A stretch of 55,071 nt of DNA, from NCBI GenBank assembly GCA_027577415.1, contig JANBQS010000027.1:1-55071 (forward strand), read 5' to 3'. The stretch comes from Coemansia sp. RSA 922 (lineage: Eukaryota > Kickxellomycota > Kickxellomycetes > Kickxellales > Kickxellaceae). The position numbers and the translations under genes are program-made. This document shows, piece after piece, positions 1 to 55,071 of the stretch (position 1 is its first letter; each line of letters begins with the position of its first letter). The notes beneath the pieces are model-generated. The model was not told the origin of the DNA. It was given only the letters and a program-made list of their open reading frames with translations, and did no database searches.

Positions 1-93
1 ACTGCTTTGAGCTACATTAGTAAGATGGCCTCACTTGGTCCTCCAGAGTATGACCCTCCAGCTGTTGCCCATGATGGTAGCAATAGGGCATAA
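1..93 (+). CDS. 3' end of an unidentified gene (partial)
   Basis: Frame 1 is open from the first base to a TAA at 91-93 and encodes about 30 residues rich in Pro, Ala and Ser. It may be the C-terminus of a gene that begins outside the window. It is too short to recognise, and an open frame of this size could also occur by chance. Confidence 0.3.
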   Translation, partial: TALSYISKMASLGPPEYDPPAVAHDGSNRA

Positions 94-1466
94 TTAGTTA
101 GTAGATTTTTATTTATTGTAATGCAATAAATTTGTTGTCAAGTAGAAACAAAGAAGTGAGTATAATAAAGAATATAAAAGTATATGTGAGCAATAGCAGA
201 CTAAAGATTCCCTACCCATGATCTTTCAGATGAGTGAATCATAAATTGTGGCTTACTCAGCAATTGCTGCTGCCAGCTTTGGCTGCAGTTGTGTGTGTCC
301 CAACCAGTACATTACTTTTTATAAATAATATATCGTTTTTGCATACTAGAGATTGCTAGTGATCATTCTCACCTACTTTAACTTATGTTAAGATATATCC
401 TTGTTATATGTGCATTCTAATGAATATGCTGTTAGCTCCACTCCCTTTCTAAAGCCTTGGACAACAGAAGGTCCTCCCAGTGTCACACTATGTAAAATTG
501 TGGATCAGAAACACGGGGAAGCCATGCTGTTGTAATTACCTATTGACAAATAATATAAGAGTCAAGGTAATATCTAGCTTTTATAGGTGAATTTATCACC
601 TCCAATGCCTGTAAAGAAGCTGCACATGTAAAGCCAATGTCCCTGTAATGGGTAGGATTTATTAGTTAAGATTGAAATACTACTTTAAAACTATATTGGC
701 ATCAGGTATACTAGCATATTATGACATATACAGTTTGCTCTTTGGGCAAAAAAAAAGGTAATTGACTATAATTGCTGTTTACACAGAGCACAATCTTTAC
801 ATATTGCTACAAGGATTATTATGGCAAGATTCCAAACAACTACTGGAAAGGAATTTGAAGGCCATATGTGCTGTCAAATAAGTAGAATGTATATAGGAAT
901 TATTACTATCAATATTTCATTCCCAATGACAGCAGAATTGGGTGTCTACAGATTAACTCTATTTGCACAAGCACATTACAAGATAGTGCACATGGACACC
1001 TCAATTGGCCAAGAAAGCATAAGCAGTGGGAGAAAGTTGCAAAAAAATATTCTTCAAAGCTTTTTGAAAGCAAAATTCACATGATAAGCTATTGATAAAG
1101 ATCATTCTTTTAAGAAAAGGCTCCTTTTTTAGCAGTTTGTAATAAGCCAAAAGGATTTCTTATACTATGGCCTTTGGTTAAAAGACCTCCTCAAAGAGAT
1201 AGAGGCTTTTGCATGTCTTTGATTAATTTCCTTTATAGCTTTCAAAGTGCTTTGCCAATCATCAATGCTTTTTTTTAAATAAAAAAAAGGAGAGCTGGGG
1301 AAGAAGTACTGCCACCACATTAGCATAATGCTTCTAGTATCCACTGATTATCATTCTTCTTCTTCCTCCTCCCAACTTGTACTACTATTATTTGTACTAT
1401 ATCCACCTACTCTTTTTTTATTTTTTTATAAACTTTTCATTATTGCCTATAATTACTCACTACACA
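94..1466. other. AT-rich intergenic region, no supported gene
   Basis: This is about 1.4 kb of AT-rich DNA. An 87-codon open frame at 821-1084 lacks recognisable domains and a convincing leader. The last 200 bases hold an A/T tract near 1270-1290 and a T/C-rich leader, fitting the promoter of the membrane protein gene that follows. Confidence 0.5.
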
Positions 1467-3149
1467 ATGGACCCTCCTTATCCGAGTCCAGAAGAGGAAA
1501 GGGCCAAGGATGAAAGGCGCTATTTCCAACGTGCTTGTAATGCACTAAACATAATGGTGTGCATACTGATGGCTTGTTGCCAGGGATTTATGATTGCTTA
1601 CCAGATTCCCTTCTATTCATCACCTATGTTTACTATCCAGTACTTTCGACGTGGAGTCATAATGATATGGCTGTTAGTGTTGGCCCTGTGCAATTTGGGC
1701 ACCAAGGGGTTCTTTAGGAAAAACTTTCCATTATTTGCACGTAGAAGATTCAGACACATTGCATATGGATTTGCCTTTGCTGCCATTGGCTTATTTACAC
1801 TCCAAGATCCACTGATGCTAGCATTGTATCAGGGCTACCAGCAGCACTTGTGTGAGGATGGAGCCACCTGTGCCAAGCCATTTCCACCTGAAATAATGTT
1901 GTACATTATTGTAGGCTCTTGCACAATATGCGTTGCCAGCCTTCCACTTGGCTTTATTAATGCAGGCATTGTGTCAATGTTCTATAACAAGTACAAGGAT
2001 CCAGAAGAGATCGCAGAGGCTGCAATTAGGGCTGAGGTTGCCAATGAGGCTGAGGCTGCCAAGAAAGCTGCCAAGAAGGCTGCTAAGAAAGCTCAGGCTG
2101 AGGCTGCCAGGATGGCTGATTCAGACAATAAGGCTGAGGCTGCCAGGATTGCTGAGGCATTATGGGTGGCTAAGGTTACCAAGAGAGTTCAAGCCACTAG
2201 GATAGCTGATTCTGCTAATATGGCCAAAGTTGCCAAGATGAATGTTAAGAAAACTGCAAAGGAAGATCAGGCTGAAGCTGCCAGGATGGCTGCAGTTGTC
2301 AGAAAGGCTGAGGCTGCCAGGATGGCTGAAGCTTTAAGGGTGGCTAAGATTACCAAGAGAGTTCAAGCCACTAGGATAGCTGATTCTGCCAATATGGCCA
2401 AAGTTGTCAAGATGAATGTTAAGAAATCTGCAAAGGAAGCTCAGGCTGAGGCTGCTAGAGAGGCTGAAGCTGCCAAAAAGGCTGAGGCTGCCAGGATGGC
2501 TGAGGCTTTAAGGGTGGCTAAGGTTACCAAGAGAGTTGATGCTGCCAATGAGGCTAAGGCTGCCAGAGAGGCTAAGGCTGCCAGAGAGGCTAAGGCTGCC
2601 AGGATGGCTGAGGCTGCTAGAAAGGCAGAGGCTGACAGAATGGCTAATCTTCAAAAGTGTGCAGAGGATATAAAAAAATCTAAAGAGGCAAGTAAGATTA
2701 GGGCTCAGGCAATACAGGAACAAGAGATGAGGGAGGAAAGAAATGAACTGGAAAGAATTGACAGGGAAATGATAAAAGTAGAAAAGTGGGTGAAACAATT
2801 ACATATAAATGATGCAAAGCATAGAGATTTACAAATACAGGTAGATGAAAAAATAGGCGTGTACCAGAAGAAGGCAAAAGCAAGCTATCCCTTTATAGAG
2901 ATGAAACATATGATGCAAGCTGTGCTGCAAATGCTAAATAGCCATTATCATCCTGCTATAAAGCTTATGCTGTTGGAAAAAGTCACTGAAGCCATGGCTT
3001 GTACAACTGGATATGGAAGCTATGGTGATAATAGTATTGATGATAGATACATTAGAATTCTTAAAGTTGGGAGGCGAGTAGAAGTTATACTAAGAGACTA
3101 TCCTACCAGAGCATATAACAGAGGACTTTTAGGAATGAGAAGTCAATAA
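1467..3149 (+). CDS. four-pass membrane protein with Ala/Lys-rich tandem-repeat coiled-coil tail
   Basis: The product has 560 residues if translation starts at ATG 1467. An ATG at 1377 is in frame, but the extra residues are a translated AT-rich leader. Four hydrophobic segments (about 25-45, 63-80, 95-113 and 141-170) resemble small Golgi/COPI-associated four-pass proteins, although that resemblance is weak. Residues about 180-430 are a highly charged Ala/Lys/Glu/Arg helix-forming region built partly from 58-residue repeats, likely a long cytosolic coiled coil or single alpha helix. The last 130 residues are non-repetitive and could be a small folded domain. I do not recognise the whole protein. 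The gene is AT-rich compared with the myosin next door. The function is unknown; a membrane-anchored tether is one guess. Confidence 0.75.
   Translation: MDPPYPSPEEERAKDERRYFQRACNALNIMVCILMACCQGFMIAYQIPFYSSPMFTIQYFRRGVIMIWLLVLALCNLGTKGFFRKNFPLFARRRFRHIAYGFAFAAIGLFTLQDPLMLALYQGYQQHLCEDGATCAKPFPPEIMLYIIVGSCTICVASLPLGFINAGIVSMFYNKYKDPEEIAEAAIRAEVANEAEAAKKAAKKAAKKAQAEAARMADSDNKAEAARIAEALWVAKVTKRVQATRIADSANMAKVAKMNVKKTAKEDQAEAARMAAVVRKAEAARMAEALRVAKITKRVQATRIADSANMAKVVKMNVKKSAKEAQAEAAREAEAAKKAEAARMAEALRVAKVTKRVDAANEAKAAREAKAAREAKAARMAEAARKAEADRMANLQKCAEDIKKSKEASKIRAQAIQEQEMREERNELERIDREMIKVEKWVKQLHINDAKHRDLQIQVDEKIGVYQKKAKASYPFIEMKHMMQAVLQMLNSHYHPAIKLMLLEKVTEAMACTTGYGSYGDNSIDDRYIRILKVGRRVEVILRDYPTRAYNRGLLGMRSQ
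2130..2537 (+). repeat. in-gene tandem repeat, 174-bp unit, about 2.3 copies
   Basis: Copies begin at 2130, 2304 and 2478, each opening with codons for KAEAAR[IM]AEAL. Units 1 and 2 are complete (58 codons each) and differ by a few substitutions. Unit 3 keeps only its first 20 codons and then changes to short AREAKA repeats of about 5 to 6 residues. The period is a multiple of three, so the reading frame survives changes in copy number. Confidence 0.9.
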
Positions 3150-3631
3150 TGACACCAAGGACTAGTAACATTTCAAGATGAGAGAGACATGCAACAATAA
3201 AAGTTGATAGAAATATAAAGAATGATTTAAAAGCATGTTTAATACCCAGATCCATAAAAAAGGTGGGAGATAATGTGTATTTTTTATAATTAATGGCAAA
3301 CAAATAATCACGTGGAGCCGAGCCGAGCCGAGTCGAGTCGAACTGATTGATTCTCAGAAGACTGATGTTTACTTTGAGTTCCTAGCTGACGTTTTTCATT
3401 TTCTCTCTTTTTTTAACAAATTACACTTTTATTGCATACTCTGGTAGTAGTTTTATTTTTATTTTATTTTATTTCAAATTCCGGTTAGACAGAGAGAGAG
3501 GTGAATACTTTTTTCTAAACTAGCGTAAGTATTACACTTTTATTAATTGCGTAGATGAAAGATGAGAGAGATGACGTTTGTTAAATATATTATTACCTTG
3601 TAGTAGGAAGCCTTTATATTCTTTATTGGAA
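3150..3631. other. intergenic spacer
   Basis: No gene is seen. A short tandem GAGCC/GAGTC run lies at about 3316-3341. The rest is AT-rich with pyrimidine tracts and presumably contains the myosin promoter. Confidence 0.5.
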
Positions 3632-6600
3632 ATGACTAGTAGCGAGTCGGCGATAGTTACAGAGCTCGAGGCGTATGCCAAGGTAAATATAGTTCAGCCA
3701 CCCTTAATGAAACATGCACTCTACCATTCACAAACTAAAATAGTATAGTGTGAATAAATATAGGGTACTCGGGCTTACTTTCCTGACGATGAGCTCGCTT
3801 GGGTTCAAGCAGTGCTAAAGGAAAAGAGCGTGGCATCGAATATAGTGCGTATGGTGTTTGACGGCGACGGGGCCGAGTACCGGTTCGAGGCAACGATGGA
3901 AGAGCTGGTGCGGCGGGCAAAGACGTTGCCTCCGCTGTGCAATCCGCCAGTACTTGAGGGCATCGACGACCTGACCAACCTGAGCCACCTGAACGAGCCG
4001 GCGGTGCTGCACAACCTGCAGGTGCGGTACGGCATGCACAACATCTACACGTACTCGGGCATCGTCCTGGTGGCGCTCAACCCGTTTGCGCACGTGCCGC
4101 TGTACTCGCAGGACACGCTGGAGGCGTATGCGGGCCGGATGCGCGGGGAGCTGGAGCCGCACCTGTTTGCGATCTCGGAGGACGCGTTCCAAGGCATGGT
4201 CCGCGACAAGCGCAACCAGACGATCATCGTGTCTGGCGAGTCGGGAGCCGGCAAGACGATGAGCGCCAAGCACATTATGCGGTACTTTGCGTCAGCGCAC
4301 GAGGGAAATAATAATGGGAGCAGCAGCAGCAGCAATGAGCCCAGCGCTGAGGCGTCGTCGCCAGCTGGCGGAGGGGTCATCAGCCGCGTGGAGGAGATGA
4401 TCCTGGCGACCAACCCCGTGCTCGAGTCGTTCGGCAACGCCAAGACGACGCGCAACGACAACTCGTCGCGGTTCGGCAAGTTCCTCGAGATCCGGTTCAG
4501 CGAGCGGCACACGATCGAGGCAGCCTTCATCCGCACGTACCTGCTGGAGCGCTCGCGGCTCGTGTACCAGCCGGCGACCGAGCGCAACTACCACGTGTTC
4601 TACCAGCTGCTGCAGGCAGCCGCGGCCGGCGACCTGGCCGACGCGGGCGAGCGCCTGGGGCTGGCGCGCGATGATGGGACGGCGCTGACGTGGCGTGACT
4701 TTGCGTTCACGGCGCAGAGCGGCGAGATCCCGGGCGTCGACGACGCGGTGGAGTTCCGCACGACGTGCGAGGCGCTGTCGACGATTGGCGTCGGGCGCGC
4801 GCAGCAGGCGCAGATCCACGGCGTGCTGGCGGCGCTGCTGCACGTGGGCAACATCAGCATCAGCGGCGCGTCCGAGCGCGTCGGCGCGGCGATTGGCGGC
4901 GATGACGTCGGCGGCGAGGCGGCGTGCCAGCGCGCGGTGGAGCTGCTGCAGATCGACGGCGCGCTGTTCCGCAAGTGGCTGACCAAGCGGCAGATCGTGA
5001 CGCGCAGCGAGAAGATCGTCAGCAACATGACCCGGGCGCAGGCGCTGGTGGTCCGCGACTCGGTGGCAAAGTTCGTCTACGCGCACCTGTTCGACTGGAT
5101 CGTGCGCACCATCAACAGCTCGCTGCTGGGCAACAGCAGCAGTTCTGCGGCCGAGGGCGATGAGGTGGCCGCGTCGTTCATCGGCGTGCTGGACATTTAT
5201 GGGTTCGAGCACTTTGAGCACAACTCGTTCGAGCAGTTCTGCATCAACTACGCCAACGAGAAACTGCAGCAGAACTTCAACCGCCACGTGTTCAAGCTCG
5301 AGCAGGAGGAGTACCACCGCGAGCAGCTCAAGGACTGGACGTTCGTCGACTTCCAGGACAACCAGCCGTGCATCGACCTGATCGAGGGCAAGCCGCTGGG
5401 CATCCTGTCGCTGCTCGACGAGGAGAGCCGGCTGCAGCAGGGGTCGGACACGACCTTTGCCGAGAAGCTCATCAAGCAGTTCGGCTCGCCGTCGACGCCG
5501 GCGGCCGGGTTCTTTGGCAAGCCGCGGTTCGGGTCGGACCGGTTCACGGTGCGGCACTACGCGCACAGCGTGGAGTACGCGGCCGAGGGCTTCATCGACA
5601 AGAACAAGGACACGGTGCCGGACGAGATCCAGAACGTGCTCAAGGCGTCGGGCGACTCGCTGGTGCGCGCCATCCTCGGCAGCGACGAGCCGACGCCGGC
5701 CGAGTCGCGGCTCAGCGTGCGCGCGGCGCGCAAGCCGACGCTGGGCGCGGTGTTCAAGCACTCGCTGGCGTCGCTGATGGAGACGATCGAGGCGACCGAG
5801 TCGCACTACATCCGCTGCATCAAGCCCAACGACGCCAAGGCCGCGTGGGCCTTCGACGCGCCCATGGTGCTGGCGCAGCTGCGCGCGTGCGGCGTGCTCG
5901 AGACCATCCGCATCAGCTGCGCCGGGTACCCGTCGCGCGTGGCGCTGCCCGAGTTCATCCGGCGGTATGGTGTGCTTGTGGGTCCCCAGCCGCCGCCACC
6001 GCCGCAGGAAGAAGATGCCTGGTGCCGCGCCCTGGCCACGCGCATCCTCGACGCCGCCTTCGCCGCCGAGAAGGGCCGCTTCCAGGTCGGCCTGACGAAG
6101 GTCTTCTTCCGCGCCGGCATGCTCGCGCTCATCGAGAAGCTGCGCGTCGAGCGCCTCAACGCCGCCGCCACGGCCATCCAGCGCCTGGTGCGCGCCCACC
6201 AGCAGCGCCGCCGCTACGTGCGCATGCAGCGCGCCGCCCTGCGCATCCAGCGCTCGTTCCGCGGCGCCCTCGCCCGCCGCCGCTTTGCCGCCGCCCGCCG
6301 CGACCGCGCCGCCCGCGCAATCCAGGCCCTCGCCCGCGGCGCCCTCGCCCGGTCACGCGCCCGGGACCGCCGCGCCGCCGTGGTCCGCATCCAGACCGCG
6401 GTCCGCGCGTACCTGGCCCGTGCGTGGTTCCGCGCGGCGCGGCGCGAGCGCGCGGCGCTGTGCATCCAGCGCCTGGCGCGCGGCGTCCTGGCCCGCCGGG
6501 CTGCGCGCCGCGAGGTGCACCTCGTGACCCGGATGCAGGCCCGCGTGCGCGGCAGCAGGGCGCGCCGCGAGCTGCGCAGGCTGCGCGAGGAGGCGCGGTC

Positions 6601-8707
6601 GGCCGCGCACTTCAAGGACGTGACGTACAAGCTCGAGGGCAAGCTGATGGTGCTGACGCGCCAGCTCGACGAGTCGCAGGCCCGAGCCGCCCAGCTGTCG
6701 GACCGCCTGCGCCGGGCGCTCGAAGACGCCCAGGCCCTGCGCGACGGTCAGGAAGCGACTGTCGACAGGGCCACTGCTGAGCTGGCTCAGAAGGTGGCCG
6801 TGCTGGAACGGGCCAAGGCTGATGCCGACGCACAGTGCGCCGTGCTAGTTGAGCAGCGCGATGCTGCCTTGATTGATCTGGAAAAGGCCCATGCCGAGTC
6901 TGCCCGCCAGAGAGACGACGACGCGGACGCCCGCGCCAGGCTCGAGGCCAAGCTGGCCGAGCTGGAGCAGGAGCTGGCCACCAGTCGCGCTCAGCTCGCT
7001 GATGTGCGTGCTCAGCACCAGACTCAGCAGACGCTGCAGCAGCAGCAACAGCTGCAACAGCCTGCCCCACAACAGCTCCACCATGTGCCGTCTGGCGCTG
7101 ACCTCACTGCCTCGTCCATTAAGCGCTCCGACACTGCCAGCCGCTGGCGTGCTGCTGCTGGGTTCTCGGCTACTGGCTACGACTTGGCTGATCAGCAGCT
7201 TGGCCAGGCTGCTGCTAATCACCAGCCTATTGCCAATAATGGCCGTCGCCCGCACTCGGTCGACCACGCTCTTCCTGAATTACCTGCTGGTGCTCCGGTA
7301 GCAGCGAATAAGCGTGCTACGCTGGGGACTGACGACAGCCGGTCTTTGGCGCGTATGCTGGGCTCACTCTCACCTACTGCTGGTAACGGCGCTATGATAG
7401 CAGAGGCCGAGGAAGAGGCTGTATTCGAACTGCGTAGCGAGGACGAAGTACGCGAGATGCTTGAGCGCGAGGAAAACCTGATCACAGAGGTACTAAACGA
7501 ACTAATCGGCGACCTACAAGTACCACTACCCAATTTGGATGCCGAGTACCAGCCACCAGACCTCCTATTCCCGGCCCACTTGATTGGTCTCTGTGTGATC
7601 AAAATGTTCCAGTACAATTTGGCACGCCGCATCGACAGACTGTTAATGTCGGCAATCGCTCGTGTGCAAAAGAAGACTGCCGCTTTCGAGTCCGATTACA
7701 CCTCGGCGTTCTGGTTGTCCAATGTCTTTGAGCTCTTGTCTATTATCAAGACCTCGATGACCGAGCACCAGTCGTCTACCCACGAGTACGCTGACAGTGA
7801 GCGCGCTATGAACGATGGTATGCAGTATTTGGAGACGCTTTTGTCTGATATTTACTTTGGCTGGATCAAAGATTTGCAAAAGCGCTTCGTCAAGCTCATT
7901 ATACCAGGCGTAGTCGAGTCGGAGGCTCTACCGGGATTCACAGCTAGCGATTCCGGCTTCTTCAACCGTTTGATGGGTACGGGTCCGCGAGAGTCTACGG
8001 TAAAGATCGAAAATGTTCTTTCGTTCTTTAACCATATTTGGCGCACTATGGAGTTCTACTACGTTGACCGTGCCATTATGCGTCAGATCATGTCGGAGCT
8101 TCTGTGTAATATCGGAGTTACCGCGTTCAACAACATAATTATGCGTCGCAACTTCTGCTCTTGGAAGCGCGGTATGCAGATCCAGTATAATTTGACTCGT
8201 ATCGAAGAATGGTGCAAGACCCACGCTGTAGCCGACGCAACTCGCAATCTCGATCGACTATTACAATTGGTAAAACTGCTGCAGTTGCAAAAGGCGACTG
8301 ACCAAGATATCGATATTATGTTTGAGGTCTGCGATTTACTCAACCCGGCTCAGGTCAAGAAACTACTAAGTATCTATGCCGTCAGCGACTACGAGAATCC
8401 TATTGTCGGTCCCGTTATGAATGAGGTTACTAGGAGGGCGATGCCGTCGGAGAAGACTGATAAGATATTGCTCGATACTAACGATCTCAACGATCAGGTC
8501 CTGTATTTGACTGCTCGTAAGGTGCCGGCTATTGAGACTTATATTCCGCCAGAGTTCCGTATGCCGAGGATTCGCGCTCTTGTCGATTCGCAAACTGATA
8601 TGGCTTATGACGATGACGATGATGAGGACGAGGATGTCGATAATATCGTACCTGCCGATTATAATGACTATTCGCCATATGGTCAGCAACTGCAACATCA
8701 AATTTAA
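3632..8707 (+). CDS. MYO2: class V myosin heavy chain (two exons)
   Basis: This is an actin-based cargo motor that in fungi carries secretory vesicles and organelles to growth sites. Exon 1 is 3632-3682 and exon 2 is 3764-8707, giving 1664 residues. The long frame opens with no ATG at its head (only GTG at 3812). Reading back to the AG at 3763 restores the conserved class V start GTRAYFPDDELAWVQA, and the upstream ATG exon joins it in phase. Features are the P-loop GESGAGKT (175-182), switch I NAKTTRNDNSSRFGK (about 240), switch II DIYGFE (from 494), six IQ motifs for light chains or calmodulin (about 819-965), a short coiled coil (about 965-1090), a Gln-rich linker, and a DIL cargo-binding domain (about 1290-1600) before an acidic tail. 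The motor and IQ region is extremely GC-rich, while the DIL half is not. The symbol follows the yeast family. Confidence 0.95.
3683..3763 (+). other. intron of the myosin V gene (81 bp, phase 0)
   Basis: It starts GTAAAT directly after the AAG codon ending exon 1 and ends in ATAG before the GGT codon that opens exon 2. Splicing joins the short N-terminal exon to the canonical myosin N-terminal residues without a frame change. An in-frame stop (TAG 3761-3763) excludes read-through from further upstream. It is the only intron I could support in this window. Confidence 0.85.
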
Positions 8708-8960
8708 AAATCACTTTTTTTTATAATACATTCTTTATCAATCATTATTTTTTTTTGTGGGTTGGAAATGTTTACTACTATTCTTGTTCATCCCCCACTC
8801 TTTTTTTTTTAGTTTGTTGCTAAAAGTAGGTACTGTAGTTGAGAATGCAAAAAAAAAAGGAAATACTTTGTTACTCTCAGTGGATGAGATATCCTAATTT
8901 TATTCTCTCTCTTTCTCGTATTTTATCCATTCACTCGCACAAATTATTCTTTACTTTATT

Positions 8961-10139
8961 ATGATTGTCAAACATTTGCTAGCCTTTTTTTGCGCACTTG
9001 CCACGCCCGCGATTGCCTTTGATGTCAGTCTGAGCTGGGATGTACCAGACACCGCCGCAGACGTTGTACAGGCATCAGCTCGAGTCCAACTAAACTCAAC
9101 ATCGTCGCCCATTGGCACCGAATGGGTCGGCGTAGGCTGGGACACCGGAGCGATATCTTTGCAAAAATTATCTAGCGACCAACTAGTAGTCCTAATGCAA
9201 GTACGCACTCCCAATAACTCTAGCGGAGTTCGTGTCGGCCGAGTAACGGAATACGCATCGGCTCATTACATTGACCGCGACGATCGTTTGTCGAAACAGG
9301 GCATGTACTTGCAATCAAAAATCGACAAAGACGATTCCGCCAACCAAGCTATTACGCTCAAAGTCATCGCTCATTATAATATGATCTCGAACAACACTAT
9401 TTACCAGGGTCTTTGGTCAGACGGCGAGGTATGGACATACATGGGCTCGTTGGTTCTTCAGCATCCTAAAGTCGGTAGTATCAAGGAGGAAGTCGCTAGG
9501 GCATTGGAAGACGCTGCTCGTATAGAAGAATCTCCATCGCCTGTTAACGCCAAGATACGCGACTCTACTAGGGACCAGCCCGTCGTCGGTAGTAAAGACG
9601 GGTTGGCTGCTGTCCCGGAACCCGAGGCTACTGTACCTTCTTCAAAGGATCCTTTGGGCGGCGCCAAAGCACCAGAGACATTGGCAACGTGCGAGATCAA
9701 CAGAGACTCTAGTGGTCGTATCCGTCCTGTATGCAAATTCATCCGTCAACTACCTGTTGTCCCCTCATTTGGTCAACCATTTTCTGCTGTTCGTCGTACT
9801 GTCGATGGTAACCCCAAATTTGAGCGTGCGGGTATATTCAAGGATCTCTCGCTCAAGGGTCGGCTTGCCAATGTCTATGATATTTCTGCTGGTCGCTGCG
9901 TTAGTCATAACCGTGGCAAATCTGATATCGCTTCGTGTCAGCGCGATCCCAACAATCCCGAATTTTATATCTCTATCGACGGCCTTACTCCTGTCGAGGC
10001 TAGGGAGAGAGCGGAGATTCTCGAGGGTGGTAATGGTACTAATGAAGCCGCTGCTGTTGCTGCTGACTCTGATATCCTAGAAGAAAAGAGTCTAATGCAC
10101 CACGAGTCCAGTAAACTCCCCGACGTCAATCTCCCTTGA
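8961..10139 (+). CDS. secreted protein of unknown function
   Basis: The product has 392 residues. A signal peptide (about 1-19, ending near AIA-FD) leads into a beta-rich ectodomain (about 20-165) with several Asn glycosylation sites (NSS, NNT, NST). The middle is a Pro/Glu-rich linker. The C-terminal part has four cysteines (about 240-330), suggesting two disulphides. No membrane helix or lipid-anchor signal is visible, so it should be secreted or retained in the secretory pathway. A carbohydrate-binding or DOMON-like sandwich is possible from the segment around VGVGWDTGAI, but I could not confirm a family. It sits directly upstream of the six-gene surface-protein cluster on the same strand and could act with it. 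Confidence 0.75.
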   Translation: MIVKHLLAFFCALATPAIAFDVSLSWDVPDTAADVVQASARVQLNSTSSPIGTEWVGVGWDTGAISLQKLSSDQLVVLMQVRTPNNSSGVRVGRVTEYASAHYIDRDDRLSKQGMYLQSKIDKDDSANQAITLKVIAHYNMISNNTIYQGLWSDGEVWTYMGSLVLQHPKVGSIKEEVARALEDAARIEESPSPVNAKIRDSTRDQPVVGSKDGLAAVPEPEATVPSSKDPLGGAKAPETLATCEINRDSSGRIRPVCKFIRQLPVVPSFGQPFSAVRRTVDGNPKFERAGIFKDLSLKGRLANVYDISAGRCVSHNRGKSDIASCQRDPNNPEFYISIDGLTPVEARERAEILEGGNGTNEAAAVAADSDILEEKSLMHHESSKLPDVNLP

Positions 10140-10517
10140 TAACAATTTCTTTCTTTTCGGCTTAATGTGCGATATAGCTTGCTTTCAATAATAAAAAAAG
10201 TACGCCTAGTATCTATTTGAATAAAAATAATGGCCATACACACGTTTGTCTTTTTTAAAAAAGGGAGGTTTAAAAGAGGTGAACGTGGTTTCTTTTTGCG
10301 AGACTACCTTTTGTGAAAAAGGCTTGAGACCAGCTTTGAAAATAAAAAAGGGAAATGCTTTATTTTCTTTTCTTCAAATAGCTAAAAAGGCAAAAAAGAC
10401 GACGGCCGCAAAGCGACAATAGTTTTGCTCAAGAGCTTGTACTAACCCCTCTCCCCCCTCCTCGTTCACTTTCTTCTTTACAATTATTTTTACTCTTGTA
10501 TTATTCTTTTTATTTTC
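10140..10517. other. intergenic spacer upstream of surface gene 1
   Basis: No gene is seen. It holds AATAAA-type 3' signals near 10187-10235 and several CAAAAG/CTTTTG-type hexamers that recur in the other spacers of this cluster. It ends in a C/T-rich leader before the ATG. Confidence 0.5.
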
Positions 10518-12353
10518 ATGAAAATGATTGTTTCTCGTCTACTCTTTGCATTGGTAGCTGGTCTGTCAATTGCTGTGCTCGCTGATCCCGTAGGGGAAAT
10601 AACCAAGCGTACTGGTGCCTTGCTGTCAAGAAACGACTTGTCAACGACCTGTGAGGTAGTCATTGTTAATGAAAAGTTTGGACTTATTGCCGCTAGCTGT
10701 CTCATATACACCTCGCCTGGTGTCATTGATCCAGCTGTAAAGTACACTGTGGTTTACAACCAAGGAGGGGACTACGCCTACACAATGTCAGATGTGCAAA
10801 AGATTCTTCCTCATCCCAACTACAACCCAAACAACTTTGCCAACAACCTCGCTATTCTCACTCTATCTGATACTAACACAGCTCCATTTAGCAATCCAAT
10901 TGCTGATTGGCCTAGCGAGTGGCAAACTTTCTATTATGTTCAGCGCGCTGGTGCGCCTAACAAACACCCAACTTGGTCAAAGCCAAAGGTTGTGAGCGCT
11001 CAGAATAGCACCACTGATATTGCTCAATGCAAAACCAATTCGTTTATATACGGCCTCAACCAGTATGATTTTATTTGCAGCCCGCTCTCCCTACCCACTA
11101 CTGACGCTAATTGTGTAATGCCATATGGTGTAATATACCAGTATGATGGTACTCAAGCCGTTGTTGCCGCACTATTAAGTCACAGCGCCTCCCAGGGTAG
11201 CAGCGTGTTTTGTAGCACGTCCCCTGTGTACAACTACTACACGATTATTAACAATTATATCACTTGGATTCAGAATGCTGTTGGTACTGGCGTTAATGCT
11301 TACCATAGTCCCAATGCTGTTGGATACGTGCCAAGCTCGGACCCATTTTACCAAATGAAGCAGGAGGAGATTGTAGTCGTTGTAGCTCCTAATGTCCAAG
11401 TGCCAGCAGTAATAGGTATTCCTGCCGAACCAGCATTACCTGTGAAGCCAGTCGTTCCTCAGAGTATTATCATTAACGATGGCGATTCTGTCGCTCCAGT
11501 GACAGAGACTGTCACGTCTGTTCAAGTCGTTTCTATGCCCATTACTATTAGTACCATGGATATTACGTCTGAGACATCTACGACTACTACAACCGCAACG
11601 ACAACTTCTACCACCACGGCAACTACAGTTTCTGTAACGACTGTGACTCAGACGCAGATTTCTGTCATAACCGTCCCTGGCCTGGCTGGCAACGGAAACC
11701 AGTCTGTTGGAGTGAACATCGGCGTCAATGTGCCAACTGTTACAGTAGTTACAACCGCCACGTCCACCTCCACAATTACGGTCACAGCTCCACCGACAGC
11801 AGTCCCAGTGCCTGTCAATCCAGTTGTAGTCACAGGAAATGTGCCAGCGCCAGTCACTGTTACCGTCACAACTACCGCTGGTGCAAGCCTTCCTATTCCG
11901 GCTACAATTACCACGACAACCACTGCTATATCGTATGTGGCTGGAGCTGTGGGCGTCACTATCATTCCGATTACTCAGTGGATGCCCACGACAGAAACAT
12001 CCGTGAGCACCGTCACAAGCACCGTCACTTCCTTGTTGCCAGTTACGATTACAGCCAACCCTAAGCCGACAGAACCTGCTCCTTCTGCCACTCCCACTAC
12101 CTTGCCATCTGAAGTCGATGAACCGGTGCTAAACGTTGCAGCCATTATTGCCATTGTCTTGCTTTCTCTGCTGGCAATCGCAGCGGTAGCCTTCTTCATT
12201 ATCAGAAAGAAGAAGAAAAGACAGAACCGTGCCCAGGTAGAGACTAACACTTCTCGTGTTCGCGAGTGGTTCTTCTTTGGAAGAAACCAGAACCGTGAAT
12301 CATTCCGCGGACCTTCACGCATGTCTGAAGTACCTCCTCCTTCGTACAGATGA
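10518..12353 (+). CDS. surface protein 1: inactive trypsin-fold ectodomain, Thr-rich stalk, TM helix, PPxY tail
   Basis: The product has 611 residues; ATG 10524 is an alternative start that matches the N-termini of paralogues 2 and 3. Order: signal peptide (to about residue 22), S1 trypsin-like domain (about 35-260), Thr/Ser/Val-rich mucin-like stalk (about 315-530), TM helix (about 538-562) and a 49-residue basic tail. The fold is shown by AASC in place of TAAHC, FANNLAIL in place of NDIALL, and a final VYNYYTIINNYITWI that matches the trypsin C-terminal helix. The catalytic His reads Ser, Asp reads Asn, and the GDSGGP loop reads CVMPYG, so proteolysis is very unlikely. The tail has SRVREWFFF and ends PPPSYR, a PPxY motif of the kind bound by WW domains such as those of Rsp5/NEDD4 ligases. 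It is likely a cell-surface adhesin or receptor. Confidence 0.85.
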   Translation: MKMIVSRLLFALVAGLSIAVLADPVGEITKRTGALLSRNDLSTTCEVVIVNEKFGLIAASCLIYTSPGVIDPAVKYTVVYNQGGDYAYTMSDVQKILPHPNYNPNNFANNLAILTLSDTNTAPFSNPIADWPSEWQTFYYVQRAGAPNKHPTWSKPKVVSAQNSTTDIAQCKTNSFIYGLNQYDFICSPLSLPTTDANCVMPYGVIYQYDGTQAVVAALLSHSASQGSSVFCSTSPVYNYYTIINNYITWIQNAVGTGVNAYHSPNAVGYVPSSDPFYQMKQEEIVVVVAPNVQVPAVIGIPAEPALPVKPVVPQSIIINDGDSVAPVTETVTSVQVVSMPITISTMDITSETSTTTTTATTTSTTTATTVSVTTVTQTQISVITVPGLAGNGNQSVGVNIGVNVPTVTVVTTATSTSTITVTAPPTAVPVPVNPVVVTGNVPAPVTVTVTTTAGASLPIPATITTTTTAISYVAGAVGVTIIPITQWMPTTETSVSTVTSTVTSLLPVTITANPKPTEPAPSATPTTLPSEVDEPVLNVAAIIAIVLLSLLAIAAVAFFIIRKKKKRQNRAQVETNTSRVREWFFFGRNQNRESFRGPSRMSEVPPPSYR

Positions 12354-12751
12354 GTAGCTAGAATAGAGCTACTATCTTCAATATATTTCTTTTCTCAACT
12401 TTCCTCAATCTAATCAATTCGAAATTTACACAAATAGGATTGTCAAGCCAAATTGGTGAATACCTTGGCATTTAAACACCGTCTATTAGTAGTACTCATT
12501 TGCCAAAAGACTTGCTGAAAGACATGTGTCTACTTTTCCTATTGTCAAAGGCGAGTACAAATGGTTTCAATGACAACGTGCTTCTTTTAAGCTCTGAAAA
12601 GGTGCTTTTGACAAGACGATTTCTTTTACAAAAGAATAAAAAAAAGCCTGATCTACTACTAAAAAAGAACACGATTTTTTTTTGAGCCCAAAGTTTTCTA
12701 CTCTTGCATCTATTTTATTGTATTTTGTTTGTATTATATTATTTTCTTAGA
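12354..12751. other. intergenic spacer upstream of surface gene 2
   Basis: No supported gene. A CTTTTGACAAG...TTTCTTT...CAAAAGAA block near 12600-12640 has a close counterpart upstream of gene 3 at about 14090-14130, so promoter sequence was duplicated with the genes. Confidence 0.55.
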
Positions 12752-13834
12752 ATGCTTGTTTCTCGCTTATTTATCACATTGATAGCTGGTCTGTCAACTG
12801 CGGTTTATGCTCAAGAGGTTGTCGTTGGTCAAGTTATAGGAGTGTTTCTCGAGCCTGGAGTACTCCGTGATAAGGGAGTACCAGCCCCATTAGAAGTAGC
12901 TCCACTACCTGTAATGCCTGCAAAACCAGTCATTCCTCAGAACATTATTATTAACAATGGTGACCCTGTCGCTCCGGTTATAGTGACTGTCACATCAATC
13001 CAAACTGTTTCTGTACCCACTACTATTAGTACCATTTCTACAGCGTCTGAGACATCAACAACTACTACCACAGCAACAACAACTTCTACCACCACGGCAA
13101 CTACAGTTTCTGTGACAACGGTGACTCAAACGCAAGTTTCTATTATAACCATTGCTGGTCCCGCACCCAATGGAAACCAGTCAGTCGGAGTAAATATCGG
13201 CATTAATGGACCAGCTGCTGTTACCGTTGTATCAACAGCAACGTCTACCTCTACTGTCACGGTCACAGTTCAGCCAACAGCAGTCCCAGTGCCTGTCAAT
13301 CCAGTTGTAGTCACAGGAAATGTTCCAGCGCCAGTCACTGTTACCGTCACAACAACCGCTGGTGCAAGCCTTCCTATTCCGGCTACAATTACCACAACAA
13401 CGACGGTCGTGTCTGTCGTAGCAGGGGCTGCTGGTGTCTCTATTGTTCCAATTACTCAGTGGATGCCCACGACAGAAACATCCGTGAGCACTGTCACAAG
13501 CACCGTCACTTCCTTGTTGCCAATTACAATTACAGCCAACCCTAAGCCGACAGAAGCTGCTCCTTCTGCCACTCCCACTACCTTGCCATCTGAAGTCGAT
13601 GAACCGGTGCTAAACGTTGCAGCCATTATTGCCATTGTCTTGCTTTCTCTGCTGGCAATCGCAGCGGTAGCCTTCTTCATTATCAGAAAGAAGAAGAAAA
13701 GACAGAACCGCGCCCAGGTAGAGACTAACGCTTCTCGTGTTCGCGAGTGGTTCTTCTTTGGAAGAAACCAGAACCGCGAGTCATTCCGTGGCCCCTCGCG
13801 TATGTCTGAATTACATCCGCCGTCGTACAGATGA
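12752..13834 (+). CDS. surface protein 2: stalk/TM/tail paralogue lacking the trypsin domain
   Basis: The product has 360 residues from ATG 12752; an in-frame ATG at 12704 would only extend into a non-coding leader. After the signal peptide (about 1-19, ending VYA-QE) there is a short linker and then, at PVIPQNIIINNGD, the protein joins sequence homologous to surface protein 1. It keeps the mucin-like stalk, TM helix, SRVREWFFFGRN tail and PPSY ending. The whole trypsin-like domain is absent, yet the frame is clean and the leader intact, so this is a functional short form and not a broken copy. DNA over the stalk core and the TM/tail is nearly identical to gene 1, while flanking and inter-block parts differ, suggesting gene conversion. 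Confidence 0.85.
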   Translation: MLVSRLFITLIAGLSTAVYAQEVVVGQVIGVFLEPGVLRDKGVPAPLEVAPLPVMPAKPVIPQNIIINNGDPVAPVIVTVTSIQTVSVPTTISTISTASETSTTTTTATTTSTTTATTVSVTTVTQTQVSIITIAGPAPNGNQSVGVNIGINGPAAVTVVSTATSTSTVTVTVQPTAVPVPVNPVVVTGNVPAPVTVTVTTTAGASLPIPATITTTTTVVSVVAGAAGVSIVPITQWMPTTETSVSTVTSTVTSLLPITITANPKPTEAAPSATPTTLPSEVDEPVLNVAAIIAIVLLSLLAIAAVAFFIIRKKKKRQNRAQVETNASRVREWFFFGRNQNRESFRGPSRMSELHPPSYR

Positions 13835-14228
13835 GGGACTGATGCCTTTTTATTATTTTTAATTGTTTTTATTTTCTACACATACCAATATCTTTTAAAC
13901 ACACAAGATTTGCTGGTGGCCTTAGCACTGGCTGGAGGCATAAAAACACGCCCACTTGAATAAACATTGTCAAAGGACACACTGCCTAGCATGAGTTTTC
14001 TTTACGTGTTGCTTGTAAAAAGGACTACTGGCTATTTTATTTCAAAGACGGTGTGTCATCCTTTTCGAAACCTTTGTCCAAAGGATGAGCCTTTTGACAA
14101 GGTGGTTTCTTTGGCAAAAGAAAGAAAAAGTGAGACCAATTGAATAATGTTCTTCTTGTGAGCTGAGCACTTTCAACTCTTTATTCAACTTGTTTATTAC
14201 TTTTATTTATTTTCATTACTCTTTTGAG
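13835..14228. other. intergenic spacer upstream of surface gene 3
   Basis: No gene is seen. It contains repeated TTTGTCCAAAGG, CTTTTGACAAGG and GGCAAAAG elements (14060-14125), resembling the gene 2 upstream spacer. Confidence 0.5.
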
Positions 14229-15263
14229 ATGATTGTACTTCGTTTATTTGTTGGGTTGATAGCCGGTCTGTCAACTTTGGTTAATGCCCAGGTTCCATAT
14301 GTTCGTGTTGGTGGTGTAGTCGGACTACCTGATTTGAGTTTGGATCTCAACGTAGGTGTTCCTTATGTCCCCCCGCCAAGTGATGTGGTGCCTTATAATG
14401 GAGCTGATTTAGACCCACTTACAGAGACCATTACTATTACTGGCACGTCCACTATTCCAGTCACTAGTACATTTAGCTCAACAACGAGTACCACGTCTAG
14501 CACTACAACGACTACTACAACCACCTTAATTAGTACGGCAACTACGACAGCAATGAGCACAGTGACGCAAACAACAGTGTCGTTTGTGTTTATCACAATC
14601 CCAGGAGCAAATGGAAATCAGAACGTCGGGGTTGGAGTGAGTGTCAATCTCCCAACCGTGACAGTGACGTCTACTACAACTACGGTTGCAATGGCGACTG
14701 TCACTGTTACGGCTCCGGGAGCACCGCCTGTCAATCCAGTCGTTGTCCCAGGCAATGTACCTGCCCCAGCGACCGTCACACTCACAACGACTGTGGGCGC
14801 TGGAGTGCCAGCCCAGGCGACTATCACTGCCACTACTACAGTTGTGTCTGTTGTAGGAGCAGCTGGCGGTGTCTCTATCATTCCAGTTACGCAGTTCATG
14901 CCTACTACGACTACGACAACCAGCACCACTACCAGCACTATTACGTCATTACTGCCCATCACCATTACGGCCAATCCTGTGCCAACACAAGCTGTTCCTT
15001 CCAGTATACCTGTTACTCTACCATCTGAAGATGACAAACCGGCGCTAAACATTGCAGCAATAATTGCTATTGTCGTGCTCTCTCTATTGGCAATTGCAGC
15101 AGTAGCCTTCATTATTAGAAGAAAGAGAAAGAAGAGCCGCACTCAGGTGGAAACAGAAACTTCCCGTGTGCGCGAGTGGTTCTTCTTTGAAAGAAATCAG
15201 AACCGCGAATCATTCCGTGGGCCTTCGCGTATGTCTGAACTGGCTCCACCATCGTATAGGTAG
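14229..15263 (+). CDS. surface protein 3: short mucin-like stalk/TM/PPxY paralogue
   Basis: The product has 344 residues from ATG 14229, chosen because it aligns with the MIVxRLFxxLIAGLS signal peptide of the neighbours. There is no trypsin-like domain. A Pro-rich linker of about 50 residues leads into a Thr-rich stalk expected to be heavily O-glycosylated, then a TM helix (about 272-294) and a basic tail with SRVREWFFFERNQN and a final PPSYR. It is more diverged in DNA from genes 1 and 2 than they are from each other, so it is an older duplicate. Domain-less forms 2 and 3 lie together between full-length forms. Confidence 0.85.
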   Translation: MIVLRLFVGLIAGLSTLVNAQVPYVRVGGVVGLPDLSLDLNVGVPYVPPPSDVVPYNGADLDPLTETITITGTSTIPVTSTFSSTTSTTSSTTTTTTTTLISTATTTAMSTVTQTTVSFVFITIPGANGNQNVGVGVSVNLPTVTVTSTTTTVAMATVTVTAPGAPPVNPVVVPGNVPAPATVTLTTTVGAGVPAQATITATTTVVSVVGAAGGVSIIPVTQFMPTTTTTTSTTTSTITSLLPITITANPVPTQAVPSSIPVTLPSEDDKPALNIAAIIAIVVLSLLAIAAVAFIIRRKRKKSRTQVETETSRVREWFFFERNQNRESFRGPSRMSELAPPSYR

Positions 15264-15653
15264 ACACACTTTAGGGAGTATCTTTTGGCTTGCACATTTT
15301 TCTTTTAGGAAATACATCCTTTTAAATCTTTAAACAAATTTTCTTAGTGTCTTGCCAAAAAGAAACGAGCGGAGCCAACGTGCTCTTTAGCTAAAAGTAA
15401 TCTTTTGCACAAGCCAACCGCCAAAGACATTTTTTTCCTTTTGAGCTCTACTTTTAAAGATGCCTTGGCACCTTTTAAGAATGAATGGAAGCAGCTTTTG
15501 TTCTAGAGAGCAACGAAATTGGAAGGGTGCTTTCTCTCAGCTCTATTCCTTTCCTTCATCCACACCTTCTACGTTTTTTTGTCTATATTCAATTTTAAAG
15601 CACATTTTTTACATTACTACTATTGTTGCTGGTCAGCAATTCTCTTTACTTCG
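15264..15653. other. intergenic spacer upstream of surface gene 4
   Basis: No supported gene; in-frame ATGs at 15460 and 15519 only open leader sequence. GCCAAAAAG, GCTAAAAG and CTTTTG elements recur here as in the neighbouring spacers. Confidence 0.45.
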
Positions 15654-17183
15654 ATGGGAGCGCGGAGATACCTATTATCGTTTTTAGTTGGTTTGCATGT
15701 TACACTCGCAGCAGCAGCGGATGCAGCAGAAGCAAACAAGTCGGTCCTTGGGCAGGTGGGGCAGTACAAGAACGCCTTGCTGTTTGCAAATGGAAAGCAA
15801 ACAACCTGTAGTATTGCCGTAGCTACAGAAAGCTACGGATTAGTTGCTGCCAATTGCCTGACATTCAGCTCGGGTACCACAGTGGACATGGCTCCCAAGT
15901 ACCAAGTGGCAATATCTGGCGACCAGAAGGCAGTATTTGGCACATTTGACATTTCCAAAGTCACAGTTCATCCAAAGTATGATACTGCTACGCTAGCCAA
16001 CAACCTCGCCATCGTGTACTTTGATGCCAGCAGCAAGGGCAAATTCACAAACCTTATCGCTGATTGGCCGGCAGAGTGGAAAAGCTACTATTTTGTGCGC
16101 CAGACTCCAACCAATTCCACCACGCCCGGTTGGAATTCGCCATTGGTTGCTGTGACTGATGCCACTGCTGACTCTGGCAATTGCGCCAAGTTATCTAGCT
16201 TGTACAGCAAGTACCAGAAGGACCTTATTTGCACCCAAGTGACTGCGCCCACCTATGCCATCAAAGGCTGTGTAGCTCCATTTGGGTCAATGTATGGTGT
16301 GGGCTCCATAAATGTGGCATTAGGAGCACTTTTCAGTCACAGCGCAACCAGTGGAGGCGAAGGACTATGCAGTAAGGGTCAAGTTTACTCCTATTATATT
16401 ATTTTGCGCAATTATCTAGCGTGGGTTTCCAAAGAAGTTGGGAACCCAGTTTCAGTTCTTCATGGCCCCGACAACACGTATACCGCTCAGACTAATGCGG
16501 ATTATGCCATGGGAACGACCCAAGCTAGCAACACTATCACAGACAGTGCTACCTCGAGTGCAACAACCACAAGCACAACCACGTCGACTTCTACTACCAA
16601 CAGTGCGTCAAATAATTCGGCGGCAGCAACCATTGCACTAGTCGCTTCTTTAATCACGGCAACTCTTACACAATCAGCTACAACTGTGACCATCACAGCG
16701 CCAGTTTCTACCTTGGTTACCACTGTTACTACAACCTCCGTGTCCACGTCGGTGCTTACAGTGACGCCTGTTCCTTCCGTCGTGTTTGTCACACTTCCAC
16801 CTGTGATCCAGACTGTTGTGTCTACCGTGACAAGTACCGTAACCAATGTCGTCACAAGCGTTATAGCATTCACAGATGTACAGCCAACCTCGAGTGTTAC
16901 TCCGACTTTGCCACCACAGCCGTCCATCAATCCTACTTCTTCAGGAAGCAAGCTCTCTGGAGCTGCCATTGCCGCCATAGTCATTGGGCTGTTGCTTTTG
17001 ACGGCTCTATTGGCATTTTTGTACATCAGAAGAAAGAGAAAGCAGCGCCAAGACGGACACGCTTACGCAGAGGAGTATGATTCAGGGCTCTCCCGTGTGC
17101 GCAAGTGGCTGTTTGAAAGAGGAGACGGCCCGCCAAGAGGCAGCAGCCCGCCATTGATCGCTCATGACTCTCAACACTATTAG
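15654..17183 (+). CDS. surface protein 4: inactive trypsin-fold ectodomain, Thr-rich stalk, TM helix
   Basis: The product has 509 residues from ATG 15654, where the signal peptide MGARRYLLSFLVGLHV begins. The trypsin-like domain (about 35-265) shows GLVAANCL in place of TAAHC, LANNLAIVYF in place of the NDIALL strand, and CVAPFGSMYG in place of GDSGGP. All three catalytic residues are therefore gone while cysteines and framework strands remain. A Ser/Thr-rich stalk (about 285-430), a TM helix (about 437-460) and a basic tail with LSRVRKWLFERG follow. The C-terminus ends HDSQHY with no PPxY, unlike genes 1-3 and 6. Expected at the plasma membrane with the domain facing the wall; the ligand is unknown. 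Confidence 0.85.
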   Translation: MGARRYLLSFLVGLHVTLAAAADAAEANKSVLGQVGQYKNALLFANGKQTTCSIAVATESYGLVAANCLTFSSGTTVDMAPKYQVAISGDQKAVFGTFDISKVTVHPKYDTATLANNLAIVYFDASSKGKFTNLIADWPAEWKSYYFVRQTPTNSTTPGWNSPLVAVTDATADSGNCAKLSSLYSKYQKDLICTQVTAPTYAIKGCVAPFGSMYGVGSINVALGALFSHSATSGGEGLCSKGQVYSYYIILRNYLAWVSKEVGNPVSVLHGPDNTYTAQTNADYAMGTTQASNTITDSATSSATTTSTTTSTSTTNSASNNSAAATIALVASLITATLTQSATTVTITAPVSTLVTTVTTTSVSTSVLTVTPVPSVVFVTLPPVIQTVVSTVTSTVTNVVTSVIAFTDVQPTSSVTPTLPPQPSINPTSSGSKLSGAAIAAIVIGLLLLTALLAFLYIRRKRKQRQDGHAYAEEYDSGLSRVRKWLFERGDGPPRGSSPPLIAHDSQHY

Positions 17184-17598
17184 CTTTTAAATTGATTTAC
17201 TAGCTTTGCTTTTTTTTCAACATACGTAGACCATGCACTCTTTTTACACTTTCTTTTTAGCTTATTTTAAACAAAGAAACTTGTTCATTTTCCTTTTTAC
17301 TTTATAGCCTAAAGCAAACATGTGCCAAGCAGTGAATGCTAAAAGGGCGGGCCTTTACACATTTTTAACAAGCAAAGGCACCAAGACTTGGCCAAGAAAT
17401 CCCTGGCTCTACATTTTTTTGCAGTGAGCTCTGGTCGGGAAATAAATTGACAGGAATATAAGCACAGAGTGTTTGGTTGATTCGCCACTTTTTTCTTTCT
17501 CATACCAAGCTCAATTTCTATTATTCTTATATTTTACGACTTTTAACCAGCACATACAACCTCGCTCTACATACACTAAACTCAAGGACTCGTCTATT
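17184..17598. other. intergenic spacer upstream of surface gene 5
   Basis: No gene is seen. It is an AT-rich spacer with GCTAAAAGGG, GCCTTTAC and AGCAAAGGCACC elements near 17337-17385 and a C/T/A-rich leader. Confidence 0.45.
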
Positions 17599-19377
17599 AT
17601 GCGCAAGTATTTTGTAGGCTTGCTGGCGTCTTGCCTGGTCGGCCTTGCGCTTTGTCAAGATGTGCCAATTTTAGATACTCACCTCGGTGTGTTTCAGAGT
17701 ATGAGTGCAGTACTGCTGCTCGATGGAGGAGACACTACGTGTAGCGTGGTGGTGGCCAACGAGGCATATGGATTAGTGGCGGCCAATTGCATTTCACCCG
17801 ATGACACTTGGGAATCGGGTAAGCCCAAGAAGTACCAAGTTGCAATTTCGCAGATTGGTGACAAACATAATCTCACATTAGATATTAACAAGATTACTGT
17901 ACACCCAGCCTACGATGCAAACACGTTTGCCAATAATCTGGCTATTGTTTATTTTGAGTCCAACGGGATAGAACCATTCCAAACCGCCGTTGCAGACTGG
18001 CCGCAAGATTGGGATGGGCATTACTTTGTTTATCATCGATTGTCTAGCAATGGTCCTGTTGTTTTTGAAAAGCCAATTATCTATGACGTTGCCACATCTG
18101 ATAGTATAGGTAATGATTGCTCGGCAAATTCCAAAGTGTACGCTCTCAATTCTGGTGATTTCGTGTGTAGCACACTGACTACTACATGGCATGGGAATTC
18201 CAGCTGCGAGGCGCCGTTCAATATGATGTATGGAAGATTAGGCCAGCAATCAGCTGTAGCAGCGATATACAGTCACAGCGCTATTCCAGGCACCAAGGCA
18301 TTTTGTGGTGGTAGTAAAGTATACAACTACTATACCCTCTTGCAGCATTATATGAGCTGGATCTCGACAACAACTGAAAGACAAGTGGCATTTCTACACC
18401 ACCTACACAATGGGTACACGCCGCATATGGTCCCTGACTATGCTATGAAAATCCCTGTCAATAATGGAACGATTGAAGGCGTGGAAGTGCTTGAAGGATA
18501 CACCAATGAGCTTGCCATATATGGCGATGACGCTGAGGCCCACCTACAGCCGATTATATCTATGCTGGCTGGTTTAATGGGATTTGGCCAGTCGCCTACA
18601 ACTACAGCGACATCGGGACCACCTGATTACATGGGTGGTCGTCCTAACTTTCTGCCTCAGGAGACAGTGGCACTGATGAGCATTCAGACAACGACCATAG
18701 TGTCAGTAGACACGACTGTTGCTACTAGTGTGGTAACAGCCGTCGCGACAACTATATTGACGACCACATCGACAGCTTCTGTGACGACCACATCGACAGC
18801 CTCTGTGACGACCACGTTGACAACCTCATCGACTACTTCACCAATAATTGTAGCGATATCAACACCTACGGATACGACCACGACTACAGCTACAGCTACA
18901 GCTACTGTTACTTTCTCTTCAGTGCAAACAGTGGCTGCGCAGCCAACAACGGTATTTATTACACTGCCACCAGCGACCCAGAGTGTACTCATGACTACTA
19001 CCAACACTGTGACGAGCAATGGTACGATTACAATGTCTGCAACCATTACAGTCAGTGAGACGCTTGCTGGTCAATCGTTCATATCGCTGGAGGGGCAGAG
19101 CAGGCCGTCTACTTTGAATATTGAAGACAAGAGAACAACAGGCTTGATTGTGGCAGTTGCTCTTTTGCTTGCAATACTGGTAGGCTTATTGCTATTCTAC
19201 GTTATTAGGAGGCGGAGGCAGAAGGCCATGGGAGATGGAGGCAACGGGATATCGCGTGTGCGTAGGTGGTGGCTATTTGGCGGAGGTGCCAATAATGAGG
19301 ATTCATACAATCCTAGCGAATATGCACGCAGCTATAGCCAGGAGTCGCAGCCCATGAGCAGGCCTTTGGCGTACTAA
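17599..19377 (+). CDS. surface protein 5: inactive trypsin-fold ectodomain, Thr-rich stalk, TM helix
   Basis: The product has 592 residues from ATG 17599 (signal peptide about 1-20, ending ALC-QD). The trypsin-like domain (about 28-265) carries GLVAANCI, FANNLAIVYF and CEAPFNMMYG at the positions of the catalytic His, Asp and Ser motifs, so it is a pseudoprotease like its neighbours. The stalk (about 360-500) contains short exact repeats of TTTSTASV coded near 18765-18815. A TM helix (about 528-550) precedes a tail with ISRVRRWWLFGG; the end is RPLAY, without PPxY. It is the longest stalk region after gene 1, with an extra acidic spacer between ectodomain and stalk. Confidence 0.85.
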   Translation: MRKYFVGLLASCLVGLALCQDVPILDTHLGVFQSMSAVLLLDGGDTTCSVVVANEAYGLVAANCISPDDTWESGKPKKYQVAISQIGDKHNLTLDINKITVHPAYDANTFANNLAIVYFESNGIEPFQTAVADWPQDWDGHYFVYHRLSSNGPVVFEKPIIYDVATSDSIGNDCSANSKVYALNSGDFVCSTLTTTWHGNSSCEAPFNMMYGRLGQQSAVAAIYSHSAIPGTKAFCGGSKVYNYYTLLQHYMSWISTTTERQVAFLHHLHNGYTPHMVPDYAMKIPVNNGTIEGVEVLEGYTNELAIYGDDAEAHLQPIISMLAGLMGFGQSPTTTATSGPPDYMGGRPNFLPQETVALMSIQTTTIVSVDTTVATSVVTAVATTILTTTSTASVTTTSTASVTTTLTTSSTTSPIIVAISTPTDTTTTTATATATVTFSSVQTVAAQPTTVFITLPPATQSVLMTTTNTVTSNGTITMSATITVSETLAGQSFISLEGQSRPSTLNIEDKRTTGLIVAVALLLAILVGLLLFYVIRRRRQKAMGDGGNGISRVRRWWLFGGGANNEDSYNPSEYARSYSQESQPMSRPLAY

Positions 19378-19735
19378 GTTTTCTCTTTTTCTCTTTTCTT
19401 TTTTCTCAATCACGCTTTTGCCTTTAAAGGCTAAAAGAGCTTTTTTCTTTTTTTCTTTGTCTTTTAACCATCACGATTTGTCTTTTGCTTAATGTCAAAA
19501 AGAACTAAAGGCGCTTTACTAGTGAAGCCTTTTGTCATGCTCACGTTTTCTTTTTCTTTTTCTTTTTGCACAAATAAGCGAGATGTGATGAAGAAAGAAC
19601 TATTCCCCCCTCTCTTGCTCTTTACTATTTTTTTAAAGTATTTATTTGCTATCCTCCTGCACACACCTGCATTTTTTTGATTACACGTTATATTTTTTTA
19701 TATCTCACATTGTCTAGCATAAATTATTTATTATT
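19378..19735. other. intergenic spacer upstream of surface gene 6
   Basis: No supported gene. It is rich in TTTTC tracts and CTTTTG/CAAAAG elements (GCCTTTAAAGGC at 19420-19431 is a 12-bp palindrome). Confidence 0.5.
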
Positions 19736-20944
19736 ATGAAGTTTGCGCAGTGTTTGTTGGCGCTGGCAGCCGGACTGTCAGCAGTTCTGGCCAAGGACGA
19801 GACGCCCAACATGCATCGACTATTCAGACGCCAAGCTAGCACGACACCCAGCGACGTGAACGGATTCAAGGGGGCGATATTGTTGAAAAACGGACAGCAG
19901 ACCTCCTGCGAAGTAGCACTTATGCGCAGCACCTACGGATTTGTAGCTGCAGCGTGTATCGACTATTTGGACAGCGAAGCCAAAGCCATGAACCAAAGCA
20001 CAATCTACGAAGTAGCTATATCAGCCGGCAACCAAGTATCCTACGGTACGGTTCTGGTAAGCAAGATTACGCCGAACCCGCAGTATGATCCCAAGACGTT
20101 TGCGAATAACTTGGCGGTTATAGAGTTTTCGAATAACGGCGGACGCTATGACTTTGTCAACTATATTGCGTCGTGGCGACCTGATTGGACCAGTATGTAT
20201 TATGTTAGACGGTCGCTAGCGGGCAATGCGTGGAATATGCCTGTGGCTGCTTCCTACTCGGAGTCGTCGAGCGATTTGGTTAACTGTGCTCGTGCCAACA
20301 AGTTGTTCTTGTCGAATCAGAAAGACATGATGTGTAACCAAATGTCGACACCCTCCGCAGTCAACTCCACTTGCTCGGCGCCCTTTGGATCGGTGTATGG
20401 AGTAAACGGAGTCAATATTGCGATTGCCGCCTTGTACAGCCACAGTGCGGTCTACGGCAACAACAATAACATATGTGGCGGCGGCAATGTGTATAACTAC
20501 TATACGGTCATGGAGAACTATGTACATTGGGCAATGAGTGTACTCAAAACTCGTGTCCCAGTGTATCATACTCGTGTGGCGGAGTATACGGAGAACATGA
20601 ACCCCAATTACTCGATGACAATACCCGCTCAGCCCAGTGACATGGACGGCGTCAAAGTAGTGGGCGGCGATATTTACCACATCAAGACTGAAGACACGCC
20701 CAACCCCCAGCCTGAGACTGAAGAGACAAAGGAGGCAAAGTCAAGTGGACTATCGACTGTGGCCATCATTGCTATAGTGATTGGTATAGTGCTGCTCTTG
20801 GCGTTGGCGTATTATCTTTACAGAAAGAAGCAGCAAGGCAAGTTAGGCGGCATGTCTCGAGTACGTGCCTGGTGGCTATTCGGACGACTAGGCAACAGTG
20901 CACGTAATAGTCAGGGACCACCAGCATACCCAACATACTTTTAA
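19736..20944 (+). CDS. surface protein 6: inactive trypsin-fold ectodomain, short stalk, TM helix, PPxY tail
   Basis: The product has 402 residues from ATG 19736. After the signal peptide (about 1-20) comes a possible pro-segment ending FRRQ, then the trypsin-like domain (about 40-275) with GFVAAACI, FANNLAVIEF and CSAPFGSVYG at the former catalytic sites. This member has almost no Thr-rich stalk, only a short acidic linker, before the TM helix (about 338-359). The tail has MSRVRAWWLFGR and the C-terminus reads GPPAYPTYF, which contains PPxY. It is the most compact form and may resemble the ancestral layout, with the mucin stalk gained in the others; that is inference. GC and codon use are somewhat higher than in genes 1-3. 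Confidence 0.85.
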   Translation: MKFAQCLLALAAGLSAVLAKDETPNMHRLFRRQASTTPSDVNGFKGAILLKNGQQTSCEVALMRSTYGFVAAACIDYLDSEAKAMNQSTIYEVAISAGNQVSYGTVLVSKITPNPQYDPKTFANNLAVIEFSNNGGRYDFVNYIASWRPDWTSMYYVRRSLAGNAWNMPVAASYSESSSDLVNCARANKLFLSNQKDMMCNQMSTPSAVNSTCSAPFGSVYGVNGVNIAIAALYSHSAVYGNNNNICGGGNVYNYYTVMENYVHWAMSVLKTRVPVYHTRVAEYTENMNPNYSMTIPAQPSDMDGVKVVGGDIYHIKTEDTPNPQPETEETKEAKSSGLSTVAIIAIVIGIVLLLALAYYLYRKKQQGKLGGMSRVRAWWLFGRLGNSARNSQGPPAYPTYF

Positions 20945-21001
20945 AAAAAAAACATATTGTAGCAAAGTATATAAATGAATATAAAAAAAAAAAAAGAAAC
21001 C

Positions 21002-22384
21002 TTAGGGTTCAAGAGCTGGTACTACAACCTTGAGTTTGCCATTAGGTTTGATAAAAACCTGAGCACGGTCTCTGTCGTAGGTATCCCTTGGCACAAAAAA
21101 GTTTTTACAAAACACACGCGACACACCATGCGGCAAAATATGCGGATTGTGCTTCTCCCCAAGACCCGACCTAAGCGACGAAGACCTTGTCGAAGAGCGT
21201 ACCGTATCCGGCGACGAATGCATATGCCTAAGAACCTGAGGTCTGCCGTGCTCGCCTATAATGACCATCTGGTCGCCGATAAAGTCAACGTAGACGCGCT
21301 GCGCAACATCCGAGATCTTTGGAACATTGACTCTAAAGTCAGCCCTAGACGCCACATGAGTGTGCTCGGGAAAGTACTCTGAGGGCTTTGGCACAGTGAC
21401 AGAGTCGTCGAGGAACTCGTACTCGGGGAATAAACGAAAGTTTAGTTTGTGGAATCGCGCATTGGGGTTCGTTGGCTTTGGACACGATAGACAGGGAAGG
21501 AATTTACACCACGTGCAGCATGACTCGGCGGGCTTCGCTATAGGTCCGTCGGGCTTAGTACCAATAGGAATTATTGGCACTATGGGGTGGGACGGCTTCA
21601 CTGGCAAGGGCTTGGGTTTGTGGCACTCCACTGGCGGCGGTGGCGGCGATGGGTGGCAGTGAGTAGTAGGCTCGCAAGGGATGTGCTTTGTCGTAGTCGT
21701 CGTAGTCGTGGTCGTAGTAACCTTGACCTCATCCTCTTCTTCCTCTGCCCGCTGAGCATGGCAATGAGCAAAGTTATTACCAGTGAAGTGAGCCTGGGCT
21801 TCAGCGTGCATCTGCGCCTGTCTCTGCGAGTGCATAGCGTTATGCTGATGAGCGAAAACCTGGTTAACGTTATCCTGCCGCAGCTGAACATGACCCTGAG
21901 GAGGCTGAACGCAGTGGTTAGCAAAGGGTTTACCGTAAAAGGAGTCGTAGGCGGGAGTTCTCCACTTATTATCGGCAGCCATACGTAGCATCTCGGCATC
22001 CATATTAGCAAATCCAAACGACGAATCGCCCACAGTAGTCGTAGCCGAGCGTGCACGTACCCGACCGTTGGCAAAGGCAGAGTCAGTCACTGACTCTTCA
22101 GTACGAGCCTTGTATCCATTCTGGTGGCACATGCGGTGTTCGTGGTGACAGATGTCTACGCCACGGCAGACGTAGTCTTCGCATATCTCACAGCCAGATA
22201 CATAGGCAAAATGACTTCCTGTTCTTGAGTGTGAGGACGATGGACGGCTGTTGGTCTCGCAGAACAAGGGACGTGGCATGGCGGCGGGAGCGAATACACC
22301 AGGAGTCTTCATCTGTGAAGAAAACTCGTTGAGAAAGGCGGAGCTAGACCGTCGGTTAAAAATGTCATTGTGAAAGGCGCTCAT
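21002..22384 (-). CDS. Hsp20/alpha-crystallin-like protein with Cys/His-rich N-terminal region
   Basis: The product has 460 residues from the ATG at 22384. The upstream in-frame ATG at 22477 only adds a hydrophobic leader translation and is less likely. Residues 347-460 match the alpha-crystallin fold of small heat-shock proteins: RADFRVNVP, a MVIIGEHG strand, an insert of about 35 residues rich in Ser/Arg/His, then VFCKNFFVPRD and a final NGKLKVVVP strand. The N-terminal part has a dense Cys/His cluster (C65, C68, C73, C79, H80, H81, H83, C86, H87) that looks metal-binding, followed by His/Gln-rich and poly-Thr/Pro-rich low complexity. At 460 residues it is two to three times the usual sHsp length. 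A stress chaperone or a p23-like scaffold are both possible. It ends 57 bp from convergent surface gene 6. Confidence 0.7.
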   Translation of the reverse strand: MSAFHNDIFNRRSSSAFLNEFSSQMKTPGVFAPAAMPRPLFCETNSRPSSSHSRTGSHFAYVSGCEICEDYVCRGVDICHHEHRMCHQNGYKARTEESVTDSAFANGRVRARSATTTVGDSSFGFANMDAEMLRMAADNKWRTPAYDSFYGKPFANHCVQPPQGHVQLRQDNVNQVFAHQHNAMHSQRQAQMHAEAQAHFTGNNFAHCHAQRAEEEEDEVKVTTTTTTTTTTKHIPCEPTTHCHPSPPPPPVECHKPKPLPVKPSHPIVPIIPIGTKPDGPIAKPAESCCTWCKFLPCLSCPKPTNPNARFHKLNFRLFPEYEFLDDSVTVPKPSEYFPEHTHVASRADFRVNVPKISDVAQRVYVDFIGDQMVIIGEHGRPQVLRHMHSSPDTVRSSTRSSSLRSGLGEKHNPHILPHGVSRVFCKNFFVPRDTYDRDRAQVFIKPNGKLKVVVPALEP

Positions 22385-22721
22385 CCCAAGGCAATTTGAA
22401 AAAAATAATATATATATAAAAATGTGAATAAAGACAAAAAAAGAAAAAGATGTTTGGGTCTTGTTTACACTTTTCATGTCTGCGCACTATTTTTATTTAA
22501 TGGGGGGCGTTTTTGTTGAGTATAGTGGGGTAATTTAATCGGATGGATTAGCAATCGTGTGACAAACGGAGAAAAAGCCCGTGGCGCATATTCCGCAATG
22601 CACACGCGCTCAACGCCAGCTGCAAAAACAACAACCAGCTATTTTTTTTTCTTTGTACAACAGACACTTTTTTTTTTTCCACCTCAGTTAATAAATAATT
22701 TTTATATTTGTATTATTAATC
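22385..22721. other. divergent promoter region
   Basis: This 337-bp spacer separates the divergently transcribed Hsp20-like gene and the CSC1-like channel gene. It is AT-rich with T tracts near 22627-22680; no gene is seen. Confidence 0.55.
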
Positions 22722-25700
22722 ATGTCGTTGACAACGCCAGGGCCTACCACAGACATTGTAGTATCGGCGTCGCCTACGAGTACGATAAACATTGATGGAG
22801 AGTTTCTCTTCGACTGGGGCAATGCGCCAGGCACAGGGCCCTACTTTACAGCCAACAACGTGGACGCAGCGACGCAGCTAACGTCGGCAGCACTTATGGG
22901 GTCCATTTGTCTCATAGTATTCTCCTTCTTGCGAGTGCGGTGGCCCGAACTATACTCTCACAGACTCCGGCTTCGGCACATGCGGCCAGCCAACCTGCCT
23001 CGCACGCTGTTTGGGTGGGTATACCCAATGGTAACAATGTCCGACCGACACGTATTGGAGACGATGGGTCTGGACGCCGTTCTGTATTTGCGGGCGTACC
23101 GCATGTTTATCTACCTGTTTGCTATACTCAGTGTCCTTGGTATGGGCATCCTGTACCCAGTCAACTACTATTGGGGCGTTGAGGATGGAGCTGAAATGGG
23201 CGAGCACACAGTATTCGACTCGCCATTAGCCTACGTCGGTGACCTGAGTAGCGGGAGATACGCTGCTGCACATGTCGTGTTGGCGTACGTATTTGCACTT
23301 GTACTCTTTTTCTATATCGACCGGTTCTCACTCCACACTATCAGCATGCGGTGGCACTACTTGCTATTGACTAGGCGGTCGGGCAACTCGCGCACTTTGA
23401 TGGTTACGCATTTGCCGCGCGAATTGCGCTCAGAGCCAGCACTCACAGCCTTCATCAACGGCATGCAGATGGGCCACGTAGAGGCAGTCAATGTCGCCCC
23501 TGATACCGACGATTTGGATCAGGCGTTGGCGGACCGAGCGCAGAAACTGAATAAGCTCGAAACCGCCTACGCCCAGGCGCTCGGTAACCCGTGTCGCGCA
23601 CGGACCTACGACCCTGTTTTGCTGCGACGCGTGGCGCTGACTGATACCCCACACGCACGTGATGTCGAGCGACGGCTCTTGCACCGGTGGTCGAAAAAGT
23701 CGGCAAAGACACTGAAGGTACAACGGCCCACGGCGCTTGTTATGTGGCCGCCGCGCCGCGTCGACGCCATTGACTACTGGCGCGAGCAGCTGACGCTGGC
23801 CGACCGACGCGTACACAAGGCGCGGCAGAGCGCGCGGGAGTCGTGCGGATCTACTGCGTTCGTTACTATGCGGAGACCTGTTGACGCCTACGTCATCAGC
23901 CAGCTGAACGTGTATGCCAGGCCTAGTACGTGTAAGATTCGGATGGCGCCGGAAGCTCGTGCTATTGTATGGCGGAATGTGGGGAAGCCCTATTCCAAGA
24001 AAACACTCAGGCACATCGGCGGCCTGCTCATGACCGTAATGCTCTTGCTTTTGTGGTGTGTGCCCGTAGTGCTGATCTCGACGCTGATCTCGCTCCGCTT
24101 CCTTATAACTAGGGCGCCGGGACTGGCGGACGTAGTGAAGAACAACAAATTTGTGCGGTCGCTACTGAGTTATACTCTGCCGTCGCTTATCCTCACTATC
24201 TTTTTGACTATATTGCCGCGGCTGCTTTGGTCGTTTGTTCTTGTGGGTGGCGATCGCGCGTATTCGATTGCTGACAAGAATATGTGGATCAGACACTTGT
24301 ACTTTCTCGTCATCTACATTGTTATTATCCTTGGTATGTCAGGATCTATATGGACCGCCGTATACGATATGTTTACGGATTTTGGTAGCTTCTGGACCCG
24401 CATCGTCGCCGTGCTCCCCCAAATGGCCACTTGGTACTGTGTCTACGTTATGCTCTACGGCGCTGGCTACCAAGTCATGAAGCTATTGCACTTGAAATCG
24501 GTCTGTCGGTTTCTCTTCCACCAGGCGACTGCCAAAACGCCGCGTCAGTATATGAAGGCCATATCGCCGGTGTTTATCGACTGGGGTACGATACAGCCGC
24601 ATACGCTGTTGTTTTTCTTTATCGGTATACTCTACGCCCACCTCCAGCCGTTATTATTGCCGATGTGTACTTTGTATTTCGCGGTGGGACTTTTCGTCAT
24701 GAAGTACATGTGCGCGTACGCCTGGTATTTCCGACAACAAGTAGCCGGCGCCCTATGGCCTGTCATAACGAGGCGCATGGTAGTCTGCATACTACTCTAT
24801 CAGGCGCTGATAACGGCAGTGTTTTCGTCCAACAATAATCGGTGGTTCGTTGCGCCGATGATCGTATTGATGCTATTCACCTGGTATTACTTTTGGGTGC
24901 GGTGCCCACATCTGCGGCAGCTAAGCGAGACTCTTCCATTACAGCTGATGAGAGAAGCCGAACGTCGACGCGCTTTTGTATTGGCCCAAGAATCCAACTC
25001 TCCTTGCACTGAGCCAGAGTGCCAGGCTCCAGAGTTGGGCAGTAGCAGAGTGGCTCATGTGCCGAGGACTAGGAGCTGGTTGGCACAGATCACTGTTAAC
25101 GGATTGGTTCATCCTATTCAGGCTCTAGTACGGTCTGCGTCGTATTCGCTCATGTGGCTGCAGGGCGACCCCGCTGCTTTACTGTGGGCGCATATGGACG
25201 ACTACGCATTTCCCGAACGCGTCTCCAGACTAACTACTCACCCTGCCGGCCGCTCTCGCCAGGATCCTACGCAGGCCAAGGCGCAACCAGGGTCGCTATT
25301 CGATATAGTAAAATCGGCGGCGAAGGGACTGCCCAGTGGCATAGTATCGGTAGCAAGAGAGTTTTTCATGGATTTCGGCATTCCCCGCGCTCACCTAGAT
25401 AGCAGCGTATCAGGATATCCCCAAGTATCGGCGCCTATGGATACAACTGATTTTTGTCTAGCACCAGCCGCTAGTGCTCCCCGTATGGGCGTTCGCATCT
25501 ACAGTGCTGCTACTGTAATGCCGGCATTGGATCCATCGACTTTGAGGCCGACTGCTATGCAATACCAGCAGCATAGTAGCGAATTGCCGCATGGTACAAA
25601 GATGAATAGGAAGCATACGGATTTCGCACAACCCAATCAGTCCTACGTAAAGGGTGTAATGGATTCGACACCCTTTTCTTATATACATCCTGGTCTTTAC

Positions 25701-26219
25701 GGCGACCTACCCTCTTTGTGGCTGCCTGTGGCTCATCTCAAGCGTCGGTCCGAGAATAAGCGCTCTACTAAACAGAAACTAGTAGATGCGAGACGGACAT
25801 TGGCCGGACTGCTTGAAGATAATATTATTGGGGAGCAGACGGCCGACAAGATACGACATAGACGGCGTAGGGACTCTACTGGGCCTACGCCACCTTTGGC
25901 TATTGCTTTCGCCGAAAGTCCTGGTGAGAAGCATGAGGATGGCGATGTTTTGCGTGTCATGGAAGATATTCATGTCGCTAGTGAGTGTGGTCGCTTGGGT
26001 ATTGACCCCCAGCTTATTGCGCAGTGGGATCCTACGGGTCTGCATCGTTGTCAGAGTACTATCGATACTAGTCATGTTGCGCCGTCGGTTGCTTCGTCGG
26101 AGGAGAACCCACTTGTCTCGGATACTGCGACTACTGCGGATGAATATGGAGTATTGTCGGATAGCGAGTCTGATAACTCTGATTCGGAGGCTTCTGACAT
26201 GTCACCACGAGTTGTTTGA
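22722..26219 (+). CDS. CSC1/TMEM63-type ion channel (RSN1/DUF221 family)
   Basis: The product has 1165 residues. The family comprises osmosensitive or mechanosensitive cation channels of the plasma membrane and endomembranes, structurally related to TMEM16. An N-terminal three-helix region (TM about 52-72, 125-150 and 183-203) contains the family-typical stretch GLDAVLYLRAYRMFIYLF. It is followed by a cytosolic RRM-like domain (about 220-410, starting SRTLMVTHLPRELR) and a long multi-helix block (about 425-730, from HIGGLLMTVMLLLLW). The remaining 430 residues are a polar, probably disordered cytosolic tail that ends in an acidic Ser/Asp-rich patch. Such a long tail suggests regulation by phosphorylation. 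The ATG at 22722 follows an AT-rich leader and matches the short luminal N-terminus of the family. Confidence 0.88.
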   Translation: MSLTTPGPTTDIVVSASPTSTINIDGEFLFDWGNAPGTGPYFTANNVDAATQLTSAALMGSICLIVFSFLRVRWPELYSHRLRLRHMRPANLPRTLFGWVYPMVTMSDRHVLETMGLDAVLYLRAYRMFIYLFAILSVLGMGILYPVNYYWGVEDGAEMGEHTVFDSPLAYVGDLSSGRYAAAHVVLAYVFALVLFFYIDRFSLHTISMRWHYLLLTRRSGNSRTLMVTHLPRELRSEPALTAFINGMQMGHVEAVNVAPDTDDLDQALADRAQKLNKLETAYAQALGNPCRARTYDPVLLRRVALTDTPHARDVERRLLHRWSKKSAKTLKVQRPTALVMWPPRRVDAIDYWREQLTLADRRVHKARQSARESCGSTAFVTMRRPVDAYVISQLNVYARPSTCKIRMAPEARAIVWRNVGKPYSKKTLRHIGGLLMTVMLLLLWCVPVVLISTLISLRFLITRAPGLADVVKNNKFVRSLLSYTLPSLILTIFLTILPRLLWSFVLVGGDRAYSIADKNMWIRHLYFLVIYIVIILGMSGSIWTAVYDMFTDFGSFWTRIVAVLPQMATWYCVYVMLYGAGYQVMKLLHLKSVCRFLFHQATAKTPRQYMKAISPVFIDWGTIQPHTLLFFFIGILYAHLQPLLLPMCTLYFAVGLFVMKYMCAYAWYFRQQVAGALWPVITRRMVVCILLYQALITAVFSSNNNRWFVAPMIVLMLFTWYYFWVRCPHLRQLSETLPLQLMREAERRRAFVLAQESNSPCTEPECQAPELGSSRVAHVPRTRSWLAQITVNGLVHPIQALVRSASYSLMWLQGDPAALLWAHMDDYAFPERVSRLTTHPAGRSRQDPTQAKAQPGSLFDIVKSAAKGLPSGIVSVAREFFMDFGIPRAHLDSSVSGYPQVSAPMDTTDFCLAPAASAPRMGVRIYSAATVMPALDPSTLRPTAMQYQQHSSELPHGTKMNRKHTDFAQPNQSYVKGVMDSTPFSYIHPGLYGDLPSLWLPVAHLKRRSENKRSTKQKLVDARRTLAGLLEDNIIGEQTADKIRHRRRRDSTGPTPPLAIAFAESPGEKHEDGDVLRVMEDIHVASECGRLGIDPQLIAQWDPTGLHRCQSTIDTSHVAPSVASSEENPLVSDTATTADEYGVLSDSESDNSDSEASDMSPRVV

Positions 26220-26476
26220 ATAAAAGAAAAAAGAGCTTTATTGAATATAAAGACTTCTTTACAAAATGAACACTTTTGTTTTTGATTAAAAAGACTTGCT
26301 TTATTCTAAAAAAGAATAAGAAGAAAAAAGAAAAGCACGTCTTTATAAAAAGCACATTTTGTGATAAAGCATGTTTAAAGTGTGTTGAACAATGAGAGGA
26401 ATAATTGCCACACTTTCTCTTCTTCTTCTTGCTCAATATACTTTTATTTATAAACTTTTATTTTATTTTATTCATT

Positions 26477-26908
26477 ATGTCGTGCTTCAACAAATCGCCC
26501 AAATACACCGCCGGATACTCTACGCTGATTAAAAGTATAGGTATAGACAAAAAGATAGCCACATACATGTTTGATGGCGCCGCATGCCTAACCAACACTT
26601 GCTTATTCGATTTCTACATACCCGGCTCCTTCGTATTTGCCATCAACACCGAGAGTCGGACTTTGGATTTGGTGCAGACTGTAGATAGCGAAAAGGTCCA
26701 TGAAGTATGTGCGCTATTGCCACCTACTAGCTGTAGATACTTTGTTTTTAGACGGGCTGCTGGTATGCGGAACAAACACTCGGTAGTGGTCGTGGCATGG
26801 CTACCACAACAGGCGGATATTAGCGAGAGGGTATTGTATAAAGCTAATGTCAATGACTTGTGTGCACAGATACGTAGAGTAGACCATACATTTGAGATTT
26901 ACAATTAA
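26477..26908 (+). CDS. divergent ADF/cofilin-like small protein
   Basis: The product has 143 residues from ATG 26477, the size of an ADF/cofilin. Several landmarks line up in order with the actin-depolymerising-factor homology fold: a central FVFAINTESRTLDLVQT strand pair, then LLPPTSCRYFVFRR (cofilins have LPEDDCRYAVYDF), then KHSVVVVAWLPQQADISERV (cofilins have K-FISWSPD-A-V-KML), then LYKANVNDLCAQIRRV (cofilins have YASSKDALRRALNGV). The N-terminal part is lengthened by a Cys-containing insert. The basic actin-contact residues of the long helix are poorly kept, so actin binding may be altered or lost. This is recognition by pattern only, without an alignment search. The gene stands alone between the channel gene and an F-box gene. 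Confidence 0.55.
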   Translation: MSCFNKSPKYTAGYSTLIKSIGIDKKIATYMFDGAACLTNTCLFDFYIPGSFVFAINTESRTLDLVQTVDSEKVHEVCALLPPTSCRYFVFRRAAGMRNKHSVVVVAWLPQQADISERVLYKANVNDLCAQIRRVDHTFEIYN

Positions 26909-27099
26909 AAGAGCGGATTGACAATGGGGTATTCGGAAATTGTGATTTCCAAAAAATAATATCTGAATAGAGGCTTTTTTTTTTCTTCTCTCTTTCACTT
27001 TAATTGTTCGTGCGTCAATACAATTTTTTATTTTCTCCACATACCTTTCTTGTCTTCTCCTTGTAGTTTTCCACCCCCTTTTTTTTATTCTCTTTTTTG

Positions 27100-28962
27100 A
27101 TGCTGCCCCTTATTGATCGTTTGGAAGAACGTATACTCGATCGTATTATCGCCTACGCATGTTACACCAACGATACTAGGCGACTTGCCGACTACAAACG
27201 TCTGCTTCCTCTGGCAGCAGTAAATCGTCTCTGGCGTCAACTCGCCCACACCCACATATACTCGACTCTAGTTATCGAATGTCAGTCGACGCCTATTCTA
27301 TCTCCAAAACCCGAGCCCAAACTACGCTCCAAAGCCATGGGCGTAGTAGTATGGAACCGCTCAGATAAAACTGGAGTCTTGCCGTTGACCAAAACTACCA
27401 GCAGCTCGACGACAGTAACAACGGCCATGGCTATATCGTGGCATACCAATTTGGGCTTGATCTTGGGTGGCCAAAAACCGTCCAAGCTGACTAGACGACT
27501 TTGTATCCAGGCCTTTGACACAGTACCTGATTACTCGACGCTTTTGGACACGTTAAGTAGTGGGCTTGGTCAGCACCAATGGACAGATATAGTGCAGATT
27601 GACATACGCGATTACTCTGGACTACGCCGCAATTCGCCGCCGGATTTGGCAGCTGTTGTTAATAGCATTACGTCTAGTCGCAGCAGCAGTAGCAGCAGTC
27701 TGTCGCCTATGGCAGTGGCAGCGCGTATTCACAAACCCGGTCATACGCACGTCAACTCCAATCTAACGAAGCTGACTACGCTGATATCCAAACACTTGCC
27801 AAACGTCACGGCGGTTGCCAGCGATCCATGGGAATGCAGTCCCAGCAGTCGTCTTGTGGCGGGCCACTTGACCAGTCAGTATTTCAGTCAACTTCTCGTA
27901 TGCCACGCTCCGATACTCGCCCCTCTGGCGCGCCCAAAAGACCCATGTACTTGTAACCTGTCGTCGCTCAGTATCCAGACCTCCATACTGCAGTCGTCTG
28001 GAGCCAATGTTATTACGGCGGCACAACTACGTACGCTAAAACTACTGCAGGCCGAAGCGTTTTTCTCATGGGAAGCGTTTAGTTCGGATGCAACCTTGGT
28101 GTTTACTAACTTGACGTCGCTTACGATCGACTTTGAAAAGGACCATGTCGCCAACGATTCGCATAAATACGATGCACAAAAGGGCGGCCAAAATCCACGA
28201 GTCTCTATGGGCATCGACAAGCGACGCATACTGTTCCCCAAACTGACCAATTTGTGTGTACGCAAGCTGCCGTATACGTATCCGGAGGCCTGGGCCATGT
28301 TTCTCGACTCGCCTATCAGAAATCTTGCACTAGCTGGCAAGTTCGCTCATATCCGGTACCTTGACACGAGAGTATTGCGCCAGTTGGATATATTCGATAT
28401 GCACGTTTATTTGAGCGAAAAGTCATTTGGCAAGTTTACTTCATTTGTCAAGACCGTTCTTTCCGTCGCTTCGTCGGTTAGGAGTGCTTGGATCCGACAT
28501 TCAGAGGTATTCCCCATATCGGTTCCCGAAGTATGCGCATGGACCGGGCTACAAGAACTAAACATTACCGCCTATATACCTACGTTTACGCTTTTGGCCC
28601 TTGTTTCTCAGTTGCCAGAGTTAAAGCGATTGATTGCGCAGCGGATTGCCTGCGACGATAGTGAAGCTATATTGGAGTCGGAGTCGGGCCCGTTCCATGT
28701 GGAGCCTGGCGCTGTGGCGAGTACCAGTGTCCGCGACTTGCAGTTGCATATGGGTGGAAGCAAACCCCGTGTAACTACACTACAGACTATTATCTATGTC
28801 GTGCTGTGTATGCCGCGTTTAAAACAATTGGCGGTTAAGCAGGCCTACAGAAAGGATATACGTTTGTTTATTCGCCGGCATGCTGCCGAGTACCCCGAGT
28901 TGCTGAATTTGGACTATGTACATCATATCAATATGAAGTCGGTACCAGCACAATTACTGTAA
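27100..28962 (+). CDS. F-box-like/LRR protein
   Basis: The product has 620 residues. Translation should start at ATG 27100. The N-terminus fits an F-box (LPLIDRLEERILDRIIAYAC, then LLPLAAVNRLWRQLAHTHIY), the motif that docks on Skp1 in SCF ubiquitin ligases. The rest has loosely spaced leucine-rich strands (for example LTNLTSLTIDF, FPKLTNLCVRKL, LQELNI, LPELKRLI, MPRLKQLAV) forming a probable substrate-binding solenoid. A Ser-rich insert lies near residue 200. No closer assignment is possible. It differs clearly from the other F-box genes in this window, lacking the PYPF.D..LFRGN signature they share. Confidence 0.65.
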   Translation: MLPLIDRLEERILDRIIAYACYTNDTRRLADYKRLLPLAAVNRLWRQLAHTHIYSTLVIECQSTPILSPKPEPKLRSKAMGVVVWNRSDKTGVLPLTKTTSSSTTVTTAMAISWHTNLGLILGGQKPSKLTRRLCIQAFDTVPDYSTLLDTLSSGLGQHQWTDIVQIDIRDYSGLRRNSPPDLAAVVNSITSSRSSSSSSLSPMAVAARIHKPGHTHVNSNLTKLTTLISKHLPNVTAVASDPWECSPSSRLVAGHLTSQYFSQLLVCHAPILAPLARPKDPCTCNLSSLSIQTSILQSSGANVITAAQLRTLKLLQAEAFFSWEAFSSDATLVFTNLTSLTIDFEKDHVANDSHKYDAQKGGQNPRVSMGIDKRRILFPKLTNLCVRKLPYTYPEAWAMFLDSPIRNLALAGKFAHIRYLDTRVLRQLDIFDMHVYLSEKSFGKFTSFVKTVLSVASSVRSAWIRHSEVFPISVPEVCAWTGLQELNITAYIPTFTLLALVSQLPELKRLIAQRIACDDSEAILESESGPFHVEPGAVASTSVRDLQLHMGGSKPRVTTLQTIIYVVLCMPRLKQLAVKQAYRKDIRLFIRRHAAEYPELLNLDYVHHINMKSVPAQLL

Positions 28963-29193
28963 GATTGAATAAATACCAACATTGTGCTACTTTAATGTTT
29001 GCTTAGAGTAGAGACAGGTTAACAGGAAAAATAATAAATTAGCTATTTACCTGAATGGCAGGAGGGGTGAAAAAATTACTTGAATGACAGGCGAAGCTGA
29101 GAGAGGGGGGGTTAGTCAGTTCAAAGACTAATTTGCTATTTGCCTTCCCTACTTTTCGTTTCTTTCAAGAGGAGCAAGCTACTTGCACTGAAG

Positions 29194-29410
29194 CATGACA
29201 ATTCGGAAATTTAATACTTGAAGAGCCATGCAATCTTTAAAGCAAAGAAAGCAAGTAATTGTTTTAATCCGATTCCCTGCAATAGATGTGCAAAGTGCTT
29301 AAAAAGGAAGCCGCTAATTCAAACAGACATGTCAATTCGGAAATTTAATACTTGAAGGGCCATGTTGGCGACGCCCATCCTTTGAAGCAAAGAAAGCAAG
29401 TAAATTGTTT
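29194..29410. repeat. pair of imperfect direct repeats
   Basis: Copy A (about 29194-29263) and copy B (about 29328-29410) share CATG[AT]CAATTCGGAAATTT, then AATACTTGAAG[AG]GCCATG, then AAAGAAAGCAAGTAA. Copy B carries about 12 extra bases in the middle. The AAAGCAAGTAA element also occurs in the 40.2-40.8 kb repeats. Confidence 0.8.
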
Positions 29411-29548
29411 CCCCCTCCCCAATTATCCACTCTTTCACATTGGCTAAAAACAAAACCAACCGAAATTTCCTCTAGCGAATGGCTTACCATTCCTCTGTCT
29501 TCCTCCAACATCAATCAGGGTATTTTTTTTCCTTCTCCTCCTCTCTGC

Positions 29549-29557
29549 TATATTAAG
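29549..29557 (+). promoter_or_regulatory. TATA-like box of the small gene at 29652
   Basis: TATATTAAG lies about 100 bases before the ATG and is followed within 12 bases by TTGCTGCCA. A similar TATA plus GCTGCCA arrangement precedes the small gene at 41072. Confidence 0.5.
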
Positions 29558-29651
29558 AAAGTTGCTGCCAATAGGTGTTAATTTTCAAGCCATACCTCCA
29601 ACACACCACTTTTCATCTCCATTGCTCACTTTATTTTTTTTTCTGTCCAGA

Positions 29652-30056
29652 ATGACTGAACGTAAAAAAGAAAGAATACTTTTTGGTATTGTACTTGATG
29701 GACCTGGCAAAATATATGCCAAGGATTGTATTCCAAGAGACAATGGTGACGATATTACGACAAATAAGATTGCCGAGCTAGGTGCAAAACTTAATCTTGC
29801 TGAACCCTATATTACTCGAAAGATTTCAAGAAGTGGCATTGAAGCTATTGGTCGTCCTTATGACCAAGATTCAGAAGAAAATATATATCTGGTTTATGGC
29901 AGTGAGGCTGATATAGCTACACTTACACAAGCGCCCTTTAATGCAGGAGATGTACTACTCACTAAAGCAATAGGCGTAGGAAGGTACGTAATTAAAGTAG
30001 AGTACACTGGTTTTGGTGACGAAATCACGTGTATGATGGGCAAGGCTAGCATATAG
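29652..30056 (+). CDS. small orphan protein
   Basis: The product has 134 residues from ATG 29652; earlier in-frame ATGs lie upstream of the likely transcription start. It is a soluble alpha/beta-type protein with alternating hydrophobic strands (ILFGIVLDG, NIYLVYG, RYVIKVEYTGF) and no signal peptide or TM helix. I do not recognise a family. Its overall pattern (short cytosolic protein, no intron, TATA box about 100 bp upstream) resembles the genes at 41072, 50269 (minus) and possibly 54900 (minus), although I see no clear sequence homology among them. Confidence 0.6.
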   Translation: MTERKKERILFGIVLDGPGKIYAKDCIPRDNGDDITTNKIAELGAKLNLAEPYITRKISRSGIEAIGRPYDQDSEENIYLVYGSEADIATLTQAPFNAGDVLLTKAIGVGRYVIKVEYTGFGDEITCMMGKASI

Positions 30057-30424
30057 TGCCTACGCACAGACACGGGTGGAATACACTCATATATGCAGAC
30101 GGACAAGACAGGAGCAATGACGACTCAGGAACAAGCTCATCTATTAGCAAGAGATGCTTGGTATAGAAGCCATGGCATTGCCACATAAATTTAAGGAATA
30201 AAACAACAAGTAATCTAGTATATTCTTCACTACACTACTTGTTACAAAAAATTTAAATTAATTATAAAGGCCGTGGCATAATGTCCTCAATTCATAATCC
30301 GCTAATACTAGTTTGCACTTGAAATAGCTTTGCAAAGTGTAAGAGTATACTATTTATAAGTCCGAAAAACGTATATAGTGTGGAAATAGTAAAGGTTAAT
30401 AAAAAAATGTTGTATGGATCGCGA
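30057..30424. other. intergenic spacer between convergent genes
   Basis: No gene is seen in this AT-rich 368-bp spacer. AATAAA-type signals occur near 30195-30205, fitting the 3' end of the small upstream gene. Confidence 0.45.
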
Positions 30425-32125
30425 TCATTCATATCGCCCATGCTCATTAAATTTGTAAACACCAGTTAGTAGCCAGCCAAGCTGAGGAGCATATTTACTA
30501 TAAGGACCTCTTTCCAGTGCGTTGGTAAGTCGGGGATAATAATATTGTACAGAATTTGGCGAAATTTCTATGCGCCAAAGCCTGGGACACACCAGTGCCA
30601 AAAGCATAATAATATGAATTGTCAAAGCATAATAATCGTGGTGGACAGAGGTTATTCTCCAAATTTGAAGGTTCTTTCCCATATTACAATAAGTGGAAAC
30701 TACGTGGTCAGGCCAACGCTCTGAGGACATATTTTCAAGCTCGCCCCCCAGATTAAAAATGCCACTGTCTAATTGAACAAGGGCTGGAAGGGTCCTCAGT
30801 ATGCCAAACATCTCACAGAGTGACAGTCTAAACGCACCTAAATTCAACGATTTAATATTCTGGAACCCTTGTCCATTATGAGCTGCTTCCAAGTAATCCT
30901 TGGCCATTCCACATTCTAACACTGTCAATCGTTCAGCAACAGATACTAGATTGTTCAAAAACAAGTGCATAGCTTTTACGCAACCAAATCGGGTAATCCA
31001 GTCTGACATGTGCCCATTGATAGTAACATTCTTTAAGACTTTGTGTTTGCCTTCAAACACTTTACACCTATCAAGAGTAACAAGAGTTTCGTGGTTAATA
31101 TACAACCTGAGACACTTTAAAGTTGCAGCATTACCTCGGAATAACACATCGTCAGAAAATGGGTATGGTGCCTCAAGTTTTAAGGTATTTAGTGCAGGAA
31201 ATGGTACCATATCAGTAGTCTTTTCCACTAAACTAGGGCGATCTCCATGTCTGGTAATTAATTCTAGATACTGCATATTCGGGTATACTACAGCACCACC
31301 ATTTGCATTATGAATTAGTTTGTCAGCAGCTTCAATAGGAATAGATAAATACTGAAGTGTACTGGCGGACTTGTGCATCAGAATTGGATACATTCCTGTT
31401 AGCTTCTCATAGTCTACGGTAAGATGAGTCAGTGCTGAAATAGAGCTAAATATAGATGGAGTATTAATATTAAGTTTATTCAAGTTCAAATGGGTACTTA
31501 TCGTGTCGGTGTAAAGGGAATTAGCAAATGCCATGAATAATTCACCATCCAATTGTCTACGATTGTCATCAATGTCCACTTTGGGATACACCTGACCATT
31601 ACATATCACATCTACAGTGGTTGCCGTGTGAGTCATTGACTTTAGTAGTTTAGCAAACTCAAGAACATTGACAATAGCCTTGTCTTTATCATCAGTAAAA
31701 TCAGCGTTTTGTTTCGATACATAGACAGCGAGCTTACAGACTTGGGGGAATGAATTGGTATCTCCGAAATATTTAAGCAAAAGTTTAAGAGCAACCCCAC
31801 TAATGATATCGAACAATGCGACATTCACGCAAATACCTCTAACAAATTTACTAACATTGTCTGGCAGTGATTTCAGTTTAACCAATTTCGGATAATCAAG
31901 ACGCACTTTACGCGACCTACTAAAAATGGTGAGGTTAACCTTTCTCCACAATAATTCAAGCGCTACTTGTCTCCAAGCAGAACTCACAGACAGTAGCTCT
32001 TTCAAGTGGGGCATCGGGCAGCTACCTCCCTGCGAAAGAGAACTCTCTTCTAGTGTTACCCACTTTAGAATTGAGTGTAGAACATCTGCGGGAAGAGCTT
32101 GAGCTGGAGACAAATGGTTGGACAT
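30425..32125 (-). CDS. F-box/LRR protein A (tandem pair)
   Basis: The product has 566 residues from the ATG at 32125; upstream in-frame codons belong to the leader. The N-terminal F-box reads LPADVLHSILKWVTLEES, followed by WRQVALELLWRKVNL. Leucine-rich strands fill the remainder, including the family signature PYPFSDDVLFRGNAATLKCL. F-box proteins select substrates for SCF ubiquitin ligases. F-box/LRR protein B, 1.3 kb further on, is a clear duplicate with an almost identical first 25 residues, and their upstream DNA is also homologous. The coding sequence is AT-rich, unlike the GC-rich F-box gene at 35526-37364. Confidence 0.8.
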   Translation of the reverse strand: MSNHLSPAQALPADVLHSILKWVTLEESSLSQGGSCPMPHLKELLSVSSAWRQVALELLWRKVNLTIFSRSRKVRLDYPKLVKLKSLPDNVSKFVRGICVNVALFDIISGVALKLLLKYFGDTNSFPQVCKLAVYVSKQNADFTDDKDKAIVNVLEFAKLLKSMTHTATTVDVICNGQVYPKVDIDDNRRQLDGELFMAFANSLYTDTISTHLNLNKLNINTPSIFSSISALTHLTVDYEKLTGMYPILMHKSASTLQYLSIPIEAADKLIHNANGGAVVYPNMQYLELITRHGDRPSLVEKTTDMVPFPALNTLKLEAPYPFSDDVLFRGNAATLKCLRLYINHETLVTLDRCKVFEGKHKVLKNVTINGHMSDWITRFGCVKAMHLFLNNLVSVAERLTVLECGMAKDYLEAAHNGQGFQNIKSLNLGAFRLSLCEMFGILRTLPALVQLDSGIFNLGGELENMSSERWPDHVVSTYCNMGKNLQIWRITSVHHDYYALTIHIIMLLALVCPRLWRIEISPNSVQYYYPRLTNALERGPYSKYAPQLGWLLTGVYKFNEHGRYE

Positions 32126-33434
32126 GGTAACTAAATGAATGGTTTGAAAAAGAACTAAATGAGTGTTGATAGCTTGGGTGAAAACAATAAATATGTTAAG
32201 TGAATGAAGAAAAGAAGGATGTGGGGGGTGGCGAACCTTCAAAAAATTCCTTTCCCTTTGCAGGCTGTCCAATTCCCTTTTTTCTTAACAGCCTTTAAGA
32301 CTTTAGCCAAGGCTAAGCAAAGGAGGCAAAGGAGGCAAAGGATGCTAAGAGTGCAAAGCCTTGGGGTCTCCCATTAGTGATTTTTTAATTACAATTAACA
32401 CTTTGTACTTTTGACACTGAACATGTAATGCAACTAAATAACAAAAGAGAATAAAGTAGGCAGTCTGTGGCGGGTTTAGTTTTAAATAATAAATTTAAAT
32501 AAACCAAGAAAAGAAACTCACCCCAATTCCCAGCACTAGTGGTGAGTGGGACAAACATAGAAATATGAATAAAAACACTGCAATAATCAATGTCAACCAA
32601 TGCCTGTTGTGATGTCACACACAACTGCTATGTGACAAGTATCATACATCCAAGACTTGTTACAGGTGCAATGGCGATGTCCACAAGTGCAAGGTAATTG
32701 ACAACCCCCTGCCTTATCACTGTTGGCAAATGTATTATGTTCTGCCATGGCCTGCTTCAGTGTTTAAACTGTCTTGACAAGCAGCTGGATGATGAACGTA
32801 ATGTCGTCTACAGGCTTTACCTGTATAATTGCAACCTGGCTGCCACTCTGAACTTCCGCCATATTATCCAGTACCTTATTAGAAAGGGCGATATTCCTCC
32901 AGTGTTCAAGTGCCCTACTCGTTTGGTTGCTGCTATGCCTACGCCTACGTCTATGACTGCTACGCCTACGTCTATGACTGCCAGAGGCCGTGTTGCTGCT
33001 AGGGCTGCTGTGGCTGAGGGTTCTTCTGCAGTGCCTGAGCATAGTTTTTCAATGACGTCGCGTTCTGCTCATAGGAGTGACTTGACTTCTGATGCACAAC
33101 CTTTGTCCAAGCATCCTTGTCATGGCTAGCCCTGAGCCACAACCACCACTGTGATTGTTGGCCTTTGGCCATCACAGTGGTAGTTATCACCAACTACTAC
33201 TTCTGCTACTATATGGTCTATCCAACAAGTTATCGCTTCGTTGACATGCCCCCCCTCAGACAAGATAAATTGGTTAAACCCCATTTTAGCTTTTAATGGG
33301 TCGTCAAAAATGTATAATAAAATTAAGACACAGAAGTACTTAGAAATGGGATGTGATATTCATAAACATGTTGACAATTTCGAACGTTGGAAAGTAATAA
33401 ATAAAAAAAACTTCATGCTATCCCCTGTGCCTCT
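32126..33434. other. intergenic region with duplicated promoter and a degenerate coding remnant
   Basis: This is about 1.3 kb. Bases 32126-32430 are homologous to the upstream DNA of F-box/LRR gene B (35115-35440), including a GCAAAGGAGGCAAAGG run. Bases about 32640-33240 have coding-like composition but no intact gene (separate entry). A hairpin with 11-bp arms lies at 33145-33181. Confidence 0.6.
32640..33400 (+). pseudogene. degenerate coding remnant of unknown origin
   Basis: Protein-like stretches lie in different plus-strand frames. One starts near 32655 with a Cys-containing segment including DNPLPYHCWQMYYVLPW. Another runs at 32765-32925 (ERNVVYRLYLYNCNLAATLN). A third, near 33195-33290, includes MVYPTSYRFVDMPPL. 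Around 33290-33400 a further segment (LEMGCDIHKHVDNFERW) faintly recalls retroelement gag proteins of the Copia type. Stops and frame changes separate the pieces. A decayed mobile element or gene is likely, but the identity is unproven. Confidence 0.35.
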
Positions 33435-35114
33435 TTACTCAAAAATGGCATTAGTCATCCTATTGAGCTGTGATGCGTACTTGCTATATGGACCACTCTC
33501 CAGCCGTTTAGCAACCTCAGCATGGTAAATTTGAAGATTACCTGGACTTGCTTCTACTCGGTGGAGCTTTGGACATGCAAGTGCTAAAAGCAACATGTAA
33601 TCTACAAATTGGGCAGCGTACTGGGCACTAAAGTAATTTACCCTCAGTACCTGCAAATTATTTCCTGCATCACAATATGAGGAAGCTATGTAAGCAGGGA
33701 GCTCTTCAGAGGAGATGCTCTCTAACTCAGACCCCAGGCCATTAAAGCTACTCCTAAGATCAACAAGGGCTGGAAGTGCCTTTAGTATACATAAATTATC
33801 AAACAACGACGGGCGGTCTAGATGCACTTCAAACACTTTGATATTTGTAAACGCTTGGCCATACTCCATTGCAACAATTGGCATTTTCCGCAAGGTTGAT
33901 GACCAAACTGATAGTCTTTGAGCAAAATTTGTCAAATTCCTCAGAAATCCAATCATATCAGACTTGGAGACAAGAGAGATACTTTCATTGAAAGTATCCT
34001 CTTTAATAAGTACATGACGTAATACTTTCGACTTGTTTTCAAATGTCTTGTACCTATTGAACATAGTTACAATATCCTTGTCCACGTAGAAGTCTAGATA
34101 CTCTAGGGTTGTAACATTGCCTCGGAATAACACATCATCAGTAAATGGATATGGTGCTCCCAGCCTCAAAACGCGTAGCACGGGAAATGGTACCATGTTA
34201 GTAGTCATTGTCGTTAAACCAGGGCTGTTGTTATTTACAGCAGCTAATTGCAAATTCTGCATACTGGGGAATACAATAGCTTCGCCCTTTGCATCATGAA
34301 TTAGCAAGCTGGCAGCACCAATAGGAAATGATAAATATTGAAGCGTGCTGGCAGACTTGTGCACCAGGTTTGCATGCATGTCTAATGACCCCATACAGTA
34401 TATGTCAAGTCTGGTAAGTAGTGGAATGGAACTAATAGATAATAGGGGTTTAATGCCCACTTTTAATAACCGTAGAAGTGCACAATTTGTGTCAGTGTAA
34501 AGCACATCTGCAAGCTCCCTTAATATATTGTCACCCAATTCTCCATCGCCAATTTCAGGAACACCCCTTCTTGGATATAATTGGCGCTGACATGTAATAG
34601 TTACTGTTGATGCTGTTGGGGCAATTGACTTGAGTAGTCTGGCAAACTCCAGAATATTGGCTATGGCAATATCCATAGTATCGGTATTCTGAATCATATA
34701 GTCTGACACAATGACACAAAGTTTGTTAGCAAGTGGAAAAGATTTAATATCTCCAATATAGTCCAACAACTGTTTGTAGGCATTTCCATTTATAATATCG
34801 GACATGACGACATCTACACAAATATCTCTAACCAAACTTGTGACATTGTGAGGCAGAGCATTATTCTCAACCCACCATGGGCGTTGGAGATGCACATTTC
34901 TTTCCTTGCCAGAAATGGTGAGGTTAAGCTCTCTCCAGAGAACTTTGAGGGCTTCCTGTCGCCAATGCGAACACAGAGCCAGAAACTCCTTTAAATCATC
35001 TAACTGACAGCTATCACCCTGCGAAAGAGAACTCTCTTCTAGTGTTACCCACTTCAGGATTGAGTGTAGAACATCTACGGGAAGAGCTTGAGCTAGAGAC
35101 AAATGCTTGGACAT
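33435..35114 (-). CDS. F-box/LRR protein B (tandem pair)
   Basis: The product has 559 residues from the ATG at 35114. The F-box region reads LPVDVLHSILKWVTLEESSL, followed by WRQEALKVLWRELNL. The leucine-rich part includes PYPFTDDVLFRGNVTTLEYL. It aligns along its length with protein A, most strongly at the N-terminus, while the LRR strands have drifted. Since LRRs of F-box proteins contact substrates, this is the pattern expected if the two copies now target different proteins; that is inference. Transcribed toward protein A on the same strand, with its own copy of the shared upstream region. Confidence 0.8.
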   Translation of the reverse strand: MSKHLSLAQALPVDVLHSILKWVTLEESSLSQGDSCQLDDLKEFLALCSHWRQEALKVLWRELNLTISGKERNVHLQRPWWVENNALPHNVTSLVRDICVDVVMSDIINGNAYKQLLDYIGDIKSFPLANKLCVIVSDYMIQNTDTMDIAIANILEFARLLKSIAPTASTVTITCQRQLYPRRGVPEIGDGELGDNILRELADVLYTDTNCALLRLLKVGIKPLLSISSIPLLTRLDIYCMGSLDMHANLVHKSASTLQYLSFPIGAASLLIHDAKGEAIVFPSMQNLQLAAVNNNSPGLTTMTTNMVPFPVLRVLRLGAPYPFTDDVLFRGNVTTLEYLDFYVDKDIVTMFNRYKTFENKSKVLRHVLIKEDTFNESISLVSKSDMIGFLRNLTNFAQRLSVWSSTLRKMPIVAMEYGQAFTNIKVFEVHLDRPSLFDNLCILKALPALVDLRSSFNGLGSELESISSEELPAYIASSYCDAGNNLQVLRVNYFSAQYAAQFVDYMLLLALACPKLHRVEASPGNLQIYHAEVAKRLESGPYSKYASQLNRMTNAIFE

Positions 35115-35525
35115 GGTAACTACAAAATGAATGGTTTGTAAAGTACTAAATGAGTGTGGATAGCTTGAGTGAAAAAAAAAACAATAAATATGTTGAGAAA
35201 GTGAGTAGAGAAAAAGAAAAAAAAAGTATGTGGAGGGGAATCCTCAGAAAAAATCCTCACCTTTTACAGGCTGTCGAATTCTTTTTTTTTTTTTTTTTAC
35301 AGCCTTTAAGACTATGGACAAAGCTAGGCAAAGGAGGCAAAGGGTGCTAAGAGTGCTTATAGTGCAAAGCCTTGAGGTCTCCCATTAGTGATTTTCTAAT
35401 TACAATTAACACTTTGTACTTTTTGACACTAAACATGTGCTATACTAAAGAGACAAAAAAATAGTCTGTAATGTGAGCGGGGGGGGTTTAAAACACCCTA
35501 TCTTTCTTTATCTTTTTTAATCAAT
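35115..35525. other. intergenic spacer, duplicated promoter
   Basis: No gene is seen. The 35115-35440 segment matches the DNA upstream of F-box gene A at many sites, for example CCCATTAGTGATTTT and ATTACAATTAACACTTTGTA. A T run of about 19 bases lies at 35281-35299. Confidence 0.65.
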
Positions 35526-37364
35526 CTATTCGTTACACTCTAGCGAGGCCAAATGGCGAATACGTTTAGACAAGTCGGGGATTTTGAAAAGGGGCAGCAA
35601 TTCGCGGAAAAACTGAGTAGAGTAAAAGCTAAACATCTTCAGCTCTCTCAGCGACGGCACTCTCGCAATGAGCATGAAAATGTTATAAAACACAACCTCA
35701 TCCGTAGCGTTTCTACACAGGACGTCCGGCACAAACTTCACCAGACTAGTACTCACCGGAGCCGTATCGCTCAGCGCCAGAAAGTGCTGCGCCATGCCCT
35801 CCGCCGTATGAGTCAGCGGCGGTGGGTCAACGAACAGGGCACGCTGCAGATCCAAAAACTCCAGGCGTGGCAGCTGCCGCAACATCGTGGGCAAATCAGC
35901 ATACGAGATCTGCGCAGTCAGCTTCAGCCGCCGAATGCCCGTACAAGCGAGAGTGGGTGGCGGGCGCAGTCGGCATTTCGAGCTCGTGTTGATGGTCAGC
36001 CTGCGCAGGGTGGGCGGCTGGGCAAAGGCCTTTGCGAGGAATCGATTGGCGTGAGGAGCCTCGCGGAGCTTCGACTCTGAGTAGTAGCAAATGTTGCTCG
36101 ACTGCAGGCGATCGAGGCCCGCCAGCCTGAGGCCCTTGAAGGCGACGAGGTCGGCCGAGATGCGCAGCGTCAGCAGCTGCTGCAGCGGAATGTCGCGCAG
36201 AAAGTCGCGGATGCGGCCCGGGTACAGGTTCAGCTGCAGGTGCTGCAGCTTTGGAAAGCGCGGCCGCTTGTCGGACTTGAGCACGGTGTACTTGGGCGTC
36301 CGCTCCTTGACCGAGATGGTCTTCAGCTTCGTGTTGCCCTTGTAGTTGTCGGTTTTGGGGTCGACGTACGACAGCGGCTTGCCGTCGGGCCCGTCGGTGT
36401 TCTCCTTGTGGTACCGCTCCCACATCAGATCGTCCTCGGTCTTCCCCGACGGAATGCTGCGGTACGGCACGTGGAACGTAAGGTCGAGCCGCCGCAGCTC
36501 CGCAAAGTCCACGGCGCCCGACCCGCCGAACTTGTCCCACAAGTGGCTGAGCGGAATGGCGCTCAGCGTCAGCGATCTGAGCATGGGCGCCATGACCCGC
36601 GGGATGTCAATAAAGTCGTACGCGCTGTGCACCGTCAGCGTGAGGTGCGTGATGTGCGGCGGCAGCGTTTTGACGCCAAACGCCGGCATGTACGCAAACC
36701 GCAAAAACATTTTCGAGAGCCGGTCCAGCCGCTCCGCCACGTAGTTGCTCAGCACGTTCCGCGGGCCTACACGTCGGCACCGGTTGTCGTCCATCCACAA
36801 CGTGTCGACCATCGGCAGGTGCTCGACGAGAAACGACGACAGCGCGGCAAACGACTCGTCGGATATCCACTCGCCCTCATCCTTTTCGCCGTCGTCGATG
36901 TCGTAGTCCGACTTGAAGCTAATACACAGGGTAGTCACTCCCGACCACTTTAGCTGCTCAAACTTTTGCTGCCGCAGCATATCCAACACGTCGTCTGGGT
37001 TCGGGTATCGGTCAAACGTGCTGATAATCAGCTCTTTGACTCTCGCCGGTGTTTCCACTACTCGCCGCATATTGGTCATCCATCGAATCACAGCCGGAAG
37101 CCTTTTCGCCGCTTTAAGTTCCTCATGCGAAAGTGTCTGTTTGTCAACGCCTTCGACCGCCAAGTTGTATCGTTCGAATATCAGTCGGCTTTCGAGGTAT
37201 GGTAGTGAGGCTTCGCGGAGACGTCGACAGAGGTGTGAGTATGACTGGAGCTCATTATATACTCGGAAAAACTTTGGATGGAACGCTGGTAATTGTCGGT
37301 CATAACAGTGGTCTATTATTTTATCCACTATTTTTTTTGGCAGCGTTTGTAGCGTAAGCGGCAT
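35526..37364 (-). CDS. F-box/LRR protein C, GC-rich
   Basis: The product has 612 residues from the ATG at 37364. The N-terminus has an F-box-like helix pair (LPKKIVDKIIDHCYD, then SHLCRRLREASLPYLESRLI). It is followed by leucine-rich strands such as HITHLTLTVHSAY, MLRSLTLSAIPL, LRRLDLTFHV, PKLQHLQLNLY and LEFLDLQRALF. A polar charged insert sits near residues 330-360. It lacks the PYPF...LFRGN signature of the A/B pair. The segment 35900-37000 is strongly GC-rich, while both ends are not, an internal composition shift like that in the myosin gene. It probably serves as a substrate adaptor of an SCF ligase. Confidence 0.65.
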   Translation of the reverse strand: MPLTLQTLPKKIVDKIIDHCYDRQLPAFHPKFFRVYNELQSYSHLCRRLREASLPYLESRLIFERYNLAVEGVDKQTLSHEELKAAKRLPAVIRWMTNMRRVVETPARVKELIISTFDRYPNPDDVLDMLRQQKFEQLKWSGVTTLCISFKSDYDIDDGEKDEGEWISDESFAALSSFLVEHLPMVDTLWMDDNRCRRVGPRNVLSNYVAERLDRLSKMFLRFAYMPAFGVKTLPPHITHLTLTVHSAYDFIDIPRVMAPMLRSLTLSAIPLSHLWDKFGGSGAVDFAELRRLDLTFHVPYRSIPSGKTEDDLMWERYHKENTDGPDGKPLSYVDPKTDNYKGNTKLKTISVKERTPKYTVLKSDKRPRFPKLQHLQLNLYPGRIRDFLRDIPLQQLLTLRISADLVAFKGLRLAGLDRLQSSNICYYSESKLREAPHANRFLAKAFAQPPTLRRLTINTSSKCRLRPPPTLACTGIRRLKLTAQISYADLPTMLRQLPRLEFLDLQRALFVDPPPLTHTAEGMAQHFLALSDTAPVSTSLVKFVPDVLCRNATDEVVFYNIFMLIARVPSLRELKMFSFYSTQFFRELLPLFKIPDLSKRIRHLASLECNE

Positions 37365-37633
37365 TACCCGAGGATACTATAATAATAAAAAAGACGTGCG
37401 GGAATTGGGAGAAAAAAAAAAGTAAATATTGTGAGCCTATTTCTTTTTGAGGATAATCATAGATCCGGATCACAATCTGCTTCTTGGAATCAAGCCACAC
37501 GTGGACAACAATGCTTCGGGTTGTGACATCATGCCTCCTCATTACAAGCATAAATGGGGTTGGAGAGAGGACACCTCTTTCTCCGCATTATTTCTTTTCA
37601 CTTCTCTTCCACTTATCGACTACTTTATTAAAT

Positions 37634-37912
37634 ATGACTACTCTACTATCGCGTACTATTCGTATGGCCAGTGCCTCCTCCCTTTTCCGCAGGACTGCGC
37701 TTATGAGTACAGCCAAGGAGCCAAGCACTGCAAAGGGCCGCCGCACTAAAAAGAAAGCCGAGGATGCCAGCGATCCTACTGAAGGTGGCGAGCTGAGACA
37801 CAACGAGCAAGAGCAGGCAAGGGCCGCAGCCAAAGATGCCACGTTTGGCAAAGAAGGAGCACGCGTAGTTCCAGCCCCATCATACAAGAGCACCGTGCGT
37901 GAAGTAAAATGA
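37634..37912 (+). CDS. small, probably mitochondrial protein
   Basis: The product has 92 residues from ATG 37634; the longer open frame upstream is leader. The first 30 residues are rich in Arg, Ser, Thr, Ala and Leu with no acidic residue until position 29 (MTTLLSRTIRMASASSLFRR), the pattern of a cleavable mitochondrial presequence. The remainder is very polar (Lys/Glu/Ala-rich) and probably helical or disordered. The family is not recognised. The next two genes also encode mitochondrial proteins on the same strand, and 111 bp separate it from the NDUFB7-like gene. It shares a 269-bp divergent promoter region with F-box gene C. Confidence 0.65.
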   Translation: MTTLLSRTIRMASASSLFRRTALMSTAKEPSTAKGRRTKKKAEDASDPTEGGELRHNEQEQARAAAKDATFGKEGARVVPAPSYKSTVREVK

Positions 37913-38023
37913 TCTACTGATCAGATCAAATAGGAAAAAAGATAAAGCAACCAGAGCTTTCGAATTTATTTTCAGCTCTATAAACTTTCCGTTATTATTT
38001 TATTTTATTTTATTTCATTAAAG

Positions 38024-38269
38024 ATGGCAGAGTTTCAGGAACCAGAGATGAAGGCGTCGGCCAAGGAAATGGCTGAAGCTAGACTGCCGTTGAGGTACCG
38101 CGATTACTGTGCACATATGCTTATTCCGTTGAATAAATGCCGCCACAAGACAATGTACTTGCCTTGGAAATGCGAGGAAGAAAGACACGCCTACGAGAAA
38201 TGCGAGTACGAGGACTTTATGCGCCGCTCAAAGATGCTAGCCCAGATCAAGAGCACCCAGGAGCAATAA
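38024..38269 (+). CDS. NDUFB7: NADH:ubiquinone oxidoreductase B18 subunit (NDUFB7-like)
   Basis: The product has 81 residues, slightly short for the family. It is an accessory subunit of mitochondrial complex I located on the intermembrane-space side. The family core is clear: PLRYRDYCAHMLIPLNKCR and then YLPWKCEEERHAYEKCEY. The four cysteines form twin CX9C motifs (C29/C39 and C50/C60), the signature of proteins folded by the Mia40 import pathway, so no cleavable presequence is expected. ATG 38024 gives the usual short acidic N-terminus. Presence of complex I shows this organism is not of the complex-I-lacking Saccharomyces type. Confidence 0.92.
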   Translation: MAEFQEPEMKASAKEMAEARLPLRYRDYCAHMLIPLNKCRHKTMYLPWKCEEERHAYEKCEYEDFMRRSKMLAQIKSTQEQ

Positions 38270-38443
38270 GCTCCCTCTTATCTCCGTTATCACGTGCTAA
38301 AGGATATGTTTCGCGCCCGTGGGAATACTTTCTTGTTCCGTTGCCTCACATGAAAGAAAAACAACGGCGTTGCTTCTTATCTCCTTCTCTTCTGTTTCTT
38401 TACTCTCTCTCTTTTTTTATTTCCAAACAAATACTTTATAACC

Positions 38444-39694
38444 ATGTTCCGTATTGCTCTTACTTCTTCTCGTCGTATTGCGCAGCCTTTGCTGCGTAGG
38501 GCGTTTACTACCTCTGTTGTATCCCATCAAGACTTTGTCTCCAAGTCACTACACACCCTTAGTGAGGACGAGCAGATGATGCAGGACGCAGTGAGTCGTT
38601 TTGCCCGCGACATAGTCCAGCCCCACGTCTCCGCTATGGACGAGTCCGAGACCATGGAGCCCTCAGTGATCCGCGGTCTATTCGACGCCGGTCTCATGGG
38701 CGTCGAGACCTCCGTCGACCTAGGCGGAGCCGGTGCCTCTTTCACGTCGGCTATCCTAGTGGTAGAGGAGTTGGCCAAGATCGACCCCTCAGTGAGCGTA
38801 CTCTGCGACGTCCACAATACATTGGTCAACACTGTGTTCCGCACTTACGCATCGCCCGAGTTGCAGCAACAGTATTTGCCCCGCCTGTCGACCGACGCTC
38901 TAGGCTGCTTCTGCCTATCTGAACCTACAGCCGGCTCCGACGCCTTTGCCCTGCAGACGCGTGCTACTGCCGATGGCTCTGACTATATTATTAATGGCGC
39001 CAAGATGTGGATTACAAACTCTAACGAAGCCGACGTATTCCTCGTATTCGCTACTATCGACCCCTCGTTGGGATACAAAGGTATCACTTGTTTCGTCGTG
39101 GACCGTAACACTCCCGGACTGACTGTAGCCAAGAAGGAGAAGAAGTTGGGTATTCGCGCGTCATCCACATGCCAAGTATCCTTTGACGACGTACGCGTAC
39201 CCAAATCGAGCGTTGTCGGTGAGGTTGGCAAGGGTTACAAGATCGCTATAGAGATATTAAACGAAGGACGTATTGGTATTGCCGCTCAGATGTTAGGTTT
39301 GGCCCAGGGTGCGTTTGACCATGCTATGCCGTATTTATTCCAGCGTAAGCAGTTTGGTACAAAGATTGGCGACTTCCAAGCTATGCAACACCAGTACGCT
39401 CAAATTGCCACAGAGATTGAGGCCGCTCGGTTGCTGACTTATAATGCGGCTAGGATGAAGGAGGAAGGAAAACCGTTTGCGAAGGAAGCTGCTATGGCTA
39501 AACTTTATGCCTCGCAGGTCGCCGAACGCGCTTCTTCAAAGGCTGTGGAGTGGATGGGTGGTGTTGGTTTTACTCGTGATATGCCGGTTGAAAAGTATTA
39601 TAGGGATTGCAAGATTGGTGCTATTTATGAAGGTACTAGCAATATTCAGTTGCAGACTATTGCAAAGATTTTGGCTAAACAGTACCAGGAATAA
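38444..39694 (+). CDS. ACADSB: mitochondrial short/branched-chain acyl-CoA dehydrogenase
   Basis: The product has 416 residues. The enzyme oxidises short or methyl-branched acyl-CoA to the 2-enoyl-CoA with FAD and passes electrons to ETF, in isoleucine/valine breakdown or beta-oxidation. The N-terminus (MFRIALTSSRRIAQPLLRRA) is a mitochondrial presequence. The family signature CFCLSEPTAGSDA lies at 155-167, and IYEGTSNIQLQTIAK near the end contains the expected catalytic Glu (E396). The TSN form of that motif and the overall pattern fit the short/branched-chain subgroup better than the medium-chain one, but substrate choice cannot be fixed from sequence alone. Length and all core motifs are intact. 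Confidence 0.9.
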   Translation: MFRIALTSSRRIAQPLLRRAFTTSVVSHQDFVSKSLHTLSEDEQMMQDAVSRFARDIVQPHVSAMDESETMEPSVIRGLFDAGLMGVETSVDLGGAGASFTSAILVVEELAKIDPSVSVLCDVHNTLVNTVFRTYASPELQQQYLPRLSTDALGCFCLSEPTAGSDAFALQTRATADGSDYIINGAKMWITNSNEADVFLVFATIDPSLGYKGITCFVVDRNTPGLTVAKKEKKLGIRASSTCQVSFDDVRVPKSSVVGEVGKGYKIAIEILNEGRIGIAAQMLGLAQGAFDHAMPYLFQRKQFGTKIGDFQAMQHQYAQIATEIEAARLLTYNAARMKEEGKPFAKEAAMAKLYASQVAERASSKAVEWMGGVGFTRDMPVEKYYRDCKIGAIYEGTSNIQLQTIAKILAKQYQE

Positions 39695-40198
39695 ATACCC
39701 TTTTTCTATAGGTGAATAGATTTTTTCTTCCACTCTTTCTCGGTCATTATATAACCACATAATTCTCGATTAACCAATATGCTGCTCTTGCTGTGAGGTT
39801 ATGCCTCCTTTTTCAGGCCCGAAATATTATCACAGCTAGGATTATAGCTAACGTATAAAAAAACGTGTTTACGAAATGGTTCAATAAACATTTGCAAGCA
39901 AGTGGTATAGTGAACGACACTCAACAAATGTCTTGCTCAGGGCTATGAAGCGCAGGGGGTTTCTATCTTTGGCCAGTGGCTAGTTCTGGAACCATTCTTG
40001 GAAGGTCCCAACTGTGAGAGCAGCGGATTTCTAATCGAGATTATGTGGTCACATATAATGTTAGAAATATATGCCAAAATGAGCATGTTTTGTCATTCAC
40101 ACAAAATAAACTGTCATTAATTAGCGCGAATAAAAATTAGGCAATTCCAAAGACAGGGCTTTTGGTCAGTTCTGGGGCGAATGGCAGGCCGCCGTTCT

Positions 40199-40860
40199 GT
40201 GACACATGTTTCTTTGAACAAAAAGAAGCAAGTAAAACTGTGATGTCATTTTTCTTTGCTTTTTAGTGCTTGATGACGAGTGAGGAGAGCAAAGAAGAAA
40301 AGGCAAGCTGCAACAACAAGATGTACGACAGCTGAAAAATATTTTTACAAATCTGTCTATGTGTTTGTTTAGCTAGATTTGGCGACACTGATCCAGAGGC
40401 CTGCAGGAGCAGGCACACTATTTACCTTACAAGATTGACATTCAACGCTCTATGTTTCTCTTTGTCCTTTATGGCTTTAAGTCACTATGACGCATGCCCT
40501 TTGAACAAAAAAAAAGCAAGTAAAACTGTGATGTCATTTTTCTTTGCTCTTTAGCGCTTGATGACGAGTGAGGAGAGCAAAGAAGAAAAAGCAAGCTGCA
40601 ACAACAAGATGTACGACAGCTGAAAAATACTTTTACAAATCTGTCTACGACGCATGTCCTTTGAACAAAAAAAAGCAAGTAAAACTGTGATGTCATTTTT
40701 CTTTGCGCTTTAGCGCTTGATGACGAGTGATGAGAGCGAAGAAGAAAAAGCACGCTGCAACTATGAGATGTACAACAGCTAAAAGATATTTTTCAAATCT
40801 GTCTATGACGCATGTCCTCTGAACAAAAAGATGCAAGTAAAACTGTGATGTCATTTCCCT
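40199..40860. repeat. tandem repeat array of about 158-160 bp with CRE-like sites, 3-4 copies
   Basis: Copy 1 is about 40199-40371. After a 117-bp unique insert come copy 2 (about 40489-40648), copy 3 (40649-40806) and a truncated copy 4 (40807-40857). Each starts CATG.....T[CT]TGAAC, continues AAGCAAGTAAAACTGTGATGTCATTT, written here as two elements AAGCAAGTAAAACTG and TGATGTCATTT, and copies 1-3 also have GCTTGATGACGAGTGA. TGATGTCAT is one base from the CRE/ATF site TGACGTCA. The array lies directly upstream of the TATA box of the small gene at 41072, so it could be an enhancer-like module. Confidence 0.88.
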
Positions 40861-40970
40861 TGCACTTGCATTTGCTGAGGAAAAAAAAACTGCTAGACTG
40901 AACGGATTTCACCTCCACCAGCTTTTTCCCCCCTGCATCAAACAAGGGGGGTTTCTCTCGTCCTCACTGC

Positions 40971-40980
40971 TATAAAAAGA
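40971..40980 (+). promoter_or_regulatory. TATA box of the small gene at 41072
   Basis: TATAAAAAGA lies about 100 bases before the ATG and is followed by GAGCTGCTGCCA and a C/A-rich leader. Confidence 0.65.
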
Positions 40981-41071
40981 GAGCTGCTGCCACATATTGC
41001 TGTTTTCGAACAACACCAATTTTCTTCTCAACCAAACTCTTGCTTACCTGTCCAACATATTAGCCGCAACC

Positions 41072-41473
41072 ATGACTAAATTTTATTTTGCTGTTAGAAT
41101 AATTTCGGAGGGCAACTACGAGATTTGTGGACACGCGAAGAAAGAACATACTATTACTAGTAAGCAGGTGAAAGAAACTCTACAAAATAAATTTCTTGAT
41201 ACAAATTATAGAACTCTGGAGGTGAATTTATATTCTAACAATGCAGTCATTCTACCTGGTTCTCTCTTACCCGGTGCCAAACTAGAAGATGCTATCAATG
41301 AGGTATTAGCGGCTGATGATAACGTCTTTATACTTGTGCATTTTCCTACTGAAAAAGAAATTGAGAAATTTGATAACAATACTCTTTTATGGAGTCTAAC
41401 CCCTCTAGTAACTGAATATTCTGAGAAGAGTAGACTGGATTATATTGGAAATACGGGTGCCTACGCCCCCTGA
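41072..41473 (+). CDS. small protein with possible Crinkler-like ubiquitin-fold header
   Basis: The product has 133 residues from ATG 41072, which follows a TATA box and an A/C-rich leader. The layout recalls the N-terminal ubiquitin-like header of Crinkler (CRN) proteins: an N-terminal KFYFAVRI strand, a helix (ITSKQVKETLQNKF), a RTLEVNLY strand, then LLPGAKLEDAINEV and a final strand NVFILVHFP. In CRN proteins a similar 'set-up, linker, IHILV-P' ending precedes the effector part; here only about 35 residues follow, so it would be a header without effector. The resemblance is by eye and weak. It is otherwise an orphan. Confidence 0.6.
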   Translation: MTKFYFAVRIISEGNYEICGHAKKEHTITSKQVKETLQNKFLDTNYRTLEVNLYSNNAVILPGSLLPGAKLEDAINEVLAADDNVFILVHFPTEKEIEKFDNNTLLWSLTPLVTEYSEKSRLDYIGNTGAYAP

Positions 41474-41794
41474 AGGCAGTAAAAACAGCTGATTAGGCCA
41501 GTGTATAAGCCATGTTCCTCAGCAACATTGCGAGAGGAATATATTTTTCTACAGACTAGCATTGTCTATTCTTATTGTGAATGGTAAAGTCTTCTTTAGA
41601 AATTTGACGTGTAGATTAAGGTTGTAAGCATCTCCTGGCAATAGATTACTTTTCTATACTTTAATGCAAATAAGAAATATTCATAGTTATATTGTTAAAG
41701 CCAACTCGCCATGAAGCTATTATTGAAAAATGGGAGGTCATTAGTGGGCAAACATAGTGCCTAGGACGCTGGTTTATGCTAGGCGGGCTTAGTC
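41474..41794. other. intergenic spacer between convergent genes
   Basis: This is 321 bp of AT-rich DNA between the 3' ends of the small gene and the peptide gene; nothing else is recognised. Confidence 0.5.
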
Positions 41795-41959
41795 TCAGTT
41801 GCCGCCTTTATGCCACCAGTAGTGACGAGGGTCGGCATCAGCCATAGCCATGGCCGCAGCCTCTGCATTTGCCATTGCCATAGCTTCTGGATCGGCATAG
41901 GGCGTAGCCAACACACCAGCGCTGGCAAAGAAGACAACGAGCATAACAGACTTGAACAT
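41795..41959 (-). CDS. secreted peptide precursor with dipeptidyl-aminopeptidase-type pro-region
   Basis: The product has 54 residues from the ATG at 41959 to the TGA at 41797-41795. Residues 1-18 form a clean signal peptide (MFKSVMLVVFFASAGVLA). Residues 19-44 are thirteen consecutive dipeptides whose second residue is always Ala or Pro (beginning TP-YA-DP-EA-MA and ending MA-DA-DP). The C-terminus is RHYWWHKGGN. Stepwise removal of X-Ala/X-Pro pairs by a Ste13/DPP-IV-type aminopeptidase, as known for promelittin and for yeast alpha-factor spacers, would stop before Arg-His and release that decapeptide. A TATA box lies 90 bp upstream on the same strand, and the gene follows three chitinase genes. 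A pheromone, antimicrobial or signalling peptide is possible; the role is not determined. An overlapping frame (41779-41994) has a weaker case. Confidence 0.72.
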   Translation of the reverse strand: MFKSVMLVVFFASAGVLATPYADPEAMAMANAEAAAMAMADADPRHYWWHKGGN

Positions 41960-42048
41960 CCCGAGAGTAAGCGAGTGAGTAAAATAAAGAGCAAAAAAAG
42001 CTGTGTAAGGAAAAAAAAACCCTTGGTCTGTTGGCCTCCACCTCGCTC

Positions 42049-42057
42049 TTATTTATA
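42049..42057 (-). promoter_or_regulatory. TATA box of the secreted peptide gene
   Basis: Read on the minus strand the sequence is TATAAATAA, within GGTATAAATAAGAGCGAG, 90 bases before the ATG at 41959. It fits the TATA-to-start spacing of other small genes in the window. Confidence 0.7.
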
Positions 42058-42162
42058 CCAGGAATGAGGCTTTTTGGCCGCGGCATTTATTACAAAAAGG
42101 TTCACAAAGTGTTAAAACATATTCCCTCACCAAGATTGATAACAGAGCTACTTGTATGTGAA

Positions 42163-43446
42163 CTACATGTCAACAGCAGTAGCTGCCGCAGCTGGCGGTG
42201 ATGACACTGGCATAACTGCCTCAGCATCCACACCACGCTTTCTAGCTGCGGCAGTGGTCTTGAACGTGCGCACCACATCGAGAAGCTCATTGTTATAGTC
42301 CATGTTCACCGACCAAATCATTGCTCCCGCCAAGCCCTTGGATGAAGCATAGTCTATCTTGATCTGAAGGCTCTGCGGGTCATCGTACGAGATAAACTGC
42401 TTAGTGCTCGGATTGAACAGCCACGGCGTCTGCGACACAGAGTCCCACTGCTTGACCCACGGCGCCGCAGCAGTATTCGGACTGGTCAGTACTCCCTGGT
42501 CGCGCAGATGCTTCCACTGCCACACGCCGCTGTTGGCCGTCGACCCCGCACACGCGTCATACCAAGGTGCATCCTCAGAGTCGCCCAATGGCACGACTTG
42601 CGACTGTGGCTGGTACTGGTTAGTCGGGTCCTTGGTCATATCCTGCAGCGCAATAGTCGACCGCCCGTAGAACCCAATACCAGCAGTCAGTTGGTTGGCG
42701 GGGAATCCAGCTCCAATCCAGTCGTTGATTGCAGAGGCAAAAGATACTTGGAGTCCCTCGCCTTGCTGGAAATTGAGTGGCGCGTTGGGACCTGTGACGT
42801 TGTTCCACCCGCCGTTAATATCGTACTGCATGAGGTTGGCGAAGTCGACAACTTTGGCGAATGCAGAGACATCCTTCGACGGAACGCTATTGACTTCGAA
42901 TGGTTGCACGCGCACAGCCAACGTAACCAACTTCTGGCCAGCGCCAAACGCTGTAGTCAAAGCCGCGCGCAAATCTTGAAGGAAGGCGAGGTAGTTGGGC
43001 GTATCGTTGACGACATCAAAAACGTTACAGTTATCGCCTAGACGGCCAGGATACTCCCAATCAATGTCAATGCCGTCGAGATTATTAGCCTTGACGTAGG
43101 TGACCATGCTGCTAATCAAAGTCGATCGAGCGCCGGCATCTTTCATGATGGTGGAAAAGTAATTGGAGCCCGTCCATCCGCCCACTGACATTAGGACTTT
43201 GGTGCCGGCGCTGTGCATACTGGTGACGAGTGCGGGTAGGAACCAGTCGCCGTCAAAGCTAAAGGTGCCCGACGATGTAGGGATGCCGAATGCCATATTG
43301 ACGTGCGTGTATTTGGACCAATCGACGTTGGCTGACTGGGCGCGCTTCCACGATGGATAGTAGCCCATGATCACCGGGCCGCCAAACACAGATGTGGCGA
43401 GAGACATTGCCATAGTGGCAAACGCGTAGACCGAGTGGATCCTCAT
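42163..43446 (-). CDS. GH18 chitinase 1 (secreted, no binding module)
   Basis: The product has 427 residues and is a retaining endo- or exo-chitinase that cleaves beta-1,4-GlcNAc polymers. A signal peptide (about 1-22) precedes the TIM-barrel domain beginning VIMGYYPSWKRAQ. The substrate-site strand KVLMSVGGWTGSN and the catalytic motif DGIDIDWE (124-131, acid E131) are intact, and MIWSVNMDYNNEL near the end holds the conserved barrel-closing Trp. The C-terminus has only a short Ala/Pro-rich tail, unlike chitinases 2 and 3, which have cysteine-rich modules, so it may act on accessible or soluble substrate. All three genes lie in tandem on the minus strand. Roles in wall remodelling or digestion of prey or host chitin are both plausible. 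Confidence 0.93.
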   Translation of the reverse strand: MRIHSVYAFATMAMSLATSVFGGPVIMGYYPSWKRAQSANVDWSKYTHVNMAFGIPTSSGTFSFDGDWFLPALVTSMHSAGTKVLMSVGGWTGSNYFSTIMKDAGARSTLISSMVTYVKANNLDGIDIDWEYPGRLGDNCNVFDVVNDTPNYLAFLQDLRAALTTAFGAGQKLVTLAVRVQPFEVNSVPSKDVSAFAKVVDFANLMQYDINGGWNNVTGPNAPLNFQQGEGLQVSFASAINDWIGAGFPANQLTAGIGFYGRSTIALQDMTKDPTNQYQPQSQVVPLGDSEDAPWYDACAGSTANSGVWQWKHLRDQGVLTSPNTAAAPWVKQWDSVSQTPWLFNPSTKQFISYDDPQSLQIKIDYASSKGLAGAMIWSVNMDYNNELLDVVRTFKTTAAARKRGVDAEAVMPVSSPPAAAATAVDM

Positions 43447-44194
43447 AGTAAATTAGTTGAGTGAACGGTAAAAGTGTGTAGTGTTGCAGGAGCTGTAGTG
43501 TAATAGAGGGTAAAGTTGTGAGTATGGAGTATTGGTGGCAATGTGGACCTTGTGCGGTGGTCTTTATACTCTGACTTTTTCCCTGTCACTCTATACCAGG
43601 TTGTCAAATTAGTGCTATCGCTGTACCCTATTCAGTCAATTGAGTCACATATTAGACTAGCGGCACATGATAAATATTGGAGCAAAGTCATATATTGGCA
43701 GCAGGTCTCTTGTATAGAGTCACCCGTCATACTCCGAGCTTGTCAAAACCAGGCTTGCATAGTCCCAGAGTCTAGCATTCACAGAATCGCTCATAAATAA
43801 AGTGGCGGCATAGATTAGAAATAGAGATGGGTAAGCAGAGGAAGTAAAATAGCGGACACGTGGTTATCACCAGCCACCACAATTACAATTGTTATTTGAA
43901 TTAATGAGTCTGTTTTCAATACCGGTTCCAGAACACATGCCCTGAGCTTTCCTTGTTGGCCACATGGCCAAGCGTTATATTGTCGGCATGACTCATGCAG
44001 ACAATTTACAGCTGCAACCACATGCACAGACTTTTATTCTCACTCTTTTTATTTCTAAGCACCGAGCGTAAAATCTACCAGCGCTAGTTTCAAAAGTAGC
44101 TGTGTGTATTTTATTGTATTAAAGATGACAAAAGTGAGTAAATCAGGTTCTTGAGAAGGAAAGGCTGGAGACTAGAGCCTCATGTTTTGGCTTA
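43447..44194. other. intergenic region upstream of chitinase 1
   Basis: No gene is seen in 748 bp. Minus-strand TATAAAG at 43562-43568 is placed 116 bp before the chitinase 1 start. A perfect short palindrome TTGGCCACATGGCCAA (7-bp arms) lies at about 43955-43970. Confidence 0.6.
43562..43568 (-). promoter_or_regulatory. TATA box of chitinase 1
   Basis: TATAAAG on the minus strand, within AGTATAAAGACC, lies 116 bases upstream of the ATG at 43446. Confidence 0.6.
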
Positions 44195-45733
44195 CTACAT
44201 CGACTTGTGTATTAGCGCGTCAATATCATGCTTGGCCCGCCCAAATAAAGGCCAGGTACAAGTGATGGTCCCTCCTACCTCCTGACACACTGTGCCTAGC
44301 CCGCATGACCGCATCAGCCATTTTCCATTATTGCAGACGGCATACGCTGCATTGCGGCCTCCAACGTCAATGCATTTGTAGCCTACAAAGCTACATTTTT
44401 CTCCGGCCGCAAAACTACCACCCGATGGCTGCGACGATGGCTGCGGCCCATTTGCATCGACTGTTGAGCTTTGTACAGGCTCAGCGGGCTTGGTCCTAAT
44501 ACTCGTGCTGGCCACGGTAGGCGTAGCATTGCTAGTGCCATTAGCAGGGCCTTTGCCGCCAAACGACCGGGCTGCGTCAACAAGCTCGCTGTTGTGGTCC
44601 ATATTCACCGACCATATCATGACACCGCCTAGTCCACGGGATGCCGCATAGTCGGACTTTATCCTGATGCTATCGGGATCATCGTAAGAAAGGAAAATCT
44701 TTGTAGACGGGTTAAACAGCCACGGGGTTTGTGTCACACCGTCCCACTGACGTATCCACGGCGCCGCAGCAGAGTTGGGGCTTGTTAATACGCCTTGACC
44801 GCGCAAACTCTTCCACTGCCATGTGCCTGATGGTGAAGTAGACCGAGCACAGGCGTCGTACCAGGGAGCGTCATCTGAGTCGCCTAAAGGAACTTTGTGC
44901 AATTGCGGCTGATATTGGTTTTGCACATCACGAGTCATGTCCTGTTGTGCTACTGTAGAGCGGCCGTAAAAGCCCAGTCCCGCAACCAGTTGCTTTGCTG
45001 GCCAACCAGCGCCAGTCCATGCATCTATAGAAGAAACGAGTGACAAGGGCGTGCCCTTTCCAGCTTCATAGTTGAATGGCGCATTGGGCCCAGTATCGGA
45101 CATCCAGGGACCGTTAATATCGTAGGCCATTATATTGGCATAGTCTACTACTTTGGCAAACGCCGAGACATCATTGGACGGGGAGTTGTTAATGTCAAAT
45201 GGCTGCGTGCGCACTGCCAGCGTAATCAATTTGTTGCCTGTGCCAAACGATGTGTCGAATTTGCTGCGCAGATCTTGCAAGAACTTTAGGAAATTAGGCA
45301 TGTCATTTTGCGCGTCATAAACGTTGCAAGTATTGCCTTGCCGACCTGGGTACTCCCAATCAATATCAATGCCGTCAAGGTTATTGTTCCTCACATAGTT
45401 GACCATACTAACCAGCATGGTATTGCGCGTAATGTCATTTTTTAGTATGTCAGAGAAGAAGTTGGACCCTGTCCACCCTCCAACCGACAAGAGTGCTTTT
45501 GCTCCTCCGCCATGAACTTGGTTGAGAATCTGCGGTAACACCCACTGGTCTTCAAAGCTGAATGTACCATCTTGAAGAGGTATGCCAAATGCAATATTAA
45601 TGTGTGTGTACTTTGAAAAGTCAACGCCATCCATCTTTGCGCGCTTCCAGCTAGGATAGTAGCCCAAGATTACAGGTCCTGCTGCCAAGCTGACTCGCGC
45701 CAGTGCAAGCAAAATAGCAGACACGCGGTACAT
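44195..45733 (-). CDS. GH18 chitinase 2 with C-terminal CBM19-like module
   Basis: The product has 512 residues. A signal peptide (about 1-18) precedes the GH18 barrel with KALLSVGGWTGSNFF and catalytic DGIDIDWE (D120 to E127). A Ser/Thr/Pro-rich linker (about 395-440) joins a cysteine-rich end with six cysteines (about 445-495; for example KCSFVGYKC, YAVCNNGKWLMRSCG, CTW), matching the spacing of CBM19 chitin-binding modules such as that of yeast Cts1. Binding to chitin should hold the enzyme on the wall. It shares most barrel residues with chitinases 1 and 3; duplication was therefore local. Confidence 0.93.
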   Translation of the reverse strand: MYRVSAILLALARVSLAAGPVILGYYPSWKRAKMDGVDFSKYTHINIAFGIPLQDGTFSFEDQWVLPQILNQVHGGGAKALLSVGGWTGSNFFSDILKNDITRNTMLVSMVNYVRNNNLDGIDIDWEYPGRQGNTCNVYDAQNDMPNFLKFLQDLRSKFDTSFGTGNKLITLAVRTQPFDINNSPSNDVSAFAKVVDYANIMAYDINGPWMSDTGPNAPFNYEAGKGTPLSLVSSIDAWTGAGWPAKQLVAGLGFYGRSTVAQQDMTRDVQNQYQPQLHKVPLGDSDDAPWYDACARSTSPSGTWQWKSLRGQGVLTSPNSAAAPWIRQWDGVTQTPWLFNPSTKIFLSYDDPDSIRIKSDYAASRGLGGVMIWSVNMDHNSELVDAARSFGGKGPANGTSNATPTVASTSIRTKPAEPVQSSTVDANGPQPSSQPSGGSFAAGEKCSFVGYKCIDVGGRNAAYAVCNNGKWLMRSCGLGTVCQEVGGTITCTWPLFGRAKHDIDALIHKSM

Positions 45734-46182
45734 TGCTATTCAATAATATAGAAAAGGGGGAATTAAGTTGCAAACATGTTTGCATAAAAGAAAGCCAAGT
45801 AGAAAAGGCAATTAGCCCTGTTTCTTTAATAGTTGCGTTTAGTGGGAATAATATACAGAAGAATCGAGGCTCTCATTGTCACATTGAACGCCAGCATGGG
45901 ATAGAAATGTTAAGATTTTTTATGGAATGACTATACAAAATGCAAGCCGAGCATTACTAAGGATGCCAGCCACGCATATACTCCATGCATTAATTTTATA
46001 CCGAGAATGGTTGAAATTTAAAAGCCACACAGTTGTATAGTAATACTTTTTTGGCCGCACAACTGGGATAAAGCAAGTTTTTGGCGCCGCTGACATAGTT
46101 AATACACGCAAAAACATTAAATATAAAACCAATAGTTTAATTTGTATACTAGATAGCAAAAATAATAAATAATTTATAAAAC
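45734..46182. other. intergenic region between chitinases 2 and 3
   Basis: This is 449 bp, AT-rich, with no supported gene; the promoter of chitinase 2 should lie in its left half, but no clear TATA box is visible. Confidence 0.45.
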
Positions 46183-47742
46183 TTAGTTCTTCTTTGGCCA
46201 TCCACAAGTAATACCATCTCCTGAGCGTAGGCAAGCCGTGCCCTCTCCACACTTCATTGCCAACCATTTACCGTTGACACAGAACATGTATGCAGAATTA
46301 GTACCAGTATCATCACCACACTCTAGTCTGCCATTGGTCTCGCAAGCCCCTCCATTAACTGGTGCCACAAATGCTTCATTGTTAAGCGGCACGTTGCTTG
46401 GCTCCGGCGCTTCTTCATTATCGCTTGGCTCTGGCACAACCTCATTATCGCTTGGACTGTCTTCGTCCGGATTAACTTCTTCTGATGGTTTGTTGTCAGT
46501 TGGCTTCTTCTCTCCTGGCTTATTGCCATTGCTGAGAGACGGGCTGCTGCTACCGCTCCAGTTCTTGACTACCTTGAGAAGCTCACCATTGTAGTCCATC
46601 TCAATAGACCAGACCATTGCTCCTGCTAGACCCTTTGATGCTGCATAGTCGATTTTGGCCTTGATGCTCTGGGGATCGTCATAAGAGATATACTGCTTGG
46701 TGCTCGGATTGAACAGCCAGGGCGTTTTTGAAACAGGGTCCCACTGCCTCACCCATGGTGCCGCAGCCTTTGTGGGGCTAGTGAGTACTCCCTCGCTACG
46801 CAAGTTCTTCCACTGCCACACGCCGCTGTTTCCCGTAGTTCCCGCGCAAGTATCAGTCCATGGTGCGTCCTCTTTGTCGCCTAGGGGAACTACTTTCGAC
46901 TGTGGCTGGTACTGATTCTTGGGGTCCTTTGTCATGTCATCTAGTGCCAGAGTCGACCGACCATAGAAGCCAATTCCGGCTGTTAACTGGTTAGCCGGCC
47001 AACCAGCTCCAGTCCATGCGTCAATCGCCGAGACAAACGACATTTGCATGCCCTTGTCTTTCTCAAAGTCAAATGGCGCATTAGGACCGGTGAGATCAGC
47101 CCACGCGCCGTTAATATCGTACTGCATAATATTGGCAAAGTCTACAACCTTGGCAAACGCCGAGACGTCTTTAGATGGTGCTCCGTCGACGTCAAATGGC
47201 TCTACGCGTACCGCCATAGTAATCAATTTCTTGTCCTTGGTAGAGCCGGCATCAAGGGCAGCGCGCAGGTCCTGTAGGAAGGAGAGGAAGTTCGGTGTGT
47301 CCTTGGCCTCATCAATAACATTACAGGTATTACCCAGGCGACCCGGATACTCCCAGTCAATGTCTATGCCGTCGAGGTTGTTGTCCTTGATATAGCTGAC
47401 CATGCTGTCCATAAACGTTTTTCTTGTAGTCGTGTCCTTTAATATTGTAGAAATGAGGTTTGATCCAGTCCAGCCGCCAACCGACAAGAGAACCTTGGTA
47501 CCCGCAGCATGTAGGTCAGCTACAACACTTGAGACAAATGACTGACCCTCGAAGGAAAACGTTCCGGATGCTGCAGGGACTCCGAATGCGAGATTGATGT
47601 GCGTGTATTGTGAGAGATCCATGCCGTCGATCTTTGCCTTCTTCCAGGACGGGTAATATCCGACGACGATTTGGTCTTGCTGGGCCTTTGCGGCGGCTCC
47701 GAGAGCCAGTCCCAGAACAGAAAGTAGAATACGGCAACGCAT
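46183..47742 (-). CDS. GH18 chitinase 3 with acidic linker and CBM19-like module
   Basis: The product has 519 residues. A signal peptide (about 1-22) and GH18 barrel carry KVLLSVGGWTGSNLI and catalytic DGIDIDWE (D124 to E131). The linker (about 400-450) is unusually acidic, with repeats of the kind SDNEVVPEPSDNEEAPEPS, in contrast to the neutral Ser/Thr linker of chitinase 2. The six-cysteine CBM19-like end (CETNGRLECG, FCVNGKWLAMKCGEGTAC, CGW) is intact. An acidic linker could repel the anionic wall or bind cations; that is inference. It is the first gene of the three-chitinase tandem in direction of transcription. Confidence 0.93.
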   Translation of the reverse strand: MRCRILLSVLGLALGAAAKAQQDQIVVGYYPSWKKAKIDGMDLSQYTHINLAFGVPAASGTFSFEGQSFVSSVVADLHAAGTKVLLSVGGWTGSNLISTILKDTTTRKTFMDSMVSYIKDNNLDGIDIDWEYPGRLGNTCNVIDEAKDTPNFLSFLQDLRAALDAGSTKDKKLITMAVRVEPFDVDGAPSKDVSAFAKVVDFANIMQYDINGAWADLTGPNAPFDFEKDKGMQMSFVSAIDAWTGAGWPANQLTAGIGFYGRSTLALDDMTKDPKNQYQPQSKVVPLGDKEDAPWTDTCAGTTGNSGVWQWKNLRSEGVLTSPTKAAAPWVRQWDPVSKTPWLFNPSTKQYISYDDPQSIKAKIDYAASKGLAGAMVWSIEMDYNGELLKVVKNWSGSSSPSLSNGNKPGEKKPTDNKPSEEVNPDEDSPSDNEVVPEPSDNEEAPEPSNVPLNNEAFVAPVNGGACETNGRLECGDDTGTNSAYMFCVNGKWLAMKCGEGTACLRSGDGITCGWPKKN

Positions 47743-48027
47743 AGTAGAGTGAATAGAATGTATAAAAATACTAGTGTATGCAAGAAAAATGAGCGTTAAA
47801 TAAGAAATAGTGTCGATTCAATTGCTGGATAGAAGAGAAAAAAAGTGGAGGTAAACTAAATAGCAACAACGTCTGTCCACAAACTTTTTTTTGGCCATTG
47901 GTTGAAAAATAAACCATAGCAGGCAAAAGAGCTAAAAAAAGACCTTTGAAAATACAAACAACAAAGAAAATCTCAAAGGACTTACTAAGGCCAAAAAGAA
48001 TGTTCAAAAGACATGTACGTGCTCTTG

Positions 48028-48219
48028 TTAGTACAAAGGACTGGCAAATTTTTCAAAGGGAAATCCAATGAGGACACGTTGGCCTTTTTGTTTCTTTTGG
48101 TTAATAATATCTGTAGCGTTGCGTGCTGGTTCGATTGGATCCAAATGGAAAGTTGGGAGCACACGTGCAAATGGAAGCAAAATAATTAGAAATAACAAGC
48201 AAGTGATAGTGTTCAGCAT
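48028..48219 (-). CDS. candidate small secreted peptide precursor
   Basis: A 63-residue frame on the minus strand starts at ATG 48219 (an in-frame ATG at 48240 adds seven residues). The N-terminus MLNTITCLLFLIILLPFA is a good signal peptide. It is followed by a polar stretch with one NAT glycosylation site, a basic QKKQKGQR segment that a Kex2-like protease could cut, and a C-terminal segment GFPFEKFASPLY. No clear TATA box is seen, and a competing frame exists on the other strand, so coding status is uncertain. Confidence 0.35.
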   Translation of the reverse strand: MLNTITCLLFLIILLPFARVLPTFHLDPIEPARNATDIINQKKQKGQRVLIGFPFEKFASPLY

Positions 48220-48360
48220 TAAAATGCCACTTGATTTCACAGCTTTTCCCCGCTAGGGTTCAACTGATTAATATCTCAATACGATATCATAAATATCTTG
48301 GATTTGTGGTTGCTATCATTGCCATCGTTGGGATGCAACTAATAAGGAACAAACAGGGTC

Positions 48361-48370
48361 TATAAAATAT
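48361..48370 (+). promoter_or_regulatory. TATA box of the zinc-finger microprotein gene
   Basis: TATAAAATAT lies 119 bases before the ATG at 48480, followed by a C/T-rich leader. Confidence 0.6.
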
Positions 48371-48479
48371 GAATATAAAAAAGAACAAAGCTGGCCTCTA
48401 ACCAACTAGTTGACACTCTCCTTATTGCCGCCTTTTCTCACCTCGTGTCTATTTATCTTTTTCTAATATTAATTTAAAG

Positions 48480-48614
48480 ATGAAGCGCGTCTGCAATGAG
48501 CTCTGTAGTGAAGCGAGCTATAGCTTTTACTGCCAGAGTTGTCGTCTATCATTCAAAAGCCATGAGGAGTTTGAAGACCACCTCTATAAGGTTCACTTTG
48601 AACCTTCATACTAA
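48480..48614 (+). CDS. 44-residue single C2H2 zinc-finger microprotein
   Basis: Translation from ATG 48480 to TAA 48612-48614 gives 44 residues. It contains one classical C2H2 finger, C18-x2-C21-x12-H34-x4-H39, with the hydrophobic core residues F16, F25 and L35 placed near the usual positions (YCQSCRLSFKSHEEFEDHLY). Two further cysteines (C5, C9) precede it. There is no room for other domains, so it would be a single-finger microprotein that binds RNA, DNA or a partner protein. A TATA box and pyrimidine-rich leader precede it. The open frame is short, but an exact finger pattern in frame with a promoter makes chance unlikely. Confidence 0.65.
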   Translation: MKRVCNELCSEASYSFYCQSCRLSFKSHEEFEDHLYKVHFEPSY

Positions 48615-49214
48615 AGGCAGCCAACAGCTTTTCTTCAACTACGTCACACGTGTTCCGTAAACAAGACCTCGGCAATGGACTCCTTTAGAAGTTATTCTTT
48701 GACATGTCGTCAGGCTCACCACAAATATAATATTAGTATTATCTAATGAACAAACTACCATCCTGTAATAGAATACAAAGTGCTTCGATAGCTAGAGCTG
48801 AGTAGCTAACTCTAACGGCTTTGGATTTGCAAATGACGTCACTCGCCATGTTTCTTTTTTTTTTTTTTTTTTTCGATCTGTAAATCCGATTGTTCGATCA
48901 ACACAGAGAATTGCAAACAGATTCGAAGTCAAAGTGGAGCCTTTTTTTTATTGCTTTTCGCTCCTTGTCAATTCAAATAATTCTTACACACTTTTTTTAA
49001 CGGGTATGGATTTCCACTAGGACTAACGGCCTCCACTACAGCAAGGGAACAGGAAGCAGGAGAGACAGAGACTGAACTGATGGAAGATTTGGAGTTGGAC
49101 CGGAATGTGCAACCCCTCGCTCATTAGTGCTTGTTGCCGGTGACTGGGCCGCAGAACCACGGCGACTAGTTGCGACTGATTACTTCTAGTTGCCTGCGCT
49201 GGGTCCTGCTTGAG
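48615..49214. other. intergenic spacer
   Basis: This is 600 bp with no supported gene. A T run of about 20 bases lies near 48855-48875. Coding-like composition begins near 49080 and leads into the F-box remnant. Confidence 0.45.
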
Positions 49215-49835
49215 GCTGTGAAGAGCTGTCGTTACAATTGCGCAGTCTCTTGTCGCTTGCTGCTGTTAAGCGAGAGTGGCGGGCTGTCGCAGCTCCCATG
49301 TTTTTACTGTGCAGTTTAGGTTGCTATTGGGCTCGAGAAGTTCTACCAGTGGCGTCAGAACAAAACTTTGCACTAACATTGGCCTGTACCGCGCGACAGG
49401 TCTACGCGATAAAGCGAGCAAGGCGCAGATTACTGTGCAAGGGATGGGGCCTGACTGCAGTTGGCTGGTCTTGGCGGAAAGACCGTGTGGCTCAGTGGTC
49501 GAGCGCCTGCGTATCGACATGCGTGACAGTAGCGTGAAGATGCAGATTAATTCCCAGGGTGAGTGTGGGCCTGTAGCCATCAAGTCTCTCAATGACTATC
49601 TGCCACTGGCCTTGCCACGTCGTCGTTACGCATTATAAACGTGTACGGACAGAGGCACTTTACGGGATTTGACGTGCGGAGTCATACTCCATATTCGAGT
49701 TTCTTGTTGGCCCAGTCCGTCGACGGCGGCAACGAGAGTATTCGTCTTTTTTTGCTAGAGTCTAATATTTCACCCGAGCATAACGAGCACTTGCAGCGAC
49801 TTTTTAATTTTACCTTTGGAAAGTTGGATTGTTGA
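49215..49835 (+). pseudogene. F-box-like gene remnant
   Basis: A segment near 49230-49300 reads LRSLLSLAAVKREWRAVAAP, the kind of sequence that follows an F-box in these families (compare LLPLAAVNRLWRQLA in the gene at 27100). Downstream coding-like pieces lie in two other frames: one through about 49636 (VVERLRIDMRDSSVKM, then a stop) and one at 49641-49835 ending in TGA. No frame is open throughout, so at least two frameshifts and a stop have accumulated. No start codon is evident. Confidence 0.5.
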
Positions 49836-49888
49836 GAAACAAGCAGATGACCCATGGCAAATATTTATTTATTTATTTGAAGAATTGT

Positions 49889-50269
49889 TCACTGGTCGAT
49901 TAATAATTGAAACAAATCATCGTAGTAATAATTTCTCCTCGCACGATTCATTTTTCCGACGAGGATATTAACGTCTAAGGCATTTCCAACGAAAAGAAAC
50001 TTGCAATACTTGAGAATATCTGGCGTATTTTCATTTAGTCTTCCAATCCACCTAACAGTGATATCACACTGAGTACGAACAAGGTTGGTAGTGTTGCTTA
50101 ATTCTTCACAAATGTGAATAGTGTCTTTCTCACTTTCAAGCAGTGAGTCTAGGCGAGTTGTACTGTCGCGATAAATTGCAAAAGACTTTTTCTTTATGCC
50201 ACCTGTTCCAATATAGGTAACGATAAATTTTAGGGGATTGCCTAAATCGCTTTTAGTAACGGGCTCCAT
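49889..50269 (-). CDS. small orphan protein
   Basis: The product has 126 residues from the ATG at 50269; the longer frame starting at 50350 is leader. It is soluble and without signal peptide or TM helix. Strand-like segments (LKFIVTYIGTGG, CDITVRWIGRLN, CKFLFVGNALDVNILV) suggest an alpha/beta fold with a repeated hydrophobic-strand-plus-Gly pattern. No family is recognised. A minus-strand TATATAAA lies about 125 bp upstream, as for the other small intronless genes in this window. It is AT-rich. Confidence 0.6.
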   Translation of the reverse strand: MEPVTKSDLGNPLKFIVTYIGTGGIKKKSFAIYRDSTTRLDSLLESEKDTIHICEELSNTTNLVRTQCDITVRWIGRLNENTPDILKYCKFLFVGNALDVNILVGKMNRARRNYYYDDLFQLLIDQ

Positions 50270-50393
50270 TAGGTAACAAAAAAAAATGTTTAGTAGTGTG
50301 ATGATTGAGGTGGGTAATAATAAATTACGATGGTATGTTTTTTTTTTCAAACGACTGAAACAAAAAAAAAATAATCATGGTCACCGAGTGGGC

Positions 50394-50401
50394 TTTATAT
50401 A
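50394..50401 (-). promoter_or_regulatory. TATA box of the small minus-strand gene
   Basis: TATATAAA on the minus strand, within GGGTATATAAAGCC, lies about 125 bases before the ATG at 50269. Confidence 0.65.
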
Positions 50402-50951
50402 CCCCTCTGCTGCGAGGAGGCCAAAAGAATGAGCCACAGTCCACTCTTTCCCCAATTGTTTTGTCATCTTCTCTCTCTCCCCTCCTCCCAAATTTTGTAG
50501 GCTAAAAATAGACAGAACATCGCCCTAAAGAACAATAAAGAATCTACAGCTTGGTGGCTCTGAAACTATAATTTACTCCCAAAGCTCTCTACGCCCCCTG
50601 TAAAAAAAATTAGAAGCTTTGGTACATTTTGTGATGGATGACGACGAATGACTCTCAAGGGAACATTCTTGGTGGCGAAGCAGGCGTGTATGGCGGTCAC
50701 AAAAACGAACCGCGTAGGTGCACCACACCTTCCTTTCATATATATATCTTCCAGCGTAGGAACATGGCCAAGCCGTCGGACCTTTTTTTGCCATCCAGTG
50801 ACAGCCCTGCTCGAGTACGGAGAATCTCTTAGACTCGCTTTCCCACCATTTTTTTTGAACCAAGCTGGATTGTTGATTATTGCACAACTGATCAAGATGC
50901 ATTGATTTCTGGATAGGGCAGTGTTGTTTCTTTTCCCTACTTTATTTTCAA
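50402..50951. other. divergent intergenic region
   Basis: This is 550 bp between the small minus-strand gene and the F-box gene. Overlapping open frames exist on both strands near 50570-50990, but neither shows a recognisable domain and one runs into the F-box start, so I do not call a gene. Confidence 0.45.
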
Positions 50952-52694
50952 ATGCCTTTCGTAAATTCAAATACAATGTCAGCGCTTTCACCTTTACAAT
51001 TGCTTCCGCAACATGTCATTCAGCTTATCGTCCACAATGTCACTGGTAGCAGTCGTGTAGTTTTTGATGGTGTCGATGCTAACTCGCACGAGTACAGGGC
51101 GTTATTAAAGCCGCTGCTGTGGGTCTGTCGTAGCTTTCGTTTTGCCGTTTACTCGCGCTACTGTAACAACTTTGAGCTTAGTCTCTGTAACATGTCAGTG
51201 GGTTCTCTAGAAAAACAATACCTGGGATTGGGCCATACTAACATCGACTATCGTACGCTCAACTATCTCGGTTATTCTACGCACCGCTTGGCAAAGGACA
51301 TAACTATATTTCTGGAGGAGCGAGTCGTGTATTCTGGTGAGGCCCTGGAAGCGTTGTCTCGCTCGCTCTGCGAAGTCTGCCCTTTTCCACTTGCTCGCAA
51401 GATCTTGTTTGTTTTTGTCAAGGATGAGAGGGCCGACATAGATATGGACGCCTGGAGCGACCCGTTGCTCGCTGGAGCTAATATTGACGCATTTGTCGGG
51501 CGCATCAAGCAGATGGCGCCCTCGGTCAGTGAAATTGGAGTGCAACCCGTAGACCGTGACAGCACGCCAAGCGTATTCAACCAACACTTTAGCAATCTGG
51601 TGTCCCAACTCTATCGGCTTGCCTCTCGCGTTGAGTATGGATACGGCTTAGACACTGCGGATTTGATGCGGCTACAACAGGACAGAATTTGCAGCCTGAC
51701 ACACGTCACCTACGTCTCCACCTCGAGAACTGACAGCGCCCATCAGTTTGTGCAACTGGCGCGGAAGAATGCCTTGACTTTGCAGTCGCTGAGTTTCGAG
51801 TGTGGGCATGACCTGTTTGTTTCGGATCTTGTCCAGCATGCTGATGGCAGCCCCGTAGCATATCCGCGCTTGCTGACACTAAAGCTGCTGTCATGGTCAG
51901 ATTCTGACGAGCTGAGGCGACCGGTATTTCGTGGTGCTGTGCCTTTCCCTGTCCTTCGGCGACTATATATCGACACGGACTACCCATTTGGCGATAATAC
52001 CTTATTTAGAGGCAACGCGGCCACACTCGAGGTGTTGCATATGCGGTTGGACCACCTGAGTGTCTCCATACTTCGCGAGTACAAAGTGTTTGTGTCGGGC
52101 AGTCATCCAAAGCTGCAAGTGGTCAACATTTCGTTCACCACCAACTTTGTGTTGGAGCTGCTTGCTTCGACTAGTGAGGCCGTGGATTTTATTTTTAGTA
52201 TTGGGTCAGGAGTGGCTGTGCGGGTATACAATCAAGTTACTCCTTTCGCTAATCCAGCAGCCATATTTTCATCTCTTGACAGCCATGCATGTATCCAGGT
52301 CCTGTTGCTACCAAACTGGCGCCCAGTTCTTTGGCAAGTCATCACCTTGATAGAGTCGCTCCCTCTACTGTCGGATTTACAAACTTCATCACCCAGCCTT
52401 GGATTAATGCCTGACGGGGTCACCTTGTACAGACTTCCTGAACACATGCGACTGAATTATGCGCCGATGGGCAGGAGGTTCCGGTGCTGGCATCTCTGCA
52501 GTGGCCATGTCAAAAAATTCACGGAACTAGTGAACTGCGTGCTTTTGCTGGCATTGGCTTGTCCCAATTTTGACTATGCTGCTCCTCCTTCTTTCCAGCG
52601 CAAATTGTTTATGGAGCAGATGGAAAGGGATATTGCCTCGGATCGTTTCAAGCCCTATGCGCCTCGTTTGCGTCGCTTGCTGTTTAAAGGCTAG
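50952..52694 (+). CDS. F-box/LRR protein D
   Basis: The product has 580 residues from ATG 50952; M9 (50976) is an equally good start since the F-box begins LSPLQLLPQHVIQLIVHNV. The motif continues with LLWVCRSFRFAVYSRYCNNF. The LRR part carries the signature DYPFGDNTLFRGNAATLEVL, shared with F-box/LRR genes A and B, so all three descend from one ancestor despite low overall identity. It is intact, while a decayed relative lies immediately downstream on the other strand. Likely an SCF substrate adaptor; the target is unknown. Confidence 0.75.
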   Translation: MPFVNSNTMSALSPLQLLPQHVIQLIVHNVTGSSRVVFDGVDANSHEYRALLKPLLWVCRSFRFAVYSRYCNNFELSLCNMSVGSLEKQYLGLGHTNIDYRTLNYLGYSTHRLAKDITIFLEERVVYSGEALEALSRSLCEVCPFPLARKILFVFVKDERADIDMDAWSDPLLAGANIDAFVGRIKQMAPSVSEIGVQPVDRDSTPSVFNQHFSNLVSQLYRLASRVEYGYGLDTADLMRLQQDRICSLTHVTYVSTSRTDSAHQFVQLARKNALTLQSLSFECGHDLFVSDLVQHADGSPVAYPRLLTLKLLSWSDSDELRRPVFRGAVPFPVLRRLYIDTDYPFGDNTLFRGNAATLEVLHMRLDHLSVSILREYKVFVSGSHPKLQVVNISFTTNFVLELLASTSEAVDFIFSIGSGVAVRVYNQVTPFANPAAIFSSLDSHACIQVLLLPNWRPVLWQVITLIESLPLLSDLQTSSPSLGLMPDGVTLYRLPEHMRLNYAPMGRRFRCWHLCSGHVKKFTELVNCVLLLALACPNFDYAAPPSFQRKLFMEQMERDIASDRFKPYAPRLRRLLFKG

Positions 52695-52836
52695 CAGAGT
52701 TGCTAATATTAATTGTTTATATTTCTTTTAACCTTGCCAATTTTTTGATGTGTTTACAGCGTCAATTACCAATAACAGGCGAATGTTTTTTTTAATTGAT
52801 TCTTGCCTGGCGTCTAATGGCCAAAATCAGTTGTTT

Positions 52837-54230
52837 CTATTTTTTTTTGCTGCAAGGCCTTTCCTCCCTCCCAGCAGCTAGAAACACCTGCAAGCTTGTG
52901 GAATGCGGCTCTAACTCGGCAGAGTTGATGGTAAGTTTTATATTTGTCATGAGTTCTTTGAATTCGTCGTTAGTAAAAATGGCGTAAGAAAGGTTAAGAC
53001 ATTTCAGCGCTCGCTCTGATAATGCACCTGGTAACCTCGCTGATATTGTCGACTTTTTTTTTGTACCCCTATGCGCAACCATTAATTCTACAAACCTGGC
53101 CAAAATCCCTGCTATCAGTTGTGATGCCAAGCCTTGTCGACAAGCAGCGAAGATTGGAGAAAAGTGGAATCTCTAGCATAAACGTTTTTGAGCTTCTGGA
53201 ACGAAATCTCCGTGTCACTCACTTCTAGTGTCATATATGGCCGGTGTGGATAAGGATTAACATTTGATTGCCTATGATGGCATATGTGATTATCATAGTA
53301 TGTTGCATCCGTATATATCTACTTGGCCGCCCGGCATCAAGGCTGGGGATCAAAAGGATCTTTTATTTGTGTATTTATTATTTAATACTAGTAAGTCACT
53401 CCATTCCACTGAGCTGCCAGCATGGCCCACATATTGATAGCATCATTATTGGCTTTGTCTTGGTAGGCAAAACAAACTAATTCTCGAACATCATCAGTTT
53501 GTAGCTCCATAGACAAGAATAGCCTAAAAGACAAGTATTCAAACCTGCTCGAGAGTTGGTAGAGCTGAGCAACCAGTCTGCCGAAATGGTACTCAGTACT
53601 TTCTTGCAGGTCGTCTGGGACACGGCCAGGCCACATGCTGTAAACGTTAGACATTGGACACATTTTATTAACTCGCAGGACCAACACATGCACATACACC
53701 TCGGTGTCCGCGGATCATATCGTTCTGTCTGCTTGACAGTGCTGTTGAGCCATATCACTAGCTCTATTGCCACCATACTTGCTTTCAGTCCTGCTACCCT
53801 CGTTTTTGTCCCCATCAGTATTTGGTATGCTAAAGATCACTTTTTGCACAGTTGGCAACACCAAGTCATTTAACAGTGCATGCTATCGCATGCTGAATAC
53901 CCAACCAAAAAAACGGCCCCTGTCTCCATGAAGATGCACATTTCCTTTACAAAGTGGCGAGAATTGTGAGCAAACTGTTGTAGAGCCTGAGGCTACTTTG
54001 GCTTATCATATTTCGCGTAACCAAAGTCGATGGAGTATTTGCTGGAATACTGTTGGTATACTATGTGGTAAAAAAAATACAGACTGACACCTAGCCACGG
54101 CATGAGCATATTGGAATAGTTGTTAATGCTGTCAAACAAGAGGTGGCTAGAGCTTGCTACATGATATACAATCCGCTCTACTGCATGCAATGGAAGGGGT
54201 TGTATTGATATGTTAGCTAGATGCTAGTGA
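52837..54230 (-). pseudogene. decayed F-box/LRR gene related to protein D
   Basis: Minus-strand pieces follow the order of protein D. The first (about 54215-53993) is QPLPLHAVERIVYHV..., then WLGVSLYFFYHIVYQQYSSKY, matching LLPQHVIQLIVHNV and WVCRSFRFAVYSRYCNNF. The second (about 53700-53540) ends HFGRLVAQLYQLSSRFEY, matching HFSNLVSQLYRLASRVEY. The third (53130-52837) is an LRR-like stretch. Damage includes no ATG before the first piece (an in-frame stop precedes it), a stop near 53993, a frame change near 53700 and missing sequence between pieces. It is a dead inverted relative, not a functional gene. Confidence 0.75.
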
Positions 54231-54621
54231 GCAGTGGGTTATGCCCTTTTAAGGCTTGAAAATACATTTAGTTTTTAAGAATTTTAAATAAAATGAATCA
54301 AGGCGCCACCTCTTTTTCCTTGCCCCTGACCAAATCAGAGCATAGCTCTTACTGGTTACAAGGCACTCACTTCTCATTAGCGTCTAGCTAACTAGCCAAT
54401 TAACAATGTCATGTATATTGTCACCAAAGCTACCTAGGAAAAAAGCTAGTTTAAAAGCTGTGGTCAAAAACACAGGTATGGCAACCAGTAGTGGGTCTTG
54501 AGGATCGCAGTTGAATAATTGTCTCAACTGAAGGCGTTCTTCCTATGGTCCTTACCCAAAAGGGGTAAATCTAGCTATATGACTGACCACCCAAATGCCG
54601 TCCTCGCCTGAATAGGTAGCA
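54231..54621. other. intergenic spacer
   Basis: This is about 390 bp of AT-rich DNA with no recognised gene or repeat. Confidence 0.45.
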
Positions 54622-54900
54622 TTATAGTGGCATTATACACACATCAACTGCCCAGGTATTATCAAGGCCTGGCACTTGGCCATAACAGCCAAAGATAAAC
54701 TTCTCGCCATTAGCAGCGTAACCTTTGCCAAGAATCTCCTTGAAACTCTCTTTATTCGTGACACCCATGGCAGCTAGTTCATCAGGCATAAGTTCAATTA
54801 GCCCATTTACAAATTCGCTTTCATCCTTAGTGTCACTAACAATCTGGCAAAATTTCGTGGTGCCCTTTTCTGATATAATAATGGTTAACTTGGCAGGCAT
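54622..54900 (-). CDS. small orphan protein
   Basis: The product has 92 residues from the ATG at 54900. It is soluble with a strand-helix-strand pattern (KLTIIISEKG, a helix through SEFVNGLIELMPDELAAM, then KFIFGCYGQ and WAVDVCIMPL). No signal peptide or known family is seen. The codon pattern and ATG context are like the other small genes, but no TATA box is obvious within the 170 bases available upstream, so promoter support is weaker. Confidence 0.55.
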   Translation of the reverse strand: MPAKLTIIISEKGTTKFCQIVSDTKDESEFVNGLIELMPDELAAMGVTNKESFKEILGKGYAANGEKFIFGCYGQVPGLDNTWAVDVCIMPL

Positions 54901-55071
54901 TGTTGATAAACTAGTAGCTTAGTAATAAATTGGAAAAGGTGTGGTGTGTTGAGATGTGCTGGGGATTTGGGTTGTTCTGGCTTGGACAATTATCTTTGTA
55001 GGTTTGGAGTATGCGAGTTGTTTGCGGCTAACGCCTAAGTTCACCAGTCCTTACGTCTTTGTATTTTAGTA

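Follow-up and report, generated by a model that had tools for sequence, protein, structure and literature searches.

Does a reading frame of only 54 codons, on the minus strand of a Coemansia contig, encode a secreted peptide that is released from its precursor two residues at a time? The stretch of DNA analysed here, called the window, is 55,071 nucleotides long; its contig is referred to as C27, and C33, C8, C31 and similar labels denote other contigs of the same genome. Translation confirmed each of the elements that had been predicted from the sequence: the 54-codon minus-strand gene, an 18-residue signal peptide, 13 dipeptides and the terminal sequence RHYWWHKGGN. Within the 54-residue translation the order is MFKSVMLVVFFASAGVLA, then TPYADPEAMAMANAEAAAMAMADADP, then RHYWWHKGGN and the stop codon. 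The leader that follows residue 18 reads TP YA DP EA MA MA NA EA AA MA MA DA DP, with Ala or Pro closing 13 of the 13 dipeptides. The cleavage site of the signal peptide was placed from the sequence by the −3/−1 rule, and signal peptides were judged by eye and by hydrophobicity. The location of the gene, its parts and its neighbours is summarized in Table 1.

Table 1. Features of the peptide locus and its neighbours in the window.
Feature	Position	Strand	Basis or remark
Whole precursor gene	41795..41959	minus	54 codons + stop; translation
Signal peptide, residues 1-18, MFKSVMLVVFFASAGVLA	41906..41959	minus	sequence; predicted cleavage site
Pro-region, residues 19-44, 13 X-Ala/X-Pro dipeptides	41828..41905	minus	translation
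Predicted mature peptide RHYWWHKGGN, residues 45-54	41798..41827	minus	predicted processing
Conserved promoter and 5' leader common to paralogous genes	41960..42198	minus	alignment to C33
TATAAATA box	42050..42057	minus	starts 98 bases before ATG
Partner gene encoding 133 aa, by eye without a signal peptide	41072..41473	plus	convergent to peptide gene
GH18 chitinase, no CBM19 match, neighbour outside the mechanism	42163..43446	minus	Pfam and alignments

The suggestion that such a phased run is hard to explain by chance was borne out. Ala and Pro account for 14 of the 26 residues in the window leader, and the probability of perfect phasing given its own composition is 1.35e-6; the same calculation gives 7.0e-4 and 0.02 for related genes on C8 and C33, respectively, which are described below. 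Short ORFs with an ATG start, a length of 30-150 aa and a hydrophobic N-terminus were scanned in 154,373 bases, a non-random sample comprising the window and stretches around partner-gene and DPP loci. An X-[AP] run of at least six was present in three of the 100 ORFs of this class, and these three are the peptide family itself (the script's run lengths of 14, 9 and 7 also count the final dipeptide of the signal sequence); runs in the other 97 did not exceed three. When this DNA was simulated 40 times with a second-order Markov model, a run of at least six was seen in 0 of 3023 ORFs, with a maximum of five. A chance ORF is rejected by the simulations, by the phase probability and by the existence of paralogues.

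When the window precursor was used as a query, a single match was found in the genome at E<=0.001 (20.4 Mb, 960 contigs). Relaxing the search to E<=10 revealed two further loci, C33:19601-19744 (E 0.06) and C8:31328-31429 (E 2.8), each with an ORF of 83 codons. The C33 precursor is composed of MLKFILLLVLLACAGVFA, the pairs TP VA EP NP VP AP AS DP, and a mature part that begins FRSGWRGGRPGGWW; that of C8 has the same signal peptide followed by TP VA EP NP VP VP AA DP. Pairs ending in Ala or Pro therefore make up 8/8 of the C8 leader and 7/8 of the C33 leader, the exception being Ala-Ser. Both precursors end in 49 Gly/Trp/Arg-rich residues (the script length of 50 includes the stop symbol), and the signal peptide of the window gene aligns with MLKFILLLVLLACAGVFA. 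Genome searches that scored the best candidates, using the whole precursor, its first 34 residues and the promoter DNA, gave no further family members beyond these three loci.

At the level of DNA, C33 and C8 are 93% identical across 10.4 kb and look, as far as this comparison goes, like a pair of haplotypes or the products of a recent duplication. As near-copies they represent about one independent case, and the family has approximately two independent members. The protein-only match between C27 and C33/C8 is weak and non-significant (E 0.014 to 2.8, the better matches being 0.014-0.06), so that the argument for homology leans on the promoter and the partner gene. Positions 41888-42198 of the window align to C33:19673-19978 with 68% identity (E 6.5e-21), and this alignment spans the first codons, the leader and the TATA box. 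A TATA box had been predicted 90 bp upstream; the box is present, and its distance is 98 bases before the ATG instead. The same TATAAATA motif starts 93 bases before the ATG in both C33 and C8, and it occurs four times in the window when both strands are counted. Resting on the conserved promoter and 5' end, and on the linked partner gene, the precursors of the window, C33 and C8 are homologous, and the window gene with its paralogues is a real small gene family.

The original prediction depended on constraint at the protein level, and this is seen in the reliably aligned part as synonymous-biased change. For the C33 and C8 precursors there are 7 changes in 56.2 synonymous sites and 6 in 180.8 nonsynonymous sites, giving an omega of 0.25 (one-sided Fisher p 0.015); the two indels between them are both whole-codon, of 4 residues each. 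Over the first 24 codons, omega is 0.36 (p 0.04) for C27/C33 and 0.29 (p 0.016) for C27/C8, all of these tests being based on small counts with p-values uncorrected for several tests. Full-length values are 0.78 for C27/C33 and 0.43 for C27/C8, from alignments that are loose beyond the leader.

A precursor of this type calls for a dipeptidyl aminopeptidase, and a Ste13/DPP-IV gene with conserved catalytic regions, as the original prediction would lead one to expect, is present in the genome. A search with the DPPIV_N family identified C681 (E 1.3e-87) and C204 (E 1.9e-86), whose protein products, each of 948 aa, closely resemble one another; by eye, an N-terminal tail is followed by a single membrane span, the layout of Ste13/Dap2. 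There is a weak third place on C311 (E 6e-4), whose protein matches Peptidase_S9 and, under the cut-off of that model, NCBIfam Dpp5. The C681 protein can be aligned with solved DPP4 over residues 216-918, and its stretches DWVYEEE, GWSYGGY, GTGDDNVH and DSDHGI stand opposite like stretches in that enzyme, presumably with roles in catalysis and in binding of the N-terminus. Along with the paralogues, the conserved TATA box and the synonymous-biased change, this gene supports the predicted secreted precursor of the dipeptide-trimmed type, and maturation of the family by dipeptide trimming is likely.

In the mechanism that we propose, signal peptidase in the ER would take off the 18-residue signal peptide, and a late-secretory dipeptidyl aminopeptidase of the Ste13/DPP IV type would then peel away the X-Ala/X-Pro leader pair by pair, from TP onward. 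Trimming would halt once the second residue is not Ala or Pro. This residue of the predicted mature N-terminus is His in the window (Arg-His), for which reason trimming should stop there, and Arg in the paralogues (Phe-Arg). A cationic Trp/Gly-rich peptide would be freed without any Kex2 cut, the leader perhaps holding it inactive or soluble until export. A Kex2 site (KR/RR/KK) before the peptide is absent from all three precursors, so the endoprotease step of alpha-factor would not be needed, and the layout is closer to that of promelittin than to that of alpha-factor.

The overall architecture of signal peptide, X-A/P leader and Trp/Gly-rich end is kept although the length of the leader differs (13 versus 8 pairs). 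None of the mature parts contains Asp or Glu; their R+K charge is +2 in the window and +5 and +5 in the paralogues, and Trp makes up 2 of the 10 residues in the window peptide and 12/49 and 13/49 in the others. The W-W and G-G columns of the window decapeptide are common with the paralogues, in a part where the alignment is loose. From this composition and the length of the paralogue products, we think that an outward antimicrobial or wall-active peptide is most likely, with a signal as the second choice; the freed peptide would most probably act outside the cell on the membranes or walls of competitors, and not as a mating signal. The best explanation for the locus is a three-locus family of secreted peptides, trimmed by Ste13/DPP IV and acting outwards, for which we infer the order of cleavage, the activity and the target; our confidence in it stands at about the half-way mark.

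Several known systems share parts of this arrangement. In promelittin and mastoparan, a signal peptide is followed by an X-Ala/X-Pro leader and one membrane-active peptide. These precursors of Hymenoptera venoms have the same layout as those of Coemansia, in which an in-phase X-Ala/X-Pro run starts directly after the signal peptide and reaches up to the mature N-terminus, this N-terminus is of a kind expected to resist further trimming, and a DPP IV/Ste13 enzyme is encoded by the same organism. Passages of one report describe the conversion by DPP IV and cite Kreil 1980 on stepwise cleavage (PMC7291082). The Coemansia peptides differ in being fungal and Trp/Gly-rich, the likeness considered here being one of layout, and their predicted trimming enzyme is a membrane-bound protease that acts in the secretory pathway and not in venom.

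The ascomycete alpha-factor (MF-alpha) resembles the Coemansia system in its X-A/X-P spacers and Ste13-type protease gene. However, the Coemansia precursors are without a Kex2 site or repeated copies, their dipeptides stand directly after the signal peptide, and the products of the paralogues do not have the length of an alpha-factor. KEX2-processed repeat proteins (KEPs) that carry a STE13 signature, described in passages of PMC6339444 as secreted fungal peptides, have X-A/X-P pairs before the peptide and are similar in this respect. By definition, KEPs have Kex2 sites and repeated motifs; the three precursors are without such sites, and C27 encodes a single peptide. Membership of either the alpha-factor or the KEP group was rejected because Kex2 sites are absent. 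Gly/Trp-rich antimicrobial peptides are a loose class; they are cationic, Trp-rich and without acidic residues, as are the mature parts in Coemansia, the likeness being one of composition only.

A different model is that the trimmed decapeptide is a pheromone or hormone that, like alpha-factor, binds a GPCR on the producing cell or on a mating partner. The Ste13-type leader and the short, cationic, Trp-rich product are consistent with this, and passages of PMC6339444 report Ste13 signatures in repeat precursors of Basidiomycota and Rhizophagus irregularis, with speculation about hormone or pheromone roles. The paralogues, however, end in 49 Gly/Trp-rich residues, and the single peptide copy and lack of a Kex2 site also argue against such a role, which weakens the mating pheromone of the original prediction. 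Pfam searches for STE2 and STE3 gave no candidate in the genome, though none of 14 control genomes matched either, and a Pfam scan of 18 of the 79 listed window ORFs of at least 100 aa gave no receptor family. Part of one source places STE2 as a novelty of the Ascomycota (PMC9202105). On balance, we consider a pheromone unlikely.

It has also to be asked whether the leader is removed at all. The gene may encode a small secreted wall or matrix protein, rich in Ala and Met, that works whole, the alternation being a by-product of repeat growth. Although the low complexity (Ala, Met) of the pro-region, the Ala-Ser pair in C33 and the repeat-like mature parts of the paralogues fit this proposal, phase is kept across loci that differ in leader residues and lengths, and in C27 the phase is improbable for its composition, C8 and C33 having the less extreme probabilities given above. 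Furthermore, the pattern begins right after the predicted signal peptide and ends right before the Trp-rich end. An untrimmed product is a doubtful reading, and removal of the leader remains our preference.

A further model concerns the window copy alone and is compatible with the other readings: it may be a decaying duplicate, with only the C33 and C8 genes functional. We regard this as rather improbable. The window copy has a much shorter mature part than the paralogues and a fast-evolving partner gene, but the frame and signal peptide are intact, the leader is perfect (13/13) and longer than those of the paralogues, the TATA box is kept, and the first 24 codons show synonymous-biased change. 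In this respect, it is relevant that the gene adjoins a chitinase with a 3' end that has apparently been replaced, so the window copy may have moved. A diverged chitinase paralogue on C10 (81%) runs on into a tail resembling CBM19 by eye, but it matches the window chitinase only as far as 42264. The alignment with the flank upstream of the C33 peptide gene starts at 42198 and takes in the last codons of the chitinase. Judging from these two alignments, the chitinase gene apparently had its 3' end replaced by the peptide cassette.

Three tandem minus-strand GH18 chitinase genes occupy 42163-47742 of the window, two of them with CBM19. When the window was compared by blastn with 20 kb around the C33 gene, the bodies of the chitinases were unmatched save for 30 bases at 45905-45934; C8 was compared with them through its 93% likeness to C33. 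A role for the chitinases in the peptide system was considered and judged incidental, their bodies being unmatched around the C33 gene.

A homologous gene of ∼130 codons is convergent to the precursor at C27, C33 and C8, with 38% identity between C27 and C33. Searching the genome for this partner (E<=10) gave seven places, of which four are strong (C33, C8, C31 and C27) and three weak: C90 (E 0.004), C19 (0.055) and C495 (0.072). From ORF lists of the 3.1-3.4 kb loci and a scan of wider stretches, a peptide gene stands beside the partner only at C27, C33 and C8. The C31 partner is the closest to that of the window (60% identity), and the peptide gene is absent there; the C31 copy of window positions 40508-41597 is 79.5% identical, with similarity ending at 41597. 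Between C33 and C8, the partner has 4 synonymous and 18 nonsynonymous changes (omega 1.16, p 0.70), and no constraint is seen. Members of the partner family are about 115-150 aa long, with invariant columns that include Y5, A7, V8, G14, I18 and H21.

Pfam matches to three members of the partner family were all under the cut-off, two members had no match in NCBIfam, and no solved-structure relative was found at E<=1; the AlphaFold model has a pLDDT of 39, too poor to use. Assignment of the partner to a known family was rejected on these results and on those of the protein database search given below. The partner may serve in immunity or regulation, or it may simply be an unrelated gene carried along. 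A bolder proposal, which we rate as very unlikely, is that this early-diverging fungus carries a mobile two-gene cassette, in which a Kex2-independent, Ste13-trimmed, cationic Trp-rich peptide and a fast-evolving convergent partner, serving to protect the producing cell or to sense the peptide, have spread from locus to locus as a unit, as a fungal counterpart of toxin-and-immunity systems.

Among 5.8 billion proteins there was no homologue of the window precursor, which fits its original description as unannotated, and none of the partner at E<=1 among 4487 candidates from the same collection; this collection was queried with three proteins, namely the precursor of the window, its partner and the protease. 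Close Coemansia proteins are included in that database: the Ste13-like protein shares 96% identity along its full length with 'Dpp4p' of Coemansia aciculifera and, over 69%, 99% identity with a protein of Coemansia sp. RSA 2673. By this marker protein, the original prediction was right that the DNA comes from an early-diverging fungus, namely a Coemansia (Kickxellales) near these two. The precursor and partner are either unannotated in that database or of very restricted occurrence. Neither the decapeptide pattern nor a relative of the C8 precursor was found in viral contigs, and a search of prokaryote genomes for relatives of the partner was negative, both being poor places for a fungal gene; across these three collections, each limited in reach, no relative of the family was found outside this genome. 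The window and C33 precursors had no match in Pfam or NCBIfam at the thresholds used, and among the matches listed from open-licence literature no title dealt with such precursors in Kickxellomycotina.

If the favoured reading of a secreted, dipeptide-trimmed family is true, stepwise dipeptide trimming, a process familiar from insect venoms and the alpha-factor of ascomycetes, would be used alone, without Kex2, for secreted peptides in Zoopagomycota, a phylum whose mating genetics is described in passages of PMC10386755 as still not well understood. Genes of this size fall under the usual length cut-offs, so a signal peptide followed by a phased X-A/X-P run provides a simple search rule for fungal peptides that have possibly been missed. 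The family also gives three exact peptides for synthesis and testing.

Other features of the window and assembly were observed. A 580-aa protein without a Pfam match is encoded at 50952-52694, and DNA like its gene recurs several times in the neighbourhood of the C33 peptide gene (L018 3576-6707), with up to 71% identity over 1754 columns. A stretch of ∼150 bases at 32481-32637 matches C33 twice at ∼72% identity, once past the promoter of the peptide gene and again near 29.4 kb, and by these similarities is a dispersed short repeat. An acyl-CoA dehydrogenase gene in the window has a single copy in the genome. Several contigs occur in pairs, including C681/C204 (with very similar DPP proteins), C33/C8 (93%) and C19/C495 (87-94%), which suggests a heterozygous or partly duplicated assembly. 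Finally, positions 3812-8707 hold a gene for a class-V-like myosin with head, IQ and DIL regions, and its G + C content is 65-67% amid surroundings of 43-46%.
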